DNA from: Prochlorococcus marinus XMU1402
GTDB lineage: Bacteria; Cyanobacteriota; Cyanobacteriia; PCC-6307; Cyanobiaceae
NCBI RefSeq assembly: GCF_017696205.1
Contig: NZ_JAAORD010000001.1
Location: forward strand, 186,001-250,000
Direction of reading: 5' to 3'
Length of the DNA: 64,000 bases
Made by a program: the position numbers and the translations under genes. Numbering within the stretch: position 1 is the stretch's first letter; every line of letters begins with the position of its first letter. The notes under the pieces were generated by a model. It did not search any database. It had not been told where the DNA came from and saw only the letters and a list, made by a program, of their open reading frames with translations. Positions 1-64,000 of this stretch are shown in pieces.

Positions 1-436
1 TGCCTCCTAATTTTGTTACTCCTTCTACAAGTATTTTTACTTCCAATCCAAAATTTGTTTCTATTTCGGATAAATCAATGCCAGTATCTTCAACAACATC
101 ATGTAAAAGGCCTGCAGCAATAACAGATGAACTAGCACCTATTTCTTTGAGGAGATTTGCAACAGCAACCGGGTGGATTATGTATGGCTCACCACTCGCT
201 CGGAATTGTCCATCATGAGCTTTATAAGCAAGTTTAAAAGCCTTTACTATAAGGTTTTGATTCTCATCATTTTCTTTATTTGATTTTTCAAAATTATGAA
301 TATCTTTAAGAAGCCAATCGGGAACTTTTATTTGATAATTCAAAGATTCACTTTCATATTTTTTATTTTCAGGCAAAATAGTTTTGGAAACTTTAATTTC
401 GTTTTTTTCTTTTGAATTTGCAGCTGCCTCGGACAT
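1..436 (-). CDS. spoT: RelA/SpoT (p)ppGpp synthetase/hydrolase, N-terminal part
   Basis: The gene starts at an ATG (434-436, minus strand) and runs off the left edge of the window, so only about 145 N-terminal residues are visible. They contain the HD hydrolase region, with YIIHPVAVA and LLHDVVEDTG, the metal-binding His-Asp pair of ppGpp hydrolases, followed by VTKLGG. By family this enzyme makes and/or degrades the stringent-response alarmone (p)ppGpp; the synthetase and regulatory domains lie outside the window. It is divergent from the ABC transporter gene, with only about 54 bases between the two starts, so their promoters must overlap. Whether it is bifunctional cannot be judged from this part. 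Confidence 0.9.
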   Translation of the reverse strand, partial: MSEAAANSKEKNEIKVSKTILPENKKYESESLNYQIKVPDWLLKDIHNFEKSNKENDENQNLIVKAFKLAYKAHDGQFRASGEPYIIHPVAVANLLKEIGASSSVIAAGLLHDVVEDTGIDLSEIETNFGLEVKILVEGVTKLGG

Positions 437-490
437 TTTATATTGCTTTAGATGTATTTTATTTAGGTCTAGAAAAATTTGCTATAAATT

Positions 491-2089
491 ATGGAAATAA
501 ATAAAGAAAAAATTATTGTAGTTAAAAATCTTACTGTTAAATATGGTTTAAAAAAGCAACCTATTATCAAAAATTTTAATTTGGAAATAGATAGTGGAGA
601 TCATTTGGCCATAATAGGACCTTCAGGATGTGGAAAGACCACTTTTGCAAAAACATTGGTAAATATATTGCCTGAAAAGGCCACTTCTAAAGGGTATTTA
701 TCGATTTCTAATGTAGATCCTAGGAAAATAAATAACAAAGATGCACAATTATTTAGAAGAAAGAATTTTGGATTTATTTATCAAGACTCTATAAAAAAAC
801 TTAATCCGCTAATGAGAGTTGGGGATCATTTATATGAATTATTTAAAACTCATGATCAAACGAAATCATCTGTACTTATTAAAAAATTAGTAAAAGAAGT
901 TTTTCAAAAAGTTGGAATTGAAGAAAGTAGACTTAATTCTTTCCCACATCAATTTAGCGGTGGAATGAGACAGAGAGTTTCTATAGCAATGGCACTTGCT
1001 TTGAAACCTAAAATATTAATAGCTGATGAACCTACAACAAGCTTAGATACTAAAACAAGTTTCGAAATTATGCAAGAAATAATTCATCTATGTAATGAAT
1101 TTGATACTACTTTAATTTTAATTAGTCACGATATAAATCTTGCAGCAAAGTGGTGTAAGAAAGTTGCAATAATTGAAAAGGGATCGATTGTTGAAAAAGG
1201 GAATATATTAGATATTTTTCAATCACCAAAATCAGATATCGGGAAAAAATTAGTAAATGCTTCAAAAATAGTATTAGAACCAAATATTAAAATTAGTGCT
1301 CGAGATGAGGTCGTTCTAGAGGTAAATAACCTAAGACATTGGTATCAATTAAATTCTTCAATTTTCATTAATAAATGGAATAAGGCTTTAAATGAAGTTA
1401 GTTTCAAATTATATCAGAATGAGACTCTTGGAATAGTTGGTTCTTCAGGGAGCGGTAAAAGTACATTATGTAGGGCTTTAATTGGACTTCTTAAAGTAAG
1501 AGGTGGTGAAATCAAAATTTATGATAAAAATCATGCATCTAAAAAAATTAAATCTTTTAAAAAGAATAATAACGTTCAAATTATTTTTCAAGATCCTTTT
1601 TCAAGTTTAAATCCGAAAATGACAATTAAAAATAGTTTGGAAGATATATTTTTTATTCAAAAAATTTCAGACAAAAGAAAAATCGAAAAAGAAATAAAAT
1701 TAATGTTAAGAAATTTAAATCTTCCCTTAAATAATGATTTTTTGAATTCTTATCCTAGCCAATTATCTGGTGGTCAATTGCAAAGAATTTCATTAGCCAG
1801 AGCGCTATTGTTGAAACCAAAAATTTTGATTTGTGATGAGAGCGTAAATATGTTGGATGCTTCAGTAAAAATAGAGATTCTTGAATTACTTAGATTCTTG
1901 CAAGAAAAAATGAATTTAACTATTATCTTTATTACTCATGATTTAGGCATTGCTAAAAGATTTTGTGATAGGTTGCTAGTTATGAATCACGGAAAGATAG
2001 TTGATGAAGGAGAAAGTTCTACAATATTCACAAAAACTCAAAACACGTATACAAAATCGCTTCTAAATTCCTCTTTAAATCTTATTTAA
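491..2089 (+). CDS. Fused two-domain peptide/nickel-type ABC transporter ATPase (DppD-DppF-like)
   Basis: A 532-residue protein with two complete ABC ATPase domains. The first has Walker A GPSGCGKT at residues 43-50, signature FSGGMRQR near 157 and Walker B ILIADEP near 176. The second has Walker A GSSGSGKST near 317, signature LSGGQLQR near 425 and Walker B ILICDES near 446. The order and motifs match fused DppD/DppF (OppD/OppF) ATPases that drive import of peptides or related small solutes. No permease or binding-protein gene is adjacent, so the substrate cannot be inferred from context. The gene converges with the rluD-type gene and overlaps its 3' end by 8 bases. Confidence 0.85.
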   Translation: MEINKEKIIVVKNLTVKYGLKKQPIIKNFNLEIDSGDHLAIIGPSGCGKTTFAKTLVNILPEKATSKGYLSISNVDPRKINNKDAQLFRRKNFGFIYQDSIKKLNPLMRVGDHLYELFKTHDQTKSSVLIKKLVKEVFQKVGIEESRLNSFPHQFSGGMRQRVSIAMALALKPKILIADEPTTSLDTKTSFEIMQEIIHLCNEFDTTLILISHDINLAAKWCKKVAIIEKGSIVEKGNILDIFQSPKSDIGKKLVNASKIVLEPNIKISARDEVVLEVNNLRHWYQLNSSIFINKWNKALNEVSFKLYQNETLGIVGSSGSGKSTLCRALIGLLKVRGGEIKIYDKNHASKKIKSFKKNNNVQIIFQDPFSSLNPKMTIKNSLEDIFFIQKISDKRKIEKEIKLMLRNLNLPLNNDFLNSYPSQLSGGQLQRISLARALLLKPKILICDESVNMLDASVKIEILELLRFLQEKMNLTIIFITHDLGIAKRFCDRLLVMNHGKIVDEGESSTIFTKTQNTYTKSLLNSSLNLI

Positions 2090-3041
2090 CTCTAAGAACA
2101 CTTAGTAATTTTTGAAAATCTAATGGTAATTCTGATTCGAATATCATTTCTTCACCATTTATTGGATGTATAAGTCCAAGCTTAATGGCGTGTAAAGCTT
2201 GGCCATCTAATTTACATGGTAGTTTTTTACATCTTCCATATAACGGATCTCCCACAATTGGATGATTAATGTGAGCGCAATGAACTCTTATTTGATGCGT
2301 TCGCCCTGTATCTAGTTTGAAACTCATTAATGAGTAATTCCCAAATCTTTCTTCTAATTTCCAATAGGTACAGGCATACCTCCCTGAAGTTTCTTCAACT
2401 ACTTTATATTTCAATCTATTTAATTTATCTCTGCCAATGTGTCCCACTATTTGGCCTTCTTCGGAACCAGGTGCCCCATGAATTACTGCAATATATTCGC
2501 GTGATGCTATTTTTTCTTTAATTTGTTTCTGGAGATTTACTAAAGCCTCTTGGCTTTTTGCAACTACCATACATCCGGAGGTATCTTTATCTAGTCTGTG
2601 AACGATCCCAGGTCTTAGTTTCCCATTAATTCCAGGTAGATCTTTACAGTGAAAAAGTAATCCATTCACTAAAGTTCCAGATTTGTGTCCAGGGGCTGGA
2701 TGAACTATCACTCCTGATTGCTTATTGATTACTATGATGTGCTCATCTTCAAAAAGGATATTTAAATCCATTTTTTCAGGTTTCAAATAAATAAGAGGTT
2801 CTGGAGGAGGCATCCATATTTGAACATTGTCGCCATTTTTTAATGGGGTTTTTGCTTTCGCGGTCTTATAGTTTACAAGTACTAAACCTGAATTTATAAA
2901 ATGTTGAATTCTTGCTCTACTTTGTTCTGGCCTTTTACTTACCAACCATCTGTCTAGCCTCATAGGGAGAGGTAGCTCATAAATAATTTCTATAAGCTCA
3001 CCTTCTCCAATGCCGAAAGAATTTTGATTATTTAATTCCAT
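2082..3041 (-). CDS. rluD: RluD/RluC-type 23S rRNA pseudouridine synthase
   Basis: 319 residues. An S4-like RNA-binding segment is at about residues 26-80, followed by the RluA-family catalytic motif HRLDKDTSG at 148-156, whose Asp151 is the expected catalytic residue, and RTHQIRVH further on. The family isomerises uridine to pseudouridine in large-subunit rRNA. The start codon overlaps the end of the upstream rbgA-like gene by 10 bases, implying a two-gene ribosome-maturation operon transcribed leftward. Assignment to RluD rather than RluC or another paralogue rests on overall layout and is less certain than the family. Confidence 0.85.
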   Translation of the reverse strand: MELNNQNSFGIGEGELIEIIYELPLPMRLDRWLVSKRPEQSRARIQHFINSGLVLVNYKTAKAKTPLKNGDNVQIWMPPPEPLIYLKPEKMDLNILFEDEHIIVINKQSGVIVHPAPGHKSGTLVNGLLFHCKDLPGINGKLRPGIVHRLDKDTSGCMVVAKSQEALVNLQKQIKEKIASREYIAVIHGAPGSEEGQIVGHIGRDKLNRLKYKVVEETSGRYACTYWKLEERFGNYSLMSFKLDTGRTHQIRVHCAHINHPIVGDPLYGRCKKLPCKLDGQALHAIKLGLIHPINGEEMIFESELPLDFQKLLSVLRVK

Positions 3042-3904
3042 AGTGGGACTTCTAAAGCAATTTTGCCCAGCATTTGATTTCTATAATCTTCTAATAACTT
3101 ATGAGACATTCTCCTTTTATTGCCTGATGTATGTTTTGACGCTGCTTCGTCGATCCAAGCAGAAGGACTCTTAAAGCCTTTTGTAATATCAACTCCATAT
3201 CTATTAGAAATTTGTTTAACTGAGATATTCGCATTCTTATCTTTGTTGAGAGTAGATATAATTTTGATAAATCCAATTGCGACACTCTCTATTTCATAAG
3301 CAGCTTCACCAATGTCGTCACAAAGTGCAAGATTAAGTGCTGATTTTTGATCTTCTAAATTTGGAGGTATTACACCAGGAGCATCTAGCAAATCTATACC
3401 ACTTTCTAATTTTATCCATCTTAAATTACGAGTCACGCCTGCTTTTCTAGCGCTATCTACAACTCTTTTCTTTGCAATTCTATTAATTAGTGCTGACTTT
3501 CCTACGTTTGGAAAACCAAGTGTAAGGGCTCTAATTGGCCTAATTCGCATTCCTCTAGAGATTCTTCTATCGTCGATTGACGACCTAGAATCTTTGGCTG
3601 ACTTACAAATTTCTTTAATACCTATTCCTCTTTTAGCATCACACCAAAGAGGATATTGATCCTTAGCATTAAACCATTTATTCCAACTATTGATTGTATT
3701 AGGGGAGATCATGTCTGATCTGTTAATAACAAGAATATGTTTTTTATTATCTATCCATTTATTTAAGTGTGGATGTCCTGTGGACAAAGGAATTCGTGCA
3801 TCTCTAACTTCTATAACTAAATCTACTTTATTGATAACTTCAGATAATTTCTTTTCTGCTTTTGCAATATGGCCTGGGTACCATTGAATTTTGGGTATGT
3901 CCAC
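3032..3904 (-). CDS. rbgA: RbgA/YlqF-type circularly permuted ribosome-assembly GTPase
   Basis: 290 residues opening with PKIQWYPGHIAKA, the conserved start of YlqF/RbgA proteins. The GTPase motifs are in permuted order: the G4-type NRSD at about 61-64 precedes G1 GFPNVGKS at 130-137 and G3 DAPG at 174-177. The family uses GTP in late assembly of the 50S subunit. A GTG start is used (3902-3904); no in-frame ATG lies near it. It is co-directional with and overlaps the downstream rluD-type gene, so both probably share a transcript and act on the large subunit. Confidence 0.9.
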   Translation of the reverse strand: MDIPKIQWYPGHIAKAEKKLSEVINKVDLVIEVRDARIPLSTGHPHLNKWIDNKKHILVINRSDMISPNTINSWNKWFNAKDQYPLWCDAKRGIGIKEICKSAKDSRSSIDDRRISRGMRIRPIRALTLGFPNVGKSALINRIAKKRVVDSARKAGVTRNLRWIKLESGIDLLDAPGVIPPNLEDQKSALNLALCDDIGEAAYEIESVAIGFIKIISTLNKDKNANISVKQISNRYGVDITKGFKSPSAWIDEAASKHTSGNKRRMSHKLLEDYRNQMLGKIALEVPLWN

Positions 3905-4042
3905 TTCAATAAATCAGATAAAATTTTGTATTCCTTTTAGTTTTTATAAGTTTCAAAAGTATTTACTTCTAAAGTTTAGTATAAATTGAATGACTAAAAA
4001 AAATTTTATAATCGTTAATTCTTAAATTTTATTAAGGCATAG

Positions 4043-4056
4043 GTAACAGTAACTAC
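4043..4056 (+). promoter_or_regulatory. Candidate NtcA-type site upstream of pgk
   Basis: The sequence GTAACAGTAACTAC fits the NtcA consensus GTA-N8-TAC exactly. Twenty-three bases downstream is TAACGT (4080-4085), which fits TAN3T, the spacing of a class II NtcA promoter. A competing -10 hexamer, TATGAT at 4094-4099, is at the wrong spacing. Because the region is AT-rich, chance occurrence is possible; binding is unproven. Confidence 0.35.
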
Positions 4057-4117
4057 TTTTTAACCCAATAGACCCAAATTAACGTTAGGGTCTTATGATT
4101 AAAAATAAGCTTGTTTA

Positions 4118-5326
4118 ATGTCAAAATTATCTCTTTCCAGTCTTGATAAGACACATTTAGAAGGAAAAAAAGTTCTTGTAAGAGTAGATTTTAATGTTCC
4201 ATTAAATGAAGATGGTCAAATAACCGACGATACGCGTATTCGTGCAGCGATCCCAACTATTGAATATCTTATTAATCATTCTGCAAAAGTAATTTTAGCT
4301 GCTCATTTTGGTCGACCAAAGGGTCAGGTAAATGAAAAAATGAGATTAACTCCAGTAGCAGCAAGATTAAGTGAATTGTTGGGGCAAAATGTTGCTCTTA
4401 CTAACAGTTGTATTGGTGATGAAGCAGTTGCACAATCAAATAGCTTATCTAATGGAGATGTTCTTTTACTTGAAAATGTTCGTTTTTTTGGTGAAGAGGA
4501 AAAGAATGACCTGGAGTTTGCTAGAAAATTAGCATTACATGCAGATATGTATGTAAATGATGCTTTCGGTGCTGCTCATAGAGCTCATGCTTCAACTCAG
4601 GGTGTTACTAATTATTTAAGTCCCTCAGTAGCTGGATTCCTTTTAGAAAAAGAATTGAAATACCTACAAGGAGCGATAGATTCTCCAAATCGTCCATTGG
4701 CAGCAATAGTTGGAGGATCAAAGGTTAGTAGCAAAATAGGAGTACTTGATTCTTTACTTGATAAGTGTGACAAAATCATGATTGGTGGAGGTATGATTTT
4801 TACCTTTTATAAAGCTAGAGGTTTAGATGTCGGAAAGAGCCTTGTAGAAGAAGATAAACTCGAGCTTGCTAAAGATTTAGAAGCAAAAGCAAAAGCAAAA
4901 GGAGTAGAACTATTATTACCCACTGATGTTGTTTTAGCTGATGAATTTTCTCCGGAAGCCAATAGTAAAATATCTCAAATTGATTCAATTAGTGGCAATT
5001 GGATGGGTCTCGATATTGGTCCAGATTCCATAAAAGTTTTTCAGAACGCTCTTGCAGAATGCAAGACAATTATTTGGAATGGTCCAATGGGAGTTTTTGA
5101 ATTTGATAAATTTGCAGACGGTACAAATGCAATAGCTACTACTCTTGCGGACTTAAGTGCTTTTGCTGAAGTTTGTACAATAATTGGTGGTGGAGATTCA
5201 GTCGCAGCAGTAGAGAAAGCAGGATTAGCTGAGAAAATGTCTCATATATCTACTGGGGGTGGCGCAAGTTTGGAACTTTTAGAAGGTAAAACCTTACCAG
5301 GTGTAGCTGCGTTAAACGACGCCTAG
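4118..5326 (+). CDS. pgk: Phosphoglycerate kinase
   Basis: 402 residues, the usual bacterial PGK length. It has the N-terminal RVDFNVPL motif (about 22-29), the substrate-binding Arg/His segment around [17 protein letters not shown] in the hinge region and the C-terminal nucleotide loop with GGGDS and TGGGA. The enzyme interconverts 1,3-bisphosphoglycerate and 3-phosphoglycerate with ATP/ADP and serves both the Calvin cycle and glycolysis in cyanobacteria. It stands alone as a plus-strand gene with a 213-base upstream region holding a possible NtcA site. The ATG at 4118 gives the family's normal N-terminus. Confidence 0.97.
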
Positions 5327-5327
5327 G

Positions 5328-6062
5328 CTATAACTCATCAACAATATCAATGCTCTTTGTGAAAGTAATTATTCCTTCAGGGTGAGCTATGATTCCTGAC
5401 CAAATTTGTATCGCTGGTTTTGAAGGTGCTCTTGTTATTTTAAAAATACCTCCAGACGCTAATGGCTCTAATAACATTTCTTGTTCAAAAAATGAATTAA
5501 CTTGATGAGGTTTTATAGCTCCAGCAATAATCACTTCTTCAAGAGGCTTATTTATAATTATGTCGATATCATATTTTGAACCAGTAAGAACTCTATCAGG
5601 AATTTTAAAACTAATATCTATCTTTTTTTTATCGTTTCTTATAGTTGTGAATAAATTTTTGATAATCCCTTCATCTATTTTCCCATTTACAATTGAAAAT
5701 AAATAATCAAAATTGGATTCGAGTATAAATATTTCTCTATTAACTATTTTTTCTCCAGAAACTTTTATTCGCAAAATATCTTCATTTACAATATTAGATT
5801 TTAATCTTTTGATTTTCCATTTGCTGTTAGGGAAATCATTAATAATCTTTGAAAATTGTTTTGGTATATTTTGGCTTTCTTCATTTCTAAAATTTTTTTT
5901 AATGAATTCTAAATCTCTTGTATTTAAAGAGTTTTCAAGATTTCTTATAAAATCAACTTTTAAAGTTTCTGTTATTGCTGAATAGGGAATAATAAGATAA
6001 ACAAATAAGTAGAGAAGAAATCCTATATTTTTGAATAAGTTTAAATTAAACATATTAATCAT
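5328..6062 (-). CDS. Conserved hypothetical exported or membrane-anchored protein
   Basis: 244 residues of unrecognised family. A hydrophobic stretch covers about residues 10-30 (GFLLYLFVYLIIPYSAI), typical of a signal peptide or a single N-terminal anchor, after which the protein is soluble, mixed alpha/beta in appearance and rich in Lys and Ile. An internal Met4 is an alternative start. The gene ends one base from the pgk stop (convergent) and is divergent from murG with a 32-base gap. A periplasmic location is inferred; I can assign no function. Confidence 0.6.
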   Translation of the reverse strand: MINMFNLNLFKNIGFLLYLFVYLIIPYSAITETLKVDFIRNLENSLNTRDLEFIKKNFRNEESQNIPKQFSKIINDFPNSKWKIKRLKSNIVNEDILRIKVSGEKIVNREIFILESNFDYLFSIVNGKIDEGIIKNLFTTIRNDKKKIDISFKIPDRVLTGSKYDIDIIINKPLEEVIIAGAIKPHQVNSFFEQEMLLEPLASGGIFKITRAPSKPAIQIWSGIIAHPEGIITFTKSIDIVDEL

Positions 6063-6094
6063 TGGGTATTTTTATTCTACTAATTTAAGTTTTT

Positions 6095-7186
6095 ATGTCT
6101 AAAAAAAATAATTTATTAGTCGCAGCCAGTGGTACAGGGGGGCATATTTTCCCAGCATTAGCAGTTTCTAAAGAGGTGGAAAATGAATGGAATATTCATT
6201 GGTTGGGTGTTCGTCAAAGATTAGATGCAAATTTTATTCCTAAAAAATATAATTTGAGGACTTTGAATATAAAGACACCAAGAAAAAATGTTTTTTTGTT
6301 TTATCAATATATAAAAATTTTAATGTCAACTTTCCAAATAATTAGGATCTTAAAAGAAAAAAAAATTAACTTAGTTTTTACGACTGGCGGTTATATATCA
6401 GCACCTACTATTGTTGCTTCAAAACTTCTCAGGATACCTATCATTATTCATGAATCAAATGTAATTCCTGGAATGGTCACGAAATATTTTGGTTTTTTAT
6501 GTAACTATGTTCTTTTAGGGTTTAAGAAAACAAATTCTTATTTAAAAAATTGTAAAACTATTTTCACTGGAACACCTTTAAGAGAGGAATTCTATAAATT
6601 TAATTTTTTGCCAGAATGGGTTCCAAAAGGCAATGGCCCTCTTTTGATTGTTATGGGAGGTAGTCAAGGAGCAAAAGCCATAAATCAAATTCTTTATGAA
6701 TCTCTAGAATTTTTAATAAAAAAACAATTTCGGATAGTTCATATTATTGGCGAATCTAATCAACAATCTTTTTATGTAAAAAAATCCAAAAATTATATTC
6801 AAAAGAAATTTACTAATGAAATAGCAGCTTTAATTCAAAACTGCGATCTTGTAATATCGAGATCGGGTGCAGGAACAATCAATGAACTAATAGAGGCTGA
6901 AAAACCTTCAATTTTAATTCCATATCCAGATTCTAAAAATAATCATCAGGAGAAAAATGCAATGATTCTTGCTGAATTTGGAGGCTCAGTTTTAATCAAT
7001 CAGAATAAAATTTCTAAAGAAGTTTTTGAAGAAACCCTAGAAAGAATTTTTAAAATAAAATCAAAAAAGGGGAAAAATCATTATGAAATATTAGAACTTA
7101 TGAAGAAGAACATGGAAAATAATAATAAAATTAAATCTAAAAATGAGATTAAAAAATTTATTAATTATTTTTTAAAGGAATTCTGA
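6095..7186 (+). CDS. murG: UDP-GlcNAc:undecaprenyl-pyrophosphoryl-MurNAc-pentapeptide transferase
   Basis: 363 residues, matching MurG. The N-terminal GTGGHIFPALA loop (about 13-23), the central GGSQGAK segment (about 187-193) and the C-terminal RSGAGTINEL donor-binding motif are all present. MurG is a GT-B glycosyltransferase on the inner face of the plasma membrane that converts lipid I to lipid II in peptidoglycan synthesis. It overlaps the 3' end of the convergent aminotransferase gene by 22 bases. The ATG at 6095 places the first glycine-rich loop at the expected distance. Confidence 0.95.
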   Translation: MSKKNNLLVAASGTGGHIFPALAVSKEVENEWNIHWLGVRQRLDANFIPKKYNLRTLNIKTPRKNVFLFYQYIKILMSTFQIIRILKEKKINLVFTTGGYISAPTIVASKLLRIPIIIHESNVIPGMVTKYFGFLCNYVLLGFKKTNSYLKNCKTIFTGTPLREEFYKFNFLPEWVPKGNGPLLIVMGGSQGAKAINQILYESLEFLIKKQFRIVHIIGESNQQSFYVKKSKNYIQKKFTNEIAALIQNCDLVISRSGAGTINELIEAEKPSILIPYPDSKNNHQEKNAMILAEFGGSVLINQNKISKEVFEETLERIFKIKSKKGKNHYEILELMKKNMENNNKIKSKNEIKKFINYFLKEF

Positions 7187-8289
7187 ATTTCTTTACATAA
7201 AAGAGTGTTATTTTTCCTATTCTGCAAACTTATTCTTGCCCACTTTTCGTCAAGAAATCTAAAAGAACTGCATTCTCTAAGCAATATTCCCTTATTTTCT
7301 AAGTATTTTATATTTGGGGACAGAGATGTTTTACTTTCTATTAAAAAAAAGTTGGTTGAAGAGTTATGAACTTTAAGGTTCTCTATTTTGGATAATTTTT
7401 CAAATACTCTCTTTTTTTCAATATTTATCCAGCTGTGAATCTGTTTTGTCCACTGTTCATAGAATTTCTTATTACTTAGTAGATCAATTCCGGCTTTAAT
7501 AGCAAATGAATTTAAAGGCCAAGGATCTCTATTTATTTCCCATTGTTTAAGTTTTTTTGATGAGCCAATAACGTAACCTAATCTAAGACCAGGAATATTG
7601 AAGATTTTGGTCAAGCTTCTCAAGACTAATAAATTATCAAACCTTTGGGTTAATGGTATTAAAGATTCTTTGTCTCCATCAGGTGTTATCGATAAGAAAG
7701 CTTCATCGCAGATAACTAATTTATATTTTTTTACAACTTTCTCCAATGAATTCTTGTCCCATAATTGGCCGGTAGGGTTATGTGGATTTGTTATCCAAAT
7801 AACATCACCTTTTGGATAAAGCGGAAATGATTGAGGAAAAATATAATTCCAGTTTTTTGGTAATTTGCAATGTATAAAATTGCTATTCCAAAAATTTAAA
7901 GATCTTTCATAATCAACAAATGATGGAGAAGGAATACAACTTATTCCAAATTTGGATGCTTCATAACCTGCCCAGGTTATTAGTTCAGAAGCTCCATTCC
8001 CAGGCAATATATTTTCTGGATTTATCCCATGAAATTTGCCGATTATTTCTTTCAGATCACTCAAGTTTCTTTCTGGGTAATATCTAAAGCCAAGATTCTC
8101 AATTTCCGCATTTATTGAATCTATTAGTATTTGAGGGGGATCAAAGGGTACTAATGATGCACTCGCATCAATGATTTCGGAGGGCAATAAATTTAATTTT
8201 TTCGCAATTGCATATACATTGCCACCGTGCTTTAAGTTTGATCCTTGCATGGCTAACGTTGAGTAATCATGAGGTTCAGATTTGTTCAT
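7165..8289 (-). CDS. cobD: PLP-dependent class I/II aminotransferase, CobD/HisC-like
   Basis: 374 residues with fold-type I PLP motifs: NPHNPTG, the cofactor Asp in CDEAF, and the Schiff-base Lys in RSLTKIFNIPGLRLGY. The N-terminal HGGNVYAIAKKL is typical of the CobD/CobC subgroup, which decarboxylates L-threonine-O-3-phosphate to make the aminopropanol arm of cobalamin. Histidinol-phosphate aminotransferase is the main alternative, but HisC proteins usually lack the HGGN opening. It lies upstream of nothing related to cobalamin here; the next gene on the same strand is pyrD. Confidence 0.7.
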   Translation of the reverse strand: MNKSEPHDYSTLAMQGSNLKHGGNVYAIAKKLNLLPSEIIDASASLVPFDPPQILIDSINAEIENLGFRYYPERNLSDLKEIIGKFHGINPENILPGNGASELITWAGYEASKFGISCIPSPSFVDYERSLNFWNSNFIHCKLPKNWNYIFPQSFPLYPKGDVIWITNPHNPTGQLWDKNSLEKVVKKYKLVICDEAFLSITPDGDKESLIPLTQRFDNLLVLRSLTKIFNIPGLRLGYVIGSSKKLKQWEINRDPWPLNSFAIKAGIDLLSNKKFYEQWTKQIHSWINIEKKRVFEKLSKIENLKVHNSSTNFFLIESKTSLSPNIKYLENKGILLRECSSFRFLDEKWARISLQNRKNNTLLCKEIQNSFKK

Positions 8290-8305
8290 TATTCATTCTC
8301 AAATG

Positions 8306-9475
8306 TTATTCAACCCATTTTAAATCTGATCCAATTGCATCTTTGATATTAGATAATTGATGGTTATTTAGTTGCTTTAAAAGTCCCTCAAGTATATCTG
8401 GTACTAATTGTGGACCCTTATATATCCATCCTGTATAAAGTTGAATTAATGATGCTCCAGAACAAATTCTTTCCCAAGCTGACTCAGGACTATCTATTCC
8501 ACCAACTCCAATTAATATAATCTTTTTATCAATATTATGTATTTGTTTTATTATTTGATTTGCTTTTTTTTGTAGAGGCCTTCCACTTAATCCTCCATTC
8601 TCTTGAGAGAGTAATAATCCGGTTTGCCTAATCTTTCTATTTTCAAGACCTAATCTATCAATGCTGGTATTTGTAGCAATTATTCCATCGATTTTTTCCT
8701 CGATTATTAATTGGCAAATATCTTCAATATCTTTAAGGCCTAAATCTGGTGCAATTTTTACAAATAATGGTGGACAATTAGGTATGTTTTTAATTTCTCT
8801 AAGAAGTTCTTTTAGAAGAATTGGATCTTGTAACTTTCTTAGTCCTTCAGTATTTGGAGAACTAACGTTTATTGCTGCGTAATCACAATATGGAATTAAT
8901 AATTTTAGAGATGTTAAATAATCATCTTTTGCTTGAGATAAACCTGTAATTTTTGACTTCCCGAAATTTATCCCTAAACAAATATTCTTCCTGTTTTTTT
9001 TTAAATCAATACCTTGTTCAAGAAAGTTTTTAACTAGATTTTCAGCACCATTATTATTAAAACCCATTCTATTTAATGCCGCCTCTTCTTCTGCTAATCT
9101 AAACAATCTTGGTTTGGGATTACCTTCTTGAGCAAACTTAGTAACTGTTCCAAGTTCAGCAAATCCAAAACCAAAATTTTGCCATATGTTTGCAGCATTT
9201 CCATTTTTGTCAAAACCCGCAGCTAAACCAATTGGATTACAAAAATTTATTCCACATATTTTCTGAGTTAACCTTTGGTCAGTTATAGAAAATTCTTCAT
9301 TTAGATTTTTTAGGATATTTGAAATTAATGGCCAATTATATTTTCTTGAACTGAATGATAGAAGGTTAAGAGATAAATTAGTTAAATATTCTGCATCGAT
9401 TCCGGAGTCTTTTTTTAATATAGGAGTAACCAAGTTTTTATAAAGATTTTTAAATACCCTCTTTTGTTCATTCAT
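8306..9475 (-). CDS. pyrD: Dihydroorotate dehydrogenase (quinone), class 2
   Basis: 389 residues. Class 2 features are the N-terminal membrane-association extension, NPIGLAAGFDKNG, NVSSPNTEGLR with the catalytic-base Ser region, and the FMN phosphate loop GVGGIDS. The enzyme oxidises dihydroorotate to orotate and passes electrons to quinone at the membrane, the fourth step of pyrimidine synthesis. Its ATG overlaps the rnhA stop in an ATGA arrangement (9472-9475), suggesting translational coupling to rnhA. Confidence 0.95.
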   Translation of the reverse strand: MNEQKRVFKNLYKNLVTPILKKDSGIDAEYLTNLSLNLLSFSSRKYNWPLISNILKNLNEEFSITDQRLTQKICGINFCNPIGLAAGFDKNGNAANIWQNFGFGFAELGTVTKFAQEGNPKPRLFRLAEEEAALNRMGFNNNGAENLVKNFLEQGIDLKKNRKNICLGINFGKSKITGLSQAKDDYLTSLKLLIPYCDYAAINVSSPNTEGLRKLQDPILLKELLREIKNIPNCPPLFVKIAPDLGLKDIEDICQLIIEEKIDGIIATNTSIDRLGLENRKIRQTGLLLSQENGGLSGRPLQKKANQIIKQIHNIDKKIILIGVGGIDSPESAWERICSGASLIQLYTGWIYKGPQLVPDILEGLLKQLNNHQLSNIKDAIGSDLKWVE

Positions 9476-10200
9476 AAAAAATCAGGATTCTTTTTTTCTA
9501 TTATCCAATATTTTTCACCTTTGGGAATTAATAACCAATTACGCCATTCAAAAGGTAAATATTGTCTTATCTTTAAGTGGTTTTCTTCTCCTAATAAGTT
9601 AGTGAGTTCTAGGGAACTTAACAAGTATTTTTTTTCTGCAAATTTTTGAATTAATTCATTTCTTGAAAATAATTCCTGAATTTCTATAGGTGCACTTTTT
9701 TCAAAAAAATCTACTGAAGATTCAGACTCTTTTAAGTTACTTTTAAGAGGTATACCTTTGCTATAGTTATTTGCGATTTTATCTACCCTATCATTTTGCT
9801 TGTCACCGCTATGGCCTTTAACATATTCCATTACAAGACCATTAATTCTTAATTGATCAATTTTTTGCCATAAATCAAGATTTTGAACTGATTTTCCTGA
9901 ACTTGTTTTCCATCCATTTCTCTTCCAATTAATAATCCATTTTGTATACCCTTCTATGACATATTTACTATCAGTTCTTAATTTAAAGTTTTCTTTTAAT
10001 TTATAGGTTTTTAATTTCTCAAGTGTTTTTATAGCTGCAGTGAGTTCCATTCTATTATTAGTAGTATTTTGCTCGGAACCACCTATTTCTAATTCACTTT
10101 TGTCATCAAAGATTATTAGGCCACCCCAACCACCTGGACCTGGATTACCACTGCACGCTCCATCTGTTGCAGCTTCAATTGCAATACTATCAATATTCAT
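9472..10200 (-). CDS. rnhA: Ribonuclease HI with C-terminal extension
   Basis: 242 residues. The first roughly 145 residues are a complete RNase HI: ATDGACSGNPGPGGWG carries the first catalytic Asp, NNRMELTA the Glu, RTDSKYV the second Asp, and VKGHSGDKQNDRVD the His and last Asp. The enzyme cuts RNA in RNA-DNA hybrids. About 95 further residues have no motif I recognise; E. coli RNase HI is only about 155 residues. The gene is preceded by rplL and a strong hairpin, and overlaps pyrD by 4 bases. Confidence 0.9.
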   Translation of the reverse strand: MNIDSIAIEAATDGACSGNPGPGGWGGLIIFDDKSELEIGGSEQNTTNNRMELTAAIKTLEKLKTYKLKENFKLRTDSKYVIEGYTKWIINWKRNGWKTSSGKSVQNLDLWQKIDQLRINGLVMEYVKGHSGDKQNDRVDKIANNYSKGIPLKSNLKESESSVDFFEKSAPIEIQELFSRNELIQKFAEKKYLLSSLELTNLLGEENHLKIRQYLPFEWRNWLLIPKGEKYWIIEKKNPDFL

Positions 10201-10208
10201 AATTTTTG

Positions 10209-10233
10209 AAGCCGATATAAAGTCTATCGGCTT
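10209..10233 (-). promoter_or_regulatory. Perfect 9-bp hairpin between rplL and rnhA
   Basis: The arms AAGCCGATA and TATCGGCTT pair perfectly around a 7-base loop. On the minus-strand transcript the hairpin lies between the rplL stop and the rnhA ATG, ending 8 bases before it. It is preceded by a U run rather than followed by one, so it is not a standard intrinsic terminator in that direction. It could be a processing site, a 3' stabilising structure for the ribosomal-protein mRNA, or a block on rnhA translation. Confidence 0.5.
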
Positions 10234-10248
10234 GAAAAAAATATTCTC

Positions 10249-10644
10249 TTATTTAAGTGTAACTTTACCGCCAGCTTCTTCAATCTCTTTCTTTAAAGAT
10301 TCAGCATCTGCTTTAGCAATTCCTTCTTTTACTGTTTTTGGTGCAGATTCAACAAGTGCTTTTGCATCGCCAAGACCTAGACCAGTTGCATTTCTTACAA
10401 CTTTAAGTACTTTGATTTTTGCAGCTGCATCAAAGCTTTCGAGAACTACATCAAATTCAGTTTTTTCTTCAGCAGCGCCACCATCTGCCTCACCGCCAGC
10501 TGCTCCTGGAGCTGCCATTACCACCCCTGCAGAAGCTGCAGCAGATACACCAAAAGCCTCTTCAATTTGTTTTACAAGCTCAGATGCTTCTAAAAGGGAT
10601 AGAGATTTTAATGATTCAAGAATTTCTTCAGTTTTTGCGGACAT
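10249..10644 (-). CDS. rplL: 50S ribosomal protein L7/L12
   Basis: 131 residues with the canonical architecture: an N-terminal dimerisation helix region (about 1-35), an Ala/Gly-rich flexible hinge (about 36-60), and the C-terminal factor-binding domain with [21 protein letters not shown] and GGKVTLK at the end. It forms the ribosomal stalk that recruits elongation factors. It is immediately downstream of rplJ, whose product anchors it. The low frequency of stop codons on the opposite strand is a by-product of its Ala-rich hinge. Confidence 0.97.
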
Positions 10645-10672
10645 TTTCTTAAAAGTTAATTAGGTTTTGAAT

Positions 10673-11200
10673 TTAGGATTCTGATTTTTCAGAATGTTGT
10701 TTAAGTGATCTAGCAAGTCCAGAAGGTACTTCATTGATAGAGATCGCAATTTTTGTTGCAACGCCATTAAGAGCGCCAGCAATTTTTGCCATCAATACTT
10801 CCTTAGATGGAAGACTTGCAATTTCTTTTATTTCAGAATTGCTAAGAAGTCTGCCTTCAAATAAAGCTCCTTTGGTTTCGGATTTTTTGGTGTCTTTTTG
10901 AAAAGATTGGATTGCTTTTACAGCACCACCAACATCTTCTTTGATTAAGACAAAAGCATTTGTTCCGGTCAGTAAAGATTCAAGATCGTTCCAATTACTA
11001 TCTCCATCAATCGCTTTACGCATTAATGAATTTTTAGTAACTTTGCAAATGCCGTTAGTTGTTTGCAATCTAGATCGCAAATCTGACATTTCTTTGATAG
11101 TTAAACCTTTATAGTCAAGAACTACAGCCATTTCCGAGTCGTTTAAAAGAGATTTAATCTCAGTAACGATTTGTTGCTTATTCTCTAGTGTTCGGCCCAT
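10673..11200 (-). CDS. rplJ: 50S ribosomal protein L10
   Basis: 175 residues starting [12 protein letters not shown], with the L10 N-terminal rRNA-binding domain (VVLDYKGLT near residue 30, [10 protein letters not shown] near 60) and a C-terminal helix that would carry L7/L12 dimers. The start codon is 28 bases upstream of rplL's region and directly follows a structured 5' leader that matches the L10 leader type, implying autoregulation by the L10-L12 complex as in other bacteria. Confidence 0.96.
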
Positions 11201-11204
11201 TGTT

Positions 11205-11386
11205 TTTTTGGATCGTAATTTAGGGAGAGCAGGAAATGCGGCAAAGTCCTTTTAAAGAGGCCGCTTTTATTAGATCCAAAAAGAAATAATTAAGACGAGT
11301 CCTCGGTAGGAATTAAAATTTAGAATTACTAAATTAACCTACTTTCTTTGGCCGTATTATTGCAATTTAAATTATACTACAAAGAG
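11205..11386 (-). ncRNA. L10 leader (autoregulatory 5' leader of rplJ-rplL)
   Basis: The 186 bases between rplA and rplJ are strongly structured on the minus strand. A 10-bp long-range stem (TTTTTGGATC at 11273-11282 read on minus with GATCCAAAAA at 11205-11214) closes a domain containing a second stem, GCGGC/GCCGC (11260-11264 with 11238-11242), around a CCTCTTT/AAAGG-like inner helix. Upstream is CCTACCGAGGACT, resembling the conserved CCGAGGAC core of L10 leaders. By family, the L10(L12)4 complex binds here to repress translation. The boundaries are approximate. Confidence 0.75.
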
Positions 11387-12094
11387 TTAACCTTCAGGTT
11401 GGTAATCTTGTATTGCATTTAAATCAACTTGAATTGAAGGTCCCATAGTTGAAGTTACATAAAAAGTTTTCCAATACTTTCCTTTGGCTCCACTTGGTTT
11501 ATTTTTATCAATTGATTCTTGTAAGGTCTTTAAGTTGTCAAATAGAGCCTCTTTTGAAAAACTTGCTTTTCCAAAGCGGACATGAACAATACCGGCTTTA
11601 TCTGCTCTAAATTCGAGCTTACCAGCTTTGAATTCTTTTATTGCATTAGCAATATCATTCGTTACTGTCCCAGCTTTAGGATTAGGCATTAAACCTCTAG
11701 GTCCTAAAACTCGTCCTAATTTTGCAACCTTTGGCATCATATCTGGAGTTGCAATAAGTAGATCGAACTCCATATTTCCTTTGTTGATACTTTCCACAAG
11801 ATCTTCTTCGCCAAATAGGTCTGCACCTGCAGACTTGGCTTTCGATACATTCTCACCGCTTGTAATGACTGCAATTTTAATACTTTGACCAGTCCCATGT
11901 GGTAATGCAACAGTGGTCCTTAATTGTTGATCAGTATATTTTGGATCAATACCTAGACGTATATGCGCTTCAATAGTTTCATCAAATTTGGCATTAGCAT
12001 TTTCCTTGATAATACTTAGAGCTTCAAGTGGGGGGTAAATGCGATCTTCTATCTTTGTTGATAGAGCCGCCATTCTTTTTGATAGTTTTTTCAT
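11387..12094 (-). CDS. rplA: 50S ribosomal protein L1
   Basis: 235 residues, normal for L1. [17 protein letters not shown] near the N-terminus, LPHGTGQ, and the [18 protein letters not shown] signature in the middle are diagnostic. L1 binds the mobile 23S rRNA stalk and, by family knowledge, represses its own L11-L1 message. It follows rplK with a 66-base gap in the leftward cluster. Confidence 0.97.
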
Positions 12095-12160
12095 AGTAAT
12101 TTTGGGTTCAAACGGTTAATAACTAACCTCCCCTAAATAGTGAGCAATTTTGTCTTGAAA

Positions 12161-12586
12161 TCATTCAGTAACAGAGACGCCCATATTACGAGCAGTACCC
12201 TCAATTACTTTCATTGCTGATTCAACACTAGAACAGTTTAGATCAGGAAGCTTAGTTTTGGCTATTTCTTCTAGTTGAGCTTTAGTTATATTCCCAACGG
12301 AGCCTTTTGCGGACTCACCTGATCCTTTCTCTATACCAGCTGCCTTTGTTATTAAAACGGATGCAGGAGGTGTTTTTGTGATAAAAGTAAAGCTTCTATC
12401 TTCAAAAACAGAAATCTCAACTGGAATTACAAAACCAGCTTTATCTTGAGTCCTTGCATTGTATTCTTTACAAAACGCCATGATATTGACACCATGTTGT
12501 CCTAAAGCTGGCCCTACAGGAGGGGCTGGATTTGCTTTTCCTGCTTGTAGAGCAAGCTTGATAACTGCAACAATTTTTTTTGCCAT
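12161..12586 (-). CDS. rplK: 50S ribosomal protein L11
   Basis: 141 residues. [18 protein letters not shown] near the N-terminus and the C-terminal GTARNMGV region are the L11 signatures. L11 binds the GTPase-associated region of 23S rRNA. It is the first of the L11-L1 pair and follows nusG by 67 bases, the same order as in many bacteria (secE-nusG-rplK-rplA-rplJ-rplL). Confidence 0.97.
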
Positions 12587-12653
12587 TAGATTAAAGAATT
12601 TAAGCTGAGGTAGAAAATCATAATTTTACTCGATAAACAAGAATAATTAGAAA

Positions 12654-13265
12654 TTAATTTTGTTTATTGATTTGGGAGAATTCTAATTCTACAGGAGTCT
12701 CGCGCCCAAATATTGAAAGTAATGCTTTTAATTTATTTCTTTCTCCAGAGACTTCTATGACTTCTCCCTGGAAGTCTTTGAATGGACCACTAGTGACTAT
12801 AATTCTATCTTTTGCTTCAATATCTAATTTGATAACAGTTTTTTTCTCTGATGCGCGCTTAAAGATTCTATTAACCTCTTGCCTGGATAGTGGTCTAGGT
12901 TTGATATGACCTCTTGATCTCCCGCTACCTCTACCGTCATCAGCACCGACAAAGTTAATTACATTTGGAGTACTTTTTACAGCCATCATTGTATCTTCAT
13001 CCAGTATCATTCTCACCAGAACATAACCTGGAAAAACTTTTTCTTCAGTGGTTTGTCTACTTCCATCTTTTTTTAATTTTATTCCTGGAGTTTGGGGGAT
13101 TTCAATTTCAATGATTCGATTATTAACTCCCAAAGTTACTGATCTTTGCTCAAGAGTTGCTTTTACTTTTTTTTCACAGCTTGATGCTACTTGTATTGCG
13201 TACCATCTAGCTATACTTGTATTTGCTTTTGAAGAAGCAAGGTTTGTAGTTAATTCATCACTCAT
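12654..13265 (-). CDS. nusG: Transcription elongation/antitermination factor NusG
   Basis: 203 residues. The NGN domain starts near residue 20 (RWYAIQVASSCEKKV), with KVFPGYVLVRM near 79 and VINFVGADDGRG, followed by the KOW motif in DRIIVTSGPFKDFQGEV near 158-174. NusG binds RNA polymerase and couples transcription to Rho, NusA or ribosomes. It follows secE by about 54 bases. Confidence 0.96.
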   Translation of the reverse strand: MSDELTTNLASSKANTSIARWYAIQVASSCEKKVKATLEQRSVTLGVNNRIIEIEIPQTPGIKLKKDGSRQTTEEKVFPGYVLVRMILDEDTMMAVKSTPNVINFVGADDGRGSGRSRGHIKPRPLSRQEVNRIFKRASEKKTVIKLDIEAKDRIIVTSGPFKDFQGEVIEVSGERNKLKALLSIFGRETPVELEFSQINKQN

Positions 13266-13319
13266 TGTTTTTCTGAAAGCTTAGGTAAGTTCTTTATAAA
13301 ATTGATATTCAGGGATAAT

Positions 13320-13562
13320 TCAACCAAAAATTTGCGAAGCTGCCCATCCATAGAATCTGCTCACAGAGGCTATGGCTGCGGCAGAAAAGGATACCATAAT
13401 TATAACCGCAACCGATTCGCTAAAAAGTTGTTGTTTGTTTGGCCATACAACGAGTTTAAGCTCATCATAGGTAGACTTTAAAAAATTACTCTTTTTTTTA
13501 GGCTCTTCTATTTGAGGTGAATCTTTTTTAAGAGGTTCTTGATTAGTAGTTGGACTTGTCAC
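13320..13562 (-). CDS. secE: Preprotein translocase subunit SecE
   Basis: 80 residues with the SecE pattern: a charged N-terminal region, the amphipathic segment with ELKLVVWPNKQQL around residues 35-47, and one transmembrane helix (about 50-75). This short single-span form is typical of cyanobacteria. SecE stabilises the SecYEG translocon in plasma and thylakoid membranes. It heads the nusG/ribosomal-protein cluster. Confidence 0.92.
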   Translation of the reverse strand: MTSPTTNQEPLKKDSPQIEEPKKKSNFLKSTYDELKLVVWPNKQQLFSESVAVIIMVSFSAAAIASVSRFYGWAASQIFG

Positions 13563-13620
13563 AAGATTTTTTGGATTAAGCTTTGCGCTTTGATTTTATT
13601 TTAGCTTATCGATTTACTCC

Positions 13621-16377
13621 TCAGCTAGGTTTGAAAACAATCTCATCTTTTTTAGCGGGGTTAATTTTAATTGTGATATTTTTTTTGTTTTTAAAGTTAT
13701 CCTCTAAAAGTTTTGCAGCTAAGGGGTTTTCTATTTGTCTTCTAAGTTCCCTACTAAGTGGTCTAGCACCATATTTAGGTTCGTAAGAATCATTTGCAAT
13801 TTTATTGATAACTTTTTTGTCTATAGTAATATTTATTTTCTGTTCAAGTAGTAGGTTTTTTAAATCTTCTGTCTGTAAAATTATTATTTTTTGAAGTTCA
13901 TCAATAGATAATGGATCAAACTTTACTACTTCGTCGATTCTATTTAAAAATTCAGGTCTAAAAATTGAAGATAATGTATTACTAATGGAATTATCTAGAA
14001 TTTGTTGATCTTTTTCTAAATTTACTTCACTTTTAGAAATCTTTTGTGAATACTCCAGTATAGATTTACCAGCTAGGTTACTAGTCATAATTATTACGGT
14101 ATTTTTGAAATCTACTGTCCTCCCTTGAGAGTCTGTTAATCTTCCTTCGTCTAAGACTTGCAAAAGGATATTAAATACTTCTGTATGCGCTTTTTCTATC
14201 TCATCAAGAAGTATTACTGAATAGGGTTTACGTCTTACAGCTTCAGTTAATTGACCTCCCTCTTCATAGCCAACATAACCTGGAGGAGCTCCCAAAAGTC
14301 TTGCTACGGCATTTTTCTCCATATATTCACTCATGTCTAATCTTAGAAGTGCATCTTCTTCATCAAATAAAGCTGTTGCAAGAGATTTTGCTAATTCTGT
14401 TTTACCAACCCCAGTAGGACCCAAAAATAAAAAAGATCCAATAGGTCTTTTAGGACTTTTCATGCCCACGCGAGCTCTTCTAATTGCAGCAGAAACAGCT
14501 TCTATAGCTTTTTCTTGTCCAATAACTTTTTCACTTAGTTCTGTTTCTAGATTGACTAATTTCTTACGTTCATTTGAAACTACTTTAGAAATTGGAATAC
14601 CTGTGGTTTTTGAGATGACATCAGCAATATCATCAGGTTCAACTTGATATTTAAAAGGAAAATTCCTATTCTTCTTTAATTTACTAAAGTTCTCTTCAAC
14701 TTTTTGTATTTCATTCTCTATTTCACTTAACTCTTCTTCAAGTTTTTCTAAATAATCCAGATCATTTTCAATTTCGTGATTTGATTTATCTTTAATTTGT
14801 TTGGTTAGCTTATCTTCTTCTTTCATCAAAATAGATAATTGCTGCATTTCTTCCCTAAAGTTGTTCCAATTGTCCAAGAGAACGTTCAATTTTGCCTCTG
14901 ATTGTTTTCTTATATTCAAAAGTTTTTCTTTAGCTTCGATTTTTTCTCCTTGTAAATTATTCAGTTTTTCATCAATAGTATGAAGTTTGTTTTCTAGTTC
15001 CAGAATTACTTGAGGCTTATTATTAGCTTCGATTTTTAACTGGGCAGCTGCTTCATCAATTAAATCTATTGCTTTATCAGGAAGACACTTATCGCTAATG
15101 TATCTGTCGGCCAATTTTGCAGAATAGTTTACAGCCTCTTCAGAAATTTTTATTCCATGATGTGATTCATATTTCTTTTTGATTCCTTGCAGTATTTTTG
15201 CGCTTAATTCTAGTGAAGGTTCATTAACAGCTATCTTTTGAAAGCAATTATTCAATGCCTGATCTTTTTCAATAGTTTCACGAAATTTCTCAGGTGTTGT
15301 TGTACCGATACATCTAAGATCTCCTTCAGCTAGTAAAGGTTTTAAGATATTACTAATGTCGGTAGAAGATCTGTCAGAACTTAATATTGAGTGAATTTCA
15401 TCAATAAATAGAATCATTCCTTGGCTTGGATCGTTTAGTTCCTGCATTATTAAGCTTAGTCGTTCCTCTAGTTGCCCTCTAAATTTTGTCCCAGAAACTA
15501 AAGCACCTAAGTCAAGTGAAATAATTTTTAAGTCTTTTAGAGAATCAGGAACTTTATTTTCAATAATTAATTGAGCAAGTAATTTTGCGATTGAGGTTTT
15601 ACCAACTCCAGGATTGCCTATAAGTATGGGATTATTTTTGTTTCTTCTGCAGAGTACCCTCATTAAATTATTGATCTCACTCTCTCTTCCTAAAACGGGA
15701 TCCAGTAAACCTTTTTTAGCTGATTCTGTTAAATCTTTTCCATAAATTGAAAGAGCATTTTCATTTTTTTTAACTTGTTTTTGGGTTTCAATTTGAAGTT
15801 CACTTTTAGGTAATGGATTAATAGCTTTTTTAAATTTTTCTTCTTTAACTAAAGTCTCTTTGTTTGATTCAAAATTAGATTGATTATTTATCTCAATTAC
15901 ATTTTTATAATTAAAAGAATCTTTTGATTGATTGATATTTGGGAAAAACTTTAATTCCTCTTCTAATTTTTCCATTGAAAGATTGCTTTCTTCAAAAACA
16001 TAATTTCCAATTCTTAAATCTCTTCCAAGAGCAATTAGTAAATGAGGGATTTCTATTAATTTAGATCCCCATTGAATTTTAATCTGATTCGCATTGTCTA
16101 ATAAAATTTCTAAATCTTCTCCAATAGTAAAAAAATCTGACTCATTTGTTGGTGTCTCTTCTAAAAAATCTTCTGTTATATCTAAAACTGTATCTTGGTC
16201 GATTGATAATTTTTCAATGAAAGCAAAGAATTCACTTGATGAGAACAATGTATGAATTATGTGTTCAATATTAAATTCGCTATGGTCCCATTTTTTTGCG
16301 GTTTCTTCCCCTAATAAAAGAAGATTCCAACTGATATCGCTAAAAAGTTCAGGACTGGATGTAAGTGTTTCTTTCAT
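13621..16377 (-). CDS. clpB: ClpB-type Hsp100 AAA+ disaggregase (ClpB2-like)
   Basis: 918 residues with two AAA+ domains. Walker A motifs are GNPGVGKTS (about 255) and GPTGVGKTE (about 652); ILFIDEIHSIL and ILLDEIEKA are the Walker B regions. A long Glu/Lys-rich coiled coil between them (about 455-590) is the ClpB middle domain, and no ClpP-binding loop or UVR domain is evident. The N-terminal Clp_N region is divergent and is followed by a low-complexity linker (about 145-215). The family extracts proteins from aggregates with DnaK. The divergence suggests a second ClpB paralogue, but the other copy is outside the window. Confidence 0.88.
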   Translation of the reverse strand: MKETLTSSPELFSDISWNLLLLGEETAKKWDHSEFNIEHIIHTLFSSSEFFAFIEKLSIDQDTVLDITEDFLEETPTNESDFFTIGEDLEILLDNANQIKIQWGSKLIEIPHLLIALGRDLRIGNYVFEESNLSMEKLEEELKFFPNINQSKDSFNYKNVIEINNQSNFESNKETLVKEEKFKKAINPLPKSELQIETQKQVKKNENALSIYGKDLTESAKKGLLDPVLGRESEINNLMRVLCRRNKNNPILIGNPGVGKTSIAKLLAQLIIENKVPDSLKDLKIISLDLGALVSGTKFRGQLEERLSLIMQELNDPSQGMILFIDEIHSILSSDRSSTDISNILKPLLAEGDLRCIGTTTPEKFRETIEKDQALNNCFQKIAVNEPSLELSAKILQGIKKKYESHHGIKISEEAVNYSAKLADRYISDKCLPDKAIDLIDEAAAQLKIEANNKPQVILELENKLHTIDEKLNNLQGEKIEAKEKLLNIRKQSEAKLNVLLDNWNNFREEMQQLSILMKEEDKLTKQIKDKSNHEIENDLDYLEKLEEELSEIENEIQKVEENFSKLKKNRNFPFKYQVEPDDIADVISKTTGIPISKVVSNERKKLVNLETELSEKVIGQEKAIEAVSAAIRRARVGMKSPKRPIGSFLFLGPTGVGKTELAKSLATALFDEEDALLRLDMSEYMEKNAVARLLGAPPGYVGYEEGGQLTEAVRRKPYSVILLDEIEKAHTEVFNILLQVLDEGRLTDSQGRTVDFKNTVIIMTSNLAGKSILEYSQKISKSEVNLEKDQQILDNSISNTLSSIFRPEFLNRIDEVVKFDPLSIDELQKIIILQTEDLKNLLLEQKINITIDKKVINKIANDSYEPKYGARPLSRELRRQIENPLAAKLLEDNFKNKKNITIKINPAKKDEIVFKPS

Positions 16378-16524
16378 AAACTATAAAACTATAGTTGAAT
16401 ATTAATTAATATTTTAAGTAGGATTTGTATTAATAATCATCCAATAATTTTCAAATTGTAAGATGAATTTGAAAAATATGATTATGAGGTGGGTTGTGAT
16501 GAGTTTTAAAAATAAAAGCTTTAA

Positions 16525-16590
16525 CTAATATCTGAGTTGTTCTAGAATCAAAAAATTTTAATTGGTTAAAATATATATTTCAGATATTAG
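16525..16590. repeat. 11-bp perfect inverted repeat in the clpB-eno intergenic region
   Basis: CTAATATCTGA at 16525-16535 is repeated in inverse orientation as TCAGATATTAG at 16580-16590, with 44 bases between. A second small hairpin, AAATAG/CTATTT around a 5-base loop, follows at about 16594-16610, close to the eno start. The 260-base region must hold divergent promoters for clpB and eno. The repeat could be a paired operator or a leader structure. Confidence 0.4.
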
Positions 16591-16634
16591 CCAAATAGTT
16601 CAGCTATTTATAGGATTTAAATAGTAATAATTAA

Positions 16635-17930
<1,296 letters not shown>

Positions 17931-17934
17931 TTTT

Positions 17935-19602
17935 TTATTGCTTAAGTTTTTCTAAACGTGAGCCTTTTCTCATACTTAATTGGCATTTTATCCAATCAAT
18001 ACTTATTGGTAGTGCAAAAAAAAGTGGCAACAATGCAAAATTATTTTGTTTATTAGTCACGAGTAAAGCAGATGCAATTGATAAGCTTCCTATAAGAATT
18101 GAATGGCCTAAAGTTTTTTGAGCAGTAAACATTTTTTTGAATTGCCTATCAGACTCTCCCATTCTTATTTGCAATTGTAAATCGCCTTGCTCTAATCTTT
18201 CTAAACTTTCATCTATTCTTTTGGGAATTCCAACAGCTTTAGATCCTAGTTCACCTACTTGCCTTCCAAATTGGTTAATTAAATCGTTGGGAGTTTGATT
18301 ATTTGAAGTCATAAGTTCTATTAAATAAGGCTTGGTAACTGATACAAGATTAAACCCTGGGTCAAGCATTCTACCAACTCCTTCAAAAGTTGATAAAGCC
18401 CTCATCACAAAGATTAAATCTACTGGCAGTTGAAATGGTGTCTCATAAACCAGTTCGTATAAATCTCCAGATAATTTTTCAATAATATTAGGACTAAATG
18501 GGGGAGTTAAGGCTTCTTTAAGCATCAATCTAACTAATCTTCTGACTGGTCCTACATCAATATCTTTTGAAATTAGACCGGCTTGTTGTAATTGACTAAC
18601 AAGAGATGAGGCGTCTCTTAATGCAGCAGCCTTAACCATCCCTCCTAATCTTGTTTGAAGATTATTTGAGATATTGCCCATCATTCCAAAATCATAAAAA
18701 ATTAATTTACCTTTATTTGAAACTGCTAGATTCCCAGGATGAGGGTCTGCATGAAAAAAACCGTAATTTACTAATTGTTTTAAATAGCTGATGGCTCCAA
18801 TTTCTGCAATTTTAGGTAAATTAATTTCTTGTGATTTTAATTTTTCTAAATCACTTATTTTTGTTCCTTCCAGATAACTTAAACAAAGCACTTTTTCACT
18901 GCTCATATCCCAAATTACTTCAGGAACTTCAATATTTTCATCATCAAGAAATTGCTGTCTAAATCTTGCTGCATATTGTGCTTCACAATTAAAATCAAGC
19001 TCCTTCATGAGAACTTTCCTACACTCTTTAGCAATCTCAACCCAGTTTCTACCTCGACTCCAATTTTTATTTTTCTGCAACAATCCAGCTATTTGCTGCA
19101 TAATACCCAAATCGATAATAAATAATTCTTTTAAATTAGGTCTTTGAACTTTAAATACTACTTTCTTACCATCATTTAAAGTCGCTCTATGAACCTGAGC
19201 TAGCGATGCTGATCCCACAGGATCACCTATTATTTCATATATTTCATTAAACTTAAACCCTAGTTCTTCTCTTATAGTTTCTTCAACTTGCGTAAATGAA
19301 AAATTAGGAACTTGATCCTGCAATTTAGATAATTCCTGTATCCAGGTATTAGGAAGTAAATCAGGTCTCGCAGATAATAATTGTCCAATTTTAATAAATG
19401 CTGAACCAAGCTTTATTAATTGATTAGTAAACCACCTAGCTCTTTTAACTTGGACCCTACTTTTTTCATTGCTTTTAGTTTGGAAAATTGTAAATCTAAT
19501 ATTATCTATCCACAAATTTATTAAAAGCGAAATCAGTGTTATCCAAATAAGAAATGCCCTCTTAAATTTTTTAAAACGATACTGAAGAATGTGATAACTC
19601 AT
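17935..19602 (-). CDS. UbiB/ABC1 (ADCK)-family atypical kinase
   Basis: 555 residues. FIKIGQLLSARPDLLP carries the family's KxGQ-type motif, followed by GSASLAQVHRA in the Ala-rich nucleotide loop, GFFHADPHPGNL in the catalytic loop and IFYDFGMMG as the DFG equivalent. Two hydrophobic segments near the C-terminus suggest membrane association. Family members support quinone synthesis or thylakoid lipid homeostasis as ATPases rather than protein kinases. The start overlaps the stop of the upstream 105-residue gene by 4 bases, so they are translationally coupled. Confidence 0.88.
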   Translation of the reverse strand: MSYHILQYRFKKFKRAFLIWITLISLLINLWIDNIRFTIFQTKSNEKSRVQVKRARWFTNQLIKLGSAFIKIGQLLSARPDLLPNTWIQELSKLQDQVPNFSFTQVEETIREELGFKFNEIYEIIGDPVGSASLAQVHRATLNDGKKVVFKVQRPNLKELFIIDLGIMQQIAGLLQKNKNWSRGRNWVEIAKECRKVLMKELDFNCEAQYAARFRQQFLDDENIEVPEVIWDMSSEKVLCLSYLEGTKISDLEKLKSQEINLPKIAEIGAISYLKQLVNYGFFHADPHPGNLAVSNKGKLIFYDFGMMGNISNNLQTRLGGMVKAAALRDASSLVSQLQQAGLISKDIDVGPVRRLVRLMLKEALTPPFSPNIIEKLSGDLYELVYETPFQLPVDLIFVMRALSTFEGVGRMLDPGFNLVSVTKPYLIELMTSNNQTPNDLINQFGRQVGELGSKAVGIPKRIDESLERLEQGDLQLQIRMGESDRQFKKMFTAQKTLGHSILIGSLSIASALLVTNKQNNFALLPLFFALPISIDWIKCQLSMRKGSRLEKLKQ

Positions 19603-19916
19603 TTAATTTGATTATTTATAGTTTTATTAAAAAGATCAATTTGCTTATTGATATATTCAATTTCATTTAAAGCTTTTTTTATTTTGGAATCTTGATAAGT
19701 ATTTGTGGACTTATTTTCTTGAATGTTTTCGGCTTTCTCCATTCTTGAGGCTTCTTCGATTATGGATTCTTTTAAAATATCAAATTCTTTTTTGAGAATT
19801 TCTGGAGCATCCTGAGCAATATTTGTTGCTTCTTCAATTTTTTCAACTACTATCTCGTTTAATTTTTCGGTTACTTTCTTAAGGGCAGCTTTTAAAAGGT
19901 AGTCAGAGTTGGTCAT
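19599..19916 (-). CDS. Small helical hypothetical protein coupled to UbiB-family kinase
   Basis: 105 residues, highly charged, rich in Glu, Lys and Ile and predicted by eye to be almost wholly alpha-helical with a possible coiled coil. There is no signal peptide, membrane span or cysteine. It overlaps the UbiB-family gene by an ATGA, which is the only clue to its role. I do not recognise the family. Confidence 0.6.
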   Translation of the reverse strand: MTNSDYLLKAALKKVTEKLNEIVVEKIEEATNIAQDAPEILKKEFDILKESIIEEASRMEKAENIQENKSTNTYQDSKIKKALNEIEYINKQIDLFNKTINNQIK

Positions 19917-19955
19917 GAAAAATATAATGTTTCAACGGCGATTGATTTTTCTATA

Positions 19956-19973
19956 TGATCTAATAATAGATCA
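19956..19973. promoter_or_regulatory. 18-bp palindrome in a divergent promoter region
   Basis: TGATCTA-ATAA-TAGATCA has perfect 7-bp arms around a 4-base centre. It sits 40 bases upstream of the 105-residue minus-strand gene and about 200 bases upstream of the flavoprotein gene. Its size and symmetry suit a dimeric repressor or activator operator. The bound protein is unknown. Confidence 0.4.
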
Positions 19974-20154
19974 ATACAGAACATTTCACGTAACTGATCA
20001 TTTTGATAATTAATTTTTTATATTTTTCCTATGTAAGTTTGTTTCTATATTATGCTTTTTTCTCTTTTTTCTTTTAACTTATATCTATATACAAGGTTAG
20101 GTATTCACATTAAAGATATCTTCTAACCAAAAGCTCATCTAATTAACTACTAAA

Positions 20155-20160
20155 AAGGAG
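20155..20160 (+). promoter_or_regulatory. Ribosome binding site supporting a TTG start
   Basis: AAGGAG ends 10 bases before the TTG at 20171. It is one of the few strong Shine-Dalgarno sequences in the window and decides the start of the thioredoxin-reductase-like gene, for which no ATG is available before the FAD-binding loop. Confidence 0.7.
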
Positions 20161-20170
20161 TTTTATTAAA

Positions 20171-21127
20171 TTGGAAATCATTGAGTCAGATGTAGTTATT
20201 ATCGGAGGAGGCCCGGCTGGATGTACTTGCGCACTTTATACATCTCGTTCAAACTTAAAAACGGTAATTTTAGATAAAAATCCATCTGTTGGCGCCTTAG
20301 CAATAACTCATCAAATAGCTAATTATCCAGGTGTTCCGGTTGATATAAGCGGGGATAAATTACTTACTCTAATGAGAGAACAGGCTGTGCAATACGGCAC
20401 AGACTATAGAAGAGCCCAAGTTTTTGGAATAGACACTAGTGGAGAATGGAAAATGGTTTATACACCCGAAGGCACGTTCAAAGCTAAAGCACTTGTACTT
20501 GCAAGTGGAGCTATGGGTAGGCCTGCATCATTTAAGGGAGAAGCGGATTTTCTTGGCAAAGGAGTGAGTTATTGTGCTACATGTGATGGTGCTTTTTACA
20601 AAAATAGAGAAGTTGCCGTTGTTGGAGTGAATAAAGAGGCAATTGAAGAGGCAACTGTTCTAACTAAATTTGCATCTACTGTGCATTGGATTACATCAAG
20701 CGATCCAAAATCAGATAATGAAGAAGCTATGCAATTGATGGATAATTCAAATATTAAACATTGGAGTAGAACAAGATTATTGGAAATATTGGGTAATGAT
20801 ATGGGTGTTAATGGGATTGTTGTAAAAAATAAGCAAGAAGAAAATCCTATCAACTTAAATTTAGATGGAGTCTTTGTTTATATGAGTGGTTCAAAGCCGA
20901 TTACTGATTTTTTAGGGGATCAAATTGCTTTAAAAGAAGACGGTGGAGTTATTGTAGATGACTTTATGTCTACAAACTCTGATGGAGTATGGGCAATTGG
21001 AGATATAAGAAATACACCATTTAAACAAGCCGTCGTTGCTGCTTCTGATGGGTGTATTGCCGCGATGTCAATTGATAGATATCTAAATAGTAGAAAAAAT
21101 ATAAGAGTAGATTGGATTCATTCTTAA
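20171..21127 (+). CDS. Thioredoxin-reductase-like flavoprotein lacking NADPH-binding motifs (DDOR-like)
   Basis: 318 residues. The FAD loop GGGPAGCTCALY (about 12-23), the redox-active CATC (about 137-140) and the C-terminal WAIGD FAD motif are intact. Where NADPH-dependent reductases have a GGGDSA loop and an HRR phosphate-binding motif, this protein has GVNKEAIEE and WITSSDP, so the pyridine-nucleotide site is degenerate. The active-site approach loop reads GALAITHQIANYPG, and the C-terminus ends in a Trp-containing tail. These features recall pyridine-nucleotide-independent relatives such as the diflavin-linked disulfide oxidoreductases of cyanobacteria. The electron donor is therefore unlikely to be NADPH. 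A TTG start is used. Confidence 0.8.
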   Translation: MEIIESDVVIIGGGPAGCTCALYTSRSNLKTVILDKNPSVGALAITHQIANYPGVPVDISGDKLLTLMREQAVQYGTDYRRAQVFGIDTSGEWKMVYTPEGTFKAKALVLASGAMGRPASFKGEADFLGKGVSYCATCDGAFYKNREVAVVGVNKEAIEEATVLTKFASTVHWITSSDPKSDNEEAMQLMDNSNIKHWSRTRLLEILGNDMGVNGIVVKNKQEENPINLNLDGVFVYMSGSKPITDFLGDQIALKEDGGVIVDDFMSTNSDGVWAIGDIRNTPFKQAVVAASDGCIAAMSIDRYLNSRKNIRVDWIHS

Positions 21128-21148
21128 AATAAATATATTTTATTTACC

Positions 21149-21430
21149 TTAAAGGGGCGTTGCCTCAGAAATATAAGCGACTCCTCCGTAGTAACTTAAA
21201 TCGTCCCTGATGTTATCTCTCATTTTATCTATTAATTCTTGCTCACAAAAAACAATTACATGAGCATTTGATCCATATCCAGTAAATTCCATATCTTCAG
21301 TAACAACTCTTTCAGGCCCTCTGCCTGTGGCGTGTTTCATCACTGTATATCCAGGAACATTAGCTTTTTCTAATGTTTTAATGATTGCATCGAGTTCTCT
21401 TTCACTAAATATCAAGTCTAATCTTTTCAT
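21149..21430 (-). CDS. sbtB: PII-like SbtB-type regulator
   Basis: 93 residues of ferredoxin-like PII fold, with NVPGYTVMKHATGRG matching the SbtB GYTVM segment near the start of the T-loop and GGVAYISEA at the end. Classical SbtB ends with a CGPxGC redox loop; this one stops short of it. SbtB proteins bind adenine nucleotides including cAMP and control the bicarbonate transporter SbtA. It lies 2 bases downstream of the sbtA-like gene, so it is co-transcribed with it. Confidence 0.8.
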   Translation of the reverse strand: MKRLDLIFSERELDAIIKTLEKANVPGYTVMKHATGRGPERVVTEDMEFTGYGSNAHVIVFCEQELIDKMRDNIRDDLSYYGGVAYISEATPL

Positions 21431-21432
21431 TT

Positions 21433-22431
21433 TTATAGAGGGGTAAGTGGGATAATGGTATTTACTAAACTCATATATATGGGAATGCCGAGAACTATAT
21501 TGAATGGGAAAGTTAGACCTAGCGTAGTTGAAATATAATAACTAGATTTAGCTTCTGGAACTGTCATCCTCATCGCTGCAGGAACTGCCAAATAAGAGGC
21601 GCTTGCACATAAAACCACAAATAAAAGTGCGTTGCCAGGTCCTAAAGATAAAAATCTTGCAACAAAAACACCAATAAAAGCATTAAATAATGGCATAAAA
21701 ATAGCAAAGCCAATCAAGAACGAACCCGCATTCTTCAGTCTCGGCAATCTTTGAGCAGCTACTATTCCCATATCTAATAAGAAGAAGCATTCTGCACCAT
21801 AGAATAATTGTCCAGTAAAAGGTTCCATTTTTACAATTCCTGAGGGATTACTGGAGGCAGTCAGAAATCCCACAATTAAGCTCGAAAGCAATAAATAAAC
21901 TGATCCATTCAAAAGGGATTCATGTAATATTGCGCTTAGATGCATTTTTCTTGATTTTGGTCTGTTTTTTGGAGCTGCAAATTTCACAAGTAATAATCCC
22001 ACAATGATTGCAGGAGATTCCATTAAAGCTAAGGCGCCAACCATAAACCCATCAAAAGCTATTTTTTGACTTTCTAAAAAACTTTCTGCAGAAATAAATG
22101 TAACAGCACTTATTGAGCCGTATGCTGCTGCTATTGCGGCTGAATTAAAGACATCAAACTTAAATCTTAAAATTAAGAATCCAATCAGTGGTATTAATAG
22201 TGACATCAGTATTGCAGCACTTAAAGTCGGCAATACTTGATCAGTAAACCCACTTTTCTGTATCTCTATACCTCCTTTAAAACCAATAGCTAGGAGAAGA
22301 TATAAGGAGAAGAGTTTAGGTAGTGGAGCTGGTATTTCTAAATCAGATTTAAAGATTACTGATATTGCTCCAATTAAAAAGAAAAGAACCGGTGGGGCTA
22401 ATACATTTTGCAGAATTGGATTTATTTCCAT
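21433..22431 (-). CDS. sbtA: SbtA-like sodium-dependent bicarbonate transporter
   Basis: 332 residues with about ten hydrophobic segments in two inverted halves, preceded by PVLFFLIGAISVI. GFKGGIEI and GSISAVTF near the middle of the first half, and the later ASASYLAVPAAMRMTVPEA segment, resemble the SbtA substrate-binding core. It is a little shorter than freshwater SbtA (about 370 residues). The predicted function is high-affinity bicarbonate import. It is sandwiched between a BicA-like gene and sbtB, consistent with one inorganic-carbon uptake operon. Confidence 0.8.
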   Translation of the reverse strand: MEINPILQNVLAPPVLFFLIGAISVIFKSDLEIPAPLPKLFSLYLLLAIGFKGGIEIQKSGFTDQVLPTLSAAILMSLLIPLIGFLILRFKFDVFNSAAIAAAYGSISAVTFISAESFLESQKIAFDGFMVGALALMESPAIIVGLLLVKFAAPKNRPKSRKMHLSAILHESLLNGSVYLLLSSLIVGFLTASSNPSGIVKMEPFTGQLFYGAECFFLLDMGIVAAQRLPRLKNAGSFLIGFAIFMPLFNAFIGVFVARFLSLGPGNALLFVVLCASASYLAVPAAMRMTVPEAKSSYYISTTLGLTFPFNIVLGIPIYMSLVNTIIPLTPL

Positions 22432-22437
22432 AAATTA

Positions 22438-24090
22438 TTAGGCTATTTCATTTAGAGCAGTTTCTAAAGCTTCTTTTCTTGTCTCAATGATGCCCTCAAC
22501 TCCAAACTTAGCTAATCTATCCTTTACTTTTTCATTTGCCCCAGCAACAAATGCTTTTCTGGAATTATTTTTTGCTTCTTGCATCATATCCTCAATTGCG
22601 AGAGTCGCAGTTACTCCAAGTCTTGGTACATCAGTGATATCTAATATCAAAACTTTGTAATTTCTTACTAGCATCATTCTCTCAGATATACCTTTAGCTG
22701 CCCCAAAACTAAGTGGTCCTTTAAGTCTGAATAACATTACTTCTCCGGAACATCTATCTAGTAGTGCTTTTTCATCAGCAGGTAATGCGTTTTTAGCTTG
22801 ATCATTTTTTGATAAAGGATTATCTTCGTCCATACCTTCTAATTGAGTTTCTGTTATTGAATCAATAGTGAGCATATTTGCTATGAATACACCTACTAAA
22901 ACTGCCCAAATTAAATCCCAAAAAACAGTCATTAGAAGTACTCCGTACATTACAACTGAAGTTTTTAAAGATAATTTGTGAGCTCTCCTCAAGAAACCCC
23001 AATCAATAATATCCAGACCAACTTTTATAAGAATTCCCGCTAGCAACGCAGTTGGTATTTGCTCAGCTAAAGGACCTGCGCCAACTAAAACTATCAACAA
23101 GACAACTGAATGAACCATACCAGAAATTGGAGTGGATCCTCCAGATTTAACATTAATGACTGTTCTCATTGTCGCTCCGGCTCCAGGTAAGCCTGAAAAC
23201 AAACCTGCAACAGCATTTCCTATTCCTTGACCAATAAGTTCTCTATCAGAATTATGTTTTGTTTGAGATATATTGTCTGCTACTAGAGATGTTAGTAGGG
23301 AGTCAATTGCTCCAAGTACTGCTAGGACTAATCCTGCCTTAAAAATAATTGGAAAATATTGATTAAAACTTGGGAAATTTAAAGATGGAACCCCCCTAGG
23401 AATTTCTCCAATTCTATCAATGGCTCCATCTCCAAAAATTAATATTGATATTGGAGTTACTATCAATAGTGCTAAGAGAGGAGAAGGAACCCACTGACTT
23501 ATTTTTCTAGGAGTTAGAAATACAATACCTAGAGTCATTATTGCTACTCCAATAGCAGCACCGTTGGGCTGGAAATTTGAAAATACAGTAGATAAAGATT
23601 CGACTACTCCACCACGAGTGCTAATTCCTAATAATGGACCAATCTGAAGAGCAATGATTATTACTCCAATACCAGACATAAATCCTGAAACAACAGAATA
23701 TGGAACTAAAGTAATGTACTTACCTAGTTTTAAAATCCCGAATAATATTTGCAGCAAGCCCCCAATTACTACTGCTGCCATCACTAGAGGTAAAATTTGT
23801 CCTGCAGAAAGATCTCTTGGAACTCCGACTGCTGCTAAACCAGCCACTACACCAGCAACAGTTACACTCATGGGACCGGTAGGCCCACTAACTTGAGCAG
23901 GTGTTCCGCCAAATAATGCTGCTAAAAAACCAACTACTACTGCCCCATATAGTCCATAAATTGCTCCCCCAGGGCCTAATGCAGCATTACCAAAAGCAAG
24001 AGCCAGAGGTAAAGCTACAACTGCGGCTGTGATTCCTCCAAGAATATCGCCTCTTACATTTTTCAAATGAAATCCATTAATTATTTTCAA
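22438..24090 (-). CDS. bicA: SulP-family anion transporter, BicA-like
   Basis: 550 residues. The N-terminal two thirds carries the SulP membrane domain (GGITAAVVALPLALAFG, GLYGAVVVGFLAALFGG, and VSGPTGPMSV), and the C-terminal part (about 430-550) is a STAS domain with ILDITDVPRLGVTA. The family includes the BicA sodium-dependent bicarbonate transporter and sulfate transporters. The adjacent sbtA and sbtB favour bicarbonate, as does the lack of sulfur genes nearby. It starts with TTG (24088-24090), supported by an AAGGAG. Confidence 0.78.
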   Translation of the reverse strand: MKIINGFHLKNVRGDILGGITAAVVALPLALAFGNAALGPGGAIYGLYGAVVVGFLAALFGGTPAQVSGPTGPMSVTVAGVVAGLAAVGVPRDLSAGQILPLVMAAVVIGGLLQILFGILKLGKYITLVPYSVVSGFMSGIGVIIIALQIGPLLGISTRGGVVESLSTVFSNFQPNGAAIGVAIMTLGIVFLTPRKISQWVPSPLLALLIVTPISILIFGDGAIDRIGEIPRGVPSLNFPSFNQYFPIIFKAGLVLAVLGAIDSLLTSLVADNISQTKHNSDRELIGQGIGNAVAGLFSGLPGAGATMRTVINVKSGGSTPISGMVHSVVLLIVLVGAGPLAEQIPTALLAGILIKVGLDIIDWGFLRRAHKLSLKTSVVMYGVLLMTVFWDLIWAVLVGVFIANMLTIDSITETQLEGMDEDNPLSKNDQAKNALPADEKALLDRCSGEVMLFRLKGPLSFGAAKGISERMMLVRNYKVLILDITDVPRLGVTATLAIEDMMQEAKNNSRKAFVAGANEKVKDRLAKFGVEGIIETRKEALETALNEIA

Positions 24091-24097
24091 AGATACT

Positions 24098-24103
24098 CTC
24101 CTT
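24098..24103 (-). promoter_or_regulatory. Ribosome binding site supporting the bicA TTG start
   Basis: The minus strand reads AAGGAG seven bases before the TTG at 24088-24090. No ATG or GTG is close, so this sequence fixes the start. Confidence 0.7.
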
Positions 24104-24313
24104 AAATAAATACATTAATTAAAAGATATTATCTCTTTATGACGTAAATTGGTAAAAAATTAAGTTTGAGCAAAATATTTTTGTAACTTTTTCATTCTCT
24201 ATGACAAATTAATTAAGTTAATTTTCCTGAACAAAAGAAGTCTCTGATTGATTTAAGTGCAATGTGAACGATTAATCTATTAGATAGATATTTTTAACTT
24301 AAATAATATTCAA

Positions 24314-25315
24314 ATGAATTCTATTATTCGTCCAAGAAGATTAAGAAGAACTGAGGCAATTAGAGAAATGGTAAGAGAAAACCATTTAAGGGCTTCGGAT
24401 TTTATATATCCATTATTTATTCACGAAAAAGATTTTAAAGAGGAAATTTCGGCAATGCCGGGAACTTTTAGATGGGATATAAATGGCTTAATCAAGGAAG
24501 TTACTAGGGCATGGGAATTGGGAATAAGGTGTGTGGTTCTTTTCCCAAAAATCAATGATAACTTAAAGACTGAAGATGGTGCAGAGTGTTTTAATGAAAA
24601 AGGTTTAATACCTAAAGCTATTCGAATACTAAAAAAAGAGATTCCACAAATGGCAATAATGACAGATGTAGCCTTGGACCCATACTCGTGTGATGGTCAT
24701 GATGGATTAGTTGATGAAACTGGAAAAATATTGAACGATGAAACAATCGAAATTTTAAAGAAACAAGCTTTAACGCAAGCTTGTGCTGGAGCAGATTTTA
24801 TTGGCCCTAGTGACATGATGGATGGGCGAGTTGGAGCAATTAGAACTGTTCTTGATAGTCAAGGATTTAGTGATGTAGGGATTATTAGTTATACAGCAAA
24901 ATATTCATCTGCTTATTATGGTCCATTTAGAACTGCTTTAGATTCAGCTCCAAGAGAAAATAGTAAGAAAATTATTCCAGATAATAAGTCTACATATCAA
25001 ATGGACCCTGCCAATTCAAAAGAGGCATTAATTGAATCTGCATTGGATCAGTATGAAGGAGCTGATATTTTGATGGTAAAACCAGGGATTTCATACTTGG
25101 ATATTGTTTATAGATTAAGCACTTTTTCAAATAAACCAATTGCTGCATACAACGTTAGTGGGGAGTACTCAATGGTAAAGTCTGCCGCTATGAAGAACTG
25201 GATTAATGAAAAAGATATTGTTTTAGAAACGTTGCTTAGTTTCAAAAGAGCAGGAGCAAAATTAATACTCACTTATCATGCTTGTGATGCATCTCAATGG
25301 TTGCATGATACTTAA
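24314..25315 (+). CDS. hemB: Delta-aminolevulinic acid dehydratase (porphobilinogen synthase)
   Basis: 333 residues. The two Schiff-base lysines are in ISYTAKYSSAYYG (about 194) and ILMVKPG (about 253). The metal site segment reads DVALDPYSCDGHDG, the Asp-rich version of magnesium-dependent enzymes rather than the Cys cluster of zinc enzymes. The enzyme condenses two 5-aminolevulinates to porphobilinogen for chlorophyll, haem and cobalamin. Its 223-base upstream region is shared with the divergent bicA-like gene. Confidence 0.96.
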   Translation: MNSIIRPRRLRRTEAIREMVRENHLRASDFIYPLFIHEKDFKEEISAMPGTFRWDINGLIKEVTRAWELGIRCVVLFPKINDNLKTEDGAECFNEKGLIPKAIRILKKEIPQMAIMTDVALDPYSCDGHDGLVDETGKILNDETIEILKKQALTQACAGADFIGPSDMMDGRVGAIRTVLDSQGFSDVGIISYTAKYSSAYYGPFRTALDSAPRENSKKIIPDNKSTYQMDPANSKEALIESALDQYEGADILMVKPGISYLDIVYRLSTFSNKPIAAYNVSGEYSMVKSAAMKNWINEKDIVLETLLSFKRAGAKLILTYHACDASQWLHDT

Positions 25316-25377
25316 AAACTCATTATTAACAAAAATTTGGTTTATTCTTAAATTAATAATAAATTCACGGCTTTGTT

Positions 25378-25764
25378 TTGAAGTTTTCACAAGGAGTAAA
25401 TAGGATTGGTCACATCGCGCTTAGAGTTGAGAATCTCGAAAGGGCGAAATCTTTTTATATTAAATTAGGTATGAATTTGGTTTGGGATGATAAAGATTGG
25501 TCTTATTTGGAAGCCGGTAAAGGGAAAGATGGACTTGCATTATTGGGTCCAAGTTATAAAGCGGCAGGACCTCACTTTGCTTTTCATTTTGAAGATAAAA
25601 CAGAAGTAGTAAATATCCAAAATGATTTAAAAAATTCTGGCTTAAAAGTTGGTCCTTTGCATGAACATCGAGATGGAACTGCATCTTTTTATATGAAGGA
25701 TACTGAAGGAAATTGGCTCGAGATGCTTTATGTTCCTCCCGAAGGGATTCAATCGAATGTTTGA
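25378..25764 (+). CDS. Glyoxalase/VOC-superfamily protein
   Basis: 128 residues with two halves of the betaalphabetabetabeta VOC fold: the N-terminal RIGHIALRVENLERAKSFYI and the C-terminal region with FYMKDTEGNWLEML. The metal ligands His (IGHIALRV), Glu or His near residue 66 and Glu (WLEML) are plausible. A lactoylglutathione-lyase-like or extradiol-dioxygenase-like role is possible; the substrate is not determined. It starts with TTG at 25378 and is 11 bases upstream of mutS2, so they may be co-transcribed. Confidence 0.75.
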   Translation: MKFSQGVNRIGHIALRVENLERAKSFYIKLGMNLVWDDKDWSYLEAGKGKDGLALLGPSYKAAGPHFAFHFEDKTEVVNIQNDLKNSGLKVGPLHEHRDGTASFYMKDTEGNWLEMLYVPPEGIQSNV

Positions 25765-25775
25765 TTCTTTTTTGT

Positions 25776-28187
25776 ATGCAAGAAAAAAGCTATTCTAAAA
25801 AATTATATTCAGAAACAACCTTAGAAGATGAATCTATAAGCCTTTTAGAGTGGGATTCATTAAAAACTCATTTAGCCTCATTTGCTTCTACAGAAATGGG
25901 AAAAAGATCAATTGCAAGTTTCGAAATTCCCTCAGAATACGAGGTATCTAAAAGACTTCTGAATGAAACGGTTGAAATAACTGAGCTAGAAAATAACTTA
26001 GACAAATCAATTAGTTTTTCTGGTGTTTTTGATATTAGTAGAAATATTGAAATTTGTTCTAAGGGAGGTGTAATTTTATCTTCTGATTTATTAGAAATAG
26101 CGAAAACAATTACTACAGCAAGAAATTTAAAAAAAATCTTGTTAGATTTTGAACAGAGGCCCTATATTTCATCATTTACAAAAAATTTAATTGACCATCA
26201 GAATATCGAGACGATTTTTAAAAAAGGTATTGAATCTAATGGAAGGATTTCAGACAATGCTAGTAATGAACTATCTATTCTAAGAAAAGAATTATTATCT
26301 AAGAAACTTGAAAGAAAAATATTAGTTGAGAAATTTATTCAAAAAAATTTAGCTTATTTGCAAGATACCACTGTTGGAGATCGATATGGTAGACCAGTTT
26401 TAGCTGTAAAAGTTAATTATGTAGATAAATTTAAAGGCATAATTCATGACTCTTCATCTTCAGGAAATACAGTATATTTTGAACCTGATAGTGTAGTAAC
26501 TAAAGGTAATAAGATTGCTTCTTTAGAGGCCAGGATCACAGCGGAAGAATTTAAATTACTTAAGAAATGGTCTCAAGTTGTAAGTGATAATTCAGAAAGT
26601 CTTATTGTAATGGTATCTATTTTATTGAGATTAGAAAATGCTGTAACTCGTGCAAGATATTCAAAATGGATTGGAGGCAAAATTCCTACTTTTGAGAAAA
26701 ATCCAATTATCTCCTTAATTGGTTTTTCTCATCCTTTATTGATCTGGGAACACAAGAAAAAAGGAGCTCCTCCCCCCGTTGCTATAGATTTTCATATAAA
26801 TAGAAATATTAAGGTTGTAGCTATTACTGGTCCAAATACTGGAGGTAAAACGGCAGCCTTAAAAGGATTGGGTTTGTCATTGCTTATGGCTAGAACAGGA
26901 TTATTGATACCCTCAACCAATAATCCTATAATCCCTTTTTGTCCAAACATATTTGTCGATATAGGAGATAATCAATCATTAGAGGAAAATTTATCTACCT
27001 TCAGTGGGCATATATCCCGTATAAAAGAGATTTTAGATTCGCTTGATAATAGGAAAGGACTATCAGTTGTTTTGTTAGATGAGATTGGATCTGGTACAGA
27101 TCCTCTTGAAGGTAGTGCTCTGGCGATGGCTTTATTAAAAGAATTTGCAAACAAATCTGATATCACTTTAGCGACTACACATTATGGAGATATTAAGGCA
27201 TTAAAATATGATGATTCCAGATTCGAAAACGTATCAGTTGCCTTTGATGAGGAATCTTTTATGCCAAAATATATACTCAACTGGGGCATTCCTGGGAGAA
27301 GTAATGCTTTATCAATCTCAAAAAGAATTGGTCTCGATGAAAGCATACTCAATGAAGCTGCAAATTATCTAAAGCCAAAAGAAGTTGATAATATTAACGG
27401 TATTATTAAAGGACTTGAGGAAGAGAGGATTAAACAACAAAATTCTGCAGAAGCGGCTGCAGAATTAATTGCAAGGACTGAAATATTACATGAAGAACTT
27501 AAGAGAAATTATGAATATCAAAAAATAAATGCTGAAAAAATTCAGGAAATTGAAAGGTATAAATTATCAAAACATATTGTATCCGCAAAAAAAGAGGTAA
27601 TAGATTTGATTAAAAAATTAAGAGATAAAAATGTTAATGGAGAGGACACTAGAATTATTGGAAAAAGATTAAAGGAAATTGAGACGGAACATTTAACCCA
27701 AAAAAAATTTGAAAAGTCAACATCATGGAATCCTAAAGTAGGCGATTTTGTAAAGATTAAAAGTCTAAATAGTAAGGGACAAATTGTAGATTTAGATAAA
27801 AAAGCTGGTTTTTATGAAGTTAAATGTGGTTCATTTAGAAGTACATTATCTGTAAATGACTTTGAAGGTATTAACGGAGAAAAGCCGAATTTCAAAAGGT
27901 CAAAAATTGAGATCAAGTCCTCAAGAGAAGATTTTTCTTTTTCTAAAATAAGAACGAGTAAAAATACAATTGACGTAAGAGGGCTAAGAGTTCACGAAGC
28001 CGAAATAATTATTGAAGAGAAAATTAGAAAATTTCATGGACCATTATGGATTGTTCATGGAATTGGAACAGGCAAATTAAAAAAAGGATTAAGAAATTGG
28101 TTATCAGGTTTGAATTATGTTGATAAGATTGAAGATGCTGCTAACAACGAAGGTGGACCTGGTTGCAGTATTGCGTGGATAAAATAA
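25776..28187 (+). CDS. mutS2: MutS2 endonuclease/recombination inhibitor
   Basis: I choose the ATG at 25776 (803 residues) over an upstream TTG at 25713, which would overlap the glyoxalase gene by 52 bases. The core and clamp regions are followed by the ABC-type ATPase with GPNTGGKTAALKG (Walker A) and VLLDEIGSGTDP (Walker B), a charged coiled-coil stalk (about 560-690), and a C-terminal Smr domain with DVRGLRVHEA and WIVHGIGTGKLK. MutS2 acts on branched DNA or collided ribosomes depending on the organism. obgE follows 40 bases downstream. Confidence 0.92.
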   Translation: MQEKSYSKKLYSETTLEDESISLLEWDSLKTHLASFASTEMGKRSIASFEIPSEYEVSKRLLNETVEITELENNLDKSISFSGVFDISRNIEICSKGGVILSSDLLEIAKTITTARNLKKILLDFEQRPYISSFTKNLIDHQNIETIFKKGIESNGRISDNASNELSILRKELLSKKLERKILVEKFIQKNLAYLQDTTVGDRYGRPVLAVKVNYVDKFKGIIHDSSSSGNTVYFEPDSVVTKGNKIASLEARITAEEFKLLKKWSQVVSDNSESLIVMVSILLRLENAVTRARYSKWIGGKIPTFEKNPIISLIGFSHPLLIWEHKKKGAPPPVAIDFHINRNIKVVAITGPNTGGKTAALKGLGLSLLMARTGLLIPSTNNPIIPFCPNIFVDIGDNQSLEENLSTFSGHISRIKEILDSLDNRKGLSVVLLDEIGSGTDPLEGSALAMALLKEFANKSDITLATTHYGDIKALKYDDSRFENVSVAFDEESFMPKYILNWGIPGRSNALSISKRIGLDESILNEAANYLKPKEVDNINGIIKGLEEERIKQQNSAEAAAELIARTEILHEELKRNYEYQKINAEKIQEIERYKLSKHIVSAKKEVIDLIKKLRDKNVNGEDTRIIGKRLKEIETEHLTQKKFEKSTSWNPKVGDFVKIKSLNSKGQIVDLDKKAGFYEVKCGSFRSTLSVNDFEGINGEKPNFKRSKIEIKSSREDFSFSKIRTSKNTIDVRGLRVHEAEIIIEEKIRKFHGPLWIVHGIGTGKLKKGLRNWLSGLNYVDKIEDAANNEGGPGCSIAWIK

Positions 28188-28227
28188 AATTTAAAATAGC
28201 TAGAAAACAATCTAATAAGTTTATTAA

Positions 28228-29211
28228 GTGCAATTTATTGATCAAGCAAACATTATTCTTAAAGCTGGAAAAGGTGGAAATGGAATAGTTTCATTTAGAA
28301 GAGAAAAATTCGTTCCTGCTGGGGGACCGTCGGGGGGAAATGGTGGCAGAGGAGGTTCAATAATTTTGATGGCTGATAATAATCTTCAAACATTATTAGA
28401 TTTCAAATTCAAACATGAAATAATTGCTGAAGATGGATGCAAAGGAGGTCCTAATAAGAGATCAGGTGCTTCAGGTGAAGATACAATCCTTAAAGTTCCC
28501 TGTGGTACAGAAATAAGGGATGTTAAAACTGGCATTATTCTGGGAGACTTAACTAAAGACAAACAGAGTTTAACTATTGCTATAGGAGGAAGAGGTGGAC
28601 ATGGTAATGCTTACTATTTAAGTAATCAAAATAGAGCCCCAGAATCATGCACTGAAGGTAAAGATGGTGAGATATGGGAGGTTCAATTAGAATTAAAACT
28701 TCTTGCAGAAGTTGGTATTATAGGTCTCCCAAATGCTGGTAAAAGTACTTTGATTTCAGTTTTATCATCTGCCCGTCCAAAAATTGCAAATTACCCTTTC
28801 ACAACTTTAATACCTAACTTAGGTGTAGTAAGAAAAATTGATGGAAATGGTTGTCTTTTTGCGGATATTCCTGGATTAATATCAGGTGCAGCTGATGGAG
28901 TAGGTTTAGGACATGATTTTTTAAGGCATATCCAAAGAACGAAAATACTCGTACAATTAATTGATTCAATTGCAGAAAATCCTTTACATGATTTTGAGAT
29001 AATTGAGCAGGAATTAAAAAAATATGGGAAAGGTCTTCTTGATAAAGAAAGGATAATAGTATTGAATAAAATGGAGCTGATAGATGATGATTATTTGAAA
29101 ATAATTACAAAAAAGTTAGAAGATTTATCTAAAAAGAAAGTTTTAGTTATTTCTTCATCTTTAAAAAAAGGTTTATCTTCACTGCTTTCTGAAGTATGGA
29201 AAAGGATTTAA
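28228..29211 (+). CDS. obgE: Obg/CgtA GTPase
   Basis: 327 residues. The glycine-rich Obg fold fills about residues 1-155 ([28 protein letters not shown]), followed by the G domain with GLPNAGKST (about 166-174), DIPGLI and NKMEL. The C-terminal OCT extension found in some bacteria is absent, as usual in cyanobacteria. It acts in 50S assembly and stress signalling. A GTG start (28228-28230) gives the standard N-terminus; the gene is downstream of mutS2. Confidence 0.95.
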
Positions 29212-29297
29212 CTTAAATTAAAGATTTTTTTGTTAAAAAATATACTTGATTTAATAATCAAAATTAGCCATAAATAAGATACTTCTTTAAACACAAC

Positions 29298-29480
29298 ATG
29301 AATTTCTATAGTTGCTTTGATCAACAAGGAAAAATAATAGCTAGATGTCAAACCATTCAAGATATTGAGGTTTTGAAGAAAATGGGAAGACCAATAGTAG
29401 AAGTTAAGGAAATGAAAAATGAAGAGTCAGTTATATGTTCGCTGACAGGAAGTCCATCAGACTTTAATAGAGATTACTAA
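29298..29480 (+). CDS. Small conserved cyanobacterial protein
   Basis: 60 residues: MNFYSCFDQQGKIIARC then an acidic-basic helical region and a C-terminal CSLTGSPSDF. Three cysteines are spread through it. It has no transmembrane segment. It sits 86 bases after obgE and is followed by a clear intrinsic terminator. I recognise no functional family. Confidence 0.55.
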   Translation: MNFYSCFDQQGKIIARCQTIQDIEVLKKMGRPIVEVKEMKNEESVICSLTGSPSDFNRDY

Positions 29481-29492
29481 AAGAATTTAAAA

Positions 29493-29522
29493 ACAAAAAA
29501 GGGCTTTAAAAGCCCTTTTTTT
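29493..29522 (+). terminator. Intrinsic terminator, probably bidirectional
   Basis: GGGCTT and AAGCCC (29501-29515, 3-base loop) are flanked by an A tract on the left and a T tract on the right, so the structure can end the 60-residue gene's transcript rightward and the CP12 transcript leftward. Confidence 0.85.
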
Positions 29523-29545
29523 ATGGATTATCTATAGAAAGCAAA

Positions 29546-29764
29546 CTAATCATCGTAAACAAGACATTCTGGTTCATCCGGGTTGGCATCGCAAAATAGT
29601 TCCAAAGCATTAGGGTCATGTTTGTCATCTGGATGATGATCCTTATATTCTTCAAGATCTTTTAGCTCTTCAGTTAAATGTCTGACCTTTGGAAGGTTGC
29701 CCTCTGCTTTTGCAGATTCGATTTCCGATTGATCTTTTTGGATGTGTTCGTCAATGGATTTCAT
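29546..29764 (-). CDS. cp12: CP12 Calvin-cycle regulator, C-terminal-cysteine form
   Basis: 72 residues, acidic and probably disordered. The C-terminus has CDANPDEPEC and ends LVYDD, matching the CP12 C-terminal cysteine pair and GAPDH-binding tail. The N-terminal cysteine pair of plant and freshwater CP12 is absent (the first cysteine of the protein is in that C-terminal motif). In this family, oxidised CP12 ties GAPDH and phosphoribulokinase into an inactive complex in the dark; here the PRK-linked N-terminal pair is missing. Confidence 0.88.
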   Translation of the reverse strand: MKSIDEHIQKDQSEIESAKAEGNLPKVRHLTEELKDLEEYKDHHPDDKHDPNALELFCDANPDEPECLVYDD

Positions 29765-29883
29765 TTTAAGCTTTTCATACTTTAGTAGACATACATAACA
29801 TAGTTAATTTCTAATGAAATTGCATTATCTATGAACTAAATAAGTGTTAATTACAACATCATTTTTTTTTTAGAAATTGATTT

Positions 29884-30837
29884 TTATATTTTTTCGGACT
29901 CTAGTCTCATTATTTCCTCCAGCGATGGTAAAACTGGGATTAGTTGATTTGGGTTTAGAGGGAATAAAGCTTTGTAGTAATCTTTTTTCCATTCATTGTC
30001 GAAGCATGTCCTTTTTACGTTAGATAATTTAAAGAATTTTAATCTCCATTCAATAATCTTTTCAAAACTTGATAGTTCTTGTTCAGTACATTTGAAAAGT
30101 TTGCTATATATCAATTCCCATCTTATAAGCGTTGGAAAAAGGTAAATATCTGCGTAGGTTAACTCTTCTCCAAATATCCAGTCCCCTTTATTTTTCTGTA
30201 GTAAATTTTCAATTTCATTTATAGCTGCGAAAAGATTTTTACTTGCTTTATCGTAAGCTGACTGGTTTCTGGCGAAACCACATTTATATACGCCATCATT
30301 AATGCTGTTATTAATTAAATCTAAAAATTTTTGATCACCATCTTTAATACTTAATGCGTGATATTTCGATTCACTTTTTATTGAATTGAGTAGTCTTATA
30401 ATCTGTGAACTTTCATTAGACAGAATATTTACTTCATCTTTTACAAAGCTTATTAAAAGAGGTAATGTCGCTCTAAAAATAGTCTTTTTATTAGCTTTTT
30501 TGTAAAGGTCTGAAAGTCTCTTACATCCCTTAATCTTTGTATTGAAAATCCATTCGCCATGCTCAACATCTGCCTTTAAAAAAATTACTTTAACTTTTTT
30601 AGATAAATCTTTTATTTCGTATACGAGTAAAGTTCTTTGACACCATGGACAAGAATGACCTACTAATAAATAAATTTGTCCATTCTCATTATTAATATCG
30701 TATTCACTATTAATGGTTATACCTTTAGGCCTTTTATAATTACCATGTAAATCTGATGGCGCGAAGCCATTCATTAATCGGGTCCAAAACCAAAACCAGA
30801 ATTTTCTGGAGGCCTTTATAAGGTATTTATTTTGCAT
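29884..30837 (-). CDS. Xi-class glutathione S-transferase (glutathionyl-hydroquinone reductase-like)
   Basis: 317 residues with an N-terminal thioredoxin fold containing the CPWC motif (VGHSCPWCQRT, near residue 62) and a C-terminal helical domain with GVYKCGFARNQSAYD and WIFGEELTYADIYLF, typical of Xi-class transferases that reduce glutathionyl-hydroquinones. The catalytic residue would be the first Cys of CPWC. Divergent from the aspartoacylase gene by 23 bases. The substrate here is unknown. Confidence 0.85.
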   Translation of the reverse strand: MQNKYLIKASRKFWFWFWTRLMNGFAPSDLHGNYKRPKGITINSEYDINNENGQIYLLVGHSCPWCQRTLLVYEIKDLSKKVKVIFLKADVEHGEWIFNTKIKGCKRLSDLYKKANKKTIFRATLPLLISFVKDEVNILSNESSQIIRLLNSIKSESKYHALSIKDGDQKFLDLINNSINDGVYKCGFARNQSAYDKASKNLFAAINEIENLLQKNKGDWIFGEELTYADIYLFPTLIRWELIYSKLFKCTEQELSSFEKIIEWRLKFFKLSNVKRTCFDNEWKKDYYKALFPLNPNQLIPVLPSLEEIMRLESEKI

Positions 30838-30860
30838 AAAATTTTATTTTTTAAGAAAAA

Positions 30861-31766
30861 ATGACTGTTCAAAGAATACTTATCGTTTCAGGTACTCATG
30901 GGAATGAAATTAATCCTGTGTGGGCTGTTAAACAATTTAATAGAAAGGAAAATAGTTTAAATAATGGTATTGAGTATGAGTACATCATAGGTAATCCTGC
31001 TGCATATGAAAAAGGTTGCAGATATATAGATGTAGATTTAAATAGATCTTTTAAAGAAAGTGAGAATTTTGATCAAAACAAGAATAGCTTTTATGAAACT
31101 AATAGAGCCAATTTTTTAGTAGATGAATTTGGAATTGACGGATCTAAACCCTGTCAAATTGCAATCGATTTGCACACTACTACTGCAAATATGGGAACAA
31201 GCATTGTTATATATGGGAGGAGATCCAAAGATTTTTGTTTAGCTGCATTACTGCAGAACAAATTTGGATTGCCTATTTATTTGCATGAAAAAGATAAAGC
31301 CCAAAAAGGCTTTCTTGTAGAAGCTTGGCCATGTGGTTTAGTTATTGAAATAGGAGCTGTCGCGCAAAATTTTTACGATCCAAAAATCATAGATAGATTT
31401 TCTCTTATAATTAGCTCCTTAAGAGAAGAGATAGATAAATTAAAAAACAATCTTTTAGAACTTCCAAAGGAATTAGTTGTTCATGTTCATCAAGGGAGTA
31501 TAGATTATCCAAGAGATGAAAAAGGAGATATTAATGGCCTAATTCATCCTGAGAGAATAAACCAAGATTGGAAAATGATTAAAAAAGGAGATCCATTATT
31601 TCTGGATAAACAAGGAATAATTCACAAATATGACGGAGATCAACTGATTTGGCCTGTTTTTATTGGAGAAGTGGCTTATAAGGAAAAAAAGATTGCCATG
31701 AGCTACACAAAAAAAGAAGTGATTTGTTCCAAAAAACAATGGGTTCAAGATTTTGAAAGTCTTTAA
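30861..31766 (+). CDS. Aspartoacylase-like zinc amidohydrolase (AstE/AspA family)
   Basis: 301 residues. The zinc site begins with GTHGNEINP (His and Glu ligands near residues 13-17) and the third ligand is in DLHTTTANMG. The catalytic Glu is in VIEIGAVAQ. The family deacylates N-acyl-aspartate or related acyl amino acids. It sits upstream of psbA with a 434-base gap. The actual substrate in picocyanobacteria is not established here. Confidence 0.82.
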   Translation: MTVQRILIVSGTHGNEINPVWAVKQFNRKENSLNNGIEYEYIIGNPAAYEKGCRYIDVDLNRSFKESENFDQNKNSFYETNRANFLVDEFGIDGSKPCQIAIDLHTTTANMGTSIVIYGRRSKDFCLAALLQNKFGLPIYLHEKDKAQKGFLVEAWPCGLVIEIGAVAQNFYDPKIIDRFSLIISSLREEIDKLKNNLLELPKELVVHVHQGSIDYPRDEKGDINGLIHPERINQDWKMIKKGDPLFLDKQGIIHKYDGDQLIWPVFIGEVAYKEKKIAMSYTKKEVICSKKQWVQDFESL

Positions 31767-31882
31767 ATTAAGAAACCGGAACAATAAATCACTGAAAACT
31801 AATAAGGATTTTTTATTTTATAGATAAGTTTATTTAATATTTAACACTTTTATTTTTTTTCTAATTTTTAAACCTTAAAAAC

Positions 31883-32011
31883 CTAAATTCTTTCACTCCA
31901 ATAAATAACAGCTCCAAAAGCCTCTAATTGCAGTCTTCTATGCTTAGCCTCTGTTAAGGAAACTACCTCTCTAGATCTTTTTCCATCAAGAAGCCATTCG
32001 ATTATTACCAA
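31883..32011 (-). CDS. Unannotated 42-residue ORF upstream of and opposite to psbA
   Basis: A TTG-started ORF of 42 codons plus TAG. The product begins [17 protein letters not shown] and ends [10 protein letters not shown], with a helical charged middle ([16 protein letters not shown]). A GAGGA lies 6 bases before the TTG, a good ribosome binding site. An in-frame stop lies just upstream of it, so no longer form exists. Its amino-acid pattern is protein-like rather than AT-rich noise. It falls in the only gap of more than 300 bases in the window. Function unknown. Confidence 0.5.
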
Positions 32012-32126
32012 GTTGAATCCTCAATAACAAAGAAAATCTTAAGACATGGAAGTTCTTTTCTCCTGTTTTCCAAAAAAAAAGTTTACTTAAAGAAAATATA
32101 TTTACACATTTTTAGCGATTTTGGTC

Positions 32127-32185
32127 TAAAATCATCGAAGCGGAATTTACTTTCCGTTTTTATTTACACGTCTCACTTTAGAGAC
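32127..32185 (+). promoter_or_regulatory. psbA promoter and structured 5' leader
   Basis: TAAAAT at 32127-32132 is the likely -10 box; a weak TTTACA lies about 20 bases upstream. The predicted leader of about 60 bases contains two small hairpins: CGGAA/TTCCG (32141-32156), followed by a T run, and GTCTC/GAGAC (32170-32185). The first looks like an attenuator or stability element; neither function is demonstrated. Confidence 0.5.
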
Positions 32186-32200
32186 ATACTTTACGAACTC

Positions 32201-33283
32201 ATGACAACTATTCAGCAGCAGCGTTCTTCGCTGTTAAAAGGTTGGCCACAGTTTTGTGAGTGGGTAACATCAACTAACAACAGAATTTATGTTGGTTGGT
32301 TCGGCGTCTTAATGATTCCATGCCTTCTTACAGCAGCGGCTTGCTTCATCGTTGCATTCATCGCAGCACCACCAGTAGACATCGACGGAATCAGAGAACC
32401 AGTTGCTGGTTCATTCCTATACGGAAACAACATCATTTCAGGTGCAGTTGTTCCTTCATCTAACGCTATTGGTCTACACTTCTACCCAATTTGGGAAGCA
32501 GCTACTGTAGATGAGTGGTTATACAACGGTGGTCCTTACCAGCTTGTAATTTTCCACTTCCTAATTGGTATCTCAGCATACATGGGAAGACAGTGGGAGC
32601 TTTCATACCGTTTAGGTATGCGTCCTTGGATCTGTGTTGCATACTCTGCACCAGTTTCAGCAGCTTTCGCAGTATTCCTTGTATACCCATTCGGTCAAGG
32701 TTCATTCTCTGACGGAATGCCTCTAGGTATCTCTGGAACATTCAACTTCATGTTTGTTTTCCAAGCAGAGCACAACATTCTTATGCACCCATTCCATATG
32801 GCTGGTGTTGCAGGTATGTTCGGAGGATCTTTATTCTCAGCTATGCACGGTTCACTTGTTACTTCATCTCTAATCAGAGAAACAACTGAGACAGAGTCTC
32901 AGAACTATGGTTACAAGTTCGGACAAGAAGAAGAAACATATAACATCGTTGCAGCTCACGGCTACTTCGGTCGTTTGATCTTCCAATATGCAAGTTTCAA
33001 CAACAGCAGAAGTCTTCACTTCTTCCTAGCTGTATTCCCAGTTGTTTGTGTATGGTTAACTTCAATGGGTATATGCACAATGGCATTCAACCTTAACGGT
33101 TTCAACTTCAACCAGTCAGTTGTTGATGCAAACGGTAAGATTGTTCCTACATGGGGTGACGTTCTTAACAGAGCTAACCTAGGTATGGAAGTAATGCACG
33201 AGCGTAACGCTCACAACTTCCCACTTGATCTAGCAGCAGCTGAGTCTACAACAGTAGCTCTTTCAGCTCCAGCTATCGGTTAA
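32201..33283 (+). CDS. psbA: Photosystem II D1 protein
   Basis: 360 residues, D1 length, with five membrane helices. [37 protein letters not shown], and [19 protein letters not shown] are D1 hallmarks. The residue equivalent to position 130 is Gln (in MGRQWELSY), as in low-light-type D1. The C-terminus after NFPLDLA is the expected short processed extension. Codons are strongly C-ending (TTC, AAC, TAC), unlike the AT-rich flanking genes, as expected for a very highly expressed gene. D1 binds the Mn cluster, QB and the primary chlorophylls. Confidence 0.99.
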
Positions 33284-33304
33284 GCTTAAAGTTCTTAAAC
33301 TTAC

Positions 33305-33331
33305 AAGCCCCCATTTTGGGGGCTTTTTTTT
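33305..33331 (+). terminator. Intrinsic terminator of psbA
   Basis: GCCCCC (33307-33312) pairs with GGGGGC (33318-33323) around a 5-base loop, extended by AA/TT, and is followed by a run of eight T. It lies 24 bases after the psbA stop. Confidence 0.92.
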
Positions 33332-33391
33332 GTTTAATTTTCAATTGGTTTCATATAATGTTTATATATAGATAAAACATTTGATATTTCT

Positions 33392-34489
33392 ATGAGTAGT
33401 AGTTTTGGAAAAATTTTTCGTGTTAGTACTTTTGGAGAATCACATGGTGGTGCAGTAGGAGTTATCCTTGATGGATGTCCACCTAAGTTAAAAATAGATA
33501 TAAATCTGATACAAAATGAATTAGATAGGCGCAGACCTGGCCAAAGTGACATTACAACACCCAGAAATGAAGAAGATAAAATTGAAATATTAAGTGGGAT
33601 AAAGGAAGGGTTAACACTTGGAACTCCAATAGCGATGTTGGTAAGAAACAAGGATCAAAGACCAAGAGATTATAATAATTTGGAGCAGGTATTTAGACCT
33701 TCTCATGCAGATGGTACATATCATCTGAAATATGGAATTCAGGCAAGTTCTGGCGGTGGAAGAGCCTCTGCAAGAGAAACAATCGGGAGAGTAGCTGCTG
33801 GTGCCGTAGCAAAACAATTATTAAAAAGCTTCTGTAACACTGAAATACTATCTTGGGTAAAACGTATACATGATATCGATTCTGATATAAATAAAGAGAA
33901 GATTTCTCTTAAAAAAATTGATTCAAATATTGTTAGATGTCCTGATGAAAAGGTATCAACAGAAATGATAGAGAGAATTCAAGAATTGAAGCGTCAAGGA
34001 GACTCTTGTGGCGGTGTTATTGAATGCCTTGTAAGAAATGTTCCGTCAGGTCTTGGGATGCCTGTTTTTGATAAATTAGAAGCTGATTTAGCAAAAGCTT
34101 TGATGTCTTTGCCTGCCACAAAAGGCTTTGAAATAGGTTCAGGTTTCTCTGGAACTTATTTAAAAGGAAGCGAACATAATGATGCCTTCATTAAATCTGA
34201 TGATATTAGGAAGTTAAGAACAATATCTAATAATTCAGGCGGTATACAGGGAGGAATAAGTAATGGCGAAAATATTGAGATGAAGATAGCTTTTAAACCT
34301 ACAGCAACTATCGGGAAAGAACAGAAAACAGTAAATGCTGAAGGGAAAGAAGTATTGATAAAAGCAAAAGGGAGACATGATCCATGCGTTCTACCAAGAG
34401 CAGTCCCTATGGTTGATGCTATGGTGGCTTTAGTACTTGCAGATCATTTACTTTTGAATCAAGCGCAATGTGGCTTAATGAATAATTAG
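33392..34489 (+). CDS. aroC: Chorismate synthase
   Basis: 365 residues. [10 protein letters not shown] near residue 12, [22 protein letters not shown], and [18 protein letters not shown] are the AroC signatures, with the FMN site segment GISNGENI. The enzyme converts EPSP to chorismate using reduced FMN without net redox change, the last step of the shikimate pathway. Plus strand, following the psbA terminator by 60 bases, and thus independent of it. Confidence 0.96.
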
Positions 34490-34523
34490 TAGTTTTGTTA
34501 AATAAATTATATTTGTATTTAAT

Positions 34524-35150
34524 TTAATTATTTTTGAGCCATTCAAATATTTTTGGATCAAATCTTTTATTTATAATTGCTTTATCTCCAATCACGATTG
34601 CTTTATATCCTATAGATTTATAAGTTTTTACATCATTGATTGATAGACCTCCAGCAGCAATGAAATTAATGTTTTTAAAGTTAAGTATATCTATCGAACT
34701 ATCTTTACTTTTTATTGGATAAATTTTGATTATTGTGCAATTTAAATTTATCGCTTCCTCAAAATCTTTTAAATTTTTAATTCCGGGAATTAATAAATAA
34801 TTTTTTGTCTTTGCATAATTGAAAAGATCTTTATCCCAAAATTTCATCATCGAAAAATTTAATCCAATTTTTAATGAATCTTCTATTGATTGCTTATTAA
34901 CTATGGAGGCAGAGCCTAAATTAATTTTGGGATATTTGAGTTTAATTTCGGATACAAAATCCAACCAATTTTCGTTATTTGACCAACTTATTTCAATATT
35001 CTTTAATCCTAATTTTACTAAGCTTTCTAAATCTTCAAAAAATAAATTCTTTATAGATGTATTTAAGTAAATCTTATCTTCAGGTTTTATCAGTAAAAAA
35101 AAAGATTCTTTTAACAGTAAATTAGAAAAAGAATCTTCCTTAATGTCCAT
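34524..35150 (-). CDS. eda: KDPG/KHG aldolase-like protein
   Basis: 208 residues with a TIM-barrel pattern. INLGSASIVNKQ corresponds to the GAGTVLN segment, LLIPGIKN to the VPG segment, TIIKIYPIKS (Lys142) to the KFFPA Schiff-base region, and FIAAGGLS to the CPTGGIS region, of 2-keto-3-deoxy-6-phosphogluconate aldolases. The match is clear but diverged, and the true substrate may differ. The product would make pyruvate and glyceraldehyde-3-phosphate in an Entner-Doudoroff route. It is 20 bases downstream of ftsH on the same strand. Confidence 0.7.
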   Translation of the reverse strand: MDIKEDSFSNLLLKESFFLLIKPEDKIYLNTSIKNLFFEDLESLVKLGLKNIEISWSNNENWLDFVSEIKLKYPKINLGSASIVNKQSIEDSLKIGLNFSMMKFWDKDLFNYAKTKNYLLIPGIKNLKDFEEAINLNCTIIKIYPIKSKDSSIDILNFKNINFIAAGGLSINDVKTYKSIGYKAIVIGDKAIINKRFDPKIFEWLKNN

Positions 35151-35170
35151 TAAGTATTTAAATTTTTAAA

Positions 35171-37024
35171 CTAAATATAGTTTGCAACTTTGACTTCTGA
35201 GCGGTTAAGCAAGTTTTCAATATCTTCAGTATCTATTGTTTCTCTTTCAATGAGCATTTGAGCCATTTCGTCGAGGACAATTCTATTATCTGTCAAAACT
35301 TTTTTAGCTCTTTTGTATGCCACATCAACAAGCTCTGAAACCTCAACATCTATAGTCGCAGCAGTATCTTCAGAGAAGTCTCTTGTAGAGCTCATATCTC
35401 TTCCAAGAAACATTCCACCTTGAGATTGACCTAAAGCGACTGGACCTATTTTGTCACTCATACCGAATTTAGTGATCATTTGTCTTGCTACATTGGCTAC
35501 TTGCTGTAAGTCATTCGAAGCTCCAGTTGTAACTTCTTCTTCTCCATAGACTATTTCTTCGGCAACTCTTCCACCAAGAGCTACAGCCATTTGATTTTGA
35601 AGGTAAGAACGAGAGTAAAGACCAGATTCCATTCTTTCCTCACTTGGAGTAAAGAAGGTTAAACCTCCAGCCTGACCTCTAGGAATTATTGAAACTTTTG
35701 CTACGGGATCGTAATCAGGCATTAATGCTCCAACGAGTGCATGACCAGCTTCGTGATAAGCAACTAATTCTTTTTTCTTGTCACTGATGACTCTATCTTT
35801 CTTTTCTGGACCTGCCATAACTCTCTCAATGGCATCACCGACTTCATCATTACTAACTTTATCTAAATCTTTTCTTGCTGCTAGTATTGCTGCTTCATTT
35901 AAAAGATTAGCTAAATCAGCACCAGTAAATCCTGGTGTTCTTCTAGCTACTTTATCTAAATCAACGTCTTTTGAAAGAGTTTTATCTTTTGCATGAACAT
36001 TTAATATCTGCAATCTTCCAGCGTAATCTGGTCTATCTACTGTGACCTGTCTATCGAATCTTCCTGGACGCATTAAAGCTGAATCTAATACATCAGGTCT
36101 GTTGGTGGCTGCAACAATTATTATTCCTGAATTACCCTGGAAACCATCCATTTCGGTTAAGAGTTGATTTAATGTTTGCTCTCTTTCATCATTTCCTCCG
36201 CCCATGCCAGCACCTCTTTGTCTTCCAACTGCATCAATTTCGTCTATGAATACAATACAAGGAGCATTCTTTTTAGCTTGTTCAAAAAGATCTCTAACTC
36301 TGCTAGCTCCAACTCCTACAAACATCTCTACGAATTCTGAACCGGATATTGAGAAAAAAGGTACACCTGCTTCTCCAGCTACTGCTTTTGCTAACAATGT
36401 TTTTCCTGTACCAGGAGGGCCAACAAGAAGAACTCCTTTTGGGATTTTTGCTCCGACTGCAGTAAATCTATCTGGGCTTTTAAGAAAATCTACAACTTCT
36501 GTTAGTTCTAATTTGGCACCTTCAACACCAGCAACATCTGAAAAGGTTACTTGTGTAGATGGTTCCATTTGCAGTCTAGCTTTGCTCTTTCCGAAACTCA
36601 TGGCAGGGTTGCCACCCCCAGCATTACCACTTTGGGATCTTCTGAAAAGAAAAAATAAGCCTCCTATCAAAAGTACCGGGAAAATTAAGCTACTTACAGC
36701 CTGTTGCCATGGATTGGCTAATTTTGTGGGAGTTACAGCTATATCTACATTATTCTCAGTCAGTATTTTTAATAAATCTTTGTCAGGGGCTAAATTGACC
36801 TCAGACCTGCTCCCATCATTTTCAACAACTTGAGCTGTGGCATTATCTGGAGAAATTAGGACTCTGCTGATTTCTTTATCTTGCACTGCCTCTATAAAAT
36901 CACTATATCTCAAGGTTTTTGTAGAACTTTCAGTACTAGGTTTATCAAAAACTGAAGTACCAATGAAAATTACAGTAATAACAGCTAGGACATAAAGTCC
37001 TACGTTTCTCCAACGTTTGTTCAC
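35171..37024 (-). CDS. ftsH: ATP-dependent zinc metalloprotease FtsH
   Basis: 617 residues. N-terminal membrane segment (about 8-25) and second span near 110-127 ([15 protein letters not shown]), AAA domain with GPPGTGKT (about 203-210), [15 protein letters not shown] and the [11 protein letters not shown], then the protease site HEAGH near residue 425. FtsH degrades damaged membrane proteins, including photodamaged D1 in cyanobacteria. Chromosomal proximity to psbA (about 2 kb) may be coincidence. Several FtsH paralogues normally exist; which one this is cannot be said here. Confidence 0.96.
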
Positions 37025-37070
37025 GATAAAAAATCTTTCATAAATCTATAATACTAATAATAAAACAATA

Positions 37071-38246
37071 TTAAGAGCGTCTTAGAACATCTACTACACT
37101 TTTGAATGCAAACCATTCAGGAATTGGTTCGCCATTCCTTAATTTCCTTCTAAATTCAGTACCACTAAGTTTCATGATTTCATAATTAAATTCTTTGGCT
37201 TCTTCAGCTGTTATGTATCCTTTTTCCTTTGTATAAACTAAATTTTTTGAAGGAACAGTTTGCATCATCAATTCATCTGCACACTTATTCGCAAAATTCT
37301 GGGCGTCATATGGACCATAAAAATCTTCACCAGTTGATGAAGACTTACAACCAGCCATATCTCTACCAATAATAAAGTGGGTGCAGCCATAATTTCTTCT
37401 GATTATCATATGTTGAATAGCTTCTCTTGGCCCTGCCATATGCATTGAATAAGGTAAAAAAGCCCATTTTATTCTTTCATCAGATATTTCCTGTTCTAAT
37501 TCTTTATAGGTCAAATATCTAACTTTTCCAGGGATATCATCTTGTTGAGTTGGTCCACATGTTGGATGAACTAAAACAACTGATTTAGAGGAGACATTAT
37601 CTGAAAGTAAGGCATTAGTAAATAATTCATAATGTGCTCTATGAATTGGATTTCTGCATTGAAATGCAACTACATCATGATTTGATGGCAGTGTAGATCT
37701 AACTTCTTCTGGGGTTTTGCAGGGGAATTCTCTAATTGGCAGTTCGAAACCATAAACTCTTCCTCCTATATAAAATCTCCCTCTCTCGTTAAAAATCATC
37801 TTAACAGCAGGATGATCTAAAGAATTAGTACCATAACAAAGTTCGGCTTCTAAGGATTTGTCAGGCTCCCATTTTGAGCTAACTTCTAAAACTGCTATTT
37901 TTTGTTTTTTATAAGTAAGCAATATTGTCTCTCCAGTTTTTACTTTTTCATTATTTGAATCAAATACTATAGGCAAGCCAAAAAGCAACCCATTTGTATT
38001 TCTATTATTTTTAATTACCGAATTGTAGTTATTTTCATCCATAAAACCTTCCAATGGAGAAAAAGCTCCAACCATCAGAAGTTCTACATCGCATGCATTT
38101 CTCTCGCTACATTCAAACTCATAAGTAGCTTTAGAGATAAGATCATTTTTAAGGTTTTTATCTTGGATAATTAAATTTTTTAGTTCCCCTCCATAAGGCG
38201 GTATTAGTCCATTAGTATCTGTTTTGGTTTTTTGTTGCAATTCCAT
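37071..38246 (-). CDS. sat: ATP sulfurylase (sulfate adenylyltransferase)
   Basis: 391 residues of the Sat/MET3 monofunctional type. FQCRNPIHRAHYEL holds the QxRN and HxxH phosphate-binding motifs, and GRDMAGCKSSSTGEDFYGPYDAQ (seen in part) and TEFRRKLRNGEP follow. The enzyme forms adenylyl sulfate from sulfate and ATP at the start of sulfate assimilation. It is followed in transcription by ftsH, 46 bases away. Confidence 0.95.
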   Translation of the reverse strand: MELQQKTKTDTNGLIPPYGGELKNLIIQDKNLKNDLISKATYEFECSERNACDVELLMVGAFSPLEGFMDENNYNSVIKNNRNTNGLLFGLPIVFDSNNEKVKTGETILLTYKKQKIAVLEVSSKWEPDKSLEAELCYGTNSLDHPAVKMIFNERGRFYIGGRVYGFELPIREFPCKTPEEVRSTLPSNHDVVAFQCRNPIHRAHYELFTNALLSDNVSSKSVVLVHPTCGPTQQDDIPGKVRYLTYKELEQEISDERIKWAFLPYSMHMAGPREAIQHMIIRRNYGCTHFIIGRDMAGCKSSSTGEDFYGPYDAQNFANKCADELMMQTVPSKNLVYTKEKGYITAEEAKEFNYEIMKLSGTEFRRKLRNGEPIPEWFAFKSVVDVLRRS

Positions 38247-38273
38247 TTTTTAAATTGATAAAGAAAAATTTTG

Positions 38274-38300
38274 AAAAAAAAAAGGGGTTTAACCCCCTTT
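38274..38300 (-). terminator. Intrinsic terminator of psbO
   Basis: On the minus strand an AAAGGGG/CCCCTTT hairpin (38281-38300) is followed by a run of T (the A tract at 38274-38283 on plus). It lies about 17 bases after the psbO stop and separates psbO from the sulfurylase gene. Confidence 0.85.
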
Positions 38301-38316
38301 TGCTCTTAAGTAGGAT

Positions 38317-39111
38317 TTATGCCTTTCTTCCGTAAAGCTCCCCAATTATTTTTACATCAAGTGGATCCTTTGAACCCATATCTGTATCTGAAGGTTGGAT
38401 TGCCTCAAAAGTACCAGCAAATTCGTCTGTGTCAGAATCTACATTGTTGATTGAAAGAGTAATAACGCCAGTACCGTTTACATCAACTTTAATATTTTCT
38501 TTTGCAAGTTCTTCGTCATCGCCTCCTAATGCAACTAAACCTTGAGCATATTCAACACCAGTATTTTTAGCTCTTGCCTTAGGATCTAGAAAGTCACCAG
38601 TTCTATAGTTAGGTGTAAATGTTGAACCACTAATCTCGGTGCCTGGCTCAATTGATGAAGGTAAATCAGCTGTAAGATCTTTTGCTGAGAATGCAAATGG
38701 CACCTCTAAGCCACCAGGAGTTAATACGGTTATAAGTTGAAAATCAATACCACCTTTTTCATTGAAAGTTCCTGAATCTATATCTCCATAAACTTCTGTC
38801 ACTGTGGTGTTATTTCTAGGACTAATAATTTTTGTAGAAACAAATTCTGCAGCTTTTCGTTTTGTCCCTGGCACTTTTACATAAACTTCTGTTGGATGCA
38901 TGCATATTCCTTTAAGGCTATCTCCATTCCCTAGAGATATTGATCCGACAAGAGATGAGTCTAATGTAGGGCAATCATTAGCTTTTCCTGTGTTAACAAC
39001 ATCTGTGAATTGTGCATTTCCTCTTTCAGAAAAAGCAAATGTTTTAACAGGTACGAAAGCAAAAGTTATACAGATTGAAATAACAAAAGCTAAGAAAGAA
39101 CGAATTCTCAT
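38317..39111 (-). CDS. psbO: Photosystem II manganese-stabilising protein PsbO
   Basis: I choose the ATG at 39109-39111 (264 residues) over one at 39154-39156, since it places an Arg immediately before a 20-residue hydrophobic signal peptide (FLAFVISICITFAFV) ending near AFA. The mature part has CPTLDSSLVGSI and GICMHPTEV, with the two cysteines of the PsbO disulfide, and the C-terminal beta barrel. PsbO stabilises the oxygen-evolving Mn cluster on the lumenal side. The leader is long, and a strong terminator follows. Confidence 0.95.
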   Translation of the reverse strand: MRIRSFLAFVISICITFAFVPVKTFAFSERGNAQFTDVVNTGKANDCPTLDSSLVGSISLGNGDSLKGICMHPTEVYVKVPGTKRKAAEFVSTKIISPRNNTTVTEVYGDIDSGTFNEKGGIDFQLITVLTPGGLEVPFAFSAKDLTADLPSSIEPGTEISGSTFTPNYRTGDFLDPKARAKNTGVEYAQGLVALGGDDEELAKENIKVDVNGTGVITLSINNVDSDTDEFAGTFEAIQPSDTDMGSKDPLDVKIIGELYGRKA

Positions 39112-39326
39112 AATTAAAGTTGCAGTAAAGTTCTGTGACGATAGATTCAAGGTCATCTAATAAGTTCAGTACGGATATTACAAGGGAAAGGACCATAAAA
39201 GATAGGACTATTAAATCCTCGAAACAACCCGTAGCTTTTTAGATTTTAAAAAACTGGAATTATTTTAAGCTATCACATTATTTTTAATGATTAAGATTAC
39301 AAAAAAATACAAATTAAAAAATTTTT

Positions 39327-40583
39327 TTATTTTTTTAATGAAATAATTTGGGTAATTAATTTATTTGCTAAATCAATTTTTGATGTTTTGTTAATGTAGT
39401 GTTCCATATTATTAGTATCGAATAGCCAACCTTCATTTTGTGCCAAAAAGCCAAATCCTTGTCCTTCAAGATCAATTGGATTTGCGAATAGATAATCACA
39501 ACCCTTTTGGATAATCTTTTCTTTAATTGTCATTCGTGCTTCTTCGATAGATCCTGTAAAAGCACAAAAGCCTACAAAAACTTGGTTATCTTTTTTTGAT
39601 TTACTAATTGTTTTTAAAATATCTGGGACTAGCTCAAAGTTTTGATTCAAATGAGCATTAATTTGATTTTTTGGAATTTTAGCTGAAGTATCAGAGGTTA
39701 TCTTGAAATCAGATACTGCTGCATTCATGAAAAAATAATCGCAATTTGATATTTCATTATTAAGTGCACTAATTAAATCAACACTATTTTCAATTTCATA
39801 TCTTTTTATTCCATCAGTAAGATTCTTATCGATTTTCAGAGGCCCATGAACATATTTTACTTGTGCTCCTCTGAACCTCGCTACTTGAGAAAGAAGTAGG
39901 CCCATAGCTCCAGAACTTTTGTTTGTAATGTGTCTTGCCGCGTCAATTTTTTCTGAGGTACATCCTCCAGTTATTAAAATTTCTTTATTAAGTAAATCTT
40001 TGCGATATTCATTTTGTTTGTGTGAAGCTAAAAATTCAAGAGCTAATTGGATTAGATCATTTGGAGGTATCTTACCGATGCCAATAGCGTCACATGCTAA
40101 GAGACCTTCACTTGGTTGCAAAGACAAAACATTTTCGTAATTCTGTAAATTCTCATAATTTTTTTGGACAGCTTTATTTAGCCACATTTGTGTATTCATT
40201 GCTGGTGCAACAATAATTGGCTTTATATTTGCTATTAAGATGCTCGGGATCAATCCCTCAGCATTTCCAGTTACCCATTTTGATAATGTTGTCGCTGTTA
40301 AAGGGGCGATGATTAAAATATCAGCCCAATTACCTAGTTCTATGTGAAGAGGTGTTGATTGACTATCAGACCATTGATCATTTTCTAAAATGCATGGGTT
40401 TCTACTTAAAATAGAGAGAGAAAGCGGCTTTATTAATTTTTCTGCATTTTTTGATAAAACGCATCTTATTTCATAGTTTTCTTTCGCTAATTGGCTAACT
40501 AATAATGGAATTCTTACAGCTGCAATACTCCCAGTTATTAATAAAAGAACCTTTATTTTGGAGTCCTTTGTTTTAGTTTTCAT
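39327..40583 (-). CDS. coaBC: Bifunctional CoaBC: phosphopantothenoylcysteine decarboxylase/synthetase
   Basis: 418 residues from the ATG at 40581-40583; a TTG six codons earlier is the alternative. The CoaC half (about 1-190) has LLLITGSIAAVR and PAMNTQMW; the CoaB half has ITGGCTSEKIDAARHITN and NAAVSDF. It catalyses two consecutive steps of coenzyme A synthesis. It overlaps the end of the DUF2555-like gene by 11 bases, implying co-transcription. Confidence 0.93.
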   Translation of the reverse strand: MKTKTKDSKIKVLLLITGSIAAVRIPLLVSQLAKENYEIRCVLSKNAEKLIKPLSLSILSRNPCILENDQWSDSQSTPLHIELGNWADILIIAPLTATTLSKWVTGNAEGLIPSILIANIKPIIVAPAMNTQMWLNKAVQKNYENLQNYENVLSLQPSEGLLACDAIGIGKIPPNDLIQLALEFLASHKQNEYRKDLLNKEILITGGCTSEKIDAARHITNKSSGAMGLLLSQVARFRGAQVKYVHGPLKIDKNLTDGIKRYEIENSVDLISALNNEISNCDYFFMNAAVSDFKITSDTSAKIPKNQINAHLNQNFELVPDILKTISKSKKDNQVFVGFCAFTGSIEEARMTIKEKIIQKGCDYLFANPIDLEGQGFGFLAQNEGWLFDTNNMEHYINKTSKIDLANKLITQIISLKK

Positions 40584-40794
40584 CGAAGGGTTCCTGATCA
40601 AGGAGATGGATATAATCAGATGTTAATTCAGGTCTATTTATTGCAAGGGCTCGCAGTAAGTGCCAGTCTTTTAAACCATCAAATGGTGTAGTGTAATTAT
40701 CTTCTTCTAATCTTGTTGCAAGCTCAAGGGTCTTTTTTTCATCAAAAGAATTTACTAGTTCTTCACTTATTTTATTTTCAGAAGTAAATTTCAT
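40573..40794 (-). CDS. Small conserved cyanobacterial protein, DUF2555-like
   Basis: 73 residues from the ATG at 40792-40794; an upstream TTG would add only 5 residues. The segment ATRLEEDNYTTPFDGLKDWHLLRAL and the acidic C-terminus match the DUF2555 pattern in cyanobacteria as I recall it. It is soluble and helical. Overlap with coaBC by 11 bases is the only contextual clue to function. Confidence 0.6.
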   Translation of the reverse strand: MKFTSENKISEELVNSFDEKKTLELATRLEEDNYTTPFDGLKDWHLLRALAINRPELTSDYIHLLDQEPFDEN

Positions 40795-41012
40795 ATTGAA
40801 TAAAAACAATATATTTTAATAATAAAGCCTTAAGTAATTATTTAAAATCTATGAAAGTATTAATTACATATTTCCCATAATTATGAAACTGTAAAAAGGT
40901 CACTATAGTTCTGTTTTTATTAGGTCATTTATCTTCATTTTCAGTCATAAATATGCAAACTTCCCTTATCAAAAATATGATTTCTTAAAATAAATCAACA
41001 TTTGACTACATC

Positions 41013-41213
41013 ATGTCGCAAACTAAGAAAGAGCAGGTAATTAGTCACTTACGCTACTTGAGGAAAGAACTAAGAGAAATGCATTTAGACATTAAAGAAG
41101 ATGGTCTTTTTCCTGAGGCAGGTGAAATAAGAAAAATTATGGCTCAATTAGAGGCTTTACTTGAATTAGTAGAGGGAAACACTAGAATTCAATCAAATCC
41201 TAAAGCAGCTTAG
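41013..41213 (+). CDS. Small helical conserved protein
   Basis: 66 residues, MSQTKKEQVISHLRYLRKEL, followed by an amphipathic helical region with no cysteine or membrane span. Found alongside the Ycf20-like gene, with 10 bases between them, so probably co-transcribed. I do not recognise a function. It is divergent from the DUF2555-like gene, with about 218 bases between the starts. Confidence 0.55.
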   Translation: MSQTKKEQVISHLRYLRKELREMHLDIKEDGLFPEAGEIRKIMAQLEALLELVEGNTRIQSNPKAA

Positions 41214-41223
41214 TTGAAATTAA

Positions 41224-41565
41224 ATGGTTTTTAGGCCTCAAAAGACAAATTTTCAACTAAAGATTGTAGAAAATATTCAAACACTAAGTATTTGGGCTAA
41301 TAATCCATGGCGAAGATATTCAATTTCTTTAATTATTCTTCTGATTGGTTACTTTTTAGGAAGTTCTCTTGGTATGGTAAGTGCCGTTGTGGAACTGATG
41401 GATCCTGTGGCTGCTTTCTTATCAGTTGTTTTTATTGAAATTTTGATAGTTCTTAGAAGGAATTTTCGATTTGAAAAGAAAAGAAAATTTTTAGTACTTT
41501 TGTTAGATTCTTTAAGATTGGGATTATTTTATGGGTTCTTTACTGAAAGTCTTAAGTTGCTATAA
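41224..41565 (+). CDS. ycf20: Ycf20/DUF565-family membrane protein
   Basis: 113 residues. NPWRRYSISLIILLIGYFLGSSLG gives a first membrane span after the characteristic NPWRR motif, and a second hydrophobic segment (PVAAFLSVVFIEILIVL) follows. This layout matches DUF565, which includes algal Ycf20, linked to non-photochemical quenching. Converges with pyrB, with 2 bases between their stops. Confidence 0.7.
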   Translation: MVFRPQKTNFQLKIVENIQTLSIWANNPWRRYSISLIILLIGYFLGSSLGMVSAVVELMDPVAAFLSVVFIEILIVLRRNFRFEKKRKFLVLLLDSLRLGLFYGFFTESLKLL

Positions 41566-41567
41566 AT

Positions 41568-42584
41568 TTATTTGTTTGATTTTTGTAAAAGATAAAGTAA
41601 AGCCATTCTTATCGGGATGCCATTTGCAACTTGATTATTGATTAAGCAATTAGGATATTCATCAACTACTTTACTACTTATTTCAATACCCCTATTAATA
41701 GGTCCAGGATGAAGAATTGGAATTTCTTTCCTATTTAAAGATAATTTCTCTGCGGTTAAGCCATAATCCAAACTATATGAATCAATACTGCTTAGTAAAT
41801 TCTCCATCATCCTCTCTTTCTGGATTCTTAAAACAATAATTGCATCTGCAATTTTTATTGATTCTTCCAATGATCTAGAAATTGTTATTGAGCCTCTTGA
41901 TTTAACAGGATCTTCTGTTTGATTTGGCGCAGGGGTTTTCAAAAAATTGATAAATTCATCTGGTATTAATGTTTTAGGACCACATAAGATTATGTCTGCT
42001 CCAAATGCACTCAAAGCCCAAAGGTTGGATCTTGCAACTCTTGAATGATTAACGTCTCCAACTATTAGAATTTTTTTAGAATTTAAAACTTCTGGACTCA
42101 GTGATTTTCTGGAAAAGAATTTTATTAATGTATAGATATCAAGCAATCCTTGGCTAGGATGACTATGTAATCCATCTCCTGCATTAAGAACTGAAGTCTT
42201 GGAATTTATTGCATCAAGTTTTTTAGCGATCTCAAAGGTTATATAACTTGATGAATGTCTTATAACTAATGTATCTGCCCCCATAGCAGAATAAGTTATG
42301 GCCGTATCGATTATTGTTTCGCCTTTTGTTAAAGAACTAGAGGATGGGGCAAAAGTTTGCACATCTGCAGATAGTCTTTTTGCTGCAAGTTCAAAGCTAT
42401 TTTTTGTTCTTGTACTAGCTTCAAAAAACAAAGAAGTTACTAAAGTACCCTGTAAAGCGGGTATCTTTTTCGTTCCTGCATTTTTTAGTGCATCAAATCT
42501 ATTAGCTAATTCAAATACTGACTCATAATCTTGAATTGAAAAATTAGCGAGAGTATGAATATGTTTATGAGGCCAAATTTGCAT
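41568..42584 (-). CDS. pyrB: Aspartate carbamoyltransferase catalytic subunit
   Basis: 338 residues. [14 protein letters not shown] carries the STRT carbamoyl-phosphate motif; [14 protein letters not shown] binds carbamoyl phosphate and aspartate; and [11 protein letters not shown] is present near the C-terminus. It forms N-carbamoyl-aspartate in pyrimidine synthesis. It is 20 bases downstream of the glycosylase gene on the same strand, and part of pyrimidine synthesis along with pyrD at 8.3 kb, though the two are not linked. Confidence 0.96.
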
Positions 42585-42605
42585 TACGCTTAAAAAGATA
42601 ATTGA

Positions 42606-43197
42606 TTATTTAGATTTAGGCATTCTGTCACCTTTTAATCTTTTACTTACACTCCCACTATTTTTGAGATACCAACGCCATTTTATATTTTTTGCCTTTG
42701 AAATGCCAATCCTAGTGGTTTGAATAAGATCTTTTTCTTCAATTGTTGTTTTCCTCTGAGAAATCCATAAAGATTTGTTATTAAGAACTTCAAGTGAGTT
42801 AAATGATAAGTCTACCCCGAATATCTTAGTAACTAGTCCAGGTCCTGAAGCTAATCTTTCATTATTTTTAGAGATAAAAACTGCCCTTACTAATACACCA
42901 CTTGCAAAATTTTCTTTATCAGTAACTATGTTTAAACAATGATGGATGCCATAAGATTTGTAAACATAAAACGTCCCAGGTTTGCCAAATAATGATTTAT
43001 TTGTCTTAGTTATTTTGTGGAAGCCATGACAGGCCTCTTCTTCCTGTGAGTAAGCTTCAGTTTCAACAATAATCCCCTTAATTTGATCTTTCTCATTATT
43101 TTTTTTTGTTAGGTAACAGCCTATTAAATCTGGGGCAACAAGTTTAGAGTGCCGACAAAAAAAATTTTTTGGAAATAAGTGTTTTTTTATTTTTCAA
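42606..43197 (-). pseudogene. mpg: 3-methyladenine DNA glycosylase (Mpg/AAG) with disrupted 5' end
   Basis: A continuous reading frame of about 185 codons ending in TAA (42606-42608) encodes a clear AAG-type glycosylase: FFCRHSKLVAPDLIG, IVETEAYSQEEEACHG with the catalytic Glu, GTFYVYKSYGIHHCLN, and ASGPGLVTK. No in-frame ATG, GTG or TTG precedes the body; the frame is closed by TGA just upstream. A TTG at 43195-43197, in another frame, would be joined to it by loss of one base in the T7 run at 43182-43188, or in the A8/T6 run (43157-43170). This is either a frameshift, slippage, or a sequence error. The enzyme removes alkylated purines. Confidence 0.75.
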
Positions 43198-43365
43198 TAT
43201 TTATCTAATATTATTTTTAGCTGAGAAAGAGAATCGAAGCTATTAATTGAATTTGATTTTCAAAAAATTGTGATTTTAGGTTTTTGAAATTATTTGGAAT
43301 TTAAAGAATTTATGAGTAAAAATGCTCTTAATAAACTATATTTATTTAATAGAAACATTGAAATT

Positions 43366-43659
43366 ATGACAAAAATAACTCATGGAGAGGTAAAAAAAGT
43401 TGCCAATCTAGCAAGATTAGAACTCAACGATAATGAAATTAGCAATCATGCAGAACAATTAGAAAAAATTTTGGAATATATAAAACAACTCGAATCAATA
43501 AATACTGATAACATTCCTTGTACAACAAGAGCTATAGAAGTTATTAATGTATTTAGGAAAGATGAAAAGAAGAATTCGAATTGCAAAGAAGAACTTTTAG
43601 AATTAGGTCCATCTAGGGAGGAAAAATACTTTAAAGTTCCTAAAATTATAAATGAATGA
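43366..43659 (+). CDS. gatC: Glu-tRNA(Gln)/Asp-tRNA(Asn) amidotransferase subunit C
   Basis: 97 residues from the ATG at 43366; an upstream TTG (43294) would add 24 atypical residues. GEVKKVANLARLEL and the C-terminal helical region match GatC. It is the small stabilising subunit of GatCAB, which amidates mischarged Glu-tRNA(Gln) where glutaminyl-tRNA synthetase is lacking. gatA and gatB are not in the window. It converges with crtR, 1 base apart. Confidence 0.88.
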   Translation: MTKITHGEVKKVANLARLELNDNEISNHAEQLEKILEYIKQLESINTDNIPCTTRAIEVINVFRKDEKKNSNCKEELLELGPSREEKYFKVPKIINE

Positions 43660-43660
43660 T

Positions 43661-44683
43661 CTATCGACTTCCTATAAATGTTTTATTCACTATCTTTAAT
43701 AAAAATTTTTTTATTTTATAGCTTGGATATAAATTTATGATTTTTCTTATTTTCCCTCTTCTTTTACTATGGCTTCTTACTCCTATTAGTAAATCATAAA
43801 TAAAGTTAAAAATGTCTTCCTTACTTTCAAATATCCCAACTCTTTGAGGCGATCCTTTCATATCCAAAAGTGGCTTAGTTTTTTCATAAGCTACTTTGTA
43901 TTCAAACCAAGGAATAGAAGGCCATAGATGATGAATGAGATGGTAGTTTTGACCCATTATTAATAAATTCATAAATTTGCTTGGATAAACTCGAGAATTT
44001 ATCCATTTATTTCTTGATCGAAAAGGTCTATGTGGTAAGTAATCAAAAAATATTCCTAAAGTTACTCCAACCATTAATGCTGGTCCGAACCATAGATTAT
44101 AAATTAGATTCATGAAATCAAACTTTATACCTGCCAAGATTATTGTTAAAAAGATAGATCTTTCAATTCCCCATTGAAATAATTCATATTTTCGCCAGAG
44201 TTTTCTTTGAAAGAAAAAAACTTCATGATAGAAAAATCTTGGAGCAATTAGCCAAATTGGACCGAAAGTACTTACGATATGGTCAGGATCATTTTTGGGG
44301 TGATTAACGTGAATATGATGTTGTAAGTGAACTCTTGTAAAAACTGGAAAACTAAATCCTAAAAGAATTGCTGAGCCATGACCCATTGCTTGATTTATCC
44401 AAGGGATTGGATGTGCAGCTTTATGGCATGCATCATGAATAACAGTGCCTTCAATATGTAAAGCTAGAAAAGCAGTGGCTACAAGCAATGGTAGGGGCCA
44501 TACACCTCTGTACCACTGCCATATGCTAAGGAAAGCGAGAAAATAACCACCGAAGAAAAGACCTAATGTGGGATTCCAAAAACTTGGCGGATCTACGTAA
44601 TTTTTTATCTCCTTTTGCCAATTAAAAGTTTTTGAAGGATTAGTAACTTCTTTTTTATTTGTACTGGTTAAGTTTGAAATCGT
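43661..44683 (-). CDS. crtR: Beta-carotene hydroxylase CrtR, non-canonical start
   Basis: The gene body encodes the fatty-acid-hydroxylase-type di-iron motifs HDACHKAAH, HLQHHIHVNH and HLIHH of CrtR, which hydroxylates beta-carotene and related carotenoids to zeaxanthin. The first in-frame canonical start (TTG 44488) would cut off about 65 residues, including a membrane span. Upstream the frame stays open to a TAA at 44687-44689 and reads ISNLTS...NPSKTFNWQKEIKNYVDPPSFWNP, as expected for CrtR, but offers only ACG (44681-44683) or ATT (44678-44680) as possible starts. With ACG the protein would have 340 residues, a normal length. Confidence 0.8.
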   Translation of the reverse strand, partial: TISNLTSTNKKEVTNPSKTFNWQKEIKNYVDPPSFWNPTLGLFFGGYFLAFLSIWQWYRGVWPLPLLVATAFLALHIEGTVIHDACHKAAHPIPWINQAMGHGSAILLGFSFPVFTRVHLQHHIHVNHPKNDPDHIVSTFGPIWLIAPRFFYHEVFFFQRKLWRKYELFQWGIERSIFLTIILAGIKFDFMNLIYNLWFGPALMVGVTLGIFFDYLPHRPFRSRNKWINSRVYPSKFMNLLIMGQNYHLIHHLWPSIPWFEYKVAYEKTKPLLDMKGSPQRVGIFESKEDIFNFIYDLLIGVRSHSKRRGKIRKIINLYPSYKIKKFLLKIVNKTFIGSR

Positions 44684-44850
44684 TTCTTATATTCTTTAAT
44701 CAATATAACTAATATTTTTATGTGATTGCATGATCAGATCTAAAAAAATTTTTTAAAAAGATTTTTTAATAAATTTTTATGTGTCAAATTAATCACCTAA
44801 GGTTAAAAATATTTTTAAAATAAACCTCTTTCAATTATTATTTTATGTGA

Positions 44851-44932
44851 GCGGTCGTGGCGGAATTGGTAGACGCGCGAGTTTTAGGTACTCGTATCTT
44901 CGGGTGTGGGAGTTCAAGTCTCCCCGACCGCA
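44851..44932 (+). tRNA. tRNA-Leu (anticodon UAG)
   Basis: A complete class II tRNA: acceptor GCGGTCG (44851-44857) pairs with CGACCGC (44925-44931), then discriminator A. D-arm GGCGGAATTGGTAGACGC, anticodon arm CGAGT-TTTAGGT-ACTCG with anticodon TAG, a long variable arm (CGTATCTTCGGGTGT), and TPsiC arm GTTCAAG. CCA is not encoded. Leucine identity follows from the anticodon and type II variable arm. Confidence 0.95.
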
Positions 44933-45009
44933 CTTAAGGAAATTCTGATAGTAAGTTTTTTTATCTGTATCTACTTCTTATAATTTAATTAATCATTTTA
45001 ATTAATATT

Positions 45010-45450
45010 TTGATAACTTATTTAGGAATTTTCTATATTTTTATTGGGACTGTGTTTTTATTCGTCCCGCTATTTTATCTTGAGCTTGGAAGACCAAAAG
45101 ACTTAATAAAATCTTGTTTAAATTTATTAATAGGTTTAATTTTGATAATTAAAAATAAAACTTTAGATGATTTATTTTTCTTAATTTTTTTATTATTTAC
45201 TATACTTGTTATTTTGTATCTTTTGGAGCTTTTTTCATTTAGATGGAATCAATTGACAGCTAAAGAAAAAAATAAATTAACTACTTTTTTGGAATTCAAA
45301 AATAATCTTTCGAAAATTTTAGAAGCTATTAATCTTGGCGTTAAGAATTTTGCAAAACCTTTAAATTTATTTAATTTTGGTAGCAATAATCAAAATAAAA
45401 GCCAGAAAAAGTGGGTAAGAAATGATAAAAATGATAATATAAAAGTCTGA
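45010..45450 (+). CDS. Hypothetical membrane protein, possibly Ycf66-like
   Basis: 146 residues with three hydrophobic segments in the first 80 residues (LGIFYIFIGTVFLFVPLFYL, LLIGLILII, LFFLIFLLFTILVILYLLE) and a charged, Lys-rich tail. It starts with TTG (45010) without a strong ribosome binding site. The spacing of segments resembles the Ycf66 N-terminal domain of cyanobacteria, but the match is weak by eye. It lies between tRNA-Leu and ileS. Confidence 0.45.
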   Translation: MITYLGIFYIFIGTVFLFVPLFYLELGRPKDLIKSCLNLLIGLILIIKNKTLDDLFFLIFLLFTILVILYLLELFSFRWNQLTAKEKNKLTTFLEFKNNLSKILEAINLGVKNFAKPLNLFNFGSNNQNKSQKKWVRNDKNDNIKV

Positions 45451-45571
45451 AACTAAATCAATTGGTTATTCGAAACATGGCAAAAAAACTACAGGTCAAT
45501 TAAGAAAGAATATAATAAATTAGATTTATTTAAACAATTCTATTGATCACTAATATTTCCTATTCAGTCGT

Positions 45572-48478
45572 ATGAAATCTCAAAATAGCAAAGAAAAAAA
45601 ATCAGACTTTTCTTATAAAGAGACTTTAAATTTACTTAAAACTGACTTCTCAATGCGTGCTAATTCAGTTATAAGAGAACCCGAGATTCAGAGTTTTTGG
45701 GATAAAAATAATATTGATTTCGAATTAGGTTCAAACAATTTAGGAGAGACATTTACATTGCACGATGGCCCACCTTATGCAAATGGAGCTCTTCATATGG
45801 GTCATGCTCTCAACAAAGTTTTAAAAGATATAATCAATAAATACAAAACCTTGAGAGGATTCAAGGTTCATTACGTTCCTGGTTGGGACTGCCATGGATT
45901 ACCTATTGAATTAAAAGTAATTCAGAATTTAAAATCTGATGAAAGAAAGAATCTTGACACTCTAAATCTCAGAAAAAAAGCAACAGATTATGCCTATTTA
46001 CAAATAAAAAACCAAATGGAGGGTTTCAAGAGGTGGGGCATATGGGGAGATTGGGATAACCCTTACTTAACTCTTAAGAAAAGTTATGAAGCTGCTCAGA
46101 TTGGAGTATTTGGGAAAATGTTTTTAAATGGATACATATATCGAGGTCTTAAACCTGTTCATTGGAGTCCGAGTTCGAGGACTGCACTCGCAGAAGCAGA
46201 ATTAGAATATCCTGATGAACATTATTCAAAAAGTATTTACGTTTCCTTAAAAATCACTAAATTATCTGAAAATATTATTTTGGGATTCTGTAAAGAAAAT
46301 CCAAATATTGAAAAGGATTTTCTTCTAAGAAATTCTTTCGTAACTATTTGGACCACAACACCTTGGACCATACCTGCAAATGAAGCAGTAGCAGTAAATC
46401 CTAAAATAAAATATGTTTTTGCTATTGATGAAGAGAAAAGAATATACCTTTTTGCAAAAGAATTATCTTCTGAAATTAGTAATAAATTTAGTAAAGATCT
46501 TAAGACTCTTTTTGAGACTGCAGGTGACTCCCTGGAAAATATTGAATATCAACATCCCACCAAAAATAAAAATTGTAGAATTGTGATTGGCGGAGATTAC
46601 ATCACTACAGAATCAGGTACTGGAATTGTTCATACTGCACCAGGTCATGGAGTAGATGATTTTAATGTGGGGCAAAAATATGATTTACCCATAACATGTG
46701 TTGTTGATGAAAAAGGTAATCTAAATGAATATTCTGGTCAATTCAAAGGATCAAATGTCTTAAAAGACGCAAATGATTTAATTATTGAATATTTAAAGGT
46801 AAATAAATTGCTTATATTACAAGAAAATTTCAAGCATAGATACCCCTATGATTGGAGAACCAAAAAACCAACTATTTTTAGAGCAACGGAACAATGGTTT
46901 GCATCTGTAAACGGCTTTAGATCATCTGCATTAAAGGCAATCGAAGAAGTTGAATGGATGCCGACAACTGGAAAAAAAAGAATTTATTCTATGGTCGTTG
47001 GTAGAGGGGATTGGTGTATTTCTAGACAAAGATCTTGGGGGGTTCCAATTCCAGTTTTTTATAAAAAAAATGGTAATGAAATTCTCCTAAACAACGAGAT
47101 AATTAATCATATTCAAGAACTTTTTAGTGAACATGGAGCAGATATTTGGTGGGATTGGGATGTTAAGAATCTATTGCCAGAAAATTATGTAAAAGATTCT
47201 GGTTTATGGAAAAAAGGAACAGATACAATGGATGTTTGGTTTGATTCAGGTTCTAGTTGGGCGGCAGTGTGTGAACAAAGAAGTGAATTGAAATACCCAG
47301 CAGATCTTTATTTAGAGGGCTCAGATCAACACAGAGGTTGGTTCCAGTCTTCATTACTTACATCTGTTGCAGTTAATAATAAACCTCCTTATGAGAAAGT
47401 TTTAACTCATGGTTTTGCACTTGATGAAAACGGAAGAAAAATGAGCAAATCTTTAGGTAACGTTGTTGATCCAAATATAATTATTAACGGAGGTAATAAT
47501 AAAAAAACTGAACCTGCTTATGGTGCTGATGTTTTAAGGCTATGGGTAAGCTCTGTAGATTATTCAGTAGATGTTCCAATTGGTTCAAATATACTTAAGC
47601 AACTATCTGACGTTTACAGAAAAGTTCGTAATACTGCAAGATATCTTCTAGGGAATATTCATGATTATGAACCTAATATTGATAGTTTTGAAATTAATCA
47701 ATTGCCGCTCTTAGATCAGTGGATGTTAGGCAGATTAGTTGAGGTTACAGACCAAATATCAAATGCTTATGAAAATTATGAATTTTCAAGATTTTTTCAA
47801 ATTTTACAAAGTTTTTGTGTTGTAGATCTATCAAACTTCTATTTGGATATTGCGAAGGATAGGTTATATGTTAGTTCTAAATCGCAATTTAGAAGAAGAT
47901 CATGTCAGTTTGTGATGTCTAAAGTAGTTGAAAATTTAGCAGTTCTTATTTCTCCAGTACTTTGTCATATGGCTGAAGATATTTGGCAAAATATCCCATA
48001 TTCGACTAAAGAAAAATCAGTATTTCAAAGAGGATGGCCAATTTTTTCAAAGTCATGGAAAAATGAAACTCTTAATGAACACATCACAAATTTGAGAAAT
48101 TTGAGAGTTGAAATTAATAAAGCTATAGAGGGATGTAGAAACAAACAAATAATTGGAGCCGCTTTAGAAACAGAAGTTAATTATTTACCTGAAGATAAAG
48201 TTATAAAAGATTCTCTGATTTGGCTAGATAGATTTGGTAATGAAGATGTAGATTTATTTAGGGATTGGCTAATAGTTTCAAATTTCCAAGTGGTATCTAA
48301 TTTAGCTGAGAGTTCTCTAATTATTGATAATAATGAACTTGGAAAGATCCAAATCTTAAAGGCTGATGGACAAAAATGTGATAGATGTTGGCATTATCAA
48401 AAAGAAACTTTTAGTGGAATCCAAAATACAAAATTATGCAAAAGATGTTCAAATATCATTAATCTTGAATTTTCTTAA
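45572..48478 (+). CDS. ileS: Isoleucyl-tRNA synthetase
   Basis: 968 residues, class Ia. The HIGH equivalent is [10 protein letters not shown] in [14 protein letters not shown]; the KMSKS motif [10 protein letters not shown] is present; the CP1 editing region includes [11 protein letters not shown] and [12 protein letters not shown]. The C-terminus has a zinc-binding CDRCWHY...CKRC. It charges tRNA(Ile). Convergent with the 103-residue gene, whose stop overlaps it by 4 bases. Confidence 0.97.
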
Positions 48479-48783
48479 ATCCAATTTTCTTTATGCAAAA
48501 AGAAAAATGAGTTTTGATTTTCTCTTATAAAGTTATCTTTGGTTTCACTTAAGGGTGCTTTAAAAAGTTTAAACTTTGTAAGTACATATTTAAATTCAAT
48601 AGCTTTCTTTTCTAAATCTATTTCAATTGGATGAGTAGTAGAGCTACTGATACCTTTGAAAATTATGATTTCTAACTGTTCTTTATGATTTTCTTTTGGA
48701 ATAAAACCCTCTATTATAAGTAACCTATTAGGTATCAAGGAACTTATTTCTTCTAAGTTTTTTAATAAATCAATATCTGCCAT
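48475..48783 (-). CDS. Hypothetical protein of cyanobacterial type
   Basis: 102 residues from the ATG at 48781-48783; an upstream ATG (48810) would overlap the previous gene by 41 bases instead of 14. [16 protein letters not shown], then [12 protein letters not shown] and a beta-rich middle ending HKENWI. No membrane span. The family is unknown to me; overlap with the DUF3177-like gene suggests co-translation. Confidence 0.5.
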
Positions 48784-49393
48784 TTTCTGAAAAGGAAGAG
48801 TTTCTTCCATTTTTTGGTAATTTAATTATTGACCATTGAATCAAGCCTAATGTATAGATTAATAATGCAAATAATCCTAAAAATTTTGCTATTGGCTGAG
48901 TAAAGTTAGCTCCAAAGAAAAAATTAAATAGATTTTTGATTACGATATAAAATTTTGAAGACGGTTGAAGCCACATAGCACATGCAGCCGAATTAATAGA
49001 AGAAAAGCATTTAACGTTTCCTAAACTTTGGATTAAGAAATTGAGAGATATAAAAGTAAGAGACCATCTCCATACTTTTGTTGTTGTGGTAAGCGGGTAA
49101 GTAAGATTATATTCTTTTAATTCATCATTTATATCGTTCCAAAACCAAACTGAAATTGTCATTAATAATGTTGAAATATTTGTTACTAGAAGAGCATAAT
49201 TATATTTACCTATTAGAAGTAAAAGGCTTATAAAAAATAAAAGGGATATTTTCCAATAAATTGATAGAAGTTTATTAACAGCTTGATTTCTTTTCTTAAT
49301 TGACCAAAAGAACAAGGTAACAGGAATACCAATAAAGAAAATTATTGAAAGTTGAAAAGATAGCCAAATAGAAAGTTGATTAAAAACGTTCAA
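48770..49393 (-). CDS. Integral membrane protein, DUF3177-like
   Basis: 207 residues with about five membrane spans and the conserved-looking WFWNDINDELKEYNLTYPLTTTTKVWRW segment (in part), which resembles DUF3177. Function is unknown. It ends within the start of the 102-residue gene and is divergent from trmB by about 122 bases. Confidence 0.55.
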   Translation of the reverse strand: MNVFNQLSIWLSFQLSIIFFIGIPVTLFFWSIKKRNQAVNKLLSIYWKISLLFFISLLLLIGKYNYALLVTNISTLLMTISVWFWNDINDELKEYNLTYPLTTTTKVWRWSLTFISLNFLIQSLGNVKCFSSINSAACAMWLQPSSKFYIVIKNLFNFFFGANFTQPIAKFLGLFALLIYTLGLIQWSIIKLPKNGRNSSFSENGRY

Positions 49394-49467
49394 AACTTTT
49401 TCTTTTTACATACATAATAATTAAACATCAAACTGTTACTTTTTAACTTACTATTGTCATAGTTATG

Positions 49468-49488
49468 AATATTATGCATCCTAATATT
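49468..49488. repeat. 7-bp inverted repeat upstream of trmB
   Basis: AATATTA and TAATATT with a 7-base centre (TGCATCC). It lies 28 bases before the trmB ATG. Such AT-only repeats can occur by chance in DNA of this composition. Confidence 0.3.
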
Positions 49489-49515
49489 ATTGCCGAGGAA
49501 TAGATTAATAACTGT

Positions 49516-50145
49516 ATGAGACAGCATGTTAATCCCCTGAGTAAAAATTTTAATGAAGTTGAGAGAATCCCTTCTCTGACTGAAATGTTTGATGATCCTT
49601 ATTTGAATCTGCATTTGGATATAGGTTCTGCTGCTGGTGACTTTCTATTTGAGTTAGCTTTAGTTAATAACAGTTGGAATTATTTAGGAATTGAAATACG
49701 CGAGAAATTAGTTGAAACTTCTAAAGCAAAAGTCCGAGAAAGAGAAATTAAAAATTTATACTTTGCATTTGGCAATGCTATTAATATTTTGAAAGATGTC
49801 AAAAATAATTTTATTATCAAAAATGTAAAAAGTATTTCCTTTAACTTTCCTGATCCATGGTTCAAAAAAAGACATTATAAAAGGCGTGTAATTCAAACAG
49901 AATTTATCAATATTCTCTCAAATTCATTACAAAAAGGATGCCTAATTTTTATTAAAACTGATGTAAAGGATTTATTAGATTATATGGATAATACTATATT
50001 AAGTAATTTTAATTTTAAAACCATAGATAATAAGGATATTAATTATTCTAGAAGTTTTAATCCAAATAAAGTTCAAACTAATAGAGAGAAGTATGCGATT
50101 GTTAATCAGCTTGATATTTTTGAAAAGATTTATATAAAAATTTGA
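49516..50145 (+). CDS. trmB: tRNA (guanine-N7-)-methyltransferase
   Basis: 209 residues. [17 protein letters not shown] is the SAM-binding loop, [12 protein letters not shown] follows, and [15 protein letters not shown] is the TrmB signature. It makes m7G46 in tRNA using S-adenosylmethionine. Converges with glmM, 7 bases apart, without a clear terminator. Confidence 0.94.
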
Positions 50146-50152
50146 TTCTTAA

Positions 50153-51505
50153 TTAATTCATTATTTTATTAATTTCCAAAGATAGTTTTTTCGTTATTTC
50201 GCTAGATAAAGAATTAACTTCCGTCTGATTTTTGGCCTCAATCAGAACTCTCATTACGGGTTCTGTACCGCTAGGCCTTATATAAATTCTAAAATTATCT
50301 GAGTTATTAGCCTGGTAACTTGCTATAGTTTGATTAATTAAATTTTTAGCTTTTTGATTGATCTTATTAATATTAAAATCTAAATCGATGTTGGTTAGTT
50401 TCTGAGGAAAAGGGTTGAAACTAGTTTTTAACCAATCATTTAAAGTTATATTTTTCTTTTTACAGTATTTAGAAATTTGAATTGCAGTCAATATTCCATC
50501 TCCAGAAAAGTTATTAATTTTTGAAAGTATATGGCCTGATTGCTCACCTCCTAAAACAGCTCTTTTTTCTTTAATTGCCTCATGAACGTATTTATCTCCT
50601 ACATCAGTTCTATATAAAAAACCACCAATTTTATTCCAGGCTTTTTCAAAACCTAAATTTGCCATTTGAGTTGATATAAGCAAATTATTCGTCAGAATTT
50701 TTTGTTCCATAAGTTCCCTACCCCAAAGAAAAAGAATATGATCTCCATCTAGTACATTACCTTTAGAATCTAGTCCAATTACTCTATCGGCATCACCATC
50801 GAAGCTAAATCCCATATCTGCAGGATTTTCTTGTAATGCCTTTTTTATTGGTTCAAGATTAGTAGAACCACATTTCATATTAATTTTTGATCCATTTTTC
50901 GTATTATTAATAACTCTTACATCTGCTCCAAGATTCTGAAAAATTTCTTTTGCGCAGGTTGTTGCTGAGCCATAGCATGTGTCTAATATAATTTTTATAC
51001 CGCTTAAATTTACTCCGCCCATTGTTTGGATTAAGCCTTTGATATAAATACCCATAAGCTCTTTATTTGTTTTTAAAGAGAGCTCTTTGGTGTGAACTGA
51101 TTTATTTTGACTTTGTTCTTCAACAAATTTTTGAATTTTATTTTCAAAATTTTTTGTAATTTTTTGACCATTATGATCAAAGATTTTTATTCCATTATAT
51201 TCGGGTGGATTATGACTCGCAGATATCATTATCCCGCTACTCATTTTTTCTTTTTTAATTAAAAAAGGGATTGCCGGGGTAGGGCATATACCAATATTTA
51301 CAAATTTTTTACCACTTGCATTTATACCATTTGCTATAGCTTGAAGCAGAAAATTTCCACTAATTCTTGTATCTCTTCCAATTAATATAGGATTATTATT
51401 TTCTAAATTCGCACCCAAAGCATATCCAACTTTATAGGCTAGAGCATAAGTTATCTCTTTATTAAATCTTCCTCTTATCCCATCAGTACCAAAGATTGAT
51501 TGCAT
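50153..51505 (-). CDS. glmM: Phosphoglucosamine mutase
   Basis: 450 residues. The phosphoserine loop is in [14 protein letters not shown] (near residue 100), the Mg site DGDADR in [15 protein letters not shown], and GGEQSGHIL and [11 protein letters not shown] are present. GlmM isomerises glucosamine-6-phosphate to glucosamine-1-phosphate for UDP-GlcNAc, the substrate pathway of MurG. Divergent from the thioredoxin-like gene by about 136 bases. Confidence 0.95.
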
Positions 51506-51641
51506 AATTATATTTTTGGAATCAAATATATTTTGATCATTGTTTAGATATTATTTTATCAGTTAATTAAAAGCTAAATGATTCAAATTCTCTTTATTTG
51601 TATAACTTATTTAAGATGTCTTTAGTAAGTAAGAATTTATA

Positions 51642-52187
51642 ATGCAATCTGAGAGTAGAGAGCCATTATTAAAAACAAATTTTAAAGCAATACTTGTTTT
51701 ACTTATTGCTATTGTTTTTATTGGATTAGTTTTATTGAGGAATCTCTTATTTGAATCAACTTTACTTCTAAAGAGTTTTGGCGAATTATCTGTTAACCCT
51801 GAAATAGCCTTTAAAAACAATAAGCCTACATTTCTTGAATTTTATGCTGAGTGGTGTGAAGTTTGTAAAGATATGGCTCCTAAAGTATCCACTTTGAAAG
51901 AGGAATACGAAAAAGATATTAATTTTGTCTTTTTAAATGTTGACAATCAAAAATGGGATAACTATATTCGAAAATTTAATGTAAATGGTATCCCTCAAGT
52001 TAATCTTTTTGATAGAAAGGGTAATTTAATCTCGACTTTTATTGGTAAACAAGAGGAAATAAAAATAAGAGAATCTTTAGCTGATCTAAAGGGAGAATCA
52101 AAATCTAATGAAGAAATAATTAATGATGAATTTTCAGCAATCAAACAAAATAAAAACAATGAGGTTTCTCCTCGAAGTCATGGATGA
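51642..52187 (+). CDS. txlA: TxlA/HCF164-type membrane-anchored thioredoxin-like protein
   Basis: 181 residues. A membrane anchor at about residues 15-35 (ILVLLIAIVFIGLVLL) is followed by a thioredoxin domain with the active site WCEVCK (about 71-76) and the cis-Pro region GIPQVNLFDRKGN. The orientation suggests a lumenal or periplasmic reductase involved in cytochrome b6f or photosystem assembly, as for TxlA/HCF164. It converges with thyX, 3 bases apart. Confidence 0.8.
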   Translation: MQSESREPLLKTNFKAILVLLIAIVFIGLVLLRNLLFESTLLLKSFGELSVNPEIAFKNNKPTFLEFYAEWCEVCKDMAPKVSTLKEEYEKDINFVFLNVDNQKWDNYIRKFNVNGIPQVNLFDRKGNLISTFIGKQEEIKIRESLADLKGESKSNEEIINDEFSAIKQNKNNEVSPRSHG

Positions 52188-52190
52188 TTT

Positions 52191-52823
52191 TTACCAATCT
52201 AGAGATTGCGATACAGTCGGAAAACTTTGTTTGAAAATAGATTTACAATTTTGAGCAATAGACTTGTGTTCCTCTTGGGTACCATGAGCTGATCTTAAAT
52301 TAATATAATGAATCCACGATCGGCATGATCCTGACATATATATTCTCGTTGGAGTTGCTAATGGTAAAACAAATCTCGCGCACTCTTTAGCTACTCCCTC
52401 AGCAAGTAAATCTTCATATAATTCTGAAGCAGCTTTAAAATGCATAGCGATTTTAGTATTAAATCTTTTTTTTAACTCATCAGGGAGGTCAGAAATAGAA
52501 TTCTGCCTATTTTTAAAATCTTGTCTTCTCAAATCTGGTAAAGGAATGTTACCCAATTGAGAACTATCTGCATATCTCTGTGAAAATTCTTGGAATGTAA
52601 ATGATCTATGCCTTAAAATTTGAGCTGCTATTCCTCTATTGGTTTCTATTTGTAAAGTCATAAATGACTGCTCAAATACACTCCAATGTTCATTTTTAAT
52701 ACAATAACTCAATAATTTTGAATAATTTTCATTTTGCTGATTGTTTGGATTACTAACTCTTGCAATGTAAGCCATTGTTTTTTCTGCATCAGGAGTTAGC
52801 GAAATTAGTTCAACTTTGCTCAT
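52191..52823 (-). CDS. thyX: Flavin-dependent thymidylate synthase
   Basis: 210 residues. The ThyX signature RHRSFTFQEFSQR is at about residues 76-88. The enzyme methylates dUMP to dTMP using methylene-tetrahydrofolate with FADH2 and NADPH. It is the last gene of a cobO-like-dcd-thyX operon with gaps of 4 and 1 bases, so the dCTP deaminase and thymidylate synthase are made together. Confidence 0.95.
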   Translation of the reverse strand: MSKVELISLTPDAEKTMAYIARVSNPNNQQNENYSKLLSYCIKNEHWSVFEQSFMTLQIETNRGIAAQILRHRSFTFQEFSQRYADSSQLGNIPLPDLRRQDFKNRQNSISDLPDELKKRFNTKIAMHFKAASELYEDLLAEGVAKECARFVLPLATPTRIYMSGSCRSWIHYINLRSAHGTQEEHKSIAQNCKSIFKQSFPTVSQSLDW

Positions 52824-52824
52824 T

Positions 52825-53418
52825 TTAGATTTTTGCTAAAGTTACCTTCTCTGGTTGATTTTGATATTTACCTCTTCTATCTTCATATGTTGTAGAGCAT
52901 GGATCACCTTCAAAAAAGAGTAGTTGGCAGATACCCTCATTGGCATAAATCCTGCAATCTGCGCCTGAACTATTACTAAACTCTAAAGTGAGGTGGCCTT
53001 CCCAACCTGCTTCTGCGGGGGTTGTATTAACGATAATCCCTAGTCGCGCATAAGTACTTTTGCCTATACAGATAACAGTTATATTTTCTGGTACTTTCAT
53101 CTTTTCTAAAGCTACACCTAAACCATAGGAGTGAGCAGGAAGAATGAAGAATTCTCCATCATTATCATTGTGGAGAACGGTTTTTTCTAAATTATCAGGG
53201 TTAAACTTTTTGGGATTCATTACTGTCCCGGGAATATGCCTAAAAATTAGGAATTCTTTTGATGAAAGTCTTAAATCATAGCCATAGGATGAACACCCGT
53301 AACTTAAAACGGGCTTTTGTTGATTATCAGGCTCAAGATGCCGCACTAAATTTGATTGAAAGGGGTTTATCATCCCTTCAGAAGCTTTTTGATTTATCCA
53401 GAGATCATTTTTAAGCAT
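52825..53418 (-). CDS. dcd: dCTP deaminase
   Basis: 197 residues. IGKSTYARLGI and TTPAEAGWEGHLTLEFSN match Dcd, with the catalytic Glu in the latter segment. It converts dCTP to dUTP, feeding dUMP to ThyX. Gene order with thyX makes pathway sense. It is preceded by the cobO-like gene by 4 bases. Confidence 0.93.
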   Translation of the reverse strand: MLKNDLWINQKASEGMINPFQSNLVRHLEPDNQQKPVLSYGCSSYGYDLRLSSKEFLIFRHIPGTVMNPKKFNPDNLEKTVLHNDNDGEFFILPAHSYGLGVALEKMKVPENITVICIGKSTYARLGIIVNTTPAEAGWEGHLTLEFSNSSGADCRIYANEGICQLLFFEGDPCSTTYEDRRGKYQNQPEKVTLAKI

Positions 53419-53422
53419 AGTT

Positions 53423-54004
53423 TTATGAGCGAAGTTCAGTAATTTGGTTAGCCATAAGTAATAAATCTTTAGGAATACCTGTACCTGTAAGGATTACATC
53501 TCCTGATATAAATCGGTTTTCAAGTGTTGAAATCAAATCATCCTTATCGATAATATTCATCTCGATTGCAAGAAAAATTTCATCAAGTATTATTTGATCT
53601 TGTTCACCAGAGATTAATTCTTTTTTGCAGAAATGCCATAATTCATAAATTGATTTATGTATATTTTCTTTCAATTTTTTATTATTTTCAATTTCTTCAG
53701 AATTATATTGATCAAAGGATTCTGATGATCTTACCCATGTTAGATTTCCACAAAGCTTGACTACATTATCAATCCCTTGTTTTTCACCTCCTTTCATGAA
53801 TTGCACTAAAAGTACTTTTCTTCCTAGAGCAGCATTTCTTAAAGAGTCTCTAATGATAGAAGAATAGCTACCTCGATAAGAGGATTGATAGATCTGGATT
53901 TGACCATTTTGTGTTAATCTTTTTAAATTTTTTTTGTTAGGAGTATTTTTTTTTAAAACTTCAAGATAAGTTTTGGAAAAATTATTAGGCGAACTACTTA
54001 CCAT
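53423..54004 (-). CDS. cobO: CobO/BtuR-like corrinoid adenosyltransferase homologue with degenerate P-loop
   Basis: 193 residues. VLLVQFMKGGEKQGI and QIILDEIFLAIEMNII (Walker B region) and the C-terminal ILTGTGIPKDLLLMANQITELR match the BtuR/CobA/CobO fold. But where the family has the GNGKGKTT P-loop, this protein reads SSYRGSYSS, with no GxxxxGK[ST] anywhere, so the ATP site appears lost. It leads an operon with dcd and thyX. Active adenosyltransferase function is therefore doubtful. The 203-base divergent region to ntcA holds putative NrdR boxes. Confidence 0.75.
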   Translation of the reverse strand: MVSSSPNNFSKTYLEVLKKNTPNKKNLKRLTQNGQIQIYQSSYRGSYSSIIRDSLRNAALGRKVLLVQFMKGGEKQGIDNVVKLCGNLTWVRSSESFDQYNSEEIENNKKLKENIHKSIYELWHFCKKELISGEQDQIILDEIFLAIEMNIIDKDDLISTLENRFISGDVILTGTGIPKDLLLMANQITELRS

Positions 54005-54019
54005 TATTTTTGGATTTCT

Positions 54020-54035
54020 TGTCTATATAAAGTAT
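54020..54035 (-). promoter_or_regulatory. Weak second NrdR-box-like site
   Basis: Read on the minus strand, ATACTTTATATAGACA matches the NrdR consensus ACACWATATATWGTGT at 11 of 16 positions. It overlaps a candidate -10 (TATACT) of the cobO-like gene. The centre-to-centre distance to the stronger box is 31 bases, three helical turns, as in described tandem NrdR boxes. Confidence 0.4.
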
Positions 54036-54050
54036 AATTTGAATCTTATT

Positions 54051-54066
54051 ACACTGCATATAGTGT
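54051..54066 (-). promoter_or_regulatory. Candidate NrdR box at the thyX operon promoter
   Basis: ACACTGCATATAGTGT matches ACACWATATATWGTGT at 14 of 16 positions (only positions 6 and 7 differ) and is part of a longer palindrome ATTACACT-N6-AGTGTAAT (54048-54069). It covers the -35 region of the cobO-like gene. NrdR represses ribonucleotide reductase and related genes in many bacteria when dATP is high. Confidence 0.6.
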
Positions 54067-54144
54067 AATTTTACTTAAAAAAGCGTTGGCAAACTTGAGA
54101 CTAATCCAGAAAGTCTTATTTAGAAATTAATAAGAATTAAAAAA

Positions 54145-54160
54145 TGTTACTGTTGATACA
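54145..54160 (+). promoter_or_regulatory. NtcA-binding site in the ntcA promoter
   Basis: TGTTACTGTTGATACA fits the NtcA-type TGTN10ACA arrangement, deviating from GTA-N8-TAC only at the first arm's third base. TAAATT (54182-54187, TAN3T type) lies 22 bases further downstream, the spacing of NtcA-activated class II promoters. Autoregulation of ntcA is known in other cyanobacteria. Confidence 0.6.
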
Positions 54161-54207
54161 AGAAATTTTATGACGTCTTCTTAAATTTTTTAATAGTCAA
54201 GATATTT

Positions 54208-54942
54208 ATGATACCTTCTTCTCGAGGATTCAGCAGTTTTAACTCACAACTGTCAGGCCAAAGTAAAATAAATACTATTGGAGAACGTTTTCCAATCAAT
54301 AGAACTTTAATGGAAGTGATTAAAGGTCTAGACGGCGCAAGTACTGAAATGGTTGAGAGATCGAAAACGATATTTTTCCCAGGGGATCCTGCGGAGAGGG
54401 TTTATTTAATAAGAAGAGGAGCAGTAAGGTTATCTAGAGTTTACGAGTCAGGTGAAGAGATTACTGTTGCTCTCTTAAGAGAGAATAGTCTTTTTGGTGT
54501 TTTATCTCTGTTAACAGGTCATAGATCTGATCGTTTTTATCATTCTATTGCTTTTACAAGAGTTGAAATGATAACAGCACCTGCAAATTCTGTTTTAAGA
54601 GCAATAGAGGAAGACGCATCAGTAGGACTTTTATTGTTGCAGGGTCTTTCAAGTAGGATCCTGCAAACAGAAACAATGATAGAAACTCTGACTCATAGAG
54701 ATATGTCTTCGCGTTTAGTTAGCTTTTTAATGGTTCTTTGTAGAGACTTTGGAGTTGCTAGTGAAAAAGGTATAACAATAGATTTAAGGCTTTCTCATCA
54801 AGCTATCGCTGAGGCTATTGGGTCAACAAGAGTAACGATTACACGATTATTAGGAGATTTAAAGGATTCGGGCCTACTGACTATCGAGAGAAAAAAAATT
54901 ACAGTATTTGATCCAATAGCTCTTGCAAAAAGATTTAATTGA
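54208..54942 (+). CDS. ntcA: Global nitrogen regulator NtcA (CRP/FNR family)
   Basis: 244 residues. The N-terminal cyclic-nucleotide-type sensor fold ([22 protein letters not shown] near 55-76), the long dimer helix, and the C-terminal helix-turn-helix with [21 protein letters not shown] match NtcA. It binds 2-oxoglutarate with PipX help and activates nitrogen-assimilation genes. It may be co-transcribed with the DUF3084 gene 39 bases downstream. Divergent from the dNTP operon. Confidence 0.96.
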
Positions 54943-54981
54943 TTCATCATTGATTATGATGTAGCAAACATGTGACTTAAT

Positions 54982-55947
54982 TTGGCTTGGGTTTTAATTG
55001 TTTTTTTAATATTACTAGGAGGAATAATTGCCCCATTTGGGGATTTGCTCGGTACAAAAATTGGTAAGTCAAGATTTAGTATATTAAAGTTAAGACCAAA
55101 GAAAACAGCAACAATTGTTACGATAATTACTGGGGGGTTTATTAGTTCGATATCAATTGGATTATTACTTTTGGTTAGTGAAGAATTTAGGCAAAGGCTT
55201 TTTGTTGATATTCCTTTTTTGCAAAGAACTTTAGATGAAAGTAAAAAGGCTCTTATACCTTTGCAGGAAGAAAGAAAAAAACTTGAAGATAAAATTCTAC
55301 AGAAAGAAAAGGAATTAAATCTATTAAAAAATAATATTAGTGATTTTAGAAGAGGAAATATTGTTATAAAAAGAGGCCAAACTTTATTTATTGCTGAGAT
55401 TAATTCTGGATCTAATATAAAATCAGACTTAGTAAATATCTACAGTAAAGCCGATAACTTTGTCCGGAAAATTGTTATGCCAAGTAATAAAGATGCAAAA
55501 AATATTCTTTTATGGAGACCTAGTGATATTAGAAAAATTGAAAGTATAACGGCAAGAGGTGGTGATTGGATTTTATTAATTAAATCGTCAACAAATGTCC
55601 TAAGAGGGGATAATTATGTTTTTGTATCACCTGATTTATTAGAAAATAGATTTATAGTAAGAAAGGGAGATGTCATTAAAAGCTCTATTTTTGGGAAAAG
55701 TGATCTAAATCGAAAATCTATAAACTTAAAAATCCAATCATTATTAAAAGAAACAAGAGAAGAAATTAAGTTAAAAGGATCACAAGCTAATGAAATTCAA
55801 ACTAGCGGGAATTTTGTAAAAAAAATCAGAGACTTTCTTAAAGATAATCAAAATATCAAATTTAAGTTAGAAGTAGTCTCTTTAAGAGATAGTAAAACTG
55901 CTGAACCTATAGTTGTAGAAATAAATATCCTAAATATAGAATCTTAA
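54982..55947 (+). CDS. DUF3084-type membrane-anchored coiled-coil protein
   Basis: 321 residues. Two N-terminal membrane spans (about 2-20 and 37-58) flank GTKIGKSRFSILKLRPKKTA, then a coiled coil (about 75-120) and a mixed C-terminal domain. This order matches DUF3084 of cyanobacteria, of unknown function. It starts with TTG (54982). Its stop is directly adjacent to the next ATG (no gap), so the two are coupled. Confidence 0.7.
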   Translation: MAWVLIVFLILLGGIIAPFGDLLGTKIGKSRFSILKLRPKKTATIVTIITGGFISSISIGLLLLVSEEFRQRLFVDIPFLQRTLDESKKALIPLQEERKKLEDKILQKEKELNLLKNNISDFRRGNIVIKRGQTLFIAEINSGSNIKSDLVNIYSKADNFVRKIVMPSNKDAKNILLWRPSDIRKIESITARGGDWILLIKSSTNVLRGDNYVFVSPDLLENRFIVRKGDVIKSSIFGKSDLNRKSINLKIQSLLKETREEIKLKGSQANEIQTSGNFVKKIRDFLKDNQNIKFKLEVVSLRDSKTAEPIVVEINILNIES

Positions 55948-56385
55948 ATGTCTAGAGTAATAACTATTGATCCTGGGAAAAGTAAATGTGGCTTAGTTTT
56001 AGCTGAAATAAGTAAAAAAAAAGTTTATAAAGCTATCATTCTTAAGAGTGAATTTATTGAAGATTATGTCAAAAATCTAAATGACGTTGAGGACATATCA
56101 AAAATTATTATTGGTAACGGTACAACTAGTAGAGAAATTGTTCAAAAACTAGGTTTTTTAAAAAAGGAAATAATAACTTTTGAAGAAAAAAATACTACTT
56201 ATAGAGCTAAAGCAAGATATTTCGAACTTTTCCCAATTAGCGGTTGGAAGGCTTTAATACCTAGGGAAATTTTTATTCTTAATAAAAATCTTGATGCTAT
56301 ATCAGCTCTTATTATTTTAGAGGATTATTGCAAAATAAAGTTTACTTTAAATCAAAATATAGAATTTAAAACTTGGCTGAAATAG
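55948..56385 (+). CDS. RNase H-fold nuclease-like protein (RuvC/YqgF type)
   Basis: 145 residues. The first strand TIDPGKSKCGLVLA has the family's first Asp, and NLDAISALIIL carries a C-terminal Asp in the expected place, consistent with a Holliday-junction-resolvase-like or YqgF-like protein. A middle acidic residue is in EEKNTTY. It is coupled to the DUF3084 gene and overlaps the convergent DUF3146 gene by 20 bases. Substrate unknown. Confidence 0.6.
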   Translation: MSRVITIDPGKSKCGLVLAEISKKKVYKAIILKSEFIEDYVKNLNDVEDISKIIIGNGTTSREIVQKLGFLKKEIITFEEKNTTYRAKARYFELFPISGWKALIPREIFILNKNLDAISALIILEDYCKIKFTLNQNIEFKTWLK

Positions 56386-56623
56386 TGAACTTATATTCAT
56401 TACCCGCTTCTAGTTCATAATCTTTTTTTATTAGAAATCTTAATAAGGAATCCTCAATTAATGCCCTTCCTAAAGGAGGATTCACTAAAAGTAAACCTTT
56501 ATTAAAAGACCATGTAAATATCCATTTAAATTGACTGGCATGCACAACACCCTTAATTTGCTTTTTTGAAAAGCAATATTCTTTGACACTTACATAGGCA
56601 ATTGTTTCTGGTTTGGCCCGCAT
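56366..56623 (-). CDS. DUF3146-like conserved cyanobacterial protein
   Basis: 85 residues: ETIAYVSVKEYCFSKKQIKGVV near the start, WIFTWSFNKGLLLVNPPLGRAL in the middle and a final beta strand (YKFTISAKF). The pattern matches DUF3146 of cyanobacteria. It sits 3 bases after pth on the same strand, so the two are probably co-transcribed. Function unknown. Confidence 0.7.
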   Translation of the reverse strand: MRAKPETIAYVSVKEYCFSKKQIKGVVHASQFKWIFTWSFNKGLLLVNPPLGRALIEDSLLRFLIKKDYELEAGNEYKFTISAKF

Positions 56624-56626
56624 TTG

Positions 56627-57229
56627 TTAAATTTGGTTTTTATCAAAAGAATTCAATTCATTAATTATATATTCTTCTTTTTTCGTATTTAATTGCTCTA
56701 GGGATTCAATGACCTTTTTATATACTTTATCTAGGATTGTTTTTTCGTCTGAAGTAATATTTCCCAGTACATGAGAAATAGTATTATAGTTTTTCGTTTC
56801 ATCAATTGATGCAGGGGGACCAATACCAATTCTAATTCTGTTAAAGTTTTGAGTTCGCAATTTTTCAATAATGCTTTTGAGCCCATTATGACCACCTGAG
56901 CTTCCCTTCTTTCTAAATCTTATTTTTCCAAGGGGAAGGTCTTTATCGTCTACTATGACAAAAATCTGATCTAAATTAATTTTGTACCAGTCAACTATTG
57001 CTCGTACAGCATCACCACTATTATTCATAAACGTATTTGGTAAAAATAATCTGTAAGTTGAATCATTAATTTTAAATTCTGAGCAAGAACTCCTGAGTTT
57101 ATCCTTTAATGAGAAATTAGAATTATATTTTTTTGATAGATTTTCAAGAATCAAAAAACCAATGTTATGTCTACTATTAGAATATTTTTTACCAGGGTTT
57201 CCTAAACCTATTAAATATATTTCATTCAT
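56627..57229 (-). CDS. pth: Peptidyl-tRNA hydrolase
   Basis: 200 residues. GLGNPGKKYSNSRHNIGF holds the catalytic His20-equivalent, with FMNNSGDAV, VDDKDLPLGKIRFRKKGSSGGHNGLKS and RIGIGPP. The enzyme frees tRNA from drop-off peptidyl-tRNA. Standard length. Confidence 0.95.
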   Translation of the reverse strand: MNEIYLIGLGNPGKKYSNSRHNIGFLILENLSKKYNSNFSLKDKLRSSCSEFKINDSTYRLFLPNTFMNNSGDAVRAIVDWYKINLDQIFVIVDDKDLPLGKIRFRKKGSSGGHNGLKSIIEKLRTQNFNRIRIGIGPPASIDETKNYNTISHVLGNITSDEKTILDKVYKKVIESLEQLNTKKEEYIINELNSFDKNQI

Positions 57230-57370
57230 GATTTATTTCTTAATCTCTTTCCATTAAAGAATTATAAGAACTCAAACAAACTATACCTAAGTAAATAAAA
57301 ACTTAAATCCCCAAAGAATTGAATAGTCAAATTAATTTAATTAAAAAACTTTTGACGGTTATTCAGAAAC

Positions 57371-57571
57371 TCAGTTTCCGTTCCAATCCACTGAGAAACC
57401 TTGTAATAGTAAAGATTGATTGTAAATTTGTAGGAGAATTACTAAAAAAACAAGAAGTAATAGGCCAATGACTGTCATAACTGGAACAGCTCCCCAACCA
57501 GGAACAACTTTTCCTTGACCAGAATTGCCAATTGCTTTTAAAAGGCTTCCTAAAGCAGTTTTTTGACCCAT
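57371..57571 (-). CDS. psbH: Photosystem II protein PsbH
   Basis: 66 residues. [12 protein letters not shown] before a single membrane helix ([19 protein letters not shown]), then [14 protein letters not shown] at the end, is the PsbH pattern. It is a small core-complex subunit near D2 and CP47. It is divergent from psbN, 80 bases apart, a conserved arrangement. Confidence 0.93.
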
Positions 57572-57651
57572 GATGAATTCACTAAATCGAGTATTATTTC
57601 GCTATTGTATAAGAACTAATACATAATTTGTTTACAAACTTAGCAAAATTG

Positions 57652-57804
57652 ATGCAAACTTTATCATCAGCTCCAGATCCTGCAGTTTCCATAGCAGTTA
57701 CAATACTGGCATTACTTTTAGCTCTAACAGGCTTTGGTCTTTGGACTGCTTTCGGACCTAAGGCAGCAAAACTAACAGATCCTTGGGATGATCATGACGA
57801 TTGA
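57652..57804 (+). CDS. psbN: PsbN, photosystem II assembly factor
   Basis: 50 residues starting ATG at 57652 and ending TGA at 57802-57804: MQTLSSAPDPAVSIAVTIL, one membrane helix, then GLWTAFGPKAAKLTDPWDDH. This is PsbN, needed for PSII assembly rather than being a stable subunit. Opposite orientation to psbH is typical. Confidence 0.93.
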   Translation: MQTLSSAPDPAVSIAVTILALLLALTGFGLWTAFGPKAAKLTDPWDDHDD

Positions 57805-57948
57805 GTTAGTGTTCCTTAAATTTACTATTTCTTAAATAATTTTCCAAAAAAAGTATTTCAAAATTTACCAAAAATACAAAAAGTAAACCTTTTATCATAA
57901 TTTAAATATAAATTTAATAGGATATAAATCTGATAGTCCCTTACTTCC

Positions 57949-58077
57949 ATGCTTGCTCTTAAAATTTCTGTTTACACAATTGTTTTTTTCTTTGTAGGAA
58001 TTTTCCTTTTTGGGTTTTTAGCAAGTGATCCAACAAGAACACCGAATAGAAAAGATCTAGAAAGTCCTCAGGATTAA
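57949..58077 (+). CDS. psbI: Photosystem II reaction-centre protein PsbI
   Basis: 42 residues: [20 protein letters not shown] then [15 protein letters not shown]. PsbI is a single-helix subunit beside D1. It starts with ATG (57949-57951) and stops at TAA (58075-58077). It lies 19 bases before the LptD-like gene. Confidence 0.95.
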
Positions 58078-58096
58078 TTTTTTTATTAAATTTACA

Positions 58097-60091
58097 TTGA
58101 TTCCAAGAATTGTAAAAAAGTTAATATTCACTTCTTTTTTGTTTATAGATTTTATAGAGCCATCAAAATCTACTGACCTACAGAACCTTGATATTGGTCC
58201 TTACTCATTAAATCTGTCAAATTCATCAAACATTAAGAATTTTTCTGACTATACAAATTTATCTATTAAAAATTTTCGTAAAAATTCTAATGATAAAAAT
58301 GTATTAGATAAACATTCTGAACTATTAATAGCTGATAATACCGAAAAGCAAAGGGAGATAGTAATCCAATCTGAGCAACAATCTGAAATTAACGGTGTTG
58401 TTTTTGCAACAGGCAATGTATTAGTAGAATATCTAGGGAAATTTCTTAAAGCTGATAATTTAATTTACGATAAGACGATTAAGAAAATAAGTGCTAAGGG
58501 CAACATCACATTGGTAATAGGCGATCAGATTTTTAAATCTTCGAAATTAGAGTATAGCTTTATTGAAGAAAGAGGGTATTTATTAGATGTTAAAGGATCT
58601 GTTGATACAAATATTTTAATAGAAGACTTATCCTCAAACTTTAGTTCATTAGATTCTAATAGAATAGAAAGTCTACTTGAATTAAAAAAAAAGGAAGTAA
58701 TAAATACTCCTGGAAAGGTTGATAAATGGCTTTTTTTTGCAGATAAAATAACAATAGATGGTGAAAAATGGAAAAGTAAGAAGGCTGTATTTAGTAATGA
58801 TTTACTCGAATCTAAACAAATTAAAATAGTAATTAATTCTTTAGAGGTTGTTCCTGAAAAAGAGAAATTAAGATTTAAGTCATCAATAAATTCTTTAATA
58901 TTAGATGAAAAGGTATCAATTCCATTTTGGGTGGGTGATAGAACTTTAAGTAGGGCTGGAGGACTTACCAACTTCAACAACAGATGGAGTATAGGTTATG
59001 AGAATTTAGATAAAGATGGGTATTTTATTGGCAGAAAATTTAATCCCGTTGATATATCTGATAATTTTACTCTTGATTTAGAGCCTCAATTCTTAATTCA
59101 ACGCTCACTAAAAGGATATACAAAAAGTTTTGTAAAGAAAGACGAATCAATAACTTCAGAGAGGGTTAAGAGAAATGTAAGTTTTCAAGATTATATTGCT
59201 TTAAAATCTCAGATAAAAGGCAGAATAAATAGCTGGGATTTAAAAATAGATAAAAATTTAAATTCTTTTGATTTTGATAAATTTCCAAATGCATTTAGAT
59301 TTAAAACTAAATTGAGTAAAGAAATTAATTTTTTAAATTCAAAATGGGATAAAAGTTTTTATGGAATCTATAGGGAGAGGATCTGGAATGGTTCATTGGG
59401 TGAAGCCGAAATTTACTCAGGTTATGGTTCTAAATTACAAAAACAAAAAACTTGGGTTGTTAATGGCATTAAAAAAACAGAAAATCTTTCTTTTGGTTTG
59501 GCTGATATAACAGCAGAGGCTTTGAATACAAAAAATCTGGTAACTAACCTAAAAGGTAACGTATTTTATGCTTTAGATCAGAAATTTCCTATAAGTATTA
59601 AAGAGCCTAAAAATAAATTTGTTGATATTTCATATAAGTACATTCCTAAACCAATTACTAAAGGATTAATGCTTAATACAAGATTAGAAGCATCTTATTC
59701 CCTTTACGAAGATGGAGAACATCAAGAATATTTAGGTTTAGGTATGGGGCCAGAATTAACATTGGGTAATTTGAAAAATAAAACCTTTGACTATACTCGC
59801 TTAAGTCTTTTCCCTTTCTATCGATTGAATAGTGGAGATAGTGCTTTTAAATTTGATCAAAATAATGATAATTTCACTCTTAATATCGCTTTTGATCAGC
59901 AATTATTTGGACCAGTTATTCTTAAAACCACTGGAACCTTAAATTTAACAAATGATTCAGATAATTACGGTGAATTTATAAATTCTAAAATCTCATTAAA
60001 TTGGAAAAAAAGATCCTATGAATTGGGTATTTTCTATCAACCTCATAATCAAGCAGGAGGCATTTCTTTTAACCTCTTTGGTTTTAGATAG
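58097..60091 (+). CDS. LptD/OstA-like outer-membrane protein
   Basis: 664 residues. An N-terminal hydrophobic segment (about 6-20) suggests export. The OstA-like beta region (NGVVFATGNVLVEYLGKFLKADNL, in part, near 110) is followed by a C-terminal part rich in alternating aromatic strands typical of an outer-membrane barrel, as in the DUF3769 family of cyanobacterial LptD-like proteins. It ends with aromatic FNLFGFR. Function may be lipopolysaccharide or lipid export. TTG start. Confidence 0.75.
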   Translation: MIPRIVKKLIFTSFLFIDFIEPSKSTDLQNLDIGPYSLNLSNSSNIKNFSDYTNLSIKNFRKNSNDKNVLDKHSELLIADNTEKQREIVIQSEQQSEINGVVFATGNVLVEYLGKFLKADNLIYDKTIKKISAKGNITLVIGDQIFKSSKLEYSFIEERGYLLDVKGSVDTNILIEDLSSNFSSLDSNRIESLLELKKKEVINTPGKVDKWLFFADKITIDGEKWKSKKAVFSNDLLESKQIKIVINSLEVVPEKEKLRFKSSINSLILDEKVSIPFWVGDRTLSRAGGLTNFNNRWSIGYENLDKDGYFIGRKFNPVDISDNFTLDLEPQFLIQRSLKGYTKSFVKKDESITSERVKRNVSFQDYIALKSQIKGRINSWDLKIDKNLNSFDFDKFPNAFRFKTKLSKEINFLNSKWDKSFYGIYRERIWNGSLGEAEIYSGYGSKLQKQKTWVVNGIKKTENLSFGLADITAEALNTKNLVTNLKGNVFYALDQKFPISIKEPKNKFVDISYKYIPKPITKGLMLNTRLEASYSLYEDGEHQEYLGLGMGPELTLGNLKNKTFDYTRLSLFPFYRLNSGDSAFKFDQNNDNFTLNIAFDQQLFGPVILKTTGTLNLTNDSDNYGEFINSKISLNWKKRSYELGIFYQPHNQAGGISFNLFGFR

Positions 60092-60715
60092 TCATAACAA
60101 ATGGGTATTAAATTTTAAATAAGGTAAATCATTAAATTTATTTTTAATGAGATTTTCATTCTCTAGAAGTGCTGAAGTTGCATCCCATTCGCCTGATAAA
60201 AACATTTTTCTTGAGCTTTCTTTAATTTCAAGATTAAAATGTAAATCCTTTGATTTTGCTAGGGAATTTTTCAGGTCAATTTCTAAGAATAAAAATTTAT
60301 TATCATTATATTTTTGAATTTCTTGTATTGATTTTTTAGGAAGCGTAAAACATGGGATTCCAATTGCAATACAGTTATTATAAAAAATATCGGCGAAACT
60401 CTCTCCTATGATTGATTTTATGCCCCATCTCATAAGCGCTTGGGGGGCATGTTCTCTGCTAGAACCACATCCAAAGTTGCTATTAACAATTAGTATTGTG
60501 GCATTTTTATTTTCTTCTAGATCGAAAGGATGCCTTCCATTTAAAGTTGCTCTATCGTCCTTGAAAACAGATTCACCCAATGAATCAAAGTTTACACACT
60601 TCAAGAAACGCGCAGGAATTATTCGATCTGTATCAATGTCGTTACCGATCAAGGATATACATTTACCTTTTATTTGGGTGATTTTTCCAATTGGTGGGGT
60701 AAACTCCGATTTCAT
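60092..60715 (-). CDS. leuD: 3-isopropylmalate dehydratase small subunit
   Basis: 207 residues. GNDIDTDRIIPARFLK near 24 and NFGCGSSREHAP near 79 are the swivel-domain motifs of LeuD. With LeuC it isomerises isopropylmalate in leucine synthesis. The start overlaps the leuC stop by 1 base, so the operon is leuC-leuD. Confidence 0.95.
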   Translation of the reverse strand: MKSEFTPPIGKITQIKGKCISLIGNDIDTDRIIPARFLKCVNFDSLGESVFKDDRATLNGRHPFDLEENKNATILIVNSNFGCGSSREHAPQALMRWGIKSIIGESFADIFYNNCIAIGIPCFTLPKKSIQEIQKYNDNKFLFLEIDLKNSLAKSKDLHFNLEIKESSRKMFLSGEWDATSALLENENLIKNKFNDLPYLKFNTHLL

Positions 60716-62121
60716 TATTTAATAAATTCCCTGACGTCACTGACTTTGCCATTAATTGCAGCAGCAGCAACCATTGCTGGACTCATGAGTAGTGTTCTCC
60801 CGCTAGGAGAGCCTTGTCTTCCTTTGAAATTTCTATTACTAGAACTAGCACTAATTTGATTACCTATTAGCTTATCTGAATTCATTGCTAAACACATTGA
60901 GCAGCCTGGTTCTCTCCATTGAAATCCAGAATCCTTAAATATCTGATCAAGACCTTCTTGTTTCGCTTTATTGGCTACTTTTTCTGAACCAGGAACTACA
61001 AATGCTTTCACATTCTTAGATACTTTTTTGTCTTTTAATACCTTAGCTGCAACTCTTAAGTCACTAATTCGCCCATTTGTGCAACTGCCTATGAAACAAA
61101 CCTCTACCGGAATATCTTTTATTGATTGTCCTGGCTTCAAACTCATATATTCATAAGCCTCTTCAGCAACTAATTTGTCATTTTGGGATAATTCATCTAA
61201 ACAAGGGATTTGTTGATTAATTCCTATACTTTGGCCTGGAGTAATCCCCCAGGTAACGGTTGGTTCTATTTCAGAGGCATCTATTTTAATTACATCATCA
61301 TAAATTGAATCTTCATCGCTTTTTAATGATTTCCACCATGTGAGAGCTTTTTCCCAATTCTCATTTTTTGGTGCGCATAATTTATTTTTCATGTAACTAA
61401 AGGTCTTTTCATCGGGGTTTATGTAGCCGCATCTTGCTCCTCCTTCAATAGACATATTGCATATAGTCATTCTTTCTTCCATTGATAATACATTAATTGC
61501 AGGCCCTGCGAACTCATATGCAAAACCCACTCCAGCCTTTACACCGAGTTTATTAATAATATGAAGTACTAAATCCTTAGCATAAACCCCACTAGTTAAT
61601 TGATTTTCACACCAAATTTGTCTTACCTTTAATTTATTCATGGCTATGGTTTGGGTTGCAAGAACGTCTCTCACTTGGCTTGTACCTATCCCAAAAGCAA
61701 TTGACCCAAAAGCTCCATGAGTTGAAGTATGTGAATCTCCACAAGCGATTGTCATACCAGGTTGAGTTAGCCCTAATTCTGGAGCCACTACATGTACTAT
61801 TCCTTGATTGCCACTACCAATATTAAAAAATTTTATTTTATGTTGTAAGCAGTTTTTTTCAAGTGTTTCAATCATTTGCTCTGCAAGATTATCTTTGAAA
61901 GGTCTGCTTTGATTATCTGTTGGCACAATGTGATCAACCGTAGCAACAGTTCTGCTAGGAAATTTTACTCTTAAATTTTTGTCTTTTAAAGCGCCAAATG
62001 CTTGAGGACTTGTCACTTCATGGATTAAGTGAAGACCAATAAAAATTTGATCTGAGCCACCAGGAAGACTGGAAACTTTGTGTAAATCCCAAACTTTATC
62101 AAATAAGGTATCTTTACTCAA
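60715..62121 (-). CDS. leuC: 3-isopropylmalate dehydratase large subunit
   Basis: 468 residues of the aconitase family. The Fe-S ligands are in [14 protein letters not shown] and [11 protein letters not shown], and [16 protein letters not shown] is conserved. It forms the dehydratase with LeuD. It follows cinA by 13 bases on the same strand, so the three genes and glyA may form one transcript. Confidence 0.96.
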
Positions 62122-62134
62122 TTTGTAAAAAAAG

Positions 62135-63409
62135 CTATTTACTATTTGATAATAGGATTAATCTGAGGCTGTTCAAACACACATTTACACTTAGTGTTTG
62201 AATTTCAATTCTGTTTCGGGTTGAGTTAAATATTTTTTTTATATTAGTTATATGATTATTCGGTCCTGAAATTGAGATATAGACAAGTCCAACTGGTTTA
62301 TCTGGACTGCCTCCATTAGGACCTGCTATTCCACTAATTGCTATTGCCCAATCTGCTCCTAATTTCTCTTTTACATTAATTGCCATGGCCTCACAAACTT
62401 CTTCAGAAACAGCTCCATATTTTGTAAGCTTTTCTTCAGAAATATTTAATAATGAATTTTTTAGCTCATTACTATAGGAAACAATACTACCTTGAAAAAC
62501 TTGAGATGAACCTGATATTGATGTTAGAGATGAAGATAGAAGACCTCCTGTACAGGATTCAGCAAAAACAATAGTTTGGTTCCTCTTAGTTAACTCTTTT
62601 ATTAAGACGCTTGGCAAAGTATCATTATTCTCGCCAAAAATAAACTTTGAAAAATCTTTTTTTAATTTTTCTTTTACAGGTTTGATTATATTTTTTGCTT
62701 CTGGAACATTCTTTGCACGCGCGGTGATTCTGATTTTAACTTCTCCCAAGTTTGCATATGGAGCAACAGTTGGGTTTTTAAGATTTAATAGATCATTAAT
62801 TTTTTCTGCAACGCTAGATTCTCCAATTCCTGCAAATTTAAGAGTATTTGAAAAAAAGGAATAACTATCTGAGAATTTGGTTTTAATGAAATCATACGCA
62901 GTCTCTTCCCACATAGTTTTCATTTCACTAGGTACTCCTGGGAAAGTAAGAATAGTAAATCCTTTTATTGGTTCCCATATCATTCCTGGGGCAGTGCCCC
63001 TAGGATTATTAATTATTTGAGCATTTTTTGGGAAGAAACATTGTTTCCTTAAGCTAGAGGAATCGTCTTTGAGCTTTGAGTTTGGAAGTTTTTGTTTAAT
63101 TTCATCCCATAAGTTCGGCCTTTCAAAAAGAGATACATTAAAAGATTTAGCTATTGCTTCAGTAGTTAGGTCATCTGGGGTAGGTCCCAACCCTCCCGTT
63201 GTAATTAGAAGATTACTTCTTTCCGATATTTCTTGAATTACTTTTATAATTCGATCACAATTATCACCAACAGTTGATTGCCTAAAGTGATTTAAGCCTA
63301 ATAGAGACAACTGTTCAGAAATCCATCGAGCATTTGTGTTTATGATATTTCCTAAAAGTAGCTCTGTTCCAATAGAAAGAATTTCAACTCCCTTGGAATT
63401 AGGACTCAT
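62135..63409 (-). CDS. cinA: CinA-like competence/damage-inducible protein
   Basis: 424 residues. The N-terminal MoaB-like domain ([20 protein letters not shown]) has [12 protein letters not shown], and the C-terminal domain has [21 protein letters not shown] and [11 protein letters not shown], matching nicotinamide mononucleotide deamidase. CinA is a pyridine-nucleotide-recycling enzyme. It overlaps glyA by 4 bases at the stop/start. Confidence 0.9.
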
Positions 63410-64000
63410 TTAATTGACGCTTCAACTTTGCCTTCATAAAGAGGAAAACGATTACATAAGTTTAATACTCTTTCTTTACATTGACTTTCAATCAGTGAAT
63501 CGTTTGGGTTAAGTAATCTATCAGCGATAATTTCGCCAACTTCAGCAAAAGCATTTTCATTAAAGCCTCTTGTAGTTAAAGCAGCAGTACCCAACCTTAG
63601 CCCGCTGGTTACAAAAGGTGATTCTGGGTCAAATGGAACAGTGTTTTTATTTGCAGTGATATTCACTTCGCTTACAAGCAAGTCAGCAATTTTACCAGTC
63701 ATATTGATACTTCTTAAATCGAGTAAAACAATATGATTATCAGTGCCTCCACTTACGATATCAATACCTCTATTTATTAAAGTTGCAGCTAGAACTTTGG
63801 CATTTTTTATTACTTGTTGGGAATAATTAACAAAATCTGGCTGTAAGGCTTCTCCAAATGCAACTGCTTTAGCAGCAATAATGTGTTCTAGGGGTCCCCC
63901 TTGAGTCCCTGGGAAAACAGATTTATCAAATTTCTTTCCAAATTCTGCATCTTTACACAAGATGAGTCCTCCTCTAGGTCCTCTTAATGTTTTATGAGTA
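63406..64000 (-). CDS. glyA: Serine hydroxymethyltransferase, C-terminal part
   Basis: The frame stays open to the right edge, so the gene extends beyond the window (about 198 visible codons). The visible N-terminal end reads [11 protein letters not shown], the Schiff-base Lys motif of SHMT, followed by [17 protein letters not shown]. It converts serine and tetrahydrofolate to glycine and methylene-tetrahydrofolate, the one-carbon donor that ThyX uses. It precedes cinA. Confidence 0.93.

Follow-up and report, generated by a model that had tools for sequence, protein, structure and literature searches.

NrdR regulons are said to have been predicted widely by Rodionov and Gelfand in 2005, and that work or RegPrecise may already list cyanobacterial NrdR targets. 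According to the accessible passages of two papers, NrdR, described as a repressor specific to ribonucleotide reductase (RNR), sits on two boxes as a dATP/ATP-loaded tetramer (PMC9110341), needs both of them, and binds well when the spacer measures 14-17 or 24-27 bp (PMC12051234). As far as the same passages go, the box pairs of nrdRJ and nrdAB in S. coelicolor (PMC9110341) and of nrdHIEF in E. coli (PMC12051234) share with the Prochlorococcus locus described here the consensus of the 16-bp palindrome, a distance of three or four helix turns, overlap with the promoter and a genome-encoded NrdR. Unlike those RNR pairs, the one reported here marks a dcd-thyX operon, with dnaE joining it in relatives, and its box 1 has a near-central GC step (TGCATA). 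A non-RNR gene has also been proposed as an NrdR target in P. aeruginosa, namely topA; in the portion of that paper available, however, topA has a single box and a mechanism which the authors call "questionable", whereas here there are two boxes at an allowed spacing (PMC12051234).

Excerpts of further papers place NrdR in more than 25 groups, with a cyanobacterial collection of 14 genomes (PMC3840689), depict nrdR in a gene map (PMC4139726), and describe NrdR as widely conserved in thermophilic cyanobacteria and absent from Synechococcus C9 (PMC10775510). In Proteobacteria NrdR is stated, in the excerpt at hand, never to be autoregulated (PMC5343134). A passage on the freshwater cyanophage S-SRP02 reports an NrdR-like gene (PMC8790148), and an NrdR encoded by a phage might work at the boxes of its host. 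In Prochlorococcus MED4, according to part of PMC3430701, NrdJ showed the strongest daily protein oscillation of the 312 genes measured, with a peak in S phase. The literature covered lay mostly outside the subscription journals; within its accessible parts, PMC12176259 and PMC5082946 included, we found no description of NrdR control of dcd-thyX or dnaE, and in the text of PMC9531940 we found no NrdR passage. NrdR and NrdR boxes are already known; the interest of the present locus lies in the reach to dcd-thyX and dnaE and in a spacing difference of one helix turn.

The stretch of DNA analysed (the window) comprises 64,000 nucleotides, contig positions 186001-250000 of a 1.70 Mb genome. On its minus strand a cobO/btuR-like gene without a Walker A motif (53423-54004; PF02572, 79.1 bits), dcd for dCTP deaminase (52825-53418; TIGR02274 above cut-off) and thyX for the FAD-dependent thymidylate synthase (52191-52823; TIGR02170 above cut-off) follow each other in close succession and are presumably transcribed as a single operon, of which the cobO-like gene is the first; the divergent neighbour, ntcA (54208-54942, plus strand; TIGR03697 above cut-off), runs in the opposite direction. 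Read in the direction of the operon, the promoter region consists of an A/T tract (54082-54067), box 1 (54066-54051), a 15-bp spacer (54050-54036) and box 2 (54035-54020), followed by the start codon at 54004. The preliminary description of this DNA had reported a match to the NrdR consensus at 14 of 16 positions, lying inside a longer palindrome, and a second copy with 11 of 16 matches at a centre-to-centre distance of 31 bp, and on both our recount agrees. Candidate box 1, ACACTGCATATAGTGT at 54051-54066 (minus-strand reading ACACTATATGCAGTGT; consensus ACACWATATATWGTGT), is part of the palindrome ATTACACT-GCATAT-AGTGTAAT at 54048-54069, and candidate box 2, TGTCTATATAAAGTAT at 54020-54035, reads ATACTTTATATAGACA on the minus strand and ATACTGCATGTAG in many relatives.

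The earlier claim that the two boxes cover the -35 and -10 regions stands for box 2, which overlaps TATACT (54031-54036, minus strand; 2.0 bits in all six columns of an alignment of 81 sequences), the probable -10 element of the leftward promoter. As to the -35 region, the claim is true of position only, because no -35 hexamer is recognisable in the cobO-like promoter and the promoter scan did not call it. The A/T tract immediately upstream of box 1 (TTTTTTAAGTAAAATT, 54067-54082, minus strand; columns of 1.8-2.0 bits) occupies the position of an UP element and presumably acts as one. We consider it highly probable, judging from the arrangement of these elements and their conservation, that the two sites form a paired NrdR operator at the promoter of the cobO-like/dcd/thyX operon; binding of NrdR to the pair, repression and a response to dATP are accordingly phrased here as predictions.

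Judged by the cobO-like protein, the nearest named records are those of Prochlorococcus, in a comparison from which the window's own genome may be absent. Of 191 related stretches the 80 best were followed for conservation, 76 of them titled Prochlorococcus and 4 Synechococcaceae. Box 1 is present in all 80, with 14/16 matches in 35, 13/16 in 41 and 12/16 in 4, and so is box 2, searched for with a pattern composed after inspection of the relatives' sequences; the boxes are 31 bp apart in 79 of these stretches and 32 bp in one (spacers of 15 vs 16 bp). In the alignment of the window with these 80, mean column information reaches 1.90 bits in box 1 and 1.80 in box 2, vs 1.39 in the spacer, 1.26 in the 5' leader and 1.50 towards ntcA; the highest-scoring windows of 16 columns span box 1 and the adjoining A/T tract at 54067-54082, which is conserved like box 1 itself. 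When the 80 cob promoters were scanned over offsets with the published consensus, offset 22 (9.88) exceeded offset 31 (9.25), an excess which in our view reflects A/T content; scoring with the local motif put offset 31 ahead (11.74 vs 9.68). The presence of both boxes throughout these sister strains, which the preliminary description had named as a check, settles that the observation of the box pair is real.

A cobO-like match was obtained in all 61 genomes of the family, in 7 of them by paralogues or partial matches only, and the best 30 loci, 28 of which lie outside the window's genus, were compared. Before the cobO-like gene, every one of the 28 other-genus loci has a box that agrees with the consensus at 12-15 of 16 positions (e.g. 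ACACTATAGATAGTGT), and their second site scores best at 42 bp, not at 31 (mean 8.18/16 vs 5.06 over all offsets, sd 0.89). It reads CCGCTAGATTT, in which only the left half-site is strong; this half falls on the probable -10 and could belong to that element. Both NrdR-tolerated spacer ranges are thereby represented, 14-17 bp by the 15 bp of Prochlorococcus and 24-27 bp by the 26-bp peak of the 28 other-genus loci. Among 24 further family promoters, mostly of higher G+C and scored from the best partner at offsets 30-32 and 41-43 only, a second site of the form CCGCTA, GCGCTA or ACGCTA stands at 41-43 bp in 20, and no such site was found there in L390, L408, L411 and L413. The best single box in further family members did not stand out from shuffles (p > 0.05) in 13/24 cob, 10/17 dnaE and 16/17 nrdJ promoters. 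In these comparisons box 2 keeps its place on the -10, and the distance from it to box 1 is shorter by one helix turn in Prochlorococcus.

Beyond the family, a class-wide search for dcd gave matches in 75 of 96 genomes, and the regions upstream of the best 30 loci were scanned with a single fixed pattern, ACACYRTNNAYRGTGT. A site with at most two mismatches occurred in 8/8 family loci among these 30; in the other 22, which are non-family loci, none had a site with at most one mismatch and two (L334, L338) had a site with two. On this limited test, NrdR-type control of the dcd locus looks like a feature of the family.

The window's genome does encode NrdR (TIGR00244, 189.9 bits against a cut-off of 124.65), as the initial interpretation presupposed. 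The protein has an ATP-cone and, when aligned with the solved homologue 9fvr, shares its two CxxC pairs and its RRRR stretch; residue 15 is E in the window's genome and D in 9fvr. Throughout the family nrdR was found in 52/61 genomes and in 32/34 of those of good quality. The RNR found in the genome is the adenosylcobalamin-dependent NrdJ, whose gene was missed by a PF02867 search and detected by TIGR02505.

As for other predicted targets, scans with the published consensus and a free offset gave a peak at 31 both in 28 nrdJ promoters from other genera (7.18 vs 4.51, sd 0.94) and in 30 dnaE promoters (8.9 vs 4.73, sd 1.04). Pairs at 31 bp with at least 11 and at least 9 of 16 matches are present in 15/28 of these nrdJ and 17/30 of these dnaE promoters, the medians over offsets being 0 and 1, respectively; dnaE pairs also occur at offsets 29 (14/30) and 33 (12/30), perhaps as register shifts. 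In further promoters, mostly of higher G+C, the best allowed offset was 31-32 in 11/17 for nrdJ and 31 in 5/17 for dnaE. Like the cob pair, the tandem nrdJ boxes of the family (L140-L167) are separated by about 31 bp and precede their gene in many loci; they differ from the cob boxes in sequence, reading e.g. ACACTGCAGATGGTGT and ACGCTATTAGTGGCGT, and the distance of about 31 bp which they share with the cob operon of Prochlorococcus contrasts with the 42 bp of that operon in the other genera inspected. Thus the expectation of a box before nrdJ held in many family members, and in the window's own genome it fared less well: the nrdJ sites there match at 10/16 and 11/16, and the pair, equalled by 22/300 shuffles, is weak. 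These sites are nearly invariant over 31 genomes of the window's genus, which proves little, because the entire promoter is equally conserved (1.83 bits overall). No dnaE pair above shuffles was found in the two window-genus genomes scanned (197 and 195 of 300 shuffles reach the score). Under the shuffle controls the case for the cob pair becomes stronger, and those for nrdJ and dnaE in the window's strain become weaker. As to a possible autoregulation of nrdR, the start codon of that gene is overlain by the NrdR-box-like palindrome TCACTACATGCAGTGT (12/16; half coding) in two genomes of the window's genus, at 302207-302222 in the window's genome; in 21/26 of the other loci inspected the best-matching site stands 41-48 bp upstream (e.g. 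TCAATGTATACAGTTG), two further loci having no start.

Across the many small marine cyanobacteria that keep the paired sites, NrdR control very probably extends past RNR to the dUTP/dTTP branch and, in many relatives, also to dnaE, the gene of the main DNA polymerase. We regard as improbable that a different dimeric repressor recognising a similar palindrome binds the predicted boxes: a palindrome as long as this would accommodate a good many regulators, and the strength of the cob pair beside the weak nrdJ pair of the window's genome would fit such a protein, but the match to the published NrdR box rises to 15/16 in relatives, the spacings of 31 and 42 bp fit the two that NrdR tolerates, and the genes marked together with the operon are nrdJ and dnaE.

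The predicted NrdR operator pair is assigned here to the leftward operon; as the palindrome is flanked by two divergent genes and the start of ntcA is about 140 bp away, it could in principle serve the other side, i.e., ntcA or, in many relatives, rph. Among the 28 other-genus loci, the distance from the estimated ntcA start to the box is 835-858 bp in 22 and 162-363 bp in 6. In the five large-gap loci inspected (L171, L174, L186, L190, L197) the gap is occupied by an rph-like gene divergent to the cobO-like gene, confirmed in L171 as RNase PH, and the two small-gap loci inspected have no rph-like gene in between. The box follows no single divergent gene, because the neighbour is ntcA in some loci and rph-like in others, and it remains with the cobO-like operon under both arrangements. 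Box 2, moreover, lies across the -10-like element of the leftward promoter, and upstream of ntcA stands a separate NtcA-like site, TGTTACTGTTGATACA at 54145-54160, which is nearly invariant in the alignment, resembles the NtcA consensus GTA-N8-TAC, and suggests autoregulation of ntcA. We therefore see very little probability in an operator of the divergent gene, and ntcA is not thought to be a target of the box pair.

Single-site matches are weak evidence, their counts being near chance. With up to three mismatches the single motif occurs at 2 sites in the window vs 1.46 expected and at 28 sites in the whole genome vs 25 for a reversed control pattern, so that genome-wide counts at three mismatches fail to tell true boxes from the background; only 2 genome sites have at most two mismatches. 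A degenerate pattern with one mismatch gave no clear separation from background in 12 genomes among the matches listed. Twenty stretches were inspected, 19 with sites hand-picked among the matches listed and one with the nrdJ start, and in three of them (L273, L281, L283) the site precedes a clearly related gene, dnaE. Exact scans of viral contigs returned 29 and 18 stretches, about the number that a rough estimate gives for a collection of that size. Two side observations may be added: in L274:1208-1243 two near-perfect NrdR-like palindromes stand 20 bp apart between converging gene ends and may be a terminator, and the 16-mer ACACTATAAATAGCGT or its complement occurs at several places in two genomes (L272:1221, L275:1169, L276:1093, L278:1221), with no dNTP gene seen nearby. 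The pair behaves differently from the single sites: with offsets of 30-32 or 41-43, the best pair sum in the window's cobO-like promoter, 25/32, was equalled by 0/300 mononucleotide shuffles of the 160-bp promoter. Near-control counts at up to three mismatches would suit AT-rich palindromes due to chance, or elements of promoters in general, a reading that deserves hardly any credence and is already contradicted by conservation (80/80 among the best 80 of 191, and 28/28 other-genus loci), as well as by the pair score and by column information in the boxes above that of the spacer and the 5' leader.

A part of the preliminary description that finds no support is the corrinoid link of the first gene. 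The cobO-like protein belongs to the BtuR/CobO superfamily (PF02572), and its scores for the four NCBIfam families that it matched stay under their cut-offs; at the place of Walker A it has SSYRGSYS, aligned with GNGKGKTT of the solved enzyme. The motif is absent in all 125 rows inspected, i.e., 80/80 close relatives (best 80 of 191), 30/30 from the family and 15/15 class-wide. Elsewhere the window's genome encodes a CobO whose GNGKGKTT is intact (L388), as well as a relative in which GEGKGKS occurs twice (L389). A role of the gene as supplier of adenosylcobalamin for NrdJ was considered and rejected, since the protein lacks Walker A; judged by its motifs, it is a dcd-linked Walker-A-less relative and not a likely source of the NrdJ cofactor. 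A gene of this kind adjoins dcd even outside the family, a cobO-like match standing beside dcd in 15 of the 22 class-wide non-family loci and none being found in the other 7.

On the whole, the interpretation offered by the preliminary description is supported. In the mechanism that we propose, NrdR, bound to box 2 over the -10 and to box 1 some three turns of the helix farther upstream, would block RNA polymerase; when dATP falls, as at the onset of replication, NrdR would be released from the boxes, and expression of the operon would set in along with that of nrdJ and, for many relatives, that of dnaE. A wider reading, which we put forward as a tentative and rather doubtful one, would make the NrdR of marine picocyanobacteria a dATP-gated S-phase switch joining nrdJ, dcd, thyX, the Walker-A-less CobO relative and dnaE in one regulon, rebuilt in Prochlorococcus with the cob spacing one helix turn shorter, dnaE no longer a member and the control of nrdJ weaker; within it, the CobO relative may serve dCTP/dUTP metabolism. 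With its four-turn and three-turn spacings, nature itself puts the helix-phase rule of NrdR to the test, and the set of operators makes the part of dATP sensing in the S-phase timing of NrdJ testable. If true, control by NrdR through box pairs before dcd-thyX and dnaE would broaden into a regulon of DNA synthesis, and this among very abundant marine phototrophs.
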